Source of the DNA: a virus
Reading direction: 5' to 3' (one strand)
Virus record (IMG/VR): IMGVR_UViG_3300036046_000377
Span: 1 to 37,119 of that record
DNA length: 37,119 nt
Of the stretch, positions 1-37,119 are shown piece after piece. Position 1 is the first letter of the stretch. Each line of letters opens with the position of its first letter. Position numbers and translations under genes: made by a program. Below the pieces are notes generated by a model. That model was not told the origin of the DNA, did no database searches, and saw only the letters and a list, made by a program, of their open reading frames with translations.

Positions 1-405
1 ATGTCGCGAATCCCGACCATCGCCGCCCGCGTGAACGAACGGGCGCAACGCGACGCCGGCGGCGTGTCCGAACGCGAACGCCGCGACCACGCGGAGCGGA
101 TGGCCGCGGTGCACGGCGGGCCGATCCGCCGGCACGGGGTCGCCCGGTGGCTCACCCGGCCGACGTACGACGCCGCCCGCGACGCGACCCGCGGCACGCT
201 GGAAATCAACGGCGAGCGGTATGAGTACGCGGCACCTATCGGCGGTGAGACGACCCTCACGCGGTTCGATGGTGCCATCTTCCGCTTCGCCACGGACGCG
301 CTCGGCAATCTGACCTGTGACTGTCACGACACGTTCTACACCGGCTGCCGGTGCCTCCACGCGAACGCACTCCGCGCCGCGTTGGCCGCACTGGAGCCCT
401 TCTAA
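1..405 (+). CDS. Small SWIM-type zinc-finger protein, copy 1
   Basis: A 134-residue protein. Its C-terminus carries the SWIM signature CxCx(n)CxH: C-D-C near residue 106, then C-L-H about a dozen residues on, followed by a short helix (NALRAALAAL). SWIM fingers bind zinc and are known to contact DNA or protein; no enzyme domain is visible here. The middle (RHGVARWL, then a GxLxINGxxY strand pattern) aligns with the protein at 2165-2467, so the two are paralogues. The N-terminal 40 residues are charged and absent from the paralogue. The first base of the window is the A of the ATG, so an upstream start cannot be excluded. The octapeptide-repeat gene begins 11 nt downstream, the same order as at the second copy. 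Confidence 0.7.
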   Translation: MSRIPTIAARVNERAQRDAGGVSERERRDHAERMAAVHGGPIRRHGVARWLTRPTYDAARDATRGTLEINGERYEYAAPIGGETTLTRFDGAIFRFATDALGNLTCDCHDTFYTGCRCLHANALRAALAALEPF

Positions 406-416
406 GGGGGGAAGCA

Positions 417-1034
417 ATGGAAACACGACACGCGACGGCGGGCGTCCACGGCACCGCGATGGCGGGCGCCGCAGGCACCGCGACGGCGGGCAAGTACGGC
501 ACCGCGATGGCGGGCGACCACGGCACCGTGTCGGCGGGCGACGCGGGCACCGCGATGGCGGGCGACCACGGCACCGTGACGGCGGGCGACGCGGGCACCG
601 CGATGGCGGGCGACCACGGCACCGCGACGGCGGGCTATGCCGGCACCGCGACGGCGGGCGCCGCGGGCACCGCGATGGCGGGCGACTACGGCACCGCGAC
701 GGCGGGCGACTACGGCACCGTGACGGCGGGCGTCCACGGCACCGCGACGGCGGGCGCTGCGGGCACCGCGACGGCGGGCGACTACGGCACCGCGACGGCG
801 GGCGACTACGGCACCGCGACGGCGGGCTACGGCGGCACCGTGTCGGCGGGCTACGGCGGCACCGTGTCGGCGGGCGTCCACGGCACACTGATTACCCGGC
901 GTTGGGATTCAACAGCCGGCCGCGTCCGTTACGTCGTCGCTTACGTCGGCGAAGACGGCATCCTTCCCCACACGCCGTACCGCCTAACCGACGACGGTAA
1001 ACTCGTCCGCGCCGATAAAGGGGGAACCCCATGA
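417..1034 (+). CDS. Octapeptide-repeat beta-solenoid protein, copy 1 (19 repeats)
   Basis: A 205-residue protein starting at the ATG behind the purine-rich AAGGGGGGAAG. Residues 7-158 are 19 consecutive octads of the form TAGxxGTA, in which only the two x positions (DH, DY, VH, AA, YG and similar) and one A/T/M/V position vary. Octads with paired T-x-T and AG-[DY] are the pattern of bacterial ice-nucleation proteins, which fold as beta-solenoids with two octads per coil; 19 octads would give about 9.5 coils. Residues 159-205 form a non-repeated C-terminal cap (AYVGEDGILPHTPYRL), also present in the copy at 2470. Unlike that copy it has no N-terminal globular domain. Function is unknown; ice binding is only a structural analogy. 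The stop overlaps the next start as ATGA. Confidence 0.75.
   Translation: METRHATAGVHGTAMAGAAGTATAGKYGTAMAGDHGTVSAGDAGTAMAGDHGTVTAGDAGTAMAGDHGTATAGYAGTATAGAAGTAMAGDYGTATAGDYGTVTAGVHGTATAGAAGTATAGDYGTATAGDYGTATAGYGGTVSAGYGGTVSAGVHGTLITRRWDSTAGRVRYVVAYVGEDGILPHTPYRLTDDGKLVRADKGGTP
435..890 (+). repeat. 24-bp tandem repeat array coding 19 octapeptides
   Basis: Nineteen in-frame 24-bp units. Each has an almost fixed 18-nt core (GGCACCGCGACGGCGGGC) and a variable hexamer (GACCAC, GACTAC, GTCCAC, GCCGCG, TACGGC and others). Variation is concentrated in the hexamer. Because the unit is a multiple of three, long stop-free frames also appear on both strands here; these are not genes. Confidence 0.95.
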
Positions 1035-1210
1035 TCGACTGCATCACGCAAGAACTGTCCGACGGAACGGAGGTGGAATGGCGACCCGGCGAGACAATCC
1101 GAGAGGCGGAGTCCCGCGTCTCCGCCGACGGCCGGCTGATTCACACCGTCATCGACGAGTGGACGTGGGTTCGCAAGCGCATCACAACCCTAGCGGAGGG
1201 CGACCGATGA
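1031..1210 (+). CDS. Hypothetical 59-aa protein
   Basis: A short gene, MIDCITQELSDG to the C-terminal TTLAEGDR, that fills the gap between the repeat protein and the 188-aa gene. Its ATG overlaps the upstream stop (ATGA) and its TGA overlaps the next ATG (ATGA), the translational coupling seen across this operon. The sequence is acidic in the first half (DGTEVEW, REAES) with a Trp/Arg-rich patch (EWTWVRKR) near the end. No family is recognised. Support is positional: with it, the operon has no gap. Confidence 0.6.
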   Translation: MIDCITQELSDGTEVEWRPGETIREAESRVSADGRLIHTVIDEWTWVRKRITTLAEGDR

Positions 1211-1773
1211 GTCTAATTCCGATCCCGAACCGCCGCGCCGCGGAAACGCTCGGCGCGCTGACGGCGAGTAAGGACGGCGGGGGGCGGTACGACTTCGGCA
1301 GCGTCCGAGTCTCCGCCGATCCCGACGGGCGGGTCGAGCTAGCGGCGTGTAATAACGTCGCCGCAATCATCGTCACCACCCCCGTCGGCTTCACGACCCC
1401 CGAACGGCGTACCGCCGCGGTGCCGGCGGCGAAGTGGAAGGCGGCGATAGCGGCCGGGCACCTCGACGTGGCGAAATACGCCTCCGAAGAACTGCAGCCC
1501 TCCATCGCGACCGCGTGTCCGGCCGACGCGACCGCGCTGGCGTCCGTCACAATCGACGCGGAGCATCTTCTACCACTCTTGAAGGCCGTCGCCGCGTTCG
1601 TGCGGCGGGGGCATCACGAATGGCGCAACGGCCGACGGCGGCCGTACCACGCCGCGGAAGTGCGGTTGACCATCCACCGCGACCCACGACAGCCCCTCGT
1701 TCTCACCGCCGATTGCGTCGATGGCTCAAACGTGGTCGGCTTACTCTCCACAGTCAATACGGAGGTGCGCTGA
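1207..1773 (+). CDS. Hypothetical 188-aa protein, possibly sliding-clamp-like
   Basis: The start is the ATG at 1207, preceded by GGAGGG at good spacing and overlapping the previous stop. The protein alternates predicted strands and short helices in a pattern reminiscent of DNA polymerase III beta-clamp domains: a strand pair ending in GRVELAACNNVAAIIV (compare GRLxLxATDxxxAI in clamps), a helix after AAVPAAKWKAAI, then VTIDAEHLLPLLKAV, and a final strand hairpin LVLTADCVDGSNVVGLL. It is about half the length of a DnaN clamp, and the match is by eye only. It could instead be an unrelated small phage beta protein. It lies between the two SWIM/solenoid cassettes, and its stop overlaps the next start as TGATG. 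Confidence 0.45.
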   Translation: MSLIPIPNRRAAETLGALTASKDGGGRYDFGSVRVSADPDGRVELAACNNVAAIIVTTPVGFTTPERRTAAVPAAKWKAAIAAGHLDVAKYASEELQPSIATACPADATALASVTIDAEHLLPLLKAVAAFVRRGHHEWRNGRRRPYHAAEVRLTIHRDPRQPLVLTADCVDGSNVVGLLSTVNTEVR

Positions 1774-2168
1774 TGACTGCGAGGCAACGAGTTTGGCGTG
1801 ACGGGTTCGCCCCACAGATCAGCGACGCCGGCCTCGCGGCGCTCCGGGCGGCCCTTGCGGCCAACGATCCGCGTCTCATTCAAGGCGCGTCAACTCGGCC
1901 GCCGCCGATGAATGCGGTGCTTGACTGGCCAGCCGAAGGCGCTTGCGCCGTCGGTTACTGCGGCTGGCAGTGCGGCAACACTGTCGGCGAAGTCGAACAC
2001 TACTTCGCCGACGCGTGCTATCAAGCCGACCGCCGCCTCGGCGAGCCCGCCGCCTGCCGCTGGTTCCTCAACTGGTACGACGATGAGGATCGGGCGGTGG
2101 TGTTCGCGGAGTTGCTCCGCGAAGTGGATCGGGAGATTTCGCGGCGGGCCGCGGGGGTGGCAGCGTGA
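1773..2168 (+). CDS. Hypothetical 131-aa protein
   Basis: The start is the ATG at 1773, behind GGAGG and overlapping the preceding TGA. Features visible are a central Cys/Trp/Gly segment (GACAVGYCGWQCGN), an acidic stretch with aromatic residues (NWYDDEDRAVVFAELL) and a charged C-terminal helix (REVDREISRRAAG). The three cysteines within about ten residues plus one more downstream (ADACYQ) could bind a metal, but no known motif is matched. The gene is translationally coupled to the second SWIM gene, whose GTG overlaps its TGA. Confidence 0.55.
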   Translation: MTARQRVWRDGFAPQISDAGLAALRAALAANDPRLIQGASTRPPPMNAVLDWPAEGACAVGYCGWQCGNTVGEVEHYFADACYQADRRLGEPAACRWFLNWYDDEDRAVVFAELLREVDREISRRAAGVAA

Positions 2169-2467
2169 CGCCGCAACGTCTCTCCCGCCACGGGGTGGCC
2201 CGCTGGGTCGCCCGGCCCGTGACTCATGCCGACATCCGCGCGGCCGTCGGCGTGTTGTCTATCAACGGGACGCCGTACACGTTCGTTCGCCTCCTCTCCG
2301 CCGGCGTCGTGCGACTCAGCAAGGCGGATGGGACAACCTATCAAGTTGCCCGCGACCCGGACACGGGTGAAGTCTCCTGCGACTGCCCGGACGCGACGTA
2401 CCGGCCGGGATGTTTCTGCAAACACCGTAACGCGGTACTCGCCGCGTTGCTTCACTCAGGGGGGTAA
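2165..2467 (+). CDS. Small SWIM-type zinc-finger protein, copy 2
   Basis: A 100-residue protein starting with GTG, overlapping the upstream stop (GTGA). The C-terminus has the SWIM pattern C-D-C-P-D ... C-K-H (residues about 72-87), a closer match to the family consensus than copy 1. The N-terminal RHGVARWVARP and the strand LSINGTPYTF align with copy 1, showing the two arose by duplication and diverged well. No catalytic residues are seen; a zinc-stabilised binding module is the safest description. The second octapeptide-repeat gene starts only 2 nt after its stop, so the pair is almost certainly co-translated. Confidence 0.72.
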   Translation: MTPQRLSRHGVARWVARPVTHADIRAAVGVLSINGTPYTFVRLLSAGVVRLSKADGTTYQVARDPDTGEVSCDCPDATYRPGCFCKHRNAVLAALLHSGG

Positions 2468-2469
2468 CT

Positions 2470-3579
2470 ATGACCGTACGACTCACGCCCGACCTACTCG
2501 CCGCAGTGGACCGCTCCCGCGCCGCGGGCACCCACTTCGGCCTCCGAACATCCAACGCCGACGGGACCAGCTACAGCGGTTTCCAATGGCCGGCGGCGGG
2601 CGGAGAGGCCGTCGCGCCGGATTGGAGGTCTGACGCGACGTGCGGCGGCGGACTCCACTACCTACCGCGGGGGGAGGGGAATGCAGCCTTACTGCGTACG
2701 AGCGCGGATGCCTTGTGGCAGGTGGTCGAAATTGACTCCGCGAACGAAGTCCGTATTGACTCCGATAAGGCGAAGTGCCTGACGTGCCACGTCGTCTACG
2801 CCGGCACTCGCGACACCGCGACGGCGTTAATTGCGACTCGACACCCCGAAGCCGCATGCGCGTACGGCACCGCGAAGGCGGGCGACCACGGCACCGCGAC
2901 GGCGGGCGACGAGGGCACCGCGATGGCGGGTGACCACGGCACCGCGACGGCGGGCGCCGCAGGCACCGCGACGGCGGGCGACTACGGCACCGCGACGGCG
3001 GGCGACTACGGCACCGTGACGGCGGGCGTCCACGGCACCGCGACGGCGGGCGACTACGGCACCGCGACGGCGGGCGCCGCGGGCACCGCGACGGCGGGCG
3101 ACCGCGGCACCGCGACGGCGGGCTACGACGGCACCGCGAAGGCGGGCTACGGCGGCACCGCGACGGCGGGTTATGCCGGCACCGCGACGGCGGGCGACGC
3201 GGGCACCGCGACGGCGGGCGCCGCGGGCACCGCGACGGCGGGCGTCCACGGCACCGCGAAGGCGGGCGACCACGGCACCGCGACGGCGGGCGACCGCGGC
3301 ACCGCGACGGCGGGCGACTACGGCACCGTGACGGCGGGCGTCCACGGCACCGCGAAGGCGGGCGACCACGGCACCGCGACGGCGGGCGACCGCGGCACCG
3401 CGACGGCGGGCGACCGCGGCACCGCGACGGCGGGCTACGGCGGCACGCTGATTATTACCCACTACGACCGTGCGGCGAATCGCAGACTCGTCGCCGTGGC
3501 CTACGTCGGGGAAGGGGGAATTGAACCTAACCAACCCTATCGACTAAACGTCGCCGGTAAGTTCACCCCCGCCATCTAG
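2470..3579 (+). CDS. Octapeptide-repeat beta-solenoid protein with N-terminal globular domain, copy 2 (24 repeats)
   Basis: A 369-residue protein behind AGGGGGG. Residues 1-130 form a globular domain with the segment ATCGGGLHYLPRG, a Cys-Gly-Gly-Leu-His feature that resembles the N-terminal domains found ahead of octapeptide repeats in other phage proteins (DUF7666-like; recognition from memory). Residues 136-327 are 24 octads of TAGxxGTA type with T-A-T ladders; four octads replace the first T by K. Residues 328-369 are the same cap as in copy 1 (VAYVGEGGIEPNQPYRL). Two octads per coil would give 12 solenoid coils. Function unknown. The gene is last in its operon and is followed by a strong terminator 24 nt downstream. 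Confidence 0.78.
   Translation: MTVRLTPDLLAAVDRSRAAGTHFGLRTSNADGTSYSGFQWPAAGGEAVAPDWRSDATCGGGLHYLPRGEGNAALLRTSADALWQVVEIDSANEVRIDSDKAKCLTCHVVYAGTRDTATALIATRHPEAACAYGTAKAGDHGTATAGDEGTAMAGDHGTATAGAAGTATAGDYGTATAGDYGTVTAGVHGTATAGDYGTATAGAAGTATAGDRGTATAGYDGTAKAGYGGTATAGYAGTATAGDAGTATAGAAGTATAGVHGTAKAGDHGTATAGDRGTATAGDYGTVTAGVHGTAKAGDHGTATAGDRGTATAGDRGTATAGYGGTLIITHYDRAANRRLVAVAYVGEGGIEPNQPYRLNVAGKFTPAI
2875..3450 (+). repeat. 24-bp tandem repeat array coding 24 octapeptides
   Basis: Twenty-four in-frame 24-bp units with the same 18-nt core and variable hexamer as the array at 435-890. A three-octad block (VH, then K-bearing DH, then DR) occurs twice within the array (octads 16-18 and 20-22). A run of AA-DY-DY-VH octads is shared with the first array. 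Both point to unit duplication and exchange between arrays. Confidence 0.95.
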
Positions 3580-3602
3580 CCGGGGCAGTGAACGGTCACT
3601 AA

Positions 3603-3636
3603 AACACGCCGGGTAGCTCCCGGCGTGTTGCGTTTT
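3603..3636. terminator. Strong, probably bidirectional intrinsic terminator
   Basis: A perfect 11-bp stem (AACACGCCGGG at 3603-3613 and its complement at 3619-3629) with a 5-nt loop TAGCT, followed by GCGTTTT on the + strand. On the - strand the stem is followed by TTAG after the paired TT, so it could also act in reverse. It closes the SWIM/solenoid operon and insulates the integrase region. Confidence 0.85.
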
Positions 3637-3654
3637 CCGCTGGACATCGGCGCG

Positions 3655-3671
3655 CCGAACCGGCCGGCACC

Positions 3672-3678
<7 letters not shown>
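3655..3678. repeat. 9-bp perfect inverted repeat at the edge of the att region
   Basis: CCGAACCGG at 3655-3663 and CCGGTTCGG at 3670-3678 flank the 6-nt spacer CCGGCA. The right arm overlaps the anticodon-loop end of the tRNA-Pro fragment. Inverted arms about a 6-8 bp overlap are the layout of tyrosine-recombinase core sites, but the left side does not match a tRNA anticodon stem, so its role is uncertain. Confidence 0.5.
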
Positions 3679-3715
<37 letters not shown>

Positions 3716-3768
3716 TTGGTGAAAGTACTCCCGCGGCACCTTCCGGGGCACGGAATGGGCAGCGAACC

Positions 3769-4731
3769 ATGCCGCGACCCGTCTCCGGCCCGTGGTATCG
3801 GGTCGCCCGTGACACGTGGTACGCGACGCTCGCCGGCCGCGCGGTGTCGCTCGGCATCCGCGGGGCCGGCTCGCACGTCGCGGCGATAGACGCGTGGCGC
3901 GCCGCGACGCGCCCCGCCCGCACCGTCGGCGACGTGGTCACGGCGTACCTCGACTCGGCGCGTCTCCGCGTCGCTCCCGCAACCGCGGCGTGGTACGCGT
4001 CGCTGCTGAGCCCCTTCGCAGCCGCGTACGGCCTGCGTGACGCGGCGAGCCTCACGGCCGACGACATCCACCGCTACGCCGCGTCGCGTGTCACGTGGTC
4101 CGCGGCGACTCGGCACGGGGTGATAACCTGCATCCTCTCCGCGTGGCGAGCGGCGGGCACCCCGATCCGCGGTACTGTGCGGCGGCCGGTGAAGCGCCGC
4201 CGCACGCCGGCCACCCTCATCGACGCCGACGCGCACCGCCGGGTACTCGCCGCGGCCCCGCCGTGGTTGCGGGAGTACGTAGACGCGCTCTACGCCACCG
4301 GGGCGCGGCCGGGGGAGCTAGCCGGCGTCACGGCGGCGAACGTGACGGGCGACGTGGTGACGGTGTGGGAGCATAAGACAGCGGCACGCGGGCACTCTCG
4401 CACCGTCTACCTACCGCCGGCGACCGCGGCCGCGTTCCGCCTGCTCGCCGCGGCCCGGCCGGTCGGCCCGTTGTTCCGCGGGCGGTATGGCGGTGGGTTA
4501 TCTCGCAACGCGGTGGTACACGCGTTCGCGGCGATCCGCCGCCGTACGGGGCTATGCGTCACGGCCTACGATTACCGGCACACATTCGCGACGCGGCTGT
4601 TGGCGGCCGGCATCCCCGACGCGGTGGTTGCGGAGCTACTGGGGCACCGGGGAACCGACACGCTGCACCGGCACTACGCGCACTTGTCGGCGCGGTCCGA
4701 CGTGTTGCGGGCGGCGATCGCGTCACTCTGA
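3769..4731 (+). CDS. int: Tyrosine site-specific recombinase (phage integrase)
   Basis: A 320-residue tyrosine recombinase that would catalyse strand exchange between the phage site and a tRNA-Pro gene. The start chosen is the ATG at 3769 (MPRPVSGPWY); the frame is open further upstream, but that part is the translated tRNA fragment. An N-terminal SAM-like core-binding domain spans roughly residues 50-140 (TVGDVVTAYLDSAR onwards). Catalytic residues visible are Arg180 (ATGARPGEL), Lys203 (EHKTA), Arg270 in AYDYRHTFATR, His293 (LLGHRG) and the nucleophile Tyr303 (HRHYAHL). The usual first His of the HxxR box is Tyr here (YDYR), a tolerated variant. The 3' end converges with and overlaps the end of the - strand operon by 9 nt. 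Confidence 0.93.
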   Translation: MPRPVSGPWYRVARDTWYATLAGRAVSLGIRGAGSHVAAIDAWRAATRPARTVGDVVTAYLDSARLRVAPATAAWYASLLSPFAAAYGLRDAASLTADDIHRYAASRVTWSAATRHGVITCILSAWRAAGTPIRGTVRRPVKRRRTPATLIDADAHRRVLAAAPPWLREYVDALYATGARPGELAGVTAANVTGDVVTVWEHKTAARGHSRTVYLPPATAAAFRLLAAARPVGPLFRGRYGGGLSRNAVVHAFAAIRRRTGLCVTAYDYRHTFATRLLAAGIPDAVVAELLGHRGTDTLHRHYAHLSARSDVLRAAIASL

Positions 4732-5184
4732 GACGACGGCGCACGTCGGCTGCCGGCATCGCGACCGCCGCGGCGCGTAGCGAGGCACAACAGCGACCCC
4801 GCCGGATCGGCGGGAGAAGTCGGGCCACGGAACGAAGGCGAGTCCGCACATGGGGTCCGCGACACTCAGCCGCTCCGCGTCATACCCGCAGCAGACAACC
4901 CAATGTTCCCCGCCGTAGGCCCGCATGTCCCATATCACCGGCCGGCCGCGGTCGATGAGTTGCCGCACGTCAGCCGCGGCCGGCCGGTGAACCACCGCGG
5001 CCTTAACGCCGCGAGATATCAGACACGCCGCGATGGACGCCGGCGACGTTCCGTGCATCACCGTGGTGTCGATATGCAACTCACGAACCGCGGCAGTCTT
5101 CCCGTACAGCGACAGCACCGCCATTGCGGCGCAACGGCCGCAAGAGTGGGTATCGGACTGGAGGTACACCGGCACGGGTATCAT
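4723..5184 (-). CDS. Papain-like C39-family peptidase-like protein
   Basis: A 153-residue protein with the order of active-site features of C39-like cysteine peptidases: Gln9 and Cys15 (QSDTHSCGRCAA), a helix rich in small residues, His94 in EHWVVCCGYD, and Asp110 in VADP. The central GTSPASIAACLISRG and DVRQLIDRGRPVI segments fit the family. No signal peptide is seen, so it probably acts in the cytoplasm. C39 domains cut after Gly-Gly leaders in bacteriocin exporters, but stand-alone versions have varied or unknown targets. It is the last gene of the replication operon; its ATG overlaps the HD gene stop (ATGA), which fixes the start. It could be a counter-defence or host-takeover protease; nothing here proves that. 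Confidence 0.7.
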   Translation of the reverse strand: MIPVPVYLQSDTHSCGRCAAMAVLSLYGKTAAVRELHIDTTVMHGTSPASIAACLISRGVKAAVVHRPAAADVRQLIDRGRPVIWDMRAYGGEHWVVCCGYDAERLSVADPMCGLAFVPWPDFSRRSGGVAVVPRYAPRRSRCRQPTCAVVSE

Positions 5185-5726
5185 CGCGACGCCTCCAACG
5201 CGGCGTACATCGCGAGGAAGGCCGTTTCGGCGTCGTCCGGCATGTGCGGGAGGATGCGATAAGGAAGGGCCGGGTAGCCGTCCAACCACTCCACCCACTC
5301 CGTTCGGAAGCCGATGAGTTGTTGCACTTCCATAGTCAGGGCGCGGCGGTCATGCTCGCGTACGATGTCGGGGATGTCGGCCGGCAAGCCGAACCGCTCC
5401 GCGATGGCGGCAAGCAGCCGATCCTCAGCGGCGCGGAAGCCGGCAAACTCCGGTCGCTGCTTAATCGGCGCCGCCACGTCGCCTAGGTACGCCTCCGCGG
5501 CGTCGTGTAGCAAGCCCCAAAGCTGTGTCTCCGCGCCGTACACGTCCAACGACGCCGCGACGATAACGGAATGCTGCGCGACGGAATAGAACGGCTTGAT
5601 GTGCCCGTTGTAACGACACTGATAGGCGAGGGAGTGGGCGATATCGGTCAGATGGAGCCGCGCCGGGTCCGGCGAGTACGGGTCGATGAACTCGCCTGAC
5701 ACCGTCTGTATCGCCGTGCCGGGCAT
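5181..5726 (-). CDS. HD-domain phosphohydrolase (YfdR/5'-nucleotidase-like)
   Basis: A 181-residue HD-superfamily metal-dependent phosphohydrolase. Visible are His52 in FYSVAQHSV, the His74-Asp75 pair in LLHDAAEAYLGD, and Asp126 in EHDRRAL, the ligand set expected for one divalent metal. The ordered segments IAHSLAYQCRYNGH and GDVAAPIKQRPEF match the small HD proteins frequent in phages and prophages. They are thought to dephosphorylate deoxynucleotides, and the related DatZ of Z-genome phages removes dATP. Substrate cannot be read from the sequence. It is coupled to the dNTP diphosphohydrolase-like gene by a TAATG overlap and lies in the same operon as DNA polymerase, which supports a nucleotide-pool role. 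Confidence 0.85.
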   Translation of the reverse strand: MPGTAIQTVSGEFIDPYSPDPARLHLTDIAHSLAYQCRYNGHIKPFYSVAQHSVIVAASLDVYGAETQLWGLLHDAAEAYLGDVAAPIKQRPEFAGFRAAEDRLLAAIAERFGLPADIPDIVREHDRRALTMEVQQLIGFRTEWVEWLDGYPALPYRILPHMPDDAETAFLAMYAALEASR

Positions 5727-6118
5727 TAGCGGGCCTCCTCGACGTTGTTAACGCCGGCGGCAAGCCGGGCGACCAAGTCGGACCACGACGTACCGAAGTT
5801 GCGCGCGGCGGGTGTGACGCCGGCTAGCGATGCGTCCAACGCCATCAACGCGCGGCACGCGGCGTGCGATAAGTGGTCGTCGGACCGGTCGCCGGCGAGC
5901 CAAGCGAAGTAGTGAGTCATTGCATGGTTAACGTGGTCGGCGACGGTCAAGCCGCGCCAATTGTCCACGCCGTACTTCTTCGCCCCCACGTCCAGCACGC
6001 CGGCGACGGCGAGACACGCGCGAGCCGGCAGCAAGTCGCACCGCGTGCCGGTATCGGATTGCTTCGCGCCGGCGGCGTTGACTTGCGTCGGCGCGTCGGG
6101 AGATAGGTCTACGGCCAT
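5726..6118 (-). CDS. dATP/dGTP diphosphohydrolase N-terminal-domain protein (DUF5664/MazZ-like)
   Basis: A 130-residue protein with the hallmarks of the phage family named for dATP/dGTP diphosphohydrolase (former DUF5664): GAKKYGVDNWRG (residues 45-56), a helix with His62, His65 and His69, and the acidic/His patch DRSDDHLSHAACRALMAL (77-94). Family members are all-alpha, MazG-related NTP pyrophosphatases. MazZ of some 2-aminoadenine phages hydrolyses dATP and dGTP. Here it lies between an HD phosphohydrolase and a family A polymerase, the neighbourhood expected for dNTP-pool control. The N-terminal 20 residues are a poorly conserved leader. Confidence 0.75.
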   Translation of the reverse strand: MAVDLSPDAPTQVNAAGAKQSDTGTRCDLLPARACLAVAGVLDVGAKKYGVDNWRGLTVADHVNHAMTHYFAWLAGDRSDDHLSHAACRALMALDASLAGVTPAARNFGTSWSDLVARLAAGVNNVEEAR

Positions 6119-6121
6119 CGC

Positions 6122-8224
6122 TCACCCCCTCGCTGTTACGCTCGCGTACCCCGGCCACGCCGACTTAACGTACCGCGGACACGCGTAGCCCTCAACCGCT
6201 ACCGGCAGCCCCGCCGCCCACGCGGGGGCGGCAGCGACGATGTCGGCGACGCGTCGCGGGTCGGCGGACTCGGCGACGATTTCGTCGTGGATATGCATCA
6301 CGACAGTTACCCCCGCTGCCTCCAACCGCGCCAACGCCGCCGCGAGCAAGTCGCGGCATATCGCTTGAATCACGTTCTCCGCAATCTTCCCGCCGTAGAG
6401 CGTTCGTTCGCCGCGGGGCGACTCGTAGATGAGCGTGGGTCTCGCCCGGCCGTCCGTCGAATAGACCGGTACCCGATCCTCGACGCGCGCCAGCCGGTAG
6501 AACAACCGCCGGCCGGAGGGCAGGCGGACCGTCACCGCGCGACCTTCCCGGCGAAACTCACATCGGCCGTCGCGAGCAACGCCGCCGGCGACCGCGGTGG
6601 TAAGCGCCGCCTCATATCGGTGCCAGAGACCGCCGCGGCGGAATACGCGTCCATCCCGCCCACCGGCCCGCTGGCCGGCGATTGCGGCGTACGCGTCGCG
6701 ATAGCCCTCGACACAATCCGCCGCCGTCACGCCGGCGGCGGATAAGTCAACGCCGGCTAACGCGCAGTAGTCCGCCAGCCGTGGCGCCGACATCCCGTAC
6801 CCGCAGCCCAGCGTGACGACTTTCCCGATTTGCCGCTCCGCCACGTCCGCCCGCGTGCATGGGCGGCCGAAGATGCGCGACGCGGTCAAGAGGTAGGGGT
6901 CACCGTCGTCACGGAAGGCGCGAAGCAACCCCACTTCGTCTGCGGCCCATGCGAGACCGCGGCATTCGATGGAGGCGAAGTCTACGACAGTGAAACGCGC
7001 GCCGGCGGACGGAATGAAACACGGACGAATTAGAGTGGACAAAACATCGTCCGCCGACGCGTTGATTCGTTGGGCTTCGGCGCGCACCGATTCCAGCGTC
7101 AAACCGCCCGGCGCGGTGAGAGCCGGCACGTCTACGCCCTTCGCACCGCGGGGCAGGTTGTGCGTTTGCACCCCCCGCGATGCCCACCTCCCGGTATGGG
7201 CTCCGTAGTACACGTGGAGGCCGTACAGTCGCTCCCGGCCGGCCGACGACGCGATAGCGCGGGAGAGCTTCGCGCCGGTGATACGGAGAGCGGATTGCCG
7301 CAGCCGCAATACCTCGAGTACGTCCGCCGACACCTCCCACGGCGGGGCGGCGTCGTCCGTGTCGCCGACCGCCGCGTCGGGGTCGGCGAGGAACTGGTCT
7401 ACGGTCTCCCGCCGGAGATTCGCGAGCCGCACGCCGCGAGACTCAAGCCACCGGCGCATCTTCGGCACGGAGCGGATGTCCGCCGCGGTAAGCTCGCCGG
7501 CGGTGCGCCGCTCAATCTCCGCCGTCGCGTCGGCGACCATGTCGGCGGAGACGGCGCAGATACGGGCGGCGAGCGATTCATCGAACCTCACGCCGCGAGC
7601 GTTCACCGCCCGATCTACGGCGACGATATCCGGCTCGGCCGCGCCGGCGATATGCGGGTAGACATCGCGGAGTAGCAGCACGTCCGCCACGTTGTAACGG
7701 GCCACCGCGGCGACGATGCCGGGTTGCTCGTGCGGCGTTCGGCCGTCCGCGTCCAGCCGCGTCACGGACTTCATGTACGCCGCACCGTCCGTATCCTTCC
7801 CGCGGCCCAGCGTCGCGAGTGCGAGGTCATCCAACGCCGGCGGGTACCCAGCGGCGCGCGCGTCGTGGATCGTATCGACCCACCGAACCGGCGGCCCCTT
7901 CACCACGTCGCGCCATATCAACGCGTCGAACGCGTCAGCGTTGTGCGCGACGAACGCGACGGCGGGGTCGGCGGCGAGCCGCCGAATCGCGTCGGGTAGC
8001 TCCCGGCCGCGGTACAGCGCGCGGGGTTCTTCCGGCCACCCGGCCGGCCACAGTGTAGGGGCGGCGGGTAGCGGAGCGGCGGGAACCCAGATATGCGTAA
8101 CACCGTTGCAATGCACCACCAGCGACAGTACGCGCGTTGACGCATCCGCCGCGTAGGCGGCACCGCCGACCGCGGGCAGGTCGGCGGCGGATTGCGTCTC
8201 AATATCGATGAACGCCGGCGTCAC
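6122..8224 (-). CDS. Family A DNA polymerase with 3'-5' exonuclease
   Basis: A 700-residue replicative phage polymerase. The start is the GTG at 8224, overlapping the primase-helicase stop (GTGA) and placing the exonuclease motif right at the N-terminus. Exonuclease motifs: Exo I FIDIE (Asp7, Glu9), Exo II AHNADAFD (about 93-100), Exo III YNVADVLLLRDVY (177-189, with Asp181). Polymerase motifs: TGRWASRGVQTHNLPR (344-359), motif A VVDFASIE (Asp415), motif B RQIGKVVTLGCGYGM (464-478), motif C IHDEI (645-649). All catalytic residues are present, so both activities should work. It has no 5' nuclease domain, typical of phage enzymes. It is shorter than bacterial Pol I. Confidence 0.95.
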   Translation of the reverse strand: MTPAFIDIETQSAADLPAVGGAAYAADASTRVLSLVVHCNGVTHIWVPAAPLPAAPTLWPAGWPEEPRALYRGRELPDAIRRLAADPAVAFVAHNADAFDALIWRDVVKGPPVRWVDTIHDARAAGYPPALDDLALATLGRGKDTDGAAYMKSVTRLDADGRTPHEQPGIVAAVARYNVADVLLLRDVYPHIAGAAEPDIVAVDRAVNARGVRFDESLAARICAVSADMVADATAEIERRTAGELTAADIRSVPKMRRWLESRGVRLANLRRETVDQFLADPDAAVGDTDDAAPPWEVSADVLEVLRLRQSALRITGAKLSRAIASSAGRERLYGLHVYYGAHTGRWASRGVQTHNLPRGAKGVDVPALTAPGGLTLESVRAEAQRINASADDVLSTLIRPCFIPSAGARFTVVDFASIECRGLAWAADEVGLLRAFRDDGDPYLLTASRIFGRPCTRADVAERQIGKVVTLGCGYGMSAPRLADYCALAGVDLSAAGVTAADCVEGYRDAYAAIAGQRAGGRDGRVFRRGGLWHRYEAALTTAVAGGVARDGRCEFRREGRAVTVRLPSGRRLFYRLARVEDRVPVYSTDGRARPTLIYESPRGERTLYGGKIAENVIQAICRDLLAAALARLEAAGVTVVMHIHDEIVAESADPRRVADIVAAAPAWAAGLPVAVEGYACPRYVKSAWPGYASVTARG

Positions 8225-10614
8225 GCGGCACCTGCGGTGATGAAGCGAACGCGCACGCCGGTCGTGCCGTCCGGTTTGATTTCGCACGCGACGGGCTGCG
8301 CCGAGCCGGTGAGGGTTTTCCAGTCCGCCTCCAACACGCGCCGTGACTGGCGGCGCGTCCGCCAGAAAAGCGTAGAATCACACATCCCGTCCCACAACGT
8401 CGCGAGTGGGTCCGTCGCCCCCACCTCAATATGCGCGTACCCGTCGCCGTTCGCGGCGGCTCGCACCGCCGCGTAGAAGCGGCGCAGTTCGTTCACCCCC
8501 TCCATCGCGACGGCGGAGTTTTCCAGCCGGGGGTACCCGAGCTCCGCCGCGATGGCTTCGAACGGCGGCGTTTCGCCGGTGAACCATCGGTCTACGACCC
8601 CCGACGTGATAGCATCGCACGCGTCGGCGTAGTACGGGGAGTGCCAGCGGAAGCGGGAAATCTGCCGGACGCCGGACGTGGCGAGCGTCGGTTCCCACTC
8701 CACTCGCGACCGCAACGCCACGCCGACGGTCCGCCGGCCAAACTGCCCATCCTCCGCGACTTCCCGCGGCGTGGCGGTGTCAGTGATGATCGTCACCGGC
8801 ATCCGCCCCAGCGGGACGCGGCCGATGTATAACTCGTGCGTGAGCGTAGCCGGCGTGAGGGTTAAGAAGCGGTCGGCCGCCTGCCGCGGCGAGAACCCGT
8901 CCGCGTCCGCGTGTTTGAAGAACTCGTCGATCCCGACGAAGGAACCGCGCTTCGCCGCCTCGGCGAAGCCTCGCTCAAACGCGGCCTTCCCCTTCTCCCA
9001 CGTCAGCGCGGAGTATTCATCCCCCAGCATCGCCGCGACTAGTTGCGGCGTGGCGGTTTTCCCCACGCCGGTCGGGCCGGTGACCAGCAAGATCGGCGGC
9101 AAGCCGGCGAGGTTTTCGGTACACCCCTTTGCGGCGAGGAGAAGCATCAGGTACTCGCGGTCTACGCCGGGGAAGACTTCCTCGACGCGCCGCCACGCCT
9201 CCGCCACACCCAACCGTTCGACGGCGTGGCGGTACCGCGGATGCCGATCCCACGGAACGCCCTCCATCCACGCCTGCCGCACGTTGAAGAATGCCCCCTC
9301 CGCGGGTTGCCGGCGGTTCATGCGCAGGCCGGAGATGATCGACAGATACGGGTAGCCGTAGGCGTGGAGGCTATGCGTTTCGTTGAGGGTGTCTACCTTT
9401 TGCGGCACCGCCTTACCCTCCGGCGTCCAGGTCGCCGGCAACGCCGCCACCTGCCGGTCCGCGCTCACGACGTACGGCTGGCCGGCGTCGTTACCCCAGA
9501 ATCCCCGGAAGCGGAAAACGCCCTCCCCCGCCGTGAACACAGCGGCAATGCGGGGGTCATCGTTGCCGTGCACCGCGCAGAGGAGGGCTTCATAGATGAT
9601 GCGCAGATTCGCGTTCGCCGCCAGCGATACGGGCAGGCGCGCGGCGAGAACGTACCGCGCGTGGTCCCAATGGGTGAAATTCTCCACCATCACGCGCACG
9701 TCACTCATCGCGTCGCGACGGACGAACGCGGCGTAGGGGAAGACGCCGGGGGCCTTCGATCCGTGAACCGTGCCCATCGCGGTACACTTGTGACATGTCA
9801 CGCAATCGTTGCCGAAGAATACCGGCTCACCGTGCGACGGTACACCCGGCGCGACGGGGCAACGGTCGTGCGTGTACGCGGCGTTGCGATTCACACCCCG
9901 CTCCACGAGCCAGTCGTCAACCGCCGCCGGATCGGCTTCCGTGCCGAGTAGGCGGCGGACGGGGGAGAGGTCGGCGGACGGGATGCAGCGATTGATTTCC
10001 CCGCGCGGCCGGCGGCAGTGGGTCAGCACGTCAAAAGTTGCCGACGGGTCGGCTAGCACCACCGACACGCCACCTGCCGCGGCGAGTAGTCGGGCGGATG
10101 TCGTCGGCGTGCCGACGTAGAGCAAGTGCGCGCCGCCGCCGCGACTGACCCACCACCGCGCCGGGCGGGGCACGACCTGCGCGATGAGGCTTTGCAGCTT
10201 CGCCGCGGGCGGGGCCGGCGTCTCGCCGTGGTAATCCACGTCACACACCGCCAGCCGGTTGGCGTCGGACCACCGGATTTCCGAATCGCCCGCGACATCG
10301 GCCGCAAGCGCCGCATCCATCGCGGCGAGCGGGTCGGCGTCGGTGTACTCCGTTCCGCCGCCGGGGACGCCGATAGTGCGGAGGGTCACGGTGAACGCGG
10401 CGGCGTTAGCCGCGTCCGCCGGTCCGTCGAACTGCACCACCGGGCCGACCTCCGCGCATTCCGCGACGCGTTCCGCGAACCATGCGGCGTCAACGCCGAG
10501 CCTCTCCGCAACCGCCGTCACGTTGGACGCCGGTGCGTCGGTAAATCGCTCCGGCTTGCGGCCGTTAAGCGTGGCCTCAAGGCGATTCTTTCGATACCTC
10601 TGTAACGTTAACAT
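8221..10614 (-). CDS. Primase-helicase (AEP-like primase fused to P-loop helicase)
   Basis: A 797-residue fusion. The N-terminal part carries archaeo-eukaryotic primase motifs: motif I LAVCDVDYH (Asp125, Asp127) and motif II SRGGGAHLLY (Ser157, His163). A Cys cluster follows (Cys252, Cys271, Cys274, Cys277), a probable zinc site. The C-terminal part is a P-loop ATPase with Walker A GPTGVGKT (513-520) and Walker B FVGIDE (Asp563, Glu564), then a stretch resembling D5/SF3-type phage helicases, including VTIITDTATPREV. The protein would prime and unwind at the phage origin together with the polymerase encoded next. The ATG at 10614 has a G-rich region upstream on its strand. Confidence 0.85.
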   Translation of the reverse strand: MLTLQRYRKNRLEATLNGRKPERFTDAPASNVTAVAERLGVDAAWFAERVAECAEVGPVVQFDGPADAANAAAFTVTLRTIGVPGGGTEYTDADPLAAMDAALAADVAGDSEIRWSDANRLAVCDVDYHGETPAPPAAKLQSLIAQVVPRPARWWVSRGGGAHLLYVGTPTTSARLLAAAGGVSVVLADPSATFDVLTHCRRPRGEINRCIPSADLSPVRRLLGTEADPAAVDDWLVERGVNRNAAYTHDRCPVAPGVPSHGEPVFFGNDCVTCHKCTAMGTVHGSKAPGVFPYAAFVRRDAMSDVRVMVENFTHWDHARYVLAARLPVSLAANANLRIIYEALLCAVHGNDDPRIAAVFTAGEGVFRFRGFWGNDAGQPYVVSADRQVAALPATWTPEGKAVPQKVDTLNETHSLHAYGYPYLSIISGLRMNRRQPAEGAFFNVRQAWMEGVPWDRHPRYRHAVERLGVAEAWRRVEEVFPGVDREYLMLLLAAKGCTENLAGLPPILLVTGPTGVGKTATPQLVAAMLGDEYSALTWEKGKAAFERGFAEAAKRGSFVGIDEFFKHADADGFSPRQAADRFLTLTPATLTHELYIGRVPLGRMPVTIITDTATPREVAEDGQFGRRTVGVALRSRVEWEPTLATSGVRQISRFRWHSPYYADACDAITSGVVDRWFTGETPPFEAIAAELGYPRLENSAVAMEGVNELRRFYAAVRAAANGDGYAHIEVGATDPLATLWDGMCDSTLFWRTRRQSRRVLEADWKTLTGSAQPVACEIKPDGTTGVRVRFITAGAA

Positions 10615-10650
10615 GCGAAACCCCCGGTAAGGGCGGGTGAGTTTAGTGAG

Positions 10651-11373
10651 TCACTTCACCATGTCGGTCAGCTTCTTTACCTGCGCGTCGTGCGCGGCGA
10701 TGACGGCGTTGAACGTCGCCATGAAATCGGGTGACGCGAGCGCGGCCCCGATCATCTTCGCTTCCGCCGGCGTGGTCGGCTTGATATCCGCCGACGCGGC
10801 GTAGTACTGTTGCCCGGACCCCTTGCCCGTCTTCGCCCGCGTCGTCACCGTCGCGGTGAACCGGGCGAACGGTACAGGGATACGGAGGGTTTCGCGGAAG
10901 TCCGGCGACTTATTTCCCCACGCGGTCGCGTCGGCGCAATCGCGGAGGGCTTTCAACGCCGCGTGAGCCGCTGGGGCCTTCGTCGTGCGGAACGACACCG
11001 CGGCCGGTACAAGGCCGTCGGGGGTGTACGCCACCGCGACGCCGAAGATGGCTTCCTTCAACGGCGACTTGAACGAGCCGGGGTCGGTGCGCGTCACGGT
11101 GACGGGGGTTGCACCGTCCGCGCCGTACTCCACGAAGAATTGCACGCCCTCGACGACGTGCATCTTCGCCGGGTTCATCGCGACGTACCCGGTGCCCGGC
11201 TTGTAGAGGTAGGGCGCGCCGGCTTGAATGCCGGGCAGTGCGGCCCGGATGTCGGCGTACTTCGACCCCTTCGGTTCGGCGAAGCCGATGAAAGGGACGG
11301 CAGTTTCGCGGATTTCCGCGTCCACCACGGGTTTTAAGAAGCGGTCGGCGACAGGGATTGCGACGGCGGTCAT
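10651..11373 (-). CDS. Hypothetical replication-module protein, 240 aa
   Basis: Not recognised. The protein is well spread in composition, with alternating strands and loops in residues 20-150 (VPFIGFAEPKGSKYADIRAA, VTVTRTDPGSFKSP, AVSFRTTKAPAA) and a Lys-rich end (HDAQVKKLTDMVK). Its place between a DNA methyltransferase and the primase-helicase suggests a role in replication or recombination. A single-strand DNA-binding or annealing protein is a natural guess because no other candidate is visible in the module, but no OB-fold or RecT signature can be shown. The ATG at 11373 overlaps the methyltransferase stop (ATGA). Confidence 0.6.
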   Translation of the reverse strand: MTAVAIPVADRFLKPVVDAEIRETAVPFIGFAEPKGSKYADIRAALPGIQAGAPYLYKPGTGYVAMNPAKMHVVEGVQFFVEYGADGATPVTVTRTDPGSFKSPLKEAIFGVAVAYTPDGLVPAAVSFRTTKAPAAHAALKALRDCADATAWGNKSPDFRETLRIPVPFARFTATVTTRAKTGKGSGQQYYAASADIKPTTPAEAKMIGAALASPDFMATFNAVIAAHDAQVKKLTDMVK

Positions 11374-12074
11374 GCAGCCCTCTTGGGTTTGGGGATTGAT
11401 TCGTCGATACGTCGGACCGTCAAGGCAACAGCGGCGGGGTCGATATCAACGCCGAGAAAACGGCGACCTAACCCCACCGCCGCGACGCCGGTGGAGCCGG
11501 AGCCGCAGAACGGGTCGAGGACCACGCCGCCTAGTCCCGTCGATGCGTCGATGAGGTGTCGCATCAGCCATACGGGTTTCGGGCACGGAGCGCCGGGCAC
11601 GCGCTCCGTCGGGCCGTACCAGCAAGGCGGCTCGCAACAGCGGTTGAACGTCGCCCGTGGACGACGTGCGAAGACGCATAGCTCAACAGCGTTCAACCAG
11701 AGGTGCTGCCCGTTGCTAGGGGCGGGGTTGGATTTCCACCACACCCCTTGCCGAGTGGTCAAGCCGGCAGCGACGAACGCTGCGCGCCATTCGGATACTT
11801 GCTCCGAAGCGCACCAAACGTAAATTGACCCGTCGGCAACGCGGGCGAATTCCGACGCAAGGGCGGGGATGGCGATGGGCGCAGCGTCGGCGTCACCCTT
11901 ATCAAACACCCGCAACCCGCCGCTGTCCCGGTTCACGACGTTGTACGGCGGGTCGGTGACGACACACTCAACCGAAGCGGGAGCCAGCCCGCGAAGGGTA
12001 GTTAAGGCGTCACCGCAAGTGACGACGCCCGCGCCCGGAGTAAACAATTCTCCAAACCCCCCAGCGGGCACCAT
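11370..12074 (-). CDS. DNA N6-adenine/N4-cytosine methyltransferase (beta class), orphan
   Basis: A 234-residue amino-methyltransferase. The catalytic motif IV DPPYNV lies near residue 41, and the SAM-binding motif I DPFCGSGSTGVAAVGLG lies at 187-203 with VDIDP after it. The order IV then I is that of beta-class enzymes. It would methylate adenine N6 or cytosine N4 in a short target. No restriction endonuclease partner is in the window, so protection from host restriction or regulation is likely. The ATG at 12074 is preceded by GGGGGAG at a spacing of about 9 nt; a GTG at 12083 is also possible. Either start overlaps the end of the nuclease gene by about 75 nt, longer than the 4-nt overlaps elsewhere in this operon. 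Confidence 0.88.
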   Translation of the reverse strand: MVPAGGFGELFTPGAGVVTCGDALTTLRGLAPASVECVVTDPPYNVVNRDSGGLRVFDKGDADAAPIAIPALASEFARVADGSIYVWCASEQVSEWRAAFVAAGLTTRQGVWWKSNPAPSNGQHLWLNAVELCVFARRPRATFNRCCEPPCWYGPTERVPGAPCPKPVWLMRHLIDASTGLGGVVLDPFCGSGSTGVAAVGLGRRFLGVDIDPAAVALTVRRIDESIPKPKRAA

Positions 12075-12829
12075 TGACACCACTCCCCCGGACCGGGTAA
12101 AGGTTTGCCCGACCGCACCACCGCAACGGCGGTGCGAACGGCGTCAAGCAGCAGTAGTGAAGATGAGGAATTCCATGACGCGTGGAAAAATATTCCGTCG
12201 GGGGACGTTTCCGGGCCTGCGGCCCCGCGAACGCGGTAGCCGTAGGCGCGAATAATCCCGCCGGGTTCCACCTGTTCGCGGAGCGTCTGCGCGGCCGCGA
12301 GTGTGTACGCGGCGAGTTGGATCGCGTGATTGTGGAGCAGCACCCACCCGCCGACAGTGCGGGAAGTCTTCACGTCCCACACTTGCAAGACGCCGTCGGC
12401 GTCGCGACGAAGTTGATCCAGCGTGCCAGCGATGCGTATCGACTCACCGGTCGGATCGTTGTCCGCGGCCGGGAGCGTGAGAGCTACGGGCACCTCGCAC
12501 CGCTCTACACTCGCCGGCGCGTTACGCGGATCAAGGGTATACGGCGTGACGAAGCGGCCGGCGTCATCCCAGTCCGCTCGCGGAAACTTCGCGCCGAGCG
12601 TCCCGCGAATCTTCGCGAGCGCGTCGGCGTCTCCCGTAGCGTGCCACCATTCAACCGCCGCGTGAACCGCGGAACCCGTATCGGTGGCGACCCCGCCGGC
12701 GTCGGCGGGAAGGTCGGCGTCGCTATGCATGACCGCGGCCCGGAGCGCACATCGAATCAACAGGGGCAGTGACGACGGCCGAAGCGGGTAGTCGGCCGTC
12801 GCGAATGTGGTGGGTGAGGGGTCACTCAT
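12002..12829 (-). CDS. PD-(D/E)XK nuclease with probable Fe-S cluster (Cas4/RecB-like)
   Basis: A 275-residue RecB-like nuclease. Residues visible: His56 (GSAVHAAVE), Asp138 (GTLDQL), Asp152-x-Lys154 (WDVKTS), and the QLAAYTLAA helix starting at Gln171 that typifies RecB nucleases. Four cysteines fit the Cas4/AddB iron-sulphur pattern, one N-terminal (Cys27 in LIRCALRA) and three C-terminal (Cys251, Cys254, Cys262 in WCQWCPLGGLENC). It would act as a single-strand exonuclease in recombination or DNA processing, likely with the SF2 helicase encoded two genes upstream in the operon. The ATG overlaps the previous stop as ATGA. Confidence 0.85.
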   Translation of the reverse strand: MSDPSPTTFATADYPLRPSSLPLLIRCALRAAVMHSDADLPADAGGVATDTGSAVHAAVEWWHATGDADALAKIRGTLGAKFPRADWDDAGRFVTPYTLDPRNAPASVERCEVPVALTLPAADNDPTGESIRIAGTLDQLRRDADGVLQVWDVKTSRTVGGWVLLHNHAIQLAAYTLAAAQTLREQVEPGGIIRAYGYRVRGAAGPETSPDGIFFHASWNSSSSLLLLDAVRTAVAVVRSGKPLPGPGEWCQWCPLGGLENCLLRARASSLAVTP

Positions 12830-13077
12830 CTAACGACGACACCACGATGGACACCGTCACGATTAGTAGTGAGAGAAAGACTAGAACTACCGCTAGCGCC
12901 TCCATCGTCCGAAGCCCCCTCCGAAGTGATGAGAATTTCCGTCGCACTGACGACGCGGATCGCCAACCCGCGCACGCTCCGCACCGACACGCCGTCGGCG
13001 GTCTCCGTGACGATAAGGCCGGACACGGGCAGTGTTGCGCGTTCGTTGAGATACTGCCGGTAGAATGACTCGGTCAT
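12826..13077 (-). CDS. Hypothetical 83-aa protein
   Basis: A small protein (MTESFYRQYLNERATLPVS onward) with predicted strands VSGLIVTETADG, VSVRSVRGLAIRVV and TEILITS, followed by a Gly/Ser-rich tail. No family is recognised. Both ends overlap neighbours by 4 nt (ATGA with the helicase upstream and ATGA with the nuclease downstream), so it is almost certainly translated as part of the operon. Confidence 0.6.
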   Translation of the reverse strand: MTESFYRQYLNERATLPVSGLIVTETADGVSVRSVRGLAIRVVSATEILITSEGASDDGGASGSSSLSLTTNRDGVHRGVVVR

Positions 13078-14567
13078 AGTGATACCCTCAAATCGGCGAG
13101 TACGGGTAGCGCGTTGAAAGTGCGCCGGGTCGGCGTTACGTCGGGGTTCAGGCCGAACCGCCGCGCGTCGCGCGCCCACCACGCCGCCATCTTGTCGGTA
13201 ACCGCACCACGGCCCACCGATGCGAAGCCTGTTTCGATCGGCGGCATTTCGTCGCACCGCCGCCAGCGGCCGTACGCGGTGCCATCATCGTTGCGGAGGT
13301 TTTCGCGAGTCGCCGTCAACACGTCGGGGAAACGGGGCGACGCAATGACCACGTACTGACGGACCGTGTCGCCCTCGACGGCGCTTATCGCGTACATCAC
13401 TCCCGACGTGCCGTCGGCGAGCGGAACGCGGTCGGCTTTGAATCGCCCCAGCCCTTCGAAGCCGACCACGCGTAACCCACTCCGCACAGACGGCGGGAAA
13501 GCGGTCTCCGCGTTGACGATGGTCGCGGCGGGGATCAAGCCGGCGAGTAAGTAGGCGTGACGAAGTAAATTGCGGTTGCAACACACGTACTCCGGCGGCA
13601 ACTCACCGGCCGCGACGGGGCGGGTGATGCGACCGAATAGCTGTTGCCAGCGGACCGGCGACAAGGTCGGCTGCGCGTCGATGAGCCGGCGGAGGGGTAA
13701 GTCAACGCCCTCCGACACGACGTTAATCTGAACCAACACGCTTCGCCGTTCCACCGCGTCGCGGAACGCGGCGGCGCGGTCCGCGGTCTCCGCGGTCACC
13801 GCCACCGCCGGCAACGCGCGGCGGCGTAGCTCCGCGGTCAGCCCGCACACCGTATCCACCGACGGCATCGCCACCATCGTGGGGCGGTCATACGACCCGC
13901 CGTCGAAACATGCGGCGACGATGTCGGCAATCTTCGGCATCGCTGCGGCCGTATCCCGATTCAACTCTGACACCACGAACTCGCCGGCAGTGACGGATAC
14001 GACATCGTCGTCGAGTATCGGGCACACCTGGCACGTTGGAACGGATATCCAACCAGCCTCGGCGGCCTCCGGATACGTCAACACCGGCACCGCCGGCCCC
14101 CACGTCGCGCGGAACGCGGCGGTCGATTTCGGCGTTCCGCGGAACGGCGTCGCGGTCACGCCGATGGCGGGCGCGGAGTTGGTCAACGCGTTCAGTAAGT
14201 CGTACGTCGCCGCTTCCGCGTGGTGCGCTTCGTCGATCAACAGCCCCGCCGGCATGATGGCGGTCCCGGCCGCGAGCCGGTTGCGGAGGCGTATCGGCGT
14301 GTAGATGCCGAGAGCCTCCCCGCGCTCCGGCGACGTGTCCGTCTCGCCGAGTTTCGCGAGCAACCCCGCAACGATTTCCACCGCCGGCGTGACGATCGCC
14401 CACCCCGGTAGCGCGTCACGCAAGCCGAGTAGGATTAATGACTTGCCCGTGCCGGTCGGCGCGGAGTAGAGAATCCGACCGCCGGGCGGCGCGGATTTCC
14501 CCCACGCTGCGCCGGCGGCGACGGCGGCCGACTGGTAGTCGCGTAACGTGAACGGGCTGGCGATCAT
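13074..14567 (-). CDS. SF2 DEAH-box helicase
   Basis: A 497-residue superfamily 2 helicase. Motifs: Q-motif-like RDYQSAAV (residues 9-16), Walker A APTGTGKS (36-43), DEAH (112-115), motif III TATP (138-141), the RecA2 segment NVVSEGVDLP, and motif VI QQLFGRITRP. This layout is that of phage UvsW/RecG-type or UvrB-like helicases that remodel forks and recombination intermediates. The ATG at 14567 is preceded by GGAGG at 7 nt, the best start; an in-frame GTG at 14585 has no such signal. It may pair with the nuclease at 12002. Confidence 0.9.
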   Translation of the reverse strand: MIASPFTLRDYQSAAVAAGAAWGKSAPPGGRILYSAPTGTGKSLILLGLRDALPGWAIVTPAVEIVAGLLAKLGETDTSPERGEALGIYTPIRLRNRLAAGTAIMPAGLLIDEAHHAEAATYDLLNALTNSAPAIGVTATPFRGTPKSTAAFRATWGPAVPVLTYPEAAEAGWISVPTCQVCPILDDDVVSVTAGEFVVSELNRDTAAAMPKIADIVAACFDGGSYDRPTMVAMPSVDTVCGLTAELRRRALPAVAVTAETADRAAAFRDAVERRSVLVQINVVSEGVDLPLRRLIDAQPTLSPVRWQQLFGRITRPVAAGELPPEYVCCNRNLLRHAYLLAGLIPAATIVNAETAFPPSVRSGLRVVGFEGLGRFKADRVPLADGTSGVMYAISAVEGDTVRQYVVIASPRFPDVLTATRENLRNDDGTAYGRWRRCDEMPPIETGFASVGRGAVTDKMAAWWARDARRFGLNPDVTPTRRTFNALPVLADLRVSL

Positions 14568-14581
14568 TGGTGTACCTCCGT

Positions 14582-15058
14582 TCACTTTTGTACCGTGCCC
14601 ACGGGGTCCGTACCACCTCCGTTAGCTCGCCGTATTCGCTCCATCGCGCGGTGACGACACCGGCACACCGCGACGCGGGAAATGCCGAGTTGCGACGCAA
14701 TCTCCCGATCCGTATAGCCCTGCCGCCGGAGGGTGACCACCGCCCGCTGCCGGCGGGTGAGTACCTCGCCGAGTCGATCCCAATCCGGCCCGGTATCTGG
14801 CGGCGGGGCTTCGTAGGCCTCGACATGGGCCTCGACATGCCGGCGGCGGCACGTCCGCTCTTGTGACACGTACCGCGTCGCGCCGGCGAACCCGGCGGCG
14901 AGGGCGGCGTCTTCGCCCGCTCCACTCGCCGCGGAGGCGAGATACGCGACGTACGCGGCTTGCGACACGTCGTCAGAATCAAGCCGGTATCTGCGCGACA
15001 AGTTTTCGGCACGCTGCCGCAACTTCGTGTAGACTTGACCGGGTGCATCGGGTAGCAT
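14582..15058 (-). CDS. Sigma-70-family-like protein with region 4 helix-turn-helix
   Basis: A 158-residue protein beginning at the ATG at 15058. Residues 20-40 (SRRYRLDSDDVSQAAYVAYLA) resemble the region 2 core helix that binds RNA polymerase. The C-terminal part is a clear sigma region 4: LTRRQRAVVTLRRQGYTDREIASQLGISRVAV, with a helix-turn-helix that would contact a -35 element, followed by a basic helix (CRCRHRAMERIRRA). It is short, like ECF sigma factors or phage late activators. Its 5' end overlaps the upstream sigma-like gene by 80 nt. It is a candidate to read the unusual promoter motif found upstream of the late genes. Confidence 0.72.
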   Translation of the reverse strand: MLPDAPGQVYTKLRQRAENLSRRYRLDSDDVSQAAYVAYLASAASGAGEDAALAAGFAGATRYVSQERTCRRRHVEAHVEAYEAPPPDTGPDWDRLGEVLTRRQRAVVTLRRQGYTDREIASQLGISRVAVCRCRHRAMERIRRANGGGTDPVGTVQK

Positions 15059-15575
15059 TCTGGAGCTGATTCCAAGACTCGCCGGCGGCGAAGCCGGCGA
15101 TAATGCGGCGGTGCGTGGGGCCGCGGGAGCCGAGACGCGTGAGAACGTGGGAGACGAAGTCGGCGGAGTCCACGGCCGCGATGCCACCGTCGTCGGGGGC
15201 GACCGCCTCAGTCAGTGCCGTCGCGTTGCCGGGGGTGAGCGGTTCGGACGCGTGGACGGTGTCCGGATACGCGGCAAAAGCGCAGTTCGTGCGCGTCGCC
15301 GAGTCGCCATATCGGACCCCGATGACGCCGGTGTTGGACCCGTTGCGCAGCCCCGCAATCATCGCCCGCGGCACCTCCCACCACAGCCACGGCCCTACAG
15401 GACGATCCGCCGGCCGGTGCGGGAGGCGAGTTAGCAGCGCGAGCCAAACGTCTTGCTCCGCGTCTTCGCGGCTGACGTACATCCGCAACAGGCGGCGACA
15501 GATTGAGGAGGAGCGGAGAATCGTGCGGATCGTCGGCAGCAGCGACTCAAGGCTCGGCGTAGAGGTCGTGGTCAC
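14979..15575 (-). CDS. Sigma-factor-like protein, first gene of the replication operon
   Basis: A 198-residue protein starting at a GTG (15575) behind GGGGGA. Residues 30-75 (RMYVSREDAEQDVWLALLTRLPH) carry the acidic DAxQDVWLAL helix of sigma region 2, and RPVGPWLWWEVPRAMI fits the following Trp-rich part. The C-terminal third (LTRLGSRGPTHRRIIAGFAAGESWNQLQNATRCTRSSLHE, counted in segments) resembles a degenerate region 4 helix-turn-helix. The whole is ECF-sized. Two overlapping sigma-like genes in a row are unusual. As the first gene it would be made early, then could redirect host polymerase. Confidence 0.62.
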   Translation of the reverse strand: MTTTSTPSLESLLPTIRTILRSSSICRRLLRMYVSREDAEQDVWLALLTRLPHRPADRPVGPWLWWEVPRAMIAGLRNGSNTGVIGVRYGDSATRTNCAFAAYPDTVHASEPLTPGNATALTEAVAPDDGGIAAVDSADFVSHVLTRLGSRGPTHRRIIAGFAAGESWNQLQNATRCTRSSLHEVAAACRKLVAQIPA

Positions 15576-15585
15576 GTTGTCCCCC

Positions 15586-15621
15586 GTGTAGCAGTTGTAT
15601 AGGCGATTCTATACGGTGTAT
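15586..15621. promoter_or_regulatory. Divergent promoter/operator with repeated half-sites
   Basis: Between the divergent sigma-like and RHH genes are four related hexamers: GTGTAG (15586), GTATAG (15597), its inverted partner CTATAC (15609) and GTGTAT (15616). The centre is a perfect 6-bp inverted repeat with a 6-nt spacer. Spacing of 11-12 nt between half-sites suits ribbon-helix-helix dimers bound side by side. TTGTAT (15595-15600) and TGTATG (15617-15622) could be the -35 and -10 boxes for the RHH gene, so repressor binding would overlap the promoter. Confidence 0.6.
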
Positions 15622-15663
15622 GGGGGATTACAATGTCCGTTGGCGGTAAGTGGAGGGTTTACG

Positions 15664-15999
15664 ATGAAAGGGAGGCAACTCAACGTCCGCGTCACGCCGG
15701 AGGAGCGATTGCGGATTGAAGCGAGGGCGCAAGCGGAAGGGGTTAGGGTAGCTACGTGGGTTAGGCAGATTGTAGTAGATGCGCTGAGTGCGCCGGATGT
15801 AGCGAATCTGACGGGTCAATCCGCCTCCGTCACCTTGCCGGTCGCCGGATCGCTTAGGATCGCTTTAGAGACGCTATCTCGCCGGGTAGGGGTCTCGGTC
15901 GCCGAGGTCGCTTTGAGGGCCGTAGACGCGGGCCTAGAGGCCTTAGCGGCCGACGTGGCGGAAACGGAGCGCCGCCGGGCTGCGGCGGCCGGCGAATGA
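15664..15999 (+). CDS. Ribbon-helix-helix transcriptional regulator (Arc/MetJ-type)
   Basis: A 111-residue protein starting at the ATG at 15664, 6 nt after GGAGGG. The N-terminal MKGRQLNVRVTPEE is a ribbon strand followed by two helices (ERLRIEARAQAEG, VATWVRQIVVDAL), the Arc-type ribbon-helix-helix fold that binds DNA as a dimer through the strand. The second half (SVTLPVAGSLRIALETLSRR, VSVAEVALRAVDAGLEAL) shows a similar strand-helix-helix rhythm and may be a second, degenerate copy. The gene diverges from the replication operon across a control region with inverted-repeat half-sites, the position expected of a phage repressor or early switch. Confidence 0.75.
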   Translation: MKGRQLNVRVTPEERLRIEARAQAEGVRVATWVRQIVVDALSAPDVANLTGQSASVTLPVAGSLRIALETLSRRVGVSVAEVALRAVDAGLEALAADVAETERRRAAAAGE

Positions 16000-16214
16000 A
16001 GCCGGTTCGGGGCGGTCGAAAAAAAAAAAAAAAGAAAAGCCCCTAAGAAAAATAAGAAGAACTATAGCGTATGTTATATCTTCTCTATACAACTTTTTTA
16101 TTTACCCGCCGGCCGGCCCACTCCGAACCGACTCCCGCCGACGCCCCACCGAAAACCTCCGCTACCCTGTCGCCGGGTGTTAGTAGCGTTGCACTCGGCA
16201 CCCCTTCAGGGCAC

Positions 16215-16251
16215 CACCGCAGCGGGCATGCCTCACCCGCTGCGGTGTTTT
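16215..16251 (+). terminator. Intrinsic terminator upstream of terminase genes
   Basis: A perfect 12-bp stem (CACCGCAGCGGG at 16215-16226 with its complement at 16236-16247), a 9-nt loop CATGCCTCA and TTTT. It would end transcripts from the repressor gene or the AT-rich island and insulate the late promoter that starts 6 nt downstream. Confidence 0.85.
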
Positions 16252-16256
16252 CACCC

Positions 16257-16286
16257 GCGTAACGTTTCGCCGGCGTTTCGCGGCTA
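16257..16286 (+). promoter_or_regulatory. Candidate phage late promoter, copy 1
   Basis: GCGTAACGTTTCG (16257-16269), exactly 12 nt, then GGCTA (16282-16286). The GTG of the small terminase gene begins 9 nt after the end of GGCTA, and there is no Shine-Dalgarno sequence. The same bipartite motif with the same 12-nt gap occurs at 24433 and 36861. Confidence 0.7.
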
Positions 16287-16294
16287 TTGTTGTA

Positions 16295-16720
16295 GTGGCC
16301 GCCATCACTCCCGTACCCGGAGACTCGCAGCATAAACGTAGCTCCATGCGTTTACTCGCCGTCGCGGTCGCGGCCGGCCAGTCGGCTAACAAGGCGGCAT
16401 CCGCGGCGGGGATCAAACCCTCCACCGCCCGCAAGTGGGCGCGCGAGCCGGCCTTCCGCCGCATGGTCGGCGCGTATCAGACGCGAGCTATTCGACGCGC
16501 CCTCGCGATCATGGTCCGCGGCGCGGTGCGCGCCGCCGCGAAGTTGTACGAACTCGCGAAACACGACGATCCGAAAATTGCTCTCGCCGCTTCGCGTGCG
16601 ATCTTGGAACTCGGCCCCCGACTGCGCGACGACTTGGACCGCGAGCAACGTTTGATCGCGATTGAAGACCGGCTAGCCACCGCCGCGCCGCTGACATGCC
16701 TACCGTCGCCAGCCGCTTAG
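16295..16720 (+). CDS. Terminase small subunit-like, helix-turn-helix DNA-binding protein
   Basis: A 141-residue helical protein directly before the large terminase. Residues about 25-50 (AVAAGQSANKAASAAGIKPSTARKW) form the helix-turn-helix typical of small terminases that recognise the packaging site; the rest (RAIRRALAIMVRGAVRAAAKLYELA, then DDLDREQRLIAIEDRL) is a helical oligomerisation region. It would form a ring that selects phage DNA and hands it to the large subunit. The GTG at 16295 fits the late-promoter geometry; an ATG at 16346 is the alternative. No ribosome-binding sequence precedes either. It overlaps the large subunit gene by 25 nt. Confidence 0.78.
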   Translation: MAAITPVPGDSQHKRSSMRLLAVAVAAGQSANKAASAAGIKPSTARKWAREPAFRRMVGAYQTRAIRRALAIMVRGAVRAAAKLYELAKHDDPKIALAASRAILELGPRLRDDLDREQRLIAIEDRLATAAPLTCLPSPAA

Positions 16721-18159
16721 CGGCGATTGAATCGCGGACCTCCGCTCCGACGCCCCGCCCCGACCTGTTTCAATACCGCGGCCGGCCGGCGGAGTACATC
16801 CGCGAGTACCTGCGCCAATCCCTCACCCCACAACAGGCGGACGTATGCGCCGCCGTTGCGGCGGGCCGGCGGCTCGTGTTAGTGCCGTCGGGTAACGAAG
16901 TTGGCAAGACCTGGCTCGCCGCCGGTTTAACGTCGTGGAACTACGACGCCTACCGGCCCGGCTTAACGCTGACCACCGCGCCGACGGCGGTACAGGTCGG
17001 CGACTTGCTATGGGCGGAGCTTCGCCGCCTCCGCGGGCCGGACGCCGGGTTCCTGCCGCGGGCGAACTACCTCGGCGACGCGCCGGATCATTACGTTCGC
17101 GGCTACACGGCGCGTGACGCGACGGCGTTTCAGGGTCGGCACGGCGTACGCGTGTTGGTGATATTCGACGAAGCGGAGGGGATCGACGCAGCGTTTTGGG
17201 ACGCCGCGTTGTCGATGGCGGATCAACTGGTCGCGTTCTACAACCCGACCACCACCGGCAGTCAAGCCGCGGTTGAAGAGCGGCGAACCGGTAACGAAGT
17301 GGTGCGGCTATCCGCGCTGGATCATCCAAACATCACCGCCGGCTTACTCCGTCAACCGCTTCCCTACCCATCCGCCGTGACCCTTGACAAGGTGTCAGAT
17401 CGGCTCGCCCGCTGGGCGACACGTCTCGCCCCCGCTGAGCACCTTCAACCCGGCGACGTGACGCTCGCCGGCGTCGCGTGGCGGCCCGGCCCCGTGGCAG
17501 AGGCTCGCATACTCGGCCGTCGGCCTAGCGTTGCCGTAAATAGCTTATTCGGCTTGCACTTATGGCAATCCGTCGAATCGACGCATCTAGATATCCAACC
17601 ACATTGGCCGGCGCAAGTGGGATGCGACGTAGCGCGTTACGGTGACGACTTCACGGAAATTATCGCTCGCCGTGGGCCGTGTGTCGTGTTGCACGAAGCG
17701 CACAACGGTTGGTCAACGACTCAGACCGCCGCTCGCCTCCGCGCCGTTGCCGCGGAGGTGGCTGGCGATACTGACCCTCGGCGCATCCCCATCGTCATCG
17801 ATGATACCGGCGTCGGCGGCGGCGTCACGGATCAACACTGCGGATTTCGTTTTATCGGTGTGAACTTCGCGAGCAAAGCGCCGAACGCCGACGAATACCC
17901 CGATACGCGGTCGCAGCTATATTTCGATCTTGCCACGCTCGCCACCGCCGGCCATATCGACGTGTCGCGGCTGCCGGCGGAGTCTCGCGAGCAATTGCGC
18001 CAACAACTCACCGCGATTATGTATACGCTGGACTTGCGCGGCCGCCGGCGTATTGAGCCGAAGCGCGACATGAAAGCGCGGCTCGGCCGTTCCCCCGACA
18101 CCGCCGACGCGTTGGCGTTGGCGTTCTTTCAATTCCCCGACGTGTTTGAGAAGGTCTAA
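16696..18159 (+). CDS. Terminase large subunit
   Basis: A 487-residue packaging motor. The ATPase half has Walker A VPSGNEVGKTW (residues 63-73) and Walker B VLVIFDEAEGI (153-163, catalytic Glu159). The nuclease half has the RNase H-fold acidic residues Asp311 (GCDVARYGDD), Asp369/Asp370 (IVIDDTGVGGG) and Asp471 (PDTADALALAFF). It would cut concatemeric phage DNA and pump it through the portal. Both active sites are complete. The ATG overlaps the end of the small subunit gene. Confidence 0.95.
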   Translation: MPTVASRLAAIESRTSAPTPRPDLFQYRGRPAEYIREYLRQSLTPQQADVCAAVAAGRRLVLVPSGNEVGKTWLAAGLTSWNYDAYRPGLTLTTAPTAVQVGDLLWAELRRLRGPDAGFLPRANYLGDAPDHYVRGYTARDATAFQGRHGVRVLVIFDEAEGIDAAFWDAALSMADQLVAFYNPTTTGSQAAVEERRTGNEVVRLSALDHPNITAGLLRQPLPYPSAVTLDKVSDRLARWATRLAPAEHLQPGDVTLAGVAWRPGPVAEARILGRRPSVAVNSLFGLHLWQSVESTHLDIQPHWPAQVGCDVARYGDDFTEIIARRGPCVVLHEAHNGWSTTQTAARLRAVAAEVAGDTDPRRIPIVIDDTGVGGGVTDQHCGFRFIGVNFASKAPNADEYPDTRSQLYFDLATLATAGHIDVSRLPAESREQLRQQLTAIMYTLDLRGRRRIEPKRDMKARLGRSPDTADALALAFFQFPDVFEKV

Positions 18160-18163
18160 CCAC

Positions 18164-18451
18164 ATGGCGCGACACGCGTTTGGCGTTCCAAGTTTCGACG
18201 TACACGGGTCCGCCACGATTGGCGTGACGACTACGCCCGCCGCCGGCCCTTCCGTGCCGGTGAAAGTGTTGTATCTATCGAATTACGACGCGTCGGCGTC
18301 GGTGTTTGTCCGCGGCACCGGTTCGGCTGGCGGCGGCGTGGAGATTAAACCCGGCACAACGCTGGGCCCACTGTTCCCCGACAATCTCACCGGGTTAACT
18401 TTCGTTGCGTCCGCCGGCACGCCGACGCTCGGATACCTCTACGGTCGCTAA
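18164..18451 (+). CDS. Hypothetical 95-aa beta-rich virion protein
   Basis: Starts at the ATG 4 nt after the terminase stop. The chain is Gly/Thr/Val-rich with alternating strands (FGVPSFDVHGSATIGVTTTP, VKVLYLSNYDASASVFVRG, GLTFVASAGTPTLGYLYG), with no charged helices. Such small all-beta proteins in late operons are often decoration, head-fibre or spike-base components. It is followed 3 nt later by the spike gene, so an adaptor for that protein is possible. No family is recognised. Confidence 0.55.
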   Translation: MARHAFGVPSFDVHGSATIGVTTTPAAGPSVPVKVLYLSNYDASASVFVRGTGSAGGGVEIKPGTTLGPLFPDNLTGLTFVASAGTPTLGYLYGR

Positions 18452-18454
18452 CAC

Positions 18455-21358
18455 GTGACGCCGTATTTCTACCGCTCCGCCGCCAGCGCATCCGGCGTCT
18501 ACGTGCCGCCGTCGTACCTCGGCGGTGACTTTGAGCAACTCGCCGGCCTACCACCGCCCGCCGATTCGCTGGCGTGGTTCGACTGGCAGGCGACGTTATA
18601 CAACCGCCGCCTCGGCGACGCGCTGTACCACTACGTCCCATCCACGGTTACGGATACGTTCTATTTCGACGACACGAACGGAGACGATGCGAGCGGCGAC
18701 GGGTCCATTGGCAACCCCTGGCGGACGCTGAGCAAGTTCAACTCCGAGTCGCTCGCGTTCAACGGCGCGGCGCGGTGGCTGTTCAAGCGCGGCGAAATCT
18801 TCCGCCCCGCCAACCTCACCGACGGCATCGTGATTCGCCCGCAGTCGATCGTCGGCGCGTACGGCACCGGCCCGGCCCCGCAGTGGCAGGCCTTCACCCT
18901 CCCCTACGCCTCCGGCTGGTCGCTCGACACGGGCGACACGTATGTCCGCGCCGAAGGTACGACGGTGATGTACGCCGCGTTCCAGGACCTGACCAAGGCG
19001 ATGACGCGGCCGCTGACCGAAGCGGCGAGCGTCGCGAGTTGCCGCACAACGCCGGACTCTTGGATTTACTCTGGCGGTAATCTTTACGTCAACCTCGGCG
19101 GGGAAGTGCCGAATAACGTCGGTTCGCAGGTTCAAGCGCATCGCGGGTTCGCCCCCGCCGGCGCGCCGAACTCCGCGTATCACGTCGAAGCGTTCGGCGA
19201 CCGCATCCTGGTCCGTGACATCGTATTCCGCGGGTTCGGCCTCGCGACGGACGTAACGAAGCAGCGGCATGGCGTCGTGTTCTCCGGCACCGGGCAGAAC
19301 GTGCATAGCGCGATGATCGACTGCATCGCCATTGAGTCCGGTTACCACACGGTCAGCCAACTCGGCCCGATCCGCCACGTCATGACCGGCTGTACGCTCG
19401 GCCTGTGTCAGCGCGGACCCGGCGGACAAACGGTCGGCGTCACCTATTCGGACGCCGGCGGGCAAGAGACGCTGATCTACAATCACACGACCTGCGCCGG
19501 CAACTTGCCGACAGAAACGTTCGGCGTGCGCATGGTCGGCACGTCCAGTTACTACGGGCACACCGCCGGAGCCGGCACGGTAAAGCTCTTTGTCAACAAC
19601 GGTCACGTCCACACACCCGGCCCGTATTCTCCGATCATCGGCGCGGGGGTAGCCAACTCCGTGCCGGCGTCCACCATTGACGAACTGCGGTCGTTCCTTG
19701 TCAATCAGCTCCGCGACGAGGGCACCGCACGGCATATCTCCGTGTACGGCGCGCCCGGCGGGCACGCGGACATCAACCCCTACTACCGCGGGCTGGTGAC
19801 GGACCAATCGGCCCGATCCTTCGGCAGCAGCAGCACCGGCTGGACGATCAACGGCCGCTTCATCGCCGGCCCCAATGGCGGCGGCTTCGCTCGCATGTTC
19901 GGCGATAGTAGTGGTAACGGTGTAGAATCGGGCGGCACCTACGCTAACTGCCGTTTTGAAATGAACGCTGCGGGCGGCATCTTCCGCAGCGGCTTCTCCG
20001 CTGCTGGACACCCCGGCGTCGCGTTGCACAACTGCATCGTCGTCGGCAGTCGTGTTGATTCGTACCTGAATATTAGCAACTCCGCCGGGCGGTTGCGGAA
20101 CAACGCTTACTTCCTCACCGACCCCAGCGATCCGGCGTATGACGCGTCGATATTCGCCAACGGGCCGGGTAAAGGCGCGATTGCAGACCCCGGCAAGGTA
20201 ACGTTGGCGAGTATCCCGGCCGACGGCGTGCCCGGCGAGTCGTCGGTGTTGTACGACGCGGCTGACGGCGGTCTCCTGCCGCAATACGACGCGGCCGGCA
20301 CGGCGCGGGGGCAGGTGAAGTCAATCGGCCCGTGGTCAGTCGCCGGCGGCGGTGGGCCGATCCTGGACGTGGCGACGGCGCTGGCGTACCGCGTCCAGCC
20401 GTCCGACGCGCAGGAAACAGTCGCCATCGCTCCGCCGATCAAGGTTGAGGCGCGAAACGCGCTGAACCTATTCAACCCCGACTTCACCGGCCTTGTCACC
20501 GTCGCGATGCAGCCGGGCGGCGCTGGCGGCGTCGCGACCGGCACAACATCACGCAATGCCGTCTCCGGTGTCGCAACGTTCAACGACGTGGCGGTGAGTA
20601 AAGAGGGCCTCGACTACGTGATGATCGCCACGTCGCCGGGGTTGACGCAAGCGCTCAGTGAAGAGTTTGAGATTACCGGGCCGTGGAACCCGTCGCAAAT
20701 TACCGCCGGCACGGTGGGGCTATTCTTCGGCGACCCGTCCGTTACGGAGTATTTCCAAGACACCGCCCGCACCACCCCCGCCGTACCGGACGGCACGGGC
20801 GACACCAAGCGCGTGAAGGGTTTGACGCCGCGGGTCGGCCCGGTCGGGACGCAATCGACCACCGCGAACGCGCCGATCCTCACCAGTACGGGCTTGCAGG
20901 CCGACGCGACGACGGTTCGGCTGCTGCTTGGCAGCATCGTCACGGCAAACGTGTCGTCCGCTTACACGATGTACATCGTCGGCAACGCGGGGTCGGGCGA
21001 GTTCTGGCCGGCCGGCTCGCAGGACAACAACAGCTACGTCGGCTTCCGGCCGTCGTTCAACGTGGTGCAGACCAGCAACGGCCAGTGCAACACCTGCCCG
21101 TCGGGTCGCTTCACCATGCGGATTCGCCGCACCACCGGCGGCGACACCCGGTTTAAGTACACCGGCGTGGCGGAAGCGAACGCAACAAGCCAGAACGGGG
21201 CCAAGTTCGACCTGGATGAGGTGTTCATCGGTTTGTACTCGGCGGCCGGCGGGCGGCTGGAAATGATCCTGTTCGTGACGAACGCCGACATTAGCGGCAC
21301 GGCCGACGAAACGAGCCTTTCGGCGTGGCTTTTGGATAACGGGTACCCGGCGTTTTAA
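18455..21358 (+). CDS. Tail spike / receptor-binding protein with right-handed beta-helix and C-terminal lectin-like domain
   Basis: A 967-residue protein with a GTG start. After an N-terminal virion-binding region, residues about 68-95 (FYFDDTNGDDASGDGSIG, NPWRTLSKFN) match the opening strand of pectate-lyase-like beta-helices, commonly YVDxxxGxDxxxGxxxxPWxT. Residues roughly 245-560 are Gly/Asn/His-rich short strands as in a parallel beta-helix (GVVFSGTG, GVALHNCIVVGSR). A linker domain follows (640-750), then TEYFQDTARTTPAVPDGTGD and a 200-residue beta domain resembling LamG/concanavalin-like folds, ending LSAWLLDNGYPAF. It probably binds or degrades host surface polysaccharide. Its location between terminase and portal is unusual for a spike. 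Confidence 0.72.
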   Translation: MTPYFYRSAASASGVYVPPSYLGGDFEQLAGLPPPADSLAWFDWQATLYNRRLGDALYHYVPSTVTDTFYFDDTNGDDASGDGSIGNPWRTLSKFNSESLAFNGAARWLFKRGEIFRPANLTDGIVIRPQSIVGAYGTGPAPQWQAFTLPYASGWSLDTGDTYVRAEGTTVMYAAFQDLTKAMTRPLTEAASVASCRTTPDSWIYSGGNLYVNLGGEVPNNVGSQVQAHRGFAPAGAPNSAYHVEAFGDRILVRDIVFRGFGLATDVTKQRHGVVFSGTGQNVHSAMIDCIAIESGYHTVSQLGPIRHVMTGCTLGLCQRGPGGQTVGVTYSDAGGQETLIYNHTTCAGNLPTETFGVRMVGTSSYYGHTAGAGTVKLFVNNGHVHTPGPYSPIIGAGVANSVPASTIDELRSFLVNQLRDEGTARHISVYGAPGGHADINPYYRGLVTDQSARSFGSSSTGWTINGRFIAGPNGGGFARMFGDSSGNGVESGGTYANCRFEMNAAGGIFRSGFSAAGHPGVALHNCIVVGSRVDSYLNISNSAGRLRNNAYFLTDPSDPAYDASIFANGPGKGAIADPGKVTLASIPADGVPGESSVLYDAADGGLLPQYDAAGTARGQVKSIGPWSVAGGGGPILDVATALAYRVQPSDAQETVAIAPPIKVEARNALNLFNPDFTGLVTVAMQPGGAGGVATGTTSRNAVSGVATFNDVAVSKEGLDYVMIATSPGLTQALSEEFEITGPWNPSQITAGTVGLFFGDPSVTEYFQDTARTTPAVPDGTGDTKRVKGLTPRVGPVGTQSTTANAPILTSTGLQADATTVRLLLGSIVTANVSSAYTMYIVGNAGSGEFWPAGSQDNNSYVGFRPSFNVVQTSNGQCNTCPSGRFTMRIRRTTGGDTRFKYTGVAEANATSQNGAKFDLDEVFIGLYSAAGGRLEMILFVTNADISGTADETSLSAWLLDNGYPAF

Positions 21359-21372
21359 CGGAGCGGTGAGAT

Positions 21373-24345
21373 TTGCCTGAGACGCGCGAATCGTACCCCG
21401 ACTACTTCCACAGCCTGACCAGCCCCTACGCCGAGCCGCGCGACGCGTTCGCCGACGTGGCTTGGGGCTTGTCCGGCAATTGGTTTTTCCCGCCGCCGTT
21501 GTACGTGGATTCGACGAAGCGCGGCGAAGCGCTCCCGATCTACACGACGGAGGCGCAGTTGAAGGTCATCCGCGACCGCAACCGCCGGCTGGTTGCGGAG
21601 AACGAATTCGCCCGATGCGTCGTCGACACGCGCATCGCGTTCATCGTTGGGACCGGCTTCACCTACGAAGCCGCGGCGGTCGGTGTGGGAGTTGATCCGC
21701 GGCTCCTCGCCGACGTGCAGCGCGTGATTGACACCTTTGCCGCGGCGAACCACCTGCCCGCGCGGGAGGCGGAGGCGCAGCGGCGGCTAGACCGCGACGG
21801 GGAGTACTTTCTCCGCCTCTTCCCGCGCCCGTCCGGCCTACTCGCCGTGCGGTTCGTTGAACCGGAACACGTCAAAGCGCCGGCGGGGGAGTGGACGCCG
21901 GCGCGTTCTTTCGGCGTTGAAACTGACCCGCGAGACGTGGAGTCTGTGACGGGTTACTGGGTTGTTGATTGCCCCACGGAGAACACCGCGCCGGAGCTAG
22001 TCGCGGCGGACAACATCATCCACGTTCGCGCAAACGTCGATTGGTCGGCGAAGCGGGGGCTGCCGTTGCTCTATCCGGTGGAACCGAACCTCCGCCGCAT
22101 CGAAGAGCTACTCGCCTCTATGTCCACCGCCGCGAAGGCGCGGGCGAAAATCGCGATGATCCGCCGGCTTGACGGCCCGAACCGGTCGGCGGCGGACAAG
22201 ATGGCCGCGTCACTCGCCGACGGGCAGACTGCCGACCCGGCGACGGGCACGGCGACGAATATCGAACGGTTGCGGTTCGGTACCATCCTCACCGCGTCGA
22301 AGAATCTTGACTACGAATTCCCCGACGCCGGCGTCAACGCGGCGGACACCGTTGCCGTGCTGCAGGCGGAACTCCGCGCCGTCGCGGCGGCGGTGATGAT
22401 GCCGGAATTCATGTTGTCCGCCGACGCGTCCAACGCGAACTACAGCAGTACCCTTGTCGCCGAATCGCCGTCGGTGCGGAACTTCGAACGTCTCCAACGC
22501 ATCCACGCCGACACCTTCGCGCAATCCGCCGGCTCCCTGTTGTGGCGACAGATTCGCGAGTGTGTGACGGTCGGCGTCTTGCCGGCGGAGGCGTTGACGC
22601 AAGTGCGCCTCCACGGCGTCGGGCCGCCGCTCACGGTGCGGGATCGGGATAAAGAGGCGACTATGAACGCGGCGTACATCAACGCCGGTGTGAAGTCGCG
22701 CCGCACCGTCGCGACGGAATTGGGACTCGACTTCGACGAAGAGGCTCGCAACATCGCCGCGGAGCGTGCGCCGGCCGAGCCGGCCCCGACCACGGAAGTG
22801 GTAGACGACGCCGGGCATAAGCACGGGGCTGACGGTAAGTTTAGCAGCTCAAGCGGCGGCTCGGCGGCCGGGCCCGACGACTTGCCGGGCGGTGCGACGA
22901 TTAAGCCGAGTGAGCATGGCGTCGGGTTGTACGTGCCCGGAAAGCGCAAGCCGATTTTGCAAGCGGAGGATCGCGAGTCATTGTTGCGAATGGCTGCGCG
23001 AATGACGACGCCGGCGCACGGCGACGGGCTGCGCGGGTTGATAGCTCGCCACACCGCCGACGCGTCGAAGGGTAAAGGCGCGGACGACAACTTTCGCGTC
23101 GGCGACAAGACGGTCAGTCGGGCGGAGTTGATTAAGGCGCAGCGTGACCACCTAGCGCAGGCGGAGGATAGCTACGGCCGGCCGATTCCGAAGGTCGGCG
23201 ACGAAGTTAGTAAGCTCGCCTTTGTGTCGGCTCGGCAGCGGTCGGGCGACGCGCCGCCGCCGCGCATGGTCGGGACGTTGGAAGTTGAGCCGGACGGCCT
23301 CCACGTCGTCGCGGTGAAGGCAATAATCGGCGGCACGGTCCGCGGCGTGAAGGTCGGCGACCGCGCCCCCTACAAGGCGGATTGGCGCGTCGCGTCGCCC
23401 ACCACGGAAGAAACGGTAGTCGGCCGTGATTCGTTGGGCCGGAAGTACAAGGCCGTCGATGGCAATCGCGTTCCGCCGGGCGACGCGGAGAAGCCGAAGG
23501 CGGAGAAGCCGGACATCACAAAGCCGGTGACCGACAAGGCCCCTTCGCTCGCCGAACGGCAGCGGCTAAGCCTCCGCGCTCAAGTTTCGTCATGGCTTAG
23601 CCGGCACGACGGCCCGCCCGGCCGCGAGGCTCGGCTTGAGATGTATGACGGGCTGATTGACGGGGAATTGGAGGGGTCCCTCGGCAATCACGAAGGCGGC
23701 GCGTCCGGCAAGGCTGCCCGTGATTTGCTTATGGAGGCAGTCGGCGCGGCCTTGTTCGGCGGTAAGTTGACCGGCGGGTCGGGGTCACCGGACGATATTA
23801 ACGTCGGGCACGTGTACGAAAAGCTGGAGGGGCAACCTAGGCTGTTAATCGATATCAAGCGATACCTATGGGACTCCTCCGGCCGCGCTCGCGGACACCA
23901 CGGCGCGAAGGATTTAATTGACAAGCTGGAAAACCTCAACGATGATTGCTACGCGCAAGTCGCGATCATCCCGCCGGGTCGGGGTAAGCCGGGGAAGATT
24001 GTTGCGCGGTTTGGGGTGAAGTCTCTTTCGGACACGAACGGCGTCGTCCTGGCGGAGGGGTTTTCTTCGATTCGGGATGTACTTGCCGACCCGGCGCGGT
24101 ATAATGATTTGAAGCGGCGTTACGAGGCGTTCCGGGACTCCCTCACGCCGGAAAGGTGGGCGCAGGTGCGAGAAGAAACGCAAGACACGAAGGCTGACAT
24201 CGCGGCAAACCTCGCGAAGACGTTGGAGGGGAAGGCCGCGGCGAAAGTCGCGGCGGCGCTGCCGAAGGAGTCGCTGCTGGCGGCGACGGCGGAGTCGCTA
24301 GGCGTGTCGGTGGAACAATTGAAAGCGATGCGCAAGAAAAAGTAG
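21373..24345 (+). CDS. Portal protein with long C-terminal extension of unknown function
   Basis: A 990-residue protein beginning with TTG (GGAG upstream). Residues 1-480 are a phage portal: LVAENEFARCVVDTRIAFI, DGEYFLRLFPRPSG, VRFVEPEHVKAP, DNIIHVRANVDWSAKRGLP, and the clip/stem region MMPEFMLSADASNANYS. It would form the dodecameric DNA gate at one capsid vertex. A His/Gly/Ser-rich linker (HKHGADGKFSSSS, about 484-496) joins an extension as large as the portal itself. This has a Lys/Pro hinge (EKPKAEKPDITKP) and a domain near 740-910 with Asp807/Asp808 and Asp827-x-Lys829 (LLIDIKRY), which resembles a PD-(D/E)XK nuclease core. Portals are usually 400-600 residues. Confidence 0.85.
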   Translation: MPETRESYPDYFHSLTSPYAEPRDAFADVAWGLSGNWFFPPPLYVDSTKRGEALPIYTTEAQLKVIRDRNRRLVAENEFARCVVDTRIAFIVGTGFTYEAAAVGVGVDPRLLADVQRVIDTFAAANHLPAREAEAQRRLDRDGEYFLRLFPRPSGLLAVRFVEPEHVKAPAGEWTPARSFGVETDPRDVESVTGYWVVDCPTENTAPELVAADNIIHVRANVDWSAKRGLPLLYPVEPNLRRIEELLASMSTAAKARAKIAMIRRLDGPNRSAADKMAASLADGQTADPATGTATNIERLRFGTILTASKNLDYEFPDAGVNAADTVAVLQAELRAVAAAVMMPEFMLSADASNANYSSTLVAESPSVRNFERLQRIHADTFAQSAGSLLWRQIRECVTVGVLPAEALTQVRLHGVGPPLTVRDRDKEATMNAAYINAGVKSRRTVATELGLDFDEEARNIAAERAPAEPAPTTEVVDDAGHKHGADGKFSSSSGGSAAGPDDLPGGATIKPSEHGVGLYVPGKRKPILQAEDRESLLRMAARMTTPAHGDGLRGLIARHTADASKGKGADDNFRVGDKTVSRAELIKAQRDHLAQAEDSYGRPIPKVGDEVSKLAFVSARQRSGDAPPPRMVGTLEVEPDGLHVVAVKAIIGGTVRGVKVGDRAPYKADWRVASPTTEETVVGRDSLGRKYKAVDGNRVPPGDAEKPKAEKPDITKPVTDKAPSLAERQRLSLRAQVSSWLSRHDGPPGREARLEMYDGLIDGELEGSLGNHEGGASGKAARDLLMEAVGAALFGGKLTGGSGSPDDINVGHVYEKLEGQPRLLIDIKRYLWDSSGRARGHHGAKDLIDKLENLNDDCYAQVAIIPPGRGKPGKIVARFGVKSLSDTNGVVLAEGFSSIRDVLADPARYNDLKRRYEAFRDSLTPERWAQVREETQDTKADIAANLAKTLEGKAAAKVAAALPKESLLAATAESLGVSVEQLKAMRKKK

Positions 24346-24399
24346 CAGCGGTTCGCTGCTACGGTCCGCGGCCCGGCGAGTCGCTTCGCCGGGCCGTTT
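24342..24399 (+). terminator. Two tandem hairpins between portal and protease genes
   Basis: Hairpin 1 pairs 24342-24350 with 24354-24362 (GTAGCAGCG, loop GTT) and includes the portal stop codon. Hairpin 2 pairs 24369-24379 with 24386-24396 (CGGCCCGGCGA, loop GTCGCT) and is followed by TTTCG. The short T run makes termination partial or processing-related rather than certain. A late-promoter motif follows at 24433. Confidence 0.6.
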
Positions 24400-24432
24400 C
24401 GCGTCACGCGGCCGGCGGAATTTCTCCGGGCC

Positions 24433-24462
24433 GCGTTACGTTTCGACCGCGGCCGACGGCTA
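24433..24462 (+). promoter_or_regulatory. Candidate phage late promoter, copy 2
   Basis: GCGTTACGTTTCG (24433-24445), exactly 12 nt, then GGCTA (24458-24462). The ATG of the protease gene begins 8 nt after GGCTA (an in-frame GTG begins 5 nt after it). No Shine-Dalgarno sequence is present. Motif and spacing are shared with 16257 and 36861. Confidence 0.72.
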
Positions 24463-24469
24463 GGTAGTG

Positions 24470-25489
24470 ATGGCCGTCCGTCCCGTCCGCGCCCGTGAAT
24501 CCGTTCCCGTAGGCGACCCCCGCATCGACACGGAAGCCGCCGTCGTCTACGGCGTTAAAGTGCTCGGCTTCACGTCGCAGAACGGTCGTGAATATCCCCG
24601 CGCCGTATGTGAAGCGGCCGCGCCGCTTTACGACGGCGCGATTGTCCGGCTAGACCACGGCGGTCGGTCGGTTCTTTCTACGTTTGGCCGTATCCACGGG
24701 CCGACGGTGCGCGACGACGGTCTGTACGCCGCGGAACTTCGCTATAATCCGGGGCACGCGTTCGCTAAGGCCTTCGAATGGGCCGTGCGACACGACCCCC
24801 GCTCTATCGGCTTATCTCACGACGCGCTAGTGCGATATACGGACGCATCGCAGACCACCGCCGCGGAGATTGTCCGCGTCCTGTCGGTCGATCTTGTCTC
24901 CTCCCCCGCGACTACCGCCGGAGTTTTTGAAAACGTAATGGACGAATCCGCACTCACCCTCGACTCTCCCGGCGATGCGTCGGCCGCGGCGGACGCCGCT
25001 CCGGCCGACACCGCTGACGCGATTGGCAAGCTGGTCCTATCGATCATCAACGACGACGAACTAGACGCCGCGGCCAAGCGGAAGAAGGTTCTCGCCGCGT
25101 TGAAGCTGCTAGACGACGAAGGTGACGCGCCGGCCGACACCGGCGATGCGCCGGCCGACTCCGCGCCGGCCGCCGAATCGTTGGCGCGGGAAGTCGCGGA
25201 CCTCCGCGCCATCGTCGACGCCTTCCGGACCCGCGAGCGGCTCGCCGCGGAGACGGAGCGGAACCGCGAGCGGTGCCGTACCGCCGGCCTGCCCGCCGCC
25301 GCCGTGTCCGACGTGTTTCTGTCCACCCTGGTCGGCCGGACCGCGGAGGATGTTAATCGCCTCATCGCGGATCGCCGAACCATCACCCTCGCCGGCCGCG
25401 TCGCGTCGCCGGTATCGGCGGTGCCGACTAATACCGGCGACCGCATGACCCTTGACGCGTTCGTATCCGCCGCTCTCACCGGGAAGTAA
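24470..25489 (+). CDS. Prohead protease fused to scaffold-like region
   Basis: A 339-residue protein. The N-terminal 160 residues look like a capsid maturation protease: VKVLGFTSQNGREYPRAVCE, then GAIVRLDHGG (His of the active site), GLSHDALVRY and IVRVLSVDLVSSPATTAGVFE, a segment typical of phage head-maturation proteases. Residues 160-260 are Ala/Asp-rich and low in complexity, followed by a coiled helix (SLAREVADLRAIVDAF, RTRERLAAETERNRERC), as in scaffolds made as protease fusions. It would assemble inside the prohead and cut itself and other head proteins. The ATG at 24470 is preferred because it fits the promoter-to-start spacing of the other two motif copies. Confidence 0.8.
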   Translation: MAVRPVRARESVPVGDPRIDTEAAVVYGVKVLGFTSQNGREYPRAVCEAAAPLYDGAIVRLDHGGRSVLSTFGRIHGPTVRDDGLYAAELRYNPGHAFAKAFEWAVRHDPRSIGLSHDALVRYTDASQTTAAEIVRVLSVDLVSSPATTAGVFENVMDESALTLDSPGDASAAADAAPADTADAIGKLVLSIINDDELDAAAKRKKVLAALKLLDDEGDAPADTGDAPADSAPAAESLAREVADLRAIVDAFRTRERLAAETERNRERCRTAGLPAAAVSDVFLSTLVGRTAEDVNRLIADRRTITLAGRVASPVSAVPTNTGDRMTLDAFVSAALTGK

Positions 25490-25491
25490 AG

Positions 25492-26013
25492 ATGCCTGTC
25501 TCTCAACACCTGCAAGGCGATCCGCGCCCGCGCATCGTGCCGGTCGCCACCGCCACCGCGATTCCGCTCGGCGACGTGACGCTGATTTCTTCCGGCAACG
25601 CCGTCCCGGTCAGCACGATCGCATGGGACACTAACCTCGCGACCACGCAAAGCGCTGTACGCGCCGCGTTCATCGGCGTATCGGCGCAGAGGAAGGAGGC
25701 CGGCGTTGCTCGCGTCTACGGCAACAGTAAAGACAACACGATCCGGGTGAACACCGGCGGAGTGTTCGAATTTGACTGCGCCCTCGCATCGGACGGTAGC
25801 TCTACGGTTCAATTTAACGTAGGCGATTTAGTCGGCGTGTACGCCTCCGATAACGCCGGGGGTCCGACCCTCGACGTTAATCCGCAACTCCTAACCACCG
25901 CCGCCGCCGAGGCTAACGCCATCGGCCGCGTCGCGGAGAAAAATGTACCCGCGACGAAGCGCGTGAAGGTCGAACTCCTCTCTACCCTCCAACCGGCCGC
26001 ACGCCAGAGCTAA
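25492..26013 (+). CDS. Head decoration/stabilisation-like protein
   Basis: A 173-residue beta-rich protein with its ATG 2 nt after the protease stop, behind GGGAAG. Segments such as VATATAIPLGDVTLISSGNA, FDCALASDGSSTVQFNVGDLVGVYA and a final VKVELLSTLQP resemble phage capsid decoration proteins, which are usually encoded between protease and major capsid protein, exactly as here. Assignment rests on position and fold pattern, not on a specific motif. Confidence 0.6.
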   Translation: MPVSQHLQGDPRPRIVPVATATAIPLGDVTLISSGNAVPVSTIAWDTNLATTQSAVRAAFIGVSAQRKEAGVARVYGNSKDNTIRVNTGGVFEFDCALASDGSSTVQFNVGDLVGVYASDNAGGPTLDVNPQLLTTAAAEANAIGRVAEKNVPATKRVKVELLSTLQPAARQS

Positions 26014-26019
26014 TAAACC

Positions 26020-27249
26020 ATGCCGACACTCGGCCGCAACCTCAAGCGTCTTACCGAATCGCACGGCCTGCCGGCGGTGTTGGATCAACTCGGCGACGCG
26101 CTCCGCGCCCGGAAGATTCCGGAGTCGGAAGTCTCCTTCCGCGAATTGGCGCAATCGTTCCTGGGCGACGATTGGCCGGTGAAACTGGGGCGGTACTCCG
26201 CCCGGACCCTGGAGGCCGGCGACGCGGTTGACGCTAGCGCGTTCTCCGCAATCTCCGGCAACATCCTCATCGACCGCGTCCGCGATCAGTTCAACTCGCC
26301 GGAGTTCATCGCGTCCGCGCTTGTGGAGACGATCCCGGTCACGAATGGGAACCTCGACACGCAGCGCGAGCCGTGGTTGTCCGATGTCATCCCGGAGAAC
26401 CCCGGCGCACTCGGCGGGTCGGATTACGTCGTCGAAGCCGGGATGCCGTTCCCGAAGACGGACTTCCGCGCGAACTACTTCGCCCTCGCCAAGCCGGAGA
26501 AGCGTTCGCTCGGTTGCGTCGTGACGTGGGAGATGTTGTTCAGCGACCGGACGCGGCAAGCGCTGAGCGCCGCGGGGTCGGTCGGCAAGACGCTGGGTCT
26601 GTCCCGCGAGGAGCGCATCCTTAAGGTCATGTTTGGCCTCGCCGGCAATTTCACCGCGTCTCTCGGCGGCGGTCCGGAGACGGCGTACAACACGTACTAC
26701 ACGTCCGGCGGACCGTACGTCAACCAGATTGGGACGAACCCCATCGATGATTGGGATTCGATCAACGCGATCGAGCAAGTCTTCGCCAACATGCTTGACC
26801 CGGTAACGGGTAAACCGATCGACGTGACGCCGACCGCGCTAATCGTCATGCCGGCGAAGTACTACAACGCAAAGATCGCGCTAAACGCGCCGAACATCCG
26901 GCAGAGCTACGGCACCGTTCCGTCGGGGGCAGGCGCGACGACCGACATCGCGGCTTACGCGCCGAATCCGCTCGAGAACAACTACCCGATCTACAAGAGC
27001 AAGTACGCGTATCAACTGGTACTCGCCAGCGTCAGCGGCGTCGCCGCGACCGCGCGGGAATTCGCGGTCCTGGCGGACACGAAACGCGCCTTCTACTACC
27101 GCGAGGTGCGGCCGCTCACCGTGATGCAAGCGCCACCGGGCAACTTGTACGAATTTCAGAACGACGCCGCGGTTGCGATCAAAGCGATCGAATTCGGCGT
27201 GGCCGGCACGCAAAGCCCTTGGCATAGTGTGCTGAGTCGGAACGCGTAA
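26020..27249 (+). CDS. Major capsid protein (HK97-like fold)
   Basis: A 409-residue protein in the standard place after protease and decoration genes. Its N-terminal 75 residues are charged and helical (KRLTESHGLPAVLDQL, RKIPESEVSFREL), resembling the delta/scaffold arm. The body has the expected mixed pattern: FIASALVETIPVTNG, KRSLGCVVTWEMLFSD, LIVMPAKYYNAKIA and a C-terminal AVAIKAIEFGVAG. It would form the icosahedral shell. No Lys/Asn crosslink can be assigned by eye. Confidence 0.85.
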   Translation: MPTLGRNLKRLTESHGLPAVLDQLGDALRARKIPESEVSFRELAQSFLGDDWPVKLGRYSARTLEAGDAVDASAFSAISGNILIDRVRDQFNSPEFIASALVETIPVTNGNLDTQREPWLSDVIPENPGALGGSDYVVEAGMPFPKTDFRANYFALAKPEKRSLGCVVTWEMLFSDRTRQALSAAGSVGKTLGLSREERILKVMFGLAGNFTASLGGGPETAYNTYYTSGGPYVNQIGTNPIDDWDSINAIEQVFANMLDPVTGKPIDVTPTALIVMPAKYYNAKIALNAPNIRQSYGTVPSGAGATTDIAAYAPNPLENNYPIYKSKYAYQLVLASVSGVAATAREFAVLADTKRAFYYREVRPLTVMQAPPGNLYEFQNDAAVAIKAIEFGVAGTQSPWHSVLSRNA

Positions 27250-27458
27250 TGACCGACGCCGACCGGCTCGCATCGATCAAGACGCTGTACCTCACCGCGT
27301 TGGCCGAAGACGCGGCGAACCCCCGGCCGGACTACAGCATCGACGGCCAGTCGGTCAGCCGGGAGTCGTGGCGAGCCGGCTTGTTCGCGCGGGTGAAGGA
27401 TATCGACGAGCTGGCGCAGGCGGCGGAGCCGTATGAATTGCGGTCCGTCATTCCGTGA
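27249..27458 (+). CDS. Hypothetical 69-aa head-tail junction protein
   Basis: A small acidic protein (MTDADRLASIKTLYLTALAE) whose ATG overlaps the capsid stop (TAATG) and whose TGA overlaps the next GTG. It is mostly helical, with a central DYSIDGQSVSRESWRAGL. Proteins of this size after the capsid gene often belong to the head-tail connector set. No family match is recognised. Confidence 0.55.
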   Translation: MTDADRLASIKTLYLTALAEDAANPRPDYSIDGQSVSRESWRAGLFARVKDIDELAQAAEPYELRSVIP

Positions 27459-27814
27459 GCTTCGATCCCGCCGAAGATTGGACTCTATGGGACGGAGTTG
27501 AGGATGTGACCTATGCGCGGTTTGACCCGGCGTCGGACGCTCACTCCGCTGGGTTCTCCGTCCCCGCCTTATTCCGCGCCGTAACGCGCGACGACGTAGC
27601 GGCGGCGGACGGGACAGTGTATCGGGGCGTGTCCGTGGCGCACTTCCCGGCGACCTACGCGCCGCCGATCGGATTCGACCCGCTCCCCTTCGACCCGCCG
27701 CCGAAGTCGCGAGACCGCGTCGTGCGGGCGAACGGTGAGGTATGGATCGTTGATACGGTGGAAGTTCAAACGATCGCGACCCGGTACCGGTGTCGCGTGG
27801 TTAAGGCGAAGTGA
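27455..27814 (+). CDS. Head-tail joining/head closure-like protein
   Basis: A 119-residue protein with a GTG start in a GTGA overlap. It has a beta-rich C-terminal part (RDRVVRANGEVWIVDTVEV, RYRCRVVKAK) resembling small head-completion (stopper) proteins, in which a strand ending VDxVE-type leads to the last hairpin. Its place between capsid and tail terminator genes supports a head closure role. Proof would need a structural comparison. Confidence 0.55.
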   Translation: MSFDPAEDWTLWDGVEDVTYARFDPASDAHSAGFSVPALFRAVTRDDVAAADGTVYRGVSVAHFPATYAPPIGFDPLPFDPPPKSRDRVVRANGEVWIVDTVEVQTIATRYRCRVVKAK

Positions 27815-27820
27815 CGGCTC

Positions 27821-28216
27821 ATGCAACATAGCGTCAATGTGACTTACGTCGGGGCCGGCATCCCACTCGGCAGCACGACCACCGTAACGGGGAATGCGTC
27901 GCAGACGTTTGAGTTTACCGTCGGGGCCGGCGGGCAGCATAATTTTGAGGTGCCAGCCCTCGGCCAGACGCCGAAAGCGTTAATGCTCCTCTCCTCCGGC
28001 TCGGTCACGGTGTCCACCTACAACGTCGGCGTGTTGGTCGCCGGCCCGTTCGCCCTGGCCGCCAATACGCCGGCCCTGTGGTTTGAGGGGAATAACGATA
28101 TTATCGATACGCTCCTCAACGGGGCGACGGTCAACCGCCTGCGCGTCACAAACGCCGGTGGCGACCCGATCGATTTCAAGATGGCGATTCTGTACGACGA
28201 CCCGCCGGGGGCGTAG
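27821..28216 (+). CDS. Hypothetical 131-aa beta-rich virion protein
   Basis: The protein is nearly all short strands (VNVTYVGAGIPLG, TTTVTGNASQTFEFTVG, NRLRVTNAGGDPIDFKMAIL) with few charges. It lies in the neck region of the late operon. The pattern could be a decoration, neck or minor tail component. No family is recognised. It has no convincing Shine-Dalgarno sequence but lies 6 nt after the previous stop. Confidence 0.5.
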   Translation: MQHSVNVTYVGAGIPLGSTTTVTGNASQTFEFTVGAGGQHNFEVPALGQTPKALMLLSSGSVTVSTYNVGVLVAGPFALAANTPALWFEGNNDIIDTLLNGATVNRLRVTNAGGDPIDFKMAILYDDPPGA

Positions 28217-28219
28217 CCG

Positions 28220-28666
28220 ATGTCGGTCTATTTCGCCCTCCTCACCGCCGTCGCCGACGCAATCGCCGCGTCAGACATCCCGTCCGACGTGCCGGTGTTG
28301 ATCCGCCGGCGCGGCGCGCTCGTGGACGGCGACCCGACGCCCTGTATCGTCGTGTCACCGGACCGAGAGGCGAGCGATGAGGAGGCGCTGGAAAATTCGC
28401 TCACTGTCGCGTACCCCGTGGTCGTGACAACCTTCATCGCGTCGAATCGGCAGTTAGCGGAGGATGCCGGCCTGACGCTGTCCCTGCGCGAGACGGCCCG
28501 CCGCGCGATTCACCGGACCGACTTCCCCGACTTTACCGGCGGGCACATCTCTAACGTGACCCTCGACCTTGATCCGATCTTCGACCCCGCCGCCTTGGAC
28601 GCGAACTGCGACGCAAGCCGGTTCGTTGTGACCTACTCAGTGGAGGAGCCGCGGACCAATGAGTAG
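28220..28666 (+). CDS. Tail terminator-like / minor neck protein
   Basis: A 148-residue protein behind GGGGGCG. It begins with a helix (YFALLTAVADAIAAS), then strands PCIVVSPD and VAYPVVVTTFIASNRQ, a helix (LSLRETARRAIHR), and closing strands around SRFVVTYSVEE. This helix-strand order is that of tail terminator and gp10-type neck proteins, which cap the tail tube and join it to the head. The end overlaps the next gene by 8 nt. Confidence 0.6.
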   Translation: MSVYFALLTAVADAIAASDIPSDVPVLIRRRGALVDGDPTPCIVVSPDREASDEEALENSLTVAYPVVVTTFIASNRQLAEDAGLTLSLRETARRAIHRTDFPDFTGGHISNVTLDLDPIFDPAALDANCDASRFVVTYSVEEPRTNE

Positions 28667-29198
28667 TATCAACGTGGTCCTGACGGAAGACCTCAACGTC
28701 GCAATGCGGAAAACCGTCGCCGGCGTGCCCGCCCCGCGCCGGGCGTCACACCGGCTAAACGTGAAAGCGGCGTTCACCACGTTGGCGAGCGGCGACCAGC
28801 CGAACCGCGCGGACGTTGTGCATTATCAAGAGTACACCGTTGCCGGCGGCGCGTCCCTCGACCTGAACGTCGCCGCGGCGCTCGGCTCGCCGACCGGGTC
28901 GGCGGCGGAATCGCTCGCGATGGCGCGGGTGAAACTCCTCCGCGTGTCGCAACGCCCCAACGCGGCGGGCGCGAATTCCTCCGGCTTCACGGTCGGCGGC
29001 GCGCCGACGAACCCCGCGCAACTGTTCTTCGGCGCGGCGGGTGAGAGAGTGTCAGTGAAGCAATTTGGGCGCGTCTGTCTCGGTGGCGACACGGCCGGCG
29101 TGACGATCGGCACGTCGCCGAAGAATCTGCGAATCACGAACGACGACGCGACTAACGTGCTGACCGTGTCGGTACTAATTGTGGGAGTGAGCGCGTAA
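28659..29198 (+). CDS. Hypothetical tail protein, 179 aa
   Basis: Starts at the ATG behind GGAGGAG, overlapping the tail-terminator gene. The protein is beta-rich (VVHYQEYTVAGGASLDLNVAAAL, MARVKLLRVSQRP, NVLTVSVLIVGVSA). It stands directly before the tail tube candidate and could itself be a tube or decoration component. No specific motif is recognised. Confidence 0.5.
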   Translation: MSSINVVLTEDLNVAMRKTVAGVPAPRRASHRLNVKAAFTTLASGDQPNRADVVHYQEYTVAGGASLDLNVAAALGSPTGSAAESLAMARVKLLRVSQRPNAAGANSSGFTVGGAPTNPAQLFFGAAGERVSVKQFGRVCLGGDTAGVTIGTSPKNLRITNDDATNVLTVSVLIVGVSA

Positions 29199-29560
29199 TG
29201 CCGGGCATAGCTGCAAAAAACGCAAGGGCAACAATCGGCGGGTCCAACGCGACGATCAACCGCTTCGATTTCGATGGCAGCGCCGACGAAATTGACGATA
29301 GCACTTTCGAGTCAACCGGTGGGTTCAGCGAATGGATCGCGGGGTTGAAAGACGCCACCCTCACGCTCGCCGGACGTTGGGAAACGCCGCAGGCGGGGCT
29401 GATCGTCGGCGACACGGTGTCGGTGCGGCTGTTTTGGAACAAGTCCGGCGGTGCCATAACGCCGCTCATGAGCACGATCATCACGGGTTACAAAGTCACC
29501 GGCGAGGTGCGGGGGCGGATTGAGTTTGAGGGCACCTTTCGCGTCACCGGAGCGTTCTGA
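29198..29560 (+). CDS. Major tail tube-like protein
   Basis: A 120-residue protein whose ATG overlaps the previous stop (TAATG), behind GGGAGTGAG. It shows NRFDFDGSADEIDDSTFEST, GGFSEWIAGLKDATLTLAGRW, and C-terminal strands VTGEVRGRIEFEGTFRVTG. The pattern of a short acidic loop, ESTGGFSEWIAGLK, then a tube strand is that of siphophage tail tube proteins and related short tail proteins. It would stack in hexamers around the tape measure. Position before the tail chaperone agrees. Confidence 0.7.
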   Translation: MPGIAAKNARATIGGSNATINRFDFDGSADEIDDSTFESTGGFSEWIAGLKDATLTLAGRWETPQAGLIVGDTVSVRLFWNKSGGAITPLMSTIITGYKVTGEVRGRIEFEGTFRVTGAF

Positions 29561-29997
29561 TGCTGGCCGCCGACCTAGCCGCCGCGCCGCAAGAATTCGA
29601 ACACGACGGGAAGCGGTACCGCCTCCACGTGCTGACCGACCGGCTTCGCGGGAAGTGGGAGCGGACGCTTCAGCGCATCGCGGTAGAGAATACCGCAGCG
29701 TTGAAGCCGCACATTACCGCCGCGGAGTACCGCGAAGCGCTCGCCGACTTGCGCCGCGACTTCGGCGCTGGCCTCTACGCGTTCGGCGGGGAAGTGCACG
29801 GCCGGTACGTGGAAACGCCAGCCGGGTTCGCCGCGTTCCTGCGCGTCATGTTAGACGACGACACGCTGACCGACGACGCGGTGCTAGCGCTCGCCGCGGC
29901 GAAGGGTGATACAATCGATGCGCTTTTCCAATCCCTCTACCCCGGCTTGAAGGACTCGGCGCCGGACCCTCAGACGGCGGCGGGGGCGAAGGCCTAA
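29560..29997 (+). CDS. Tail assembly chaperone (G-like, short product)
   Basis: A 145-residue protein starting one base into the tail tube stop (TGATG), with CGGAG upstream. It is helical and charged (RLHVLTDRLRGKWERTLQRIA, ITAAEYREALADLRRDF, DDDTLTDDAVLALAAAKGD), as are G-type chaperones that coat the tape measure before tube assembly. It ends near a G run (29982-29986) from which a -1 shift leads into an open frame that lasts to 30269. This is the classic G/GT arrangement. Confidence 0.7.
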   Translation: MLAADLAAAPQEFEHDGKRYRLHVLTDRLRGKWERTLQRIAVENTAALKPHITAAEYREALADLRRDFGAGLYAFGGEVHGRYVETPAGFAAFLRVMLDDDTLTDDAVLALAAAKGDTIDALFQSLYPGLKDSAPDPQTAAGAKA

Positions 29998-30269
29998 CCC
30001 GCGCCGCCGTTTACGCCGTACTCTGTCGCGAGCCGTTCGCCTTGTCGCCGGCCGCGGTTGCCGAGCTCACCGACGCGCAAATTGACGCGCTGCTCTCCCA
30101 CCACCCCGACGACCGGAACCGGGCGGCGCGGAGACCTCCGGAGTACGACGCGGACGACGACGACCATGCGCAACCCCTTTTCTTCGCCGTCCGCCGCGCG
30201 CTGGGGCAGCCCGAAGCCGACATCGCCCGCGAGTGGGCGGAGGTAACCCGTGGGCGTACTGGGGCGTAG
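29910..30269 (+). CDS. Tail assembly chaperone C-terminal extension (GT-like), reached by -1 frameshift
   Basis: This frame is open from 29910 (after a TGA at 29907) to the stop at 30267-30269. From about 29991 it reads as convincing protein: GLTRAAVYAVLCREPFALS, then AAVAELTDAQIDALLSHHPD and a C-terminal helix REWAEVTRG-like end. The only local start is a TTG at 30042 without a Shine-Dalgarno sequence, which would drop the well-formed RAAVYAVLCREP helix. Expression by -1 shift from the preceding gene explains this. It ends just over the start of the tape measure gene, as GT extensions do. Confidence 0.6.
   Translation, partial: YNRCAFPIPLPRLEGLGAGPSDGGGGEGLTRAAVYAVLCREPFALSPAAVAELTDAQIDALLSHHPDDRNRAARRPPEYDADDDDHAQPLFFAVRRALGQPEADIAREWAEVTRGRTGA
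29982..29986 (+). other. Candidate -1 ribosomal frameshift site (G run)
   Basis: In the chaperone frame the codons are GCG-GGG-GCG, giving five Gs in a row. The P-site Gly tRNA on GGG can re-pair on GGG one base upstream; the A-site codon does not re-pair well, so this is not a textbook heptamer. It is the last slippery run before the chaperone stop at 29995. Confidence 0.45.
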
Positions 30270-31710
30270 CATCGGCCGCGCGTCCGGCGGTAGCGACTTC
30301 GCCGACGCGGAGAAGGGGTTTGCGTCGGCGGATCAGGCCGCGGCGAAACTCGCCGCGAAGCTCACCACCCTCCGCCAGCGGTACGCCGCCGCGGCGGCTG
30401 CCGGCGTCAAGCTGAATAAGACCGCCGCGGCAATTCGCACCGTCGGCAAGCAGTACGAAGCGGCCGCCGGCAAAGTCGTTGCCATGCGTAAGCGCATGGA
30501 TGAAGCGGCGGAGGCCGCAAAGAAGAAACTTGGCGAGACTCTTAACCGCGTCATGGGGGCGGCAACCGCCGCATTCGCCGCCGCGACGGTCGGCCTGCGG
30601 GCGCTGGTGAGCCAGTTCTCTCCCGCCTCCGCGACGCGCTTCGACCGGGCGATGTCTAGCCTCTACGCGACGCTCGGCGCGAAGCTAGAGCCGGTTCTCG
30701 ACTCCGTTACCGCCGCGATTCGGCGCGTCACGCATTGGATATGGAATCTGCCGGCCGGCGTGACGGACACCATCGTTGCCTTTGCGAAGTGGGCCGCCGC
30801 GTCCGCCGTCATAGTCGGCGCGATGGCCGCCGTCGTTAAGGTGGGGTTGTTTTTGAAAATGGCGTACGGCGGAATGGCCGCGGCGGCGACCGTCGCGTTC
30901 GGCGCGGTCCGCGCCGGTGCCGCCTTAGTTATGCCCGCGGTCAGCCTCCTTAGCTCGGCCTTCGCCGCCATCCCCGCGATCCTCGGCGGCCTAGTGACCG
31001 CTGCGCAAGGTGCGTTCGCGCTTGTCGGCGTCGCGCTAGGGCCGGTCGGCGCGGCGATTGTCGCAATCGGCACGACCGTCGCCGCCGTAACGATGCTATT
31101 CCCCGCGATGAAGCGTATCGCGGGGGCCGCCCTCGAGGGGGTCGGCAAGGCAGCGGCGAAGCTTAAAAACGCGTTCAAGGGAATCACCAACGCGTTCGGC
31201 GGCAAAGGTGGTGCGGCCGCCGGCACGGACGACGCGCGGGCGGCCGCCGAGAAGAAGCACGCCGCGGAGAAGGATAAGGCGAAGCGAGATATCGCCAACG
31301 CCGACGCGGAGACGGGTCGGGCGGGTGCCGCTCTCGCCGCGGCGACGCTTATCGGCAATCAAGACGCCATCGACGCCGCGCACGACGCATTGAAGCGCGC
31401 CGCGGCGAAGCGGGCCAAGGGAGAGAAAGACCTTGCCGGTGCGGACGCAAAGATCGCCGCCGATGCGAAGCGGGACTCCTCACCGCCGGAGGGGCCGCGG
31501 CAAGCGTCTTACATGTCGGGCGTGGAGGAGATTGGCAAGGCGGCGCGTCTCTCCGCGCTCAACTCGCAGACCGGTACGGACGACAAGGCGCTGGCGAAAC
31601 AACAAGTCGCGTTGCTCCAAGCGATGCTTGCCGAGCAACGCGCCGCGCGAGCCGTCGCGAAGCAGCAAGGGGCCGACGCGATGAAGCAGAACGAACGGGG
31701 GAAGTTGTGA
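30250..31710 (+). CDS. Tape measure protein
   Basis: A 486-residue protein with a GTG start behind GGAGG. It has the usual three parts: Ala/Lys-rich coiled helices (residues 25-110, e.g. AAKLAAKLTTLRQRYAAAAAA), a hydrophobic centre with several membrane-like stretches (AAASAVIVGAMAAVVKVGLFL, then LVGVALGPVGAAIVAIGTTV in parts, about 185-300), and a charged coiled tail (KKHAAEKDKAKRDIA onward). It would set tail length and be ejected into the host membrane. At about 0.15 nm per residue it predicts a rather short tail of some 70 nm. Position right after the chaperone pair agrees. Confidence 0.88.
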   Translation: MGVLGRSIGRASGGSDFADAEKGFASADQAAAKLAAKLTTLRQRYAAAAAAGVKLNKTAAAIRTVGKQYEAAAGKVVAMRKRMDEAAEAAKKKLGETLNRVMGAATAAFAAATVGLRALVSQFSPASATRFDRAMSSLYATLGAKLEPVLDSVTAAIRRVTHWIWNLPAGVTDTIVAFAKWAAASAVIVGAMAAVVKVGLFLKMAYGGMAAAATVAFGAVRAGAALVMPAVSLLSSAFAAIPAILGGLVTAAQGAFALVGVALGPVGAAIVAIGTTVAAVTMLFPAMKRIAGAALEGVGKAAAKLKNAFKGITNAFGGKGGAAAGTDDARAAAEKKHAAEKDKAKRDIANADAETGRAGAALAAATLIGNQDAIDAAHDALKRAAAKRAKGEKDLAGADAKIAADAKRDSSPPEGPRQASYMSGVEEIGKAARLSALNSQTGTDDKALAKQQVALLQAMLAEQRAARAVAKQQGADAMKQNERGKL

Positions 31711-31711
31711 C

Positions 31712-32737
31712 ATGCCGCTGAGCCTCCTGCCGCCCGGTCAAGGCGGCGACATCGCCGAGATGATCGGCTCTATCTCTCCCGGCGTCGGGTCGCTGTCGCG
31801 CGAAGCTGGAAGTCTAGAGATTGAGTACGAAACGACGTGGGATAAGTACTTCGATTTCGCCTTCGGGATGCTCGGCACCGCGGAGGTGAGCGGCAACCGG
31901 CTGCGACGCGGCCTACCGACGCGACACCCGATTTACGAAAACTTTTGGGCGCAGTCCATCACCGCGTTTCGCGGTGTGCAGTTCGACGTGTCCGAAGTGT
32001 CCCCCGGCGTGCCCGTCAACCCGGTGGAGCCGCTCTACGACCGGCAACCGTGGTACGCGAGGTACAACCACCTCCGCGGTACGGTCGTCTTCGCGCCGGT
32101 GCCGTACCTAGTCAAGGCGGATGAGGATACCGACGAAGATAAGGAATGGGAGCGATACACGTCGCGGCGGTTCTTGCCCGGCGTGGACGTTCTTAGCATC
32201 GCCAACGCTGACTATCGATTCGACGCCGCCCTCCCCGCCGCACCGAAGAGCCGACCGGCGTTTCAAGGCGCGAGCCAGATCATCCCAAAGGCCACGTTAG
32301 AAGTAACGTGGTACCACGTACCGGAGAAGTTTTACACTAACGGCGTTGGTTTCCCGACGTGGTTGTCCGGCCTTCAAGGCGCGGTCAACTCGACCACCTT
32401 CATGGGTCGGTATCCGCCGGGTACGGTGCTGTACGAATCCTACGACGAAACTCTTGTCCCCGACCCGATCCCGCCGTTCACCGACTTGGACAACGTCGAG
32501 CGCGTCGCGACGTTGCGCCTCGTGTTCAAGTACTTCGACCCGCCGCGCGGTACCGGCGTCACCGGCGCCACGGCGGCCGACCGCGGGCACAACCTGTCCC
32601 CGTGGGTTAGCGGGGCGGGGTTGGGCAGCGACACCGCGACGGGTGACGGCCTGTTTTATCCGGCGTCGTTGCAAGGCAACGGCGTCGTGCGCATCTATCG
32701 CGCCGACGACCTCAACAAGATATTCACGAAAGCGTAA
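31712..32737 (+). CDS. Tail protein downstream of tape measure (distal tail-like position)
   Basis: A 341-residue soluble beta-rich protein behind GGGGGAAG, starting 1 nt after the tape measure stop. Segments include LEIEYETTWDKYFDFAFGML, GRYPPGTVLYESYDETLVPD and ATLRLVFKYFDPPRG. The position after the tape measure is that of distal tail or baseplate-hub proteins. The fold cannot be assigned by eye, and no enzymatic motif is visible. Confidence 0.6.
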   Translation: MPLSLLPPGQGGDIAEMIGSISPGVGSLSREAGSLEIEYETTWDKYFDFAFGMLGTAEVSGNRLRRGLPTRHPIYENFWAQSITAFRGVQFDVSEVSPGVPVNPVEPLYDRQPWYARYNHLRGTVVFAPVPYLVKADEDTDEDKEWERYTSRRFLPGVDVLSIANADYRFDAALPAAPKSRPAFQGASQIIPKATLEVTWYHVPEKFYTNGVGFPTWLSGLQGAVNSTTFMGRYPPGTVLYESYDETLVPDPIPPFTDLDNVERVATLRLVFKYFDPPRGTGVTGATAADRGHNLSPWVSGAGLGSDTATGDGLFYPASLQGNGVVRIYRADDLNKIFTKA

Positions 32738-32740
32738 TAC

Positions 32741-33661
32741 GTGATCCGCCGCTTCACCCCCGGACAACTCTCCGTATCGGACGCTGAGGCGCTTAACGAC
32801 TTGGCGCGCCGGCTAGAAGCGGTCGAGCGCACCGGCGTCGCCGCGCCGCTGACGCTCACCGACGCGGCCGGGCACCGGGTGCTGGGCGTAGACGTGCCCC
32901 CGCGGCTCACCGCGACCATCACCGGCCGGTTGAACCAATTCGGCGGCGCGGGCGGCGGGAGTGCGGGCAGTGACGCCGGCTGCCTCTATTCATGGCGAGA
33001 ATGCGTAACGGGCGTCAACGCGTGCGATTGCTCCGCCCTGCCGGGTGGTCGCGCCGGGTTCGTCGATTTCCTGCCCGCCCGCGCGATCGACGGGGGTTTC
33101 GACGTTGCGCCGGGCACCACCGTCGAGCTATGGCTCGCGTCGTCCCGCGATCATTACTTGTTCGCGCGTGGCGGCGGGGGCGGCGGGTCGTTCGCCGGCT
33201 TCGACGTGGTGCTGTCCCTGGTGGACGAGGATTGCGACCAATCGGGACTCGGCGTACCTATCACCGCCTCGCCGACGTACCAGGCGGTGCAAGTCATCAG
33301 CAACCCGACCGTCGGCGGGGCGTTCATAGCCCACCCCAGTGGGCGGACGTGGAACGGCGTGACAGACCGGGTGTTTGAAGCCAACGGCCGGCTAGTCAAC
33401 CCCGGTACGCGGGCCATTATCTACGATGGCGGCATCGTCACGCCGGCGGAAGGGCCGTCGTTCCGGCAGTGGGTTTTCTACTACAACGAACGCGACCCAA
33501 CGCTATGGATTCGGATCATAACGGACCAAGTCGTCGAGAGCGACGACGGCCAATGTCGCCAATGTTTCGTGTACCTCGCCGCCGCCGGCTCCCTCACCAC
33601 TAACGAGCCGCTCGGCGGGGTCATCCTCGACAAGCGGACGTGTAACGAGTTCTATAGCTGA
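32741..33661 (+). CDS. Minor tail protein, Cys-containing, 306 aa
   Basis: GTG start 3 nt after the previous stop. The N-terminus is a short coiled helix (LSVSDAEALNDLARRLEAVE), then a Gly-rich hinge (FGGAGGGSAGSDAG), then a beta-rich body with paired cysteines (CVTGVNACDCS; DGQCRQCFVYL; KRTCNEFYS). A helix, glycine hinge and beta head suggest a fibre or tip component. It shares cysteine richness with the next gene, unusual for cytoplasmically assembled phage proteins. No family is recognised. Confidence 0.55.
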   Translation: MIRRFTPGQLSVSDAEALNDLARRLEAVERTGVAAPLTLTDAAGHRVLGVDVPPRLTATITGRLNQFGGAGGGSAGSDAGCLYSWRECVTGVNACDCSALPGGRAGFVDFLPARAIDGGFDVAPGTTVELWLASSRDHYLFARGGGGGGSFAGFDVVLSLVDEDCDQSGLGVPITASPTYQAVQVISNPTVGGAFIAHPSGRTWNGVTDRVFEANGRLVNPGTRAIIYDGGIVTPAEGPSFRQWVFYYNERDPTLWIRIITDQVVESDDGQCRQCFVYLAAAGSLTTNEPLGGVILDKRTCNEFYS

Positions 33662-33670
33662 GGCTGTTGG

Positions 33671-34876
33671 GTGTCTCTCGACCCTAAGCTGGTGGTCCCC
33701 CGGCGATTCGGAGTGATCGAACCGCCGTTCACGTTACGAAAGCGGACGTGTTACTCGGAGTGGTGCGTAGAGCCCGGTTTCGTGGGCGCGTGCCTCACGG
33801 CGAAGGAAGTGCCGTTCGCGTCACGCGCCGGCAACGTCGTCGAGGACATGCTCCCCTGGCCGGCGTTCGGCATCGGCGGCGAGCCGCGATCCCCGCGCGG
33901 CCCCACGTCCGGCACGCCGGCCCAGCCGTACCGCGAGTGTTGGGGGCGGCGTCGGACGCGGCAAGAGCCGGGGGCGGTAATAGATTGGTCGATCGTACCG
34001 GGGACCGTCCCGCCGGTGCCGGACTACACGATATGCCGCAACAACGTTGCCGTGAACGCGAACGGTCCGAATTGCAACGCCAGCCCCAACGGCGTAGGTA
34101 TAGCGGAGTTCGGATTCGACCCCCGCAACGGGCACCCGTTTTACTTCCCGACGGACGACTACTCGACGTGGTCGGGACCGCTTTGTAACATTTTCTGCGC
34201 GTGCTGCCCGTGCGAGACGTTTTGCGTGAGTTTGCTGGACTTCTCCGCGCCGTTGTTCATCGGGGGCGTGTTAGACGGCCCGATGAACTTCCGCGGCACC
34301 GGACCGGGAGTCACGATAGACGACACCAGCCGCGAGTACCTTTGCATCGACAACTCGACCCCGCAATGGTTCGTCATAGACGGCCAAGGCGGGTACGGGT
34401 GGGTCCGCGAGCTTGGAGGCGACGACCTTTGCCACCCCGACTATTCGGCGCAGGGCGCGTTGCAAGGGCCGATACCGTACACTCTAGTCCTGTCGTCAAT
34501 GGTTGTGTGGTCCGCGCCGGTGTTCGGATTCGATTGTTTCGTAACCGTTCTGTTCACTTGGAGCGGATTCTTCCTCGGCACGTCCACCGGCGATACGTGC
34601 GATTTCGCATGTAACGGCGGGGTACTAGTTAACAACGGTGACCCCGATTGCGTCGCCAACCCTAACCGAAGTTTCGGCGTGACCGGCATCGTTAGCTTCT
34701 CAATCAATGCGTGCCCGAACCCCGACGACCCCAACCCGCAAAGCGCCGATATCTCAGATATGATCCTTCAACCGTCTAACTTCGCGTGGGCGTTCGGCGA
34801 CGGAGAGGTACCCGATACGTCCGACTCCGTTCCCAACGACGTTCTCCTCCGCTGCCCCGGAGCGTTGCCGCCGTGA
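33671..34876 (+). CDS. Cysteine-rich tail-tip protein, 401 aa
   Basis: GTG start with GAGG upstream. Notable are many cysteines, with the cluster CNIFCACCPCETFC (about residues 173-186), C-x-x-E pairs near the N-terminus (RKRTCYSEWCVEPGFVGAC), and more in the C-terminal half (GDTCDFACNGG, DPDCVANP, INACPNPDD). The cluster could hold a metal or disulphides in the mature virion. Aromatic beta segments (LVLSSMVVWSAPVFGFDCF) fit a tail-tip fibre. No enzyme motif or known family is seen. The stop overlaps the next GTG (GTGA). Confidence 0.55.
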   Translation: MSLDPKLVVPRRFGVIEPPFTLRKRTCYSEWCVEPGFVGACLTAKEVPFASRAGNVVEDMLPWPAFGIGGEPRSPRGPTSGTPAQPYRECWGRRRTRQEPGAVIDWSIVPGTVPPVPDYTICRNNVAVNANGPNCNASPNGVGIAEFGFDPRNGHPFYFPTDDYSTWSGPLCNIFCACCPCETFCVSLLDFSAPLFIGGVLDGPMNFRGTGPGVTIDDTSREYLCIDNSTPQWFVIDGQGGYGWVRELGGDDLCHPDYSAQGALQGPIPYTLVLSSMVVWSAPVFGFDCFVTVLFTWSGFFLGTSTGDTCDFACNGGVLVNNGDPDCVANPNRSFGVTGIVSFSINACPNPDDPNPQSADISDMILQPSNFAWAFGDGEVPDTSDSVPNDVLLRCPGALPP

Positions 34877-36891
34877 CCGACAACGACACGGTCAGACGGA
34901 TTCTAGACCGGATCGCGGCGTCGGGAATCAGGATACCGCCGCCGCGCCGAGCCGGCGAACCTCGACCGCCCCGCGAGATAGGTCCGTCTCCGCCTGCATC
35001 ACCGAACCGGCGACCTGCGCCCGGCCCGCGACACACCCCGTGCCGGCACCTCGGTGACGCGATCGGGCACCACGACCGCCGGCGTATCTGCCTCTACGAC
35101 GGTGACGACCGCGATTGGGATTATGCGGTCGAACAATGCACCTGCGCTAGGGCTCGGCGGCGGCTCGCGGCGGAGTCGCTGCAGCTCTGCAGCGAATGCC
35201 CCGCCAATGTGCCGCCGTGGCCGTTCCCCGCGCATCGGGGGTTGACTTCGGCCGCGCTGCGGGAGTACCTATCCCACGGCGACCCGCTGCCCTACGGCTG
35301 GACCGGCTGGTCGGTAACGCGGCGAGTTATGCCGGCGCTGGCGGCCGACGTACTCGCCGCGTGCCCCCCACCACCGGCCACGTTCGACGCTGACGCGGGC
35401 GTCGTCACTGCCGGCGGCGGGCGGTACGACGCGTCGCTGTACGTGTCCTTATCGATGCTCCGCGACACCGGATGCACGCTGCCCGTCCGGCTGTACCACC
35501 GCGGCGAGGAGGAGCCGGTATCCGGTGCGGTGCGGGCCATCCCCGGCGTAGAGACAATCGACTGTACCCCCTGGCGAGACTCATCCCGCCAGTGGGGCGG
35601 CTGGCAGGTGAAGATTGCGACGGTCATGCGGAGCGGCTTCCGGCGCGTGTTGTTTCTGGACGCCGACGCCTACCCGGTAACGGACCCGACGGCGTGGATC
35701 GACACCGTCGCCGACCCCGCGCCGCCCGTCGTGATATGGCCGGACGGCGCGTCTGGCGGCGGAACGGGGCGATACCGGCCAGACAGCTACGGCCTCGACG
35801 CCGACGCGGGCCGCCGCGTCCCGGCGATTAACGGTGGTCACTACATCATCGACGTGCCGCGGGCGTGGCGGGCGTTGTGGTTGCATCATCACTTCGACAT
35901 GCATAGCGACTACTACTATGCCTACAAGATGGGCGTCGGCGGGTACGGCGACCAAGACCAGATGCGAGCGGCGTTGACGCTGACCGGAACCCCCTTCACG
36001 CGATTCGCCGCTGCGCCGCTGAGCCTTGACCGCGGCGTTTGGATACAGGCCGGCCCCGACGGCGTCACGCCGGGCATCGCCCATCGCGTCCGGGCGAAGT
36101 TCGGGCCGGTGAACGGGCACGGTCAAACGGCGTTCGGCACGCCGATCGTCCGTCACAACGCCGCGCCGGGGGAAGCGGCGGCGCACCGCCATTACGCCGA
36201 GTGGGGCCGGCTAACGGGGGCGGTCCGCCCGCGGCCGGCCCCGCCGGCGTTGCGGACGGACCCGCCGGCGGACTGGTCGGCGCGGAATAACGGTTGGGAC
36301 GGGCGGCACTGGGCGGAAGTTGTGCGACGCGATTGCTACGGACTGCGCGGGACCGATATGGCGGGGTGGACGGTGGTGGACGTGGGGGCGAATATCGGCA
36401 CCTTCGCCTACGTCGCGTGCGCCAACGGGGCGGCGGTGGTGCACTGCTACGAGCCGGAGGCGGGGAACTACTTCCACCTCGAGCGCAACGCCGCTCTCTT
36501 GCCGGGCGTGGCGTGCTTCCGCGCCGCGGTCACCGCTTGCAACGGGTGGGTGAAAGTTATGCCCGACCCCGTTACGCCGGGGAATGTCGGCGCGTTTCGC
36601 ACGGTGCCCGGCGGCAACGTGCCGGGGGTAGGAATCAATGAAGCGATTGATCGGGCCGGCGGGTGGGTTGACTTGCTCAAACTCGACTGCGAGGGCAGCG
36701 AAGCGGAGATACTCGCCGCGTGCGACTTGTCCCGCGTCGGCCGCGTCGTTTTGGAGTGGCACCCGCCACACGACCCGGACGCACTCGCCGACCGGCTCAC
36801 CGCCGCCGGCTTCACGGTATCCCCGTACTCGGCGGCCCCACAAGCCGTCATGCACGCCACGCGTTACGTTTCGCCTTCCCCCGCCGGCTAG
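34873..36891 (+). CDS. Glycosyltransferase fused to FkbM-family methyltransferase, with N-terminal Cys cluster
   Basis: A 672-residue protein; the GTG at 34873 overlaps the previous stop. Residues 50-115 hold six cysteines (57, 73, 89, 91, 106, 109) in a possible zinc module (CTCARARRRL, LCSECP). Residues about 160-420 resemble a nucleotide-sugar glycosyltransferase: YDASLYVSLSMLRDTG, VLFLDADAYPVTDPTAWID (DxD at 263-265), then NGGHYIIDVPRAW and GYGDQDQMRAAL. Residues 495-665 are an FkbM-type SAM methyltransferase: VVDVGANIGTFAYVA (Asp503), HCYEPEAGNYFHLERN, LLKLDCEGSEAEIL (Asp605, Glu607) and VVLEWHPPH. The pair would add and O-methylate a sugar on a virion protein or host glycan. A late-promoter motif lies inside its 3' end. 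Confidence 0.8.
   Translation: MTDNDTVRRILDRIAASGIRIPPPRRAGEPRPPREIGPSPPASPNRRPAPGPRHTPCRHLGDAIGHHDRRRICLYDGDDRDWDYAVEQCTCARARRRLAAESLQLCSECPANVPPWPFPAHRGLTSAALREYLSHGDPLPYGWTGWSVTRRVMPALAADVLAACPPPPATFDADAGVVTAGGGRYDASLYVSLSMLRDTGCTLPVRLYHRGEEEPVSGAVRAIPGVETIDCTPWRDSSRQWGGWQVKIATVMRSGFRRVLFLDADAYPVTDPTAWIDTVADPAPPVVIWPDGASGGGTGRYRPDSYGLDADAGRRVPAINGGHYIIDVPRAWRALWLHHHFDMHSDYYYAYKMGVGGYGDQDQMRAALTLTGTPFTRFAAAPLSLDRGVWIQAGPDGVTPGIAHRVRAKFGPVNGHGQTAFGTPIVRHNAAPGEAAAHRHYAEWGRLTGAVRPRPAPPALRTDPPADWSARNNGWDGRHWAEVVRRDCYGLRGTDMAGWTVVDVGANIGTFAYVACANGAAVVHCYEPEAGNYFHLERNAALLPGVACFRAAVTACNGWVKVMPDPVTPGNVGAFRTVPGGNVPGVGINEAIDRAGGWVDLLKLDCEGSEAEILAACDLSRVGRVVLEWHPPHDPDALADRLTAAGFTVSPYSAAPQAVMHATRYVSPSPAG
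36861..36890 (+). promoter_or_regulatory. Candidate phage late promoter, copy 3
   Basis: GCGTTACGTTTCG (36861-36873), exactly 12 nt, then GGCTA (36886-36890), embedded in the last codons of the glycosyltransferase gene. The GTG of the membrane protein gene begins 8 nt after GGCTA. Its presence inside coding DNA argues that it marks a new transcription unit. Confidence 0.7.
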
Positions 36892-36897
36892 GGGGTA

Positions 36898-37119
36898 GTG
36901 GGTTGGCTCCTCTCCTTGGCGGCGTTTGCCGCGTCGTGGATACTCGCGCCGCCGGGCGACCGTTTTTGGGAAGGATTCAGCTACGGCGGCCTGGTGGTCG
37001 GCGGCGTTTGGTTGGGGTTATACCTCTTGGAGCGGTCTAACTTGCGATTGGCGGACATCGCCCTCCTCGCCGTCGGCGGTTGGTTGTTTGTGTCCGCGGC
37101 GGGCGGGGGTTCGCCCACC
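36898..37119 (+). CDS. Small membrane protein, partial (holin-like size and layout)
   Basis: The frame opens with GTG at 36898 and runs without a stop for 74 codons to the end of the window. The visible part has three hydrophobic segments: LLSLAAFAASWILAP (residues 4-18), GGLVVGGVWLGLYLL (about 31-45) and IALLAVGGWLFVSAAGG (55-71), with charged turns between. Multi-pass small proteins at the end of late operons are often holins, and no other lysis gene is seen, but this is inference. There is no Shine-Dalgarno sequence; the start lies 8 nt after the third late-promoter motif, suggesting a leaderless message. Confidence 0.6.
   Translation, partial: MGWLLSLAAFAASWILAPPGDRFWEGFSYGGLVVGGVWLGLYLLERSNLRLADIALLAVGGWLFVSAAGGGSPT

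Follow-up and report, generated by a model that had tools for sequence, protein, structure and literature searches.

Phage octapeptide-repeat proteins encoded beside SWIM-type zinc-finger genes: probable members of the Bbp36/DUF7666 family with homology to ice-nucleation proteins

In the viral DNA analyzed here (IMG/VR record IMGVR_UViG_3300036046_000377, positions 1 to 37,119; the whole 37,119-nt stretch is referred to as the window), a gene for a small SWIM-type zinc-finger protein is located directly 5′ of a gene for an octapeptide-repeat protein, and this order occurs twice in one operon. The question raised by this locus is whether the two products form a dedicated two-protein system, as proposed in the first-pass annotation, or whether the repeat proteins have an identity of their own. 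All features described below lie on the plus strand. The first zinc-finger gene, S1 (1..405, 134 aa), opens at base 1 of the contig, so that its 5′ end may be incomplete. It is followed after 11 nt by R1 (417..1034), which encodes repeats and a C-terminal cap only, without a DUF7666-like N-terminal domain. Between R1 and the second pair are ORF3 (1031..1210, 59 aa) and ORF5 (1773..2168, 131 aa), both with no assigned identity, and ORF4 (1207..1773, 188 aa), perhaps sliding-clamp-like given a weak phrog_947 match only (E 0.066); successive genes overlap by 1–4 nt. Clamp genes were also found near other Bbp36/DUF7666 family members. The second zinc-finger gene, S2 (2165..2467, 100 aa), has a GTG start overlapping the ORF5 stop, and R2 (2470..3579) begins 2 nt downstream of it. 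The positions and both spacings reported in the first-pass annotation were correct. No tRNA or Rfam family was detected in the window, and searches with the 797-aa and portal proteins of the phage retrieved no useful close relatives.

S1 and S2 share 42% identity over 90 aa (E 5e-20), in agreement with the earlier view of the two as paralogs. Both carry the CxC...CxH motif followed by a helix, as in SWIM zinc-finger proteins (PF04434), and S1, S2, and two further viral relatives all retain the four Zn ligands. They differ from PF04434 proteins in being stand-alone, 100–134 aa polypeptides with an extra N-terminal RHGVARW/GxLxING segment, and in scoring below the Pfam cut-off (S2: E 1.1, 9.3 bits vs. 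19.6). The SWIM label is supported through homology, because a homologous protein from another viral locus (L011) exceeds that cut-off (22.5 vs. 19.6 bits). The predicted fold of the SWIM-type protein was of low confidence (pLDDT 64), and Foldseek gave no significant match for S2 in the PDB.

Tandem Repeats Finder (TRF) detected period-24 arrays in R1 (424..886, score 563, 18 complete octapeptides) and in R2 (2864..3446, score 838, 24 complete octapeptides). The C-terminal caps (R1, 879..1031, HGTLITRRWD...AYVGEDGI...PYRL; R2, 3439..3576) are identical at 23/45 positions, so that the common cap seen in the initial reading was confirmed. Both proteins match PHROG 18079 (phrog_18079; R2 1.6e-76, R1 3e-44), and tblastn matches included Bbp36 of Bordetella phage BPP-1, Mica gp48, and a protein of vB_PaeS-D14O, the translations of which contain the N-terminal domain, GTATAG octapeptides, and cap as in R2. 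The N-terminal domain of R2 (2530..2847) reached 98.7 bits on an HMM of the phage family from which the window proteins had been left out; the Pfam DUF7666 match of R2 was sub-threshold (0.003, 18.5 bits vs. cut-off 27). A literature search on DUF7666 returned nothing. R2 is a full-length member of the Bbp36 'VR2'/PHROG 18079/DUF7666 phage family, with an N-terminal domain, a TxT β-solenoid, and a C-cap. As only R2 has the extra N-terminal domain of ~110 residues, R1 and R2 are not equivalent; R1 either lost this domain or never had it. Both share with Bbp36, Mica gp48, and the D14O protein the octapeptides encoded by 24-bp repeats, the YVGEDGI...Y-L cap, and an early-region location, and differ from them in the lack of the N-terminal domain in R1, in the presence of two copies within 2.5 kb, and in the SWIM gene directly upstream of each, which the Bbp36, Mica, and D14O genes do not have. 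In most of the 80 viral loci that carry the cap, the N-terminal domain and octapeptides are present as well, and the genes near family members encode ERF, PD-(D/E)XK nucleases, ssDNA-binding proteins, clamps, and repressors, which is an early context. An expandable tetra/octapeptide array with conserved ends, presumed non-essential, is also found in Mycobacteriophage Tweety gp54, Che8 gp57, and PMC gp51 (PMC2884959); their repeat differs (AAxx), and they resemble R2 in architecture. The AlphaFold2 model of R2 placed strands at regular 8-residue spacing (mean pLDDT 89.9), supporting the earlier β-solenoid reading as a prediction, while Foldseek against the PDB gave no significant match. A Pfam DUF4774 match to the arrays was set aside as probably compositional because it covers octapeptides only. 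The first-pass annotation had stated that nothing of this composition was described; the repeat protein, in fact, is part of a phage family already in the literature (Bbp36 VR2, PMC2884959).

The family showed similarity to bacterial ice-nucleation proteins (INPs) at both ends. In comparisons resting on one unambiguous INP sequence, hhalign aligned the phage-family N-terminal domain with the INP N-domain (99.2%, E 3e-19) and the phage cap with the INP C-cap (96.3%, E 2e-9). On phage-family HMMs, likewise built without the window proteins, the INP N-domain scored 92.4 bits (best shuffle 18.6) and the INP C-cap 39.6 bits (best shuffle 4.1), and BLASTP of R2 against the INP N-domain gave E 7e-8. 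A short bridging protein was found in a genome from the bacterial family to which the INP carrier belongs, and D1208 and Y1230 of the INP cap appear to match the invariant D10 and Y34 of phage caps. As judged from these alignments, both terminal domains of the phage family are homologous to the INP terminal domains. R2 has the same three modules as INPs of the InaZ/PbINP type, the third being a TxT-bearing β-solenoid. R1 is unlike INPs in lacking the N-terminal domain. The periodicity also differs, 16 residues in INPs vs. 8 in the phage-encoded R1 and R2, which have no R-coils. Neither protein matched Pfam Ice_nucleation (PF00818) or contained the INP-type 16-residue repeats with YGS and SLT motifs. 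The 24 octapeptides of R2 correspond to ~12 coils, below the INP-type count; overall, INPs have 40–80 coils vs. about 9–12 in R1/R2. Forbes et al. (2022; PMC9418140) reported no structural homologs for the INP N-terminal and C-terminal domains, and the INP literature examined does not mention phage homologs.

The two arrays are homogenized at the DNA level. Across the 42 octapeptides, 250/252 codons at the six core positions were the commonest synonym for their residue, a uniformity with a probability of ~10^-68 under phage codon usage, and an 80-bp stretch of R1 (677..756) is identical to 2973–3052 in R2. The caps, by comparison, use the same codon at just 10 of their 23 shared residues. Because of this homogenization, the repeats common to R1 and R2 give no age for the duplication and are no evidence of old co-duplication. 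In the cap tree R1 and R2 were not sisters, although sisterhood was not rejected (p-AU 0.29); as the tree does not group them, en-bloc duplication is not demonstrated.

If the SWIM protein and the solenoid formed a true two-component module of this lineage, the former would bind DNA or a partner and dock on the latter, and two diverged copies would provide two specificities. Such a module is suggested by the closely spaced S–R order seen twice (shuffling the seven operon genes gave two S–R adjacencies in 60/1260 orders, 4.8%), by the retention of both halves in spite of divergence (42% and about 50% identity), and by R1, which keeps its own SWIM gene directly upstream even without the N-terminal domain. 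One en-bloc duplication, however, would yield both adjacencies and keep the order without any functional link. Moreover, among viral loci outside the close lineage of the present phage (80 carrying the cap, of which 52 are distinct and 35 have ≥500 bp of upstream sequence), an HMM search of the flanks found a SWIM neighbor in 0/52 distinct loci (35 with usable upstream sequence). Whole records agreed with this: no Pfam SWIM match occurred in 68 records of cap-carrying viruses, and a SWIM profile search of 46 records gave no convincing match. One weak profile match (locus L040, E 0.003) was dropped, as it lacks the CxH half. Some other phages (L027, L033/L043, L045, L089) carry several copies of the repeat gene, again without SWIM. 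Conversely, SWIM relatives exist without repeats; cap, N-terminal domain, and octapeptides were all absent from the L011 and L095 loci, and also from the whole L011 record. The first-pass annotation had looked to recurrent linkage in unrelated genomes for support and had regarded repeat genes that commonly occur alone as speaking against its proposal; the latter is the situation in 52/52 loci, 35 of them with usable upstream sequence. Of the duplicated cassette, the repeated pair order stands and the conserved functional pair does not. The proposed two-protein SWIM–solenoid system is not supported, co-function is possible as a lineage-specific feature only, and we regard the two-component module as unlikely.

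Two further explanations concern the repeat proteins themselves. R1 and R2 could be ice-binding or weakly ice-nucleating proteins, protecting or altering the infected cell in the cold, given the three-module architecture common with INPs, the apparent cap correspondence noted above, the first Thr in 42/42 octapeptides, and a second Thr position occupied by Thr/Ser in 32/42. Yet Met or Lys occupies this position in the other 10/42, the coils are few (about 9–12 vs. about 30–70 WO-coils plus 10–12 R-coils in INPs; PMC10727499), the Ice_nucleation match and the YGS and SLT motifs are missing, and the relatives belong to Bordetella, Burkholderia, and Pseudomonas phages, for which a cold niche is not obvious. 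We consider an ice-related role very improbable. We consider it equally improbable that the array is a tail-surface or host-range factor kept variable by recombination. The repeat number of Bbp36 VR2 does differ among isolates of Bordetella phages, according to PMC2884959, and the R1/R2 arrays are homogenized; the same source, however, describes bbp36 as non-essential and VR2 variation as apparently unrelated to tropism changes, and family genes sit in early replication/repressor regions, outside structural operons.

We thus favor, as the probable explanation, that R1 and R2 belong to the Bbp36/DUF7666 octapeptide family with INP homology and act as self-associating accessory rods, the SWIM genes being separate from them. 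Their most likely function, as we infer, is that of a non-essential, early, cytoplasmic, self-associating rod. The proteins would be made early and in the cytoplasm, 16 residues (two octapeptides) would form one coil of a flat β-solenoid, and the cap would close its C-terminal end. By analogy with INPs, which are far longer, the rods may associate side by side and provide a non-essential, accessory scaffold or surface for binding. Recombination among 24-bp units of nearly identical sequence, with R1 and R2 also exchanging units, would alter the number of repeats as well as the two variable residues of each octapeptide. S1 and S2 would be small zinc-finger genes distinct from R1 and R2 but located in the same early operon, and the twofold adjacency would have arisen in this lineage through duplication of the S–R segment or insertion beside it.

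A wider evolutionary reading can be offered tentatively and with some doubt: INPs may descend from the diverse Bbp36/DUF7666 phage family of short TxT β-solenoid proteins, or have a recent ancestor in common with it, and thus represent a domesticated, hugely expanded phage protein, with R1 and R2 having gained dedicated SWIM partners here. The homology described above provides the INP terminal domains with a large set of short natural phage relatives and points to a structural class in which the VR2 repeats of Bordetella phages, long without explanation, may be placed. Both the origin of INPs and a minimal self-assembling TxT solenoid become directly testable.

The first 3579 nt of the window contain seven open reading frames, all on the plus strand and in an operon-like order: the SWIM-like gene S1 (1–405), the octapeptide-repeat gene R1 (417–1034), ORF3 (1031–1210), ORF4 (1207–1773), ORF5 (1773–2168), a second SWIM-like gene, S2 (2165–2467), and R2 (2470–3579), which encodes an octapeptide-repeat protein with an N-terminal domain. 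The spacings of 11 nt (S1–R1) and 2 nt (S2–R2) were as given in the first-pass annotation, and the proposed paralogy of S1 and S2 was confirmed (42% over 90 aa, E 5e-20). The CxC...CxH finger of both proteins is invariant also in two further viral relatives. S2 matched the Pfam SWIM model weakly (E 1.1); a homologue in the viral record L011 scored above the cut-off. As S1 starts at base 1 of the contig, its N-terminus is uncertain. ORF4 showed a weak likeness to sliding clamps (phrog_947, E 0.066), and clamp genes were found also close to other members of the repeat family.

The 24-bp arrays of R1 (424–886) and R2 (2864–3446) are unmistakable. An AlphaFold2 model based on a 32-sequence alignment placed one strand per 8 residues (mean pLDDT 89.9), which supports, as a prediction, the beta-solenoid suggested initially. 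The two architectures are not the same, the N-terminal domain of R2 (approximately 110 residues) being missing from R1. Both proteins matched PHROG 18079 (R2, 1.6e-76; R1, 3e-44, via its repeats and C-terminal cap), and tblastn against phages gave matches in Bordetella phages BPP-1/BMP-1/BIP-1 (Bbp36), Burkholderia phage Mica (gp48, annotated as “ice nucleation protein”) and vB_PaeS-D14O. The translations of these matches share with R2 the N-domain, the GTATAGxx octads and the cap; R1 and R2 are new members of an already known phage family. In PMC2884959, with reference to Liu et al. (2004), the 24-bp VR2 element of Bbp36 is described as present in 9–20 copies depending on the isolate, its variation as apparently not reflecting tropism changes, the bbp36 gene as non-essential and the role of its product as unknown. 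The same cap occurs in L055, L090, L107, and L108, joined there to other repeats (SQLAASGN, NARIGSSGY) and other N-domains: a mobile module, found on more than one type of solenoid.

If the seven genes were put in random order, two S–R adjacencies would be expected in 4.8% of orders, so an en-bloc duplication of the S–R pair is plausible. Yet, such a duplication alone keeps the gene order without any functional link. In a cap tree R1 and R2 were close but not sisters, and a single clade was not rejected (p-AU 0.29). At the six core positions of the 42 octads, 250 of 252 codons were the commonest synonym for the residue (the two exceptions being GGT for GGC), a uniformity with a probability of ~10^-68 under the phage’s own codon usage, whereas the R1 and R2 caps use the same codon at 10 of 23 shared residues. 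As, in addition, 677–756 in R1 and 2973–3052 in R2 form an 80-bp exact direct repeat, the arrays have been homogenised recently, both within and between the two genes. Being homogenised at the DNA level, they are unusable as a sign of co-duplication. Recombination between the 80-bp copies would join R1 to R2, with loss of ORF3, ORF4, ORF5, and S2.

The first-pass annotation had further suggested that the two products of an S–R pair work together and looked to recurrent linkage for support. Searching IMG/VR with the cap alignment yielded 80 loci, 52 of them distinct; of these, 35 had 500 bp or more of sequence upstream. No S1/S2-like ORF was present in the flanks. Pfam SWIM detected nothing in 68 viral records with the repeat family, each searched in full, while control genomes gave the expected signal, and a profile of S1, S2, L011, and L095 found nothing convincing in 46 repeat-family records (a single match at E 0.003 had no CxH and was rejected). 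Conversely, cap, N-domain and octads were not found near the viral SWIM relatives L011 and L095, nor anywhere in the 97-kb L011 record. Cap matches were detected in 5 of 399 Pseudomonadota genomes, with a SWIM gene nearby in none of the five, and several phages (L027, L033/L043, L045, L089) carry more than one repeat gene without SWIM. In the loci and records scanned, repeat genes thus occur without SWIM and SWIM relatives without repeats, the outcome that the first-pass annotation itself had named as contradicting the linked pair, and a new two-protein system is not supported. One caveat is that close relatives of the window phage were not found; co-function of SWIM protein and solenoid might exist at most as a feature of its own lineage.

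The phage has diverged strongly from known ones: in 50,697 phage records, tblastn found no relative of its 797-aa protein (8221–10614) and a single one of its portal (21373–24345; 21% identity). Just upstream of a tyrosine integrase (3769–4731), positions 3683–3716 resemble a tRNA 3′ end (GGAGGTTCAAATCCTCTCGCCCCGATT) and adjoin an inverted repeat (CGAACCGG...CCGGTTCG); together these are probably an attP/att core. ARAGORN detected no full tRNA. An operon convergent to the integrase encodes a dATP/dGTP diphosphohydrolase N-domain protein (5726–6118; PF18909, 1e-19) and a C39-like peptidase (4723–5184).

Family members neighbor genes for ERF annealing proteins, PD-(D/E)XK nucleases, ssDNA-binding proteins, sliding clamps and cI-type repressors, and from this context the repeat proteins look early and cytoplasmic. 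R1 and R2 would form rods of ~9–12 coils each, which may self-associate via flat faces, as in bacterial ice-nucleation proteins (INPs), and might provide an accessory scaffold or a surface for binding. Judged from sequence, ice nucleation itself is unlikely, since compared with INPs the array is short and without YGS, SLT, and R-coil features, and the second Thr position is Met or Lys in 10 of 42 octads.

Among the bacterial cap matches, L109 is an INP of the classical type (AGYGSTQTAG repeats); its N-terminal domain matched the phage N-domain profile and its C-terminus the cap profile. Its gene (1054–5129) is split into N- and C-terminal halves in two overlapping frames, by either a frameshift or a repeat-region assembly error. 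Profile comparison of phage and INP sequences with hhalign gave 99.2% (E 3e-19) for the N-domain and 96.3% (E 2e-9) for the cap, and BLASTP aligned R2 with the INP N-domain directly (29%, E 7e-8). HMMs made from phage and prophage members, with the window proteins left out, gave 92.4 bits to the INP N-domain (98.7 to R2; at most 18.6 to any of 200 shuffles) and 39.6 bits to the INP cap (at most 4.1 to a shuffle). The Pfam DUF7666 model did not reach the INP N-domain, and Pfam does not connect the two groups. Residues D1208 and Y1230 of the INP cap, both altered in a triple mutant whose activity was much lower (PMC10727499), appear aligned with invariant columns of the phage cap. In an unrooted N-domain tree the INP formed a single long branch amid the phage diversity; the row most like it was 43% identical. 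In L065, a stand-alone N-domain ORF (4110–4670), which shares 43% identity with the INP N-domain across 102 columns, immediately precedes a full-length repeat protein. In L112, a genome from the INP carrier’s bacterial family, the reverse strand encodes a bridging short protein, with one TAG in frame, that combines a DUF7666-like N-domain and an INP-like cap with approximately three STLTGG octads. Phages are not mentioned in the INP literature examined (PMC10727499 and PMC9418140 included), and Forbes et al. (2022; PMC9418140) found no structural homologues for the INP N- and C-terminal domains. On these sequence comparisons, homology in both terminal domains is well supported. The useful result is a link between a phage family and INPs that consists in homology at both termini and a similar TxT solenoid.

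Follow-up and report, generated by a model that had tools for sequence, protein, structure and literature searches.

Three copies of a two-part motif as candidate late promoters for a phage-encoded ECF-like sigma factor in an uncultivated phage

A two-part motif was found at three places, each directly before a late gene, in the genome of an uncultivated phage (IMG/VR record IMGVR_UViG_3300036046_000377; 37,119 bases, G+C 0.67), which was analysed over its whole length and is referred to here as the window. In the reading that we favour, and hold to be reasonably probable, the three sites are phage late promoters read by a phage ECF-like sigma factor that is made early, with transcripts starting at or near the start codons. 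Taken by its parts, the motif is very likely a late promoter, its activity being judged from the DNA sequence, and this promoter is probably served by an ECF-like sigma factor of the phage itself. A few model phages are known to encode a sigma factor with late promoters of its own. The phages of the present group, in which a sigma factor is predicted together with its binding sites, probably infect Planctomycetota, a phylum rich in ECF sigma factors without known use. They offer predicted sigma-promoter pairs and a possible replacement of sigma factor and promoter inside one phage group, and the late genes of this phage are natural candidates for leaderless transcription.

The genome has a leftward early operon, with genes for a family A DNA polymerase, primase/helicase-like and exonuclease-like proteins and a helicase, headed by two sigma-like genes, and a rightward late region that runs from the small terminase through the tail genes. 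An Arc/NikA-like gene (15664-15999), on the strand opposite to the early operon, adjoins the first motif copy. The sites and the neighbouring late features are the following:

16257-16286, + strand: candidate late promoter, copy 1; -35-like CGTAAC (16258-16263), N17, -10-like CGGCTA (16281-16286)
24433-24462, + strand: candidate late promoter, copy 2; -35-like CGTTAC (24434-24439), N17, -10-like CGGCTA (24457-24462)
36861-36890, + strand: candidate late promoter, copy 3; -35-like CGTTAC (36862-36867), N17, -10-like CGGCTA (36885-36890)
16215-16247, + strand: terminator-like hairpin just 5' of copy 1; the region folds at -28.9 kcal/mol and is followed by TTTT
24342-24362 and 24368-24397, + strand: two hairpins in the portal-protease gap, just 5' of copy 2 (-15.0 and -27.5 kcal/mol)
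16295-16720, + strand: small terminase-like HTH gene, with weak PHROG terminase small subunit matches, directly before TerL; putative first gene of late unit 1
16696-18159, + strand: large terminase, TerL (phrog_2, E 9e-21)
24467-25489, + strand: putative prohead protease, so assigned by its position between portal and capsid and aligned with protease-position proteins of relatives; start GTG 24467 or ATG 24470; putative first gene of late unit 2
36898-37119, + strand: hydrophobic last gene, GTG start, recognized from its sequence; it extends beyond the record end

The original prediction of GCGTWACGTTTCG-N12-GGCTA at 16257, 24433 and 36861 was borne out, since a scan of the window allowing up to 3 mismatches returned exactly these three copies, all on the + (late) strand, and no further match, against a chance expectation of 0.13, and none of 100 shuffles reached three. 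In a weighted scan of the window, the score fell from 37.2 for the three copies to 20.7 for the runner-up site; the window is therefore without half-decayed copies. Moreover, the 12-mer CGTWACGTTTCG appeared at the three motif places only, even when one mismatch was allowed, and as this first block never stands alone, the two blocks are suggested to act as a unit. Positions 0 and 25 of the alignment were C in all three copies, so that the motif is better written as CGCGTWACGTTTCG-N11-CGGCTA, with CGGCTA as second block and 11 free bases; the predicted spacer of unrelated sequence was thus right in its constant length, but not in its 12 nt. Expressed as -35 and -10 elements, the layout of every copy is CGTWAC-N17-CGGCTA, and the upstream invariant block spans 14 nt. 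A blind comparison of upstream regions placed the pair formed by the protease and the last gene best of 666 pairs, above all 400 shuffled controls. The three copies are therefore real, and chance is excluded. The hexamer GTAGTG also follows the second block in all three, at a distance that varies, and was left out of the motif.

The copies lie directly before the first terminase gene, the prohead protease and the last gene, as had been claimed, and it also held that copy 3 overlaps the end of the preceding gene's coding sequence and that folding places two copies just 3' of hairpins (16215-16247 and 24342-24397). Since copies 1 and 2 directly follow terminator-like hairpins, each would open a new transcription unit. 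The start codons are indeed close, although the predicted gap of 8-9 nt after GGCTA was recounted as 8, 7 and 7 bases between CGGCTA and GTG 16295, ATG 24470 and GTG 36898, respectively. The eighth base past CGGCTA, the expected start point, is a purine in each copy (A, A and G in copies 1, 2 and 3), and the predicted starts are A 16294, one base ahead of the TerS GTG, and the first bases of the protease ATG (A 24470) and of the GTG of the last gene (G 36898). A promoter is thus favoured by three copies only, on one strand, 7-8 nt before start codons, with purine starts and with terminators before two of them. A role other than promoter is improbable, whether as a repeat arisen by chance or as an RNA- or DNA-processing signal such as a translation element or a site for packaging or recombination. 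It would suit a motif so short and copies so few, but the window scans exclude chance, and neither packaging nor recombination accounts as well as transcription starts do for the free spacer, the upstream terminators and the placement ahead of three separate late units; a hairpin of the motif's own is neither seen nor needed.

Leaderless or near-leaderless late mRNAs are plausible, as they fit this geometry. The Shine-Dalgarno argument for them is weak: the contrast originally drawn stands in that most early genes have such a sequence, but it is modest, since about half of the late genes have none (TerL, 18455, MCP, 27455 and 32741 among them) and copy 3 has a G-run, GGGGG, three bases ahead of the GTG (duplex -5.2 kcal/mol).

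ECF sigma promoters are described with AAC at -35 and CGT at -10 (PMC8103513), AAC being present in two-thirds of them (PMC4598750). The phage motif is similar to those of ECF (group 4) in having its elements 17 bp apart, (A/T)AC in the -35 and a -10 starting with CG, and the N17 of all three copies agrees with the ECF spacing of about 16-17 bp; spacing and element sequences close to the published AAC/CGT pattern thus speak for a promoter. Against it, AAC is found in copy 1 only, with TAC in copies 2 and 3, and the -10 element has CGG instead of CGT in every copy, so the claim is one of ECF-type-like function, not of a textbook ECF promoter. The 14-nt invariant upstream block is also unusually long compared with ECF promoters. 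It exceeds a -35 hexamer and contains a near-palindromic 12-mer (CG-TW-ACGT-TT-CG) in which 8 of the 12 core positions are palindromic, and because of this near-palindrome some weight, albeit a small one, is left to host polymerase aided by a phage activator, which would bind over the -35 with CGGCTA as a poor -10. The phage does encode other small DNA-binding proteins, one of them Arc/NikA-like; however, it also has sigma-like genes, a sigma gene and a repeated motif recur together in relatives, and CGTWAC lies exactly at the site expected for sigma region 4, about -35 to -30, which makes an activator unlikely.

The candidates for the sigma factor and their own promoter are located as follows:

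14582-15187, - strand: P0002, ECF-like sigma factor candidate with a region 2-like part and region 4; an ATG at 15058 is possible
14979-15575, - strand: P0003, the other sigma-like protein, whose region 2 match is below the Pfam cut-off; it heads the leftward early operon
15606-15633, - strand: sigma-70-like early promoter TTGTAA-16-TAGAAT ahead of P0003, with an inverted repeat (15597-15614) overlapping it

For P0002, the Sigma70 region 4 match was above the Pfam cut-off, residues 68-177 were colinear with an ECF-type sigma factor of a Gemmataceae genome (38% identity), and many of the best structural matches of its low-confidence model were ECF sigma factors aligned over most of its length (no E-value <0.02), all of which suggests a sigma factor. 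Its region 2 was visible only via profile and structure alignments, a SigE-fam match (53-189) being below the cut-off, and the list of matches that includes the Gemmataceae sigma factor also contains response regulators, which makes region 4 by itself unspecific. P0003 has a sub-threshold match, and its model has a mean pLDDT of 43; in the searches run, this neighbour of P0002 came out as sigma-like, not as an anti-sigma factor. Close viral relatives of P0002 and P0003 were not found. Like ECF sigma factors (PMC8103513, PMC4598750), the candidate would have two domains only, but those are cellular regulators, usually with an anti-sigma factor, whereas here a phage gene would serve late genes. 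The assignment of P0002 and P0003 to the late motif is proposed from their presence and position.

In the proposed mechanism, host RNA polymerase would bind the three sites with a phage ECF-like sigma factor, for which P0002 is the likeliest candidate, perhaps acting with P0003; CGTWAC(GTTTCG) would be the -35 element and, at a spacing of 17 bp, CGGCTA the -10 element. RNA would start at the start codon or within one base of it, giving terminase, protease and last-gene mRNAs with no leader or almost none. Early transcription of the sigma genes would start from the sigma-70-like leftward promoter, so that late transcription would wait for early protein synthesis, and the order would run from host sigma factor to the early operon with the phage sigma factor and then to the late promoters; both the start point and this time order are deduced from sequence.

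The inverted repeat GTATAG-N6-CTATAC (15597-15614) is perfect, covers the early promoter, with the sigma-like genes on one side and the Arc-like gene on the other, and is a candidate lysogeny operator, perhaps that of the Arc-like protein. It bears on a further explanation, according to which the motif is a repressor operator, for instance of the Arc-like protein (15664-15999), silencing late genes in the lysogen over ordinary weak promoters. The near-palindromic block, the Arc-like gene adjoining copy 1 and the integrase of a probably temperate phage would agree with it, but the early control region is devoid of the motif and has this palindrome of its own, and a repressor site alone leaves unexplained a fixed CGGCTA 7-8 nt from three start codons, so we regard it as very improbable. 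Because the early promoter has a separate palindrome, binding of the motif by the Arc-like protein was judged less likely.

Returning to the sigma-dependent late promoters, other phages offer two comparisons. As with gp55 of T4 (PMC1524935), a phage-encoded sigma factor, here predicted, would redirect host polymerase to late genes; the T4 late promoter is a single element, TATAAATA at -13 to -6, while the window's motif has two, including the invariant 14-nt upstream block where the T4 type has no conserved -35. The giant phage AR9 (PMC5312081) likewise has a phage-specific late consensus, from which the purine start keeps a constant distance, but it transcribes with its own multisubunit RNA polymerase, of which none was found among the proteins searched here, and its leaders are 26-491 nt long, as opposed to the leaderless or near-leaderless mRNAs predicted for the window.

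The host is probably a Gemmata-like bacterium (Gemmataceae), since proviruses with close terminases were found in members of that group, as were the attachment-site bases. An integrase gene makes it probable that the phage is temperate, and the likely attachment site is a tRNA-Pro(CGG) 3' half next to this gene (about 3669-3717), although 46 identical bases were found in Gemmataceae, Pirellulales and Acidobacteria genomes alike, so the tRNA attachment site by itself was undecisive for the host. Rfam and tRNA searches of the window gave no match. Terminase relatives were absent from the scan of genome contigs, and some were found by a separate genome search. The terminases of the Gemmataceae proviruses are about 38-44% identical to those of the phage, the other structural genes of the set being absent or different:

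G037:C1:3636868, G032:C2:973967 and G032:C20:213852 (L285, L286, L293): Gemmataceae proviruses with related terminases

Two 24-base tandem arrays (424-886 and 2864-3446, with 19 and 24 copies) lie within genes of the window and encode an eight-residue GTATAG-type protein repeat.

Across 95 Gemmataceae genomes, the motif gave 3 matches at up to 2 mismatches, against 8 for the reversed control; it is not enriched in this candidate host DNA, and so is not a host regulon site in these genomes. The exact motif was not found in other viral contigs, and only scattered matches of chance quality were returned by 20 relative contigs (up to 3 mismatches), about 70 further relatives (up to 4) and the Gemmataceae proviruses (up to 5). 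The motif is known from a single phage, in three copies, and was shared by none of the relatives, which counts against the promoter reading. No motif clearly repeated upstream of genes emerged from the closest terminase relatives (G001, G002, G519, G520 and G521); GGTTTCG...GTACTA before the G519 protease has a weak likeness and was dropped for its single copy and wrong spacing.

Relatives were collected as phages whose terminase, portal, protease, decoration and capsid proteins were about 25-50% identical to those of the window; the capsid protein of the group had no match in the sequenced-phage collection searched. In one branch of them, a sigma region 2 gene separates portal from protease, as at 4598-5170 of L009, and late genes, the portal and protease genes among them, are repeatedly preceded by GTCATTTA, in genomes with a G+C content from 0.38 to 0.66 (loci L004, L008, L009, for example at 3008 and 5184, L017, L075 and L326-L341 among others). 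Within 75 portal and protease loci, GTCATTTA was present on the late strand in 24 of the 29 with the sigma gene vs. 4 of the 46 without it, an association that the Fisher P-value of 6e-11 overstates because near-duplicate contigs were included. In the sigma group, 68 copies were on the late strand vs. 2 on the opposite one, and the five sigma-bearing loci without it were four of one near-identical group plus L392. The protease ATG often follows 5-7 bases after GTCATTTA, and the seventh base after it is most commonly A (23 of 35 dereplicated copies). A shared upstream block is absent, and GTCATTTA resembles the T4 element in size and position (-13 to -6), which makes it a candidate single-element late promoter of that type.

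Both branches therefore have a promoter-like element at the protease start codon, unlike in sequence and in sigma arrangement, and no other indirect evidence speaks as strongly for a promoter. The original idea of a phage-specific two-part promoter is accordingly kept as the best reading of the motif, given the ECF-like spacing, the sigma-like genes, the lack of enrichment in candidate host DNA and this sister lineage. More tentatively, and with somewhat less than even confidence, the phage group may keep the position of its late promoters (at start codons, with leaderless mRNAs) while swapping promoter sequence and sigma gene together: one branch would have the single-element GTCATTTA and a region-2-dominated sigma factor encoded beside the protease, and the window's branch a two-element ECF-type promoter and early-encoded ECF-like sigma factors.

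Finally, a closer relative, G518, shares with the phage the DNA polymerase (43%), primase and helicase, and has a sigma-like protein, P0010, near the DNA polymerase gene, both of whose Pfam matches are below the cut-off. Repeated TTGACA-N17-TACAAT-like sites precede several of its genes, and near-identical copies (L396-L398) stand before replication genes; they fit host-sigma promoters for early genes:

Before 3787, 5721, 9169 and 11474 (reversed record): promoter-like sites TTGACAT...GCGATACA(A/T)T of G518

A further three-copy motif, TCTGAGTTCGTNNGGTT, was observed in record G003 (L155) at 2086, 4122 and 13375, 15-44 nt before gene starts.
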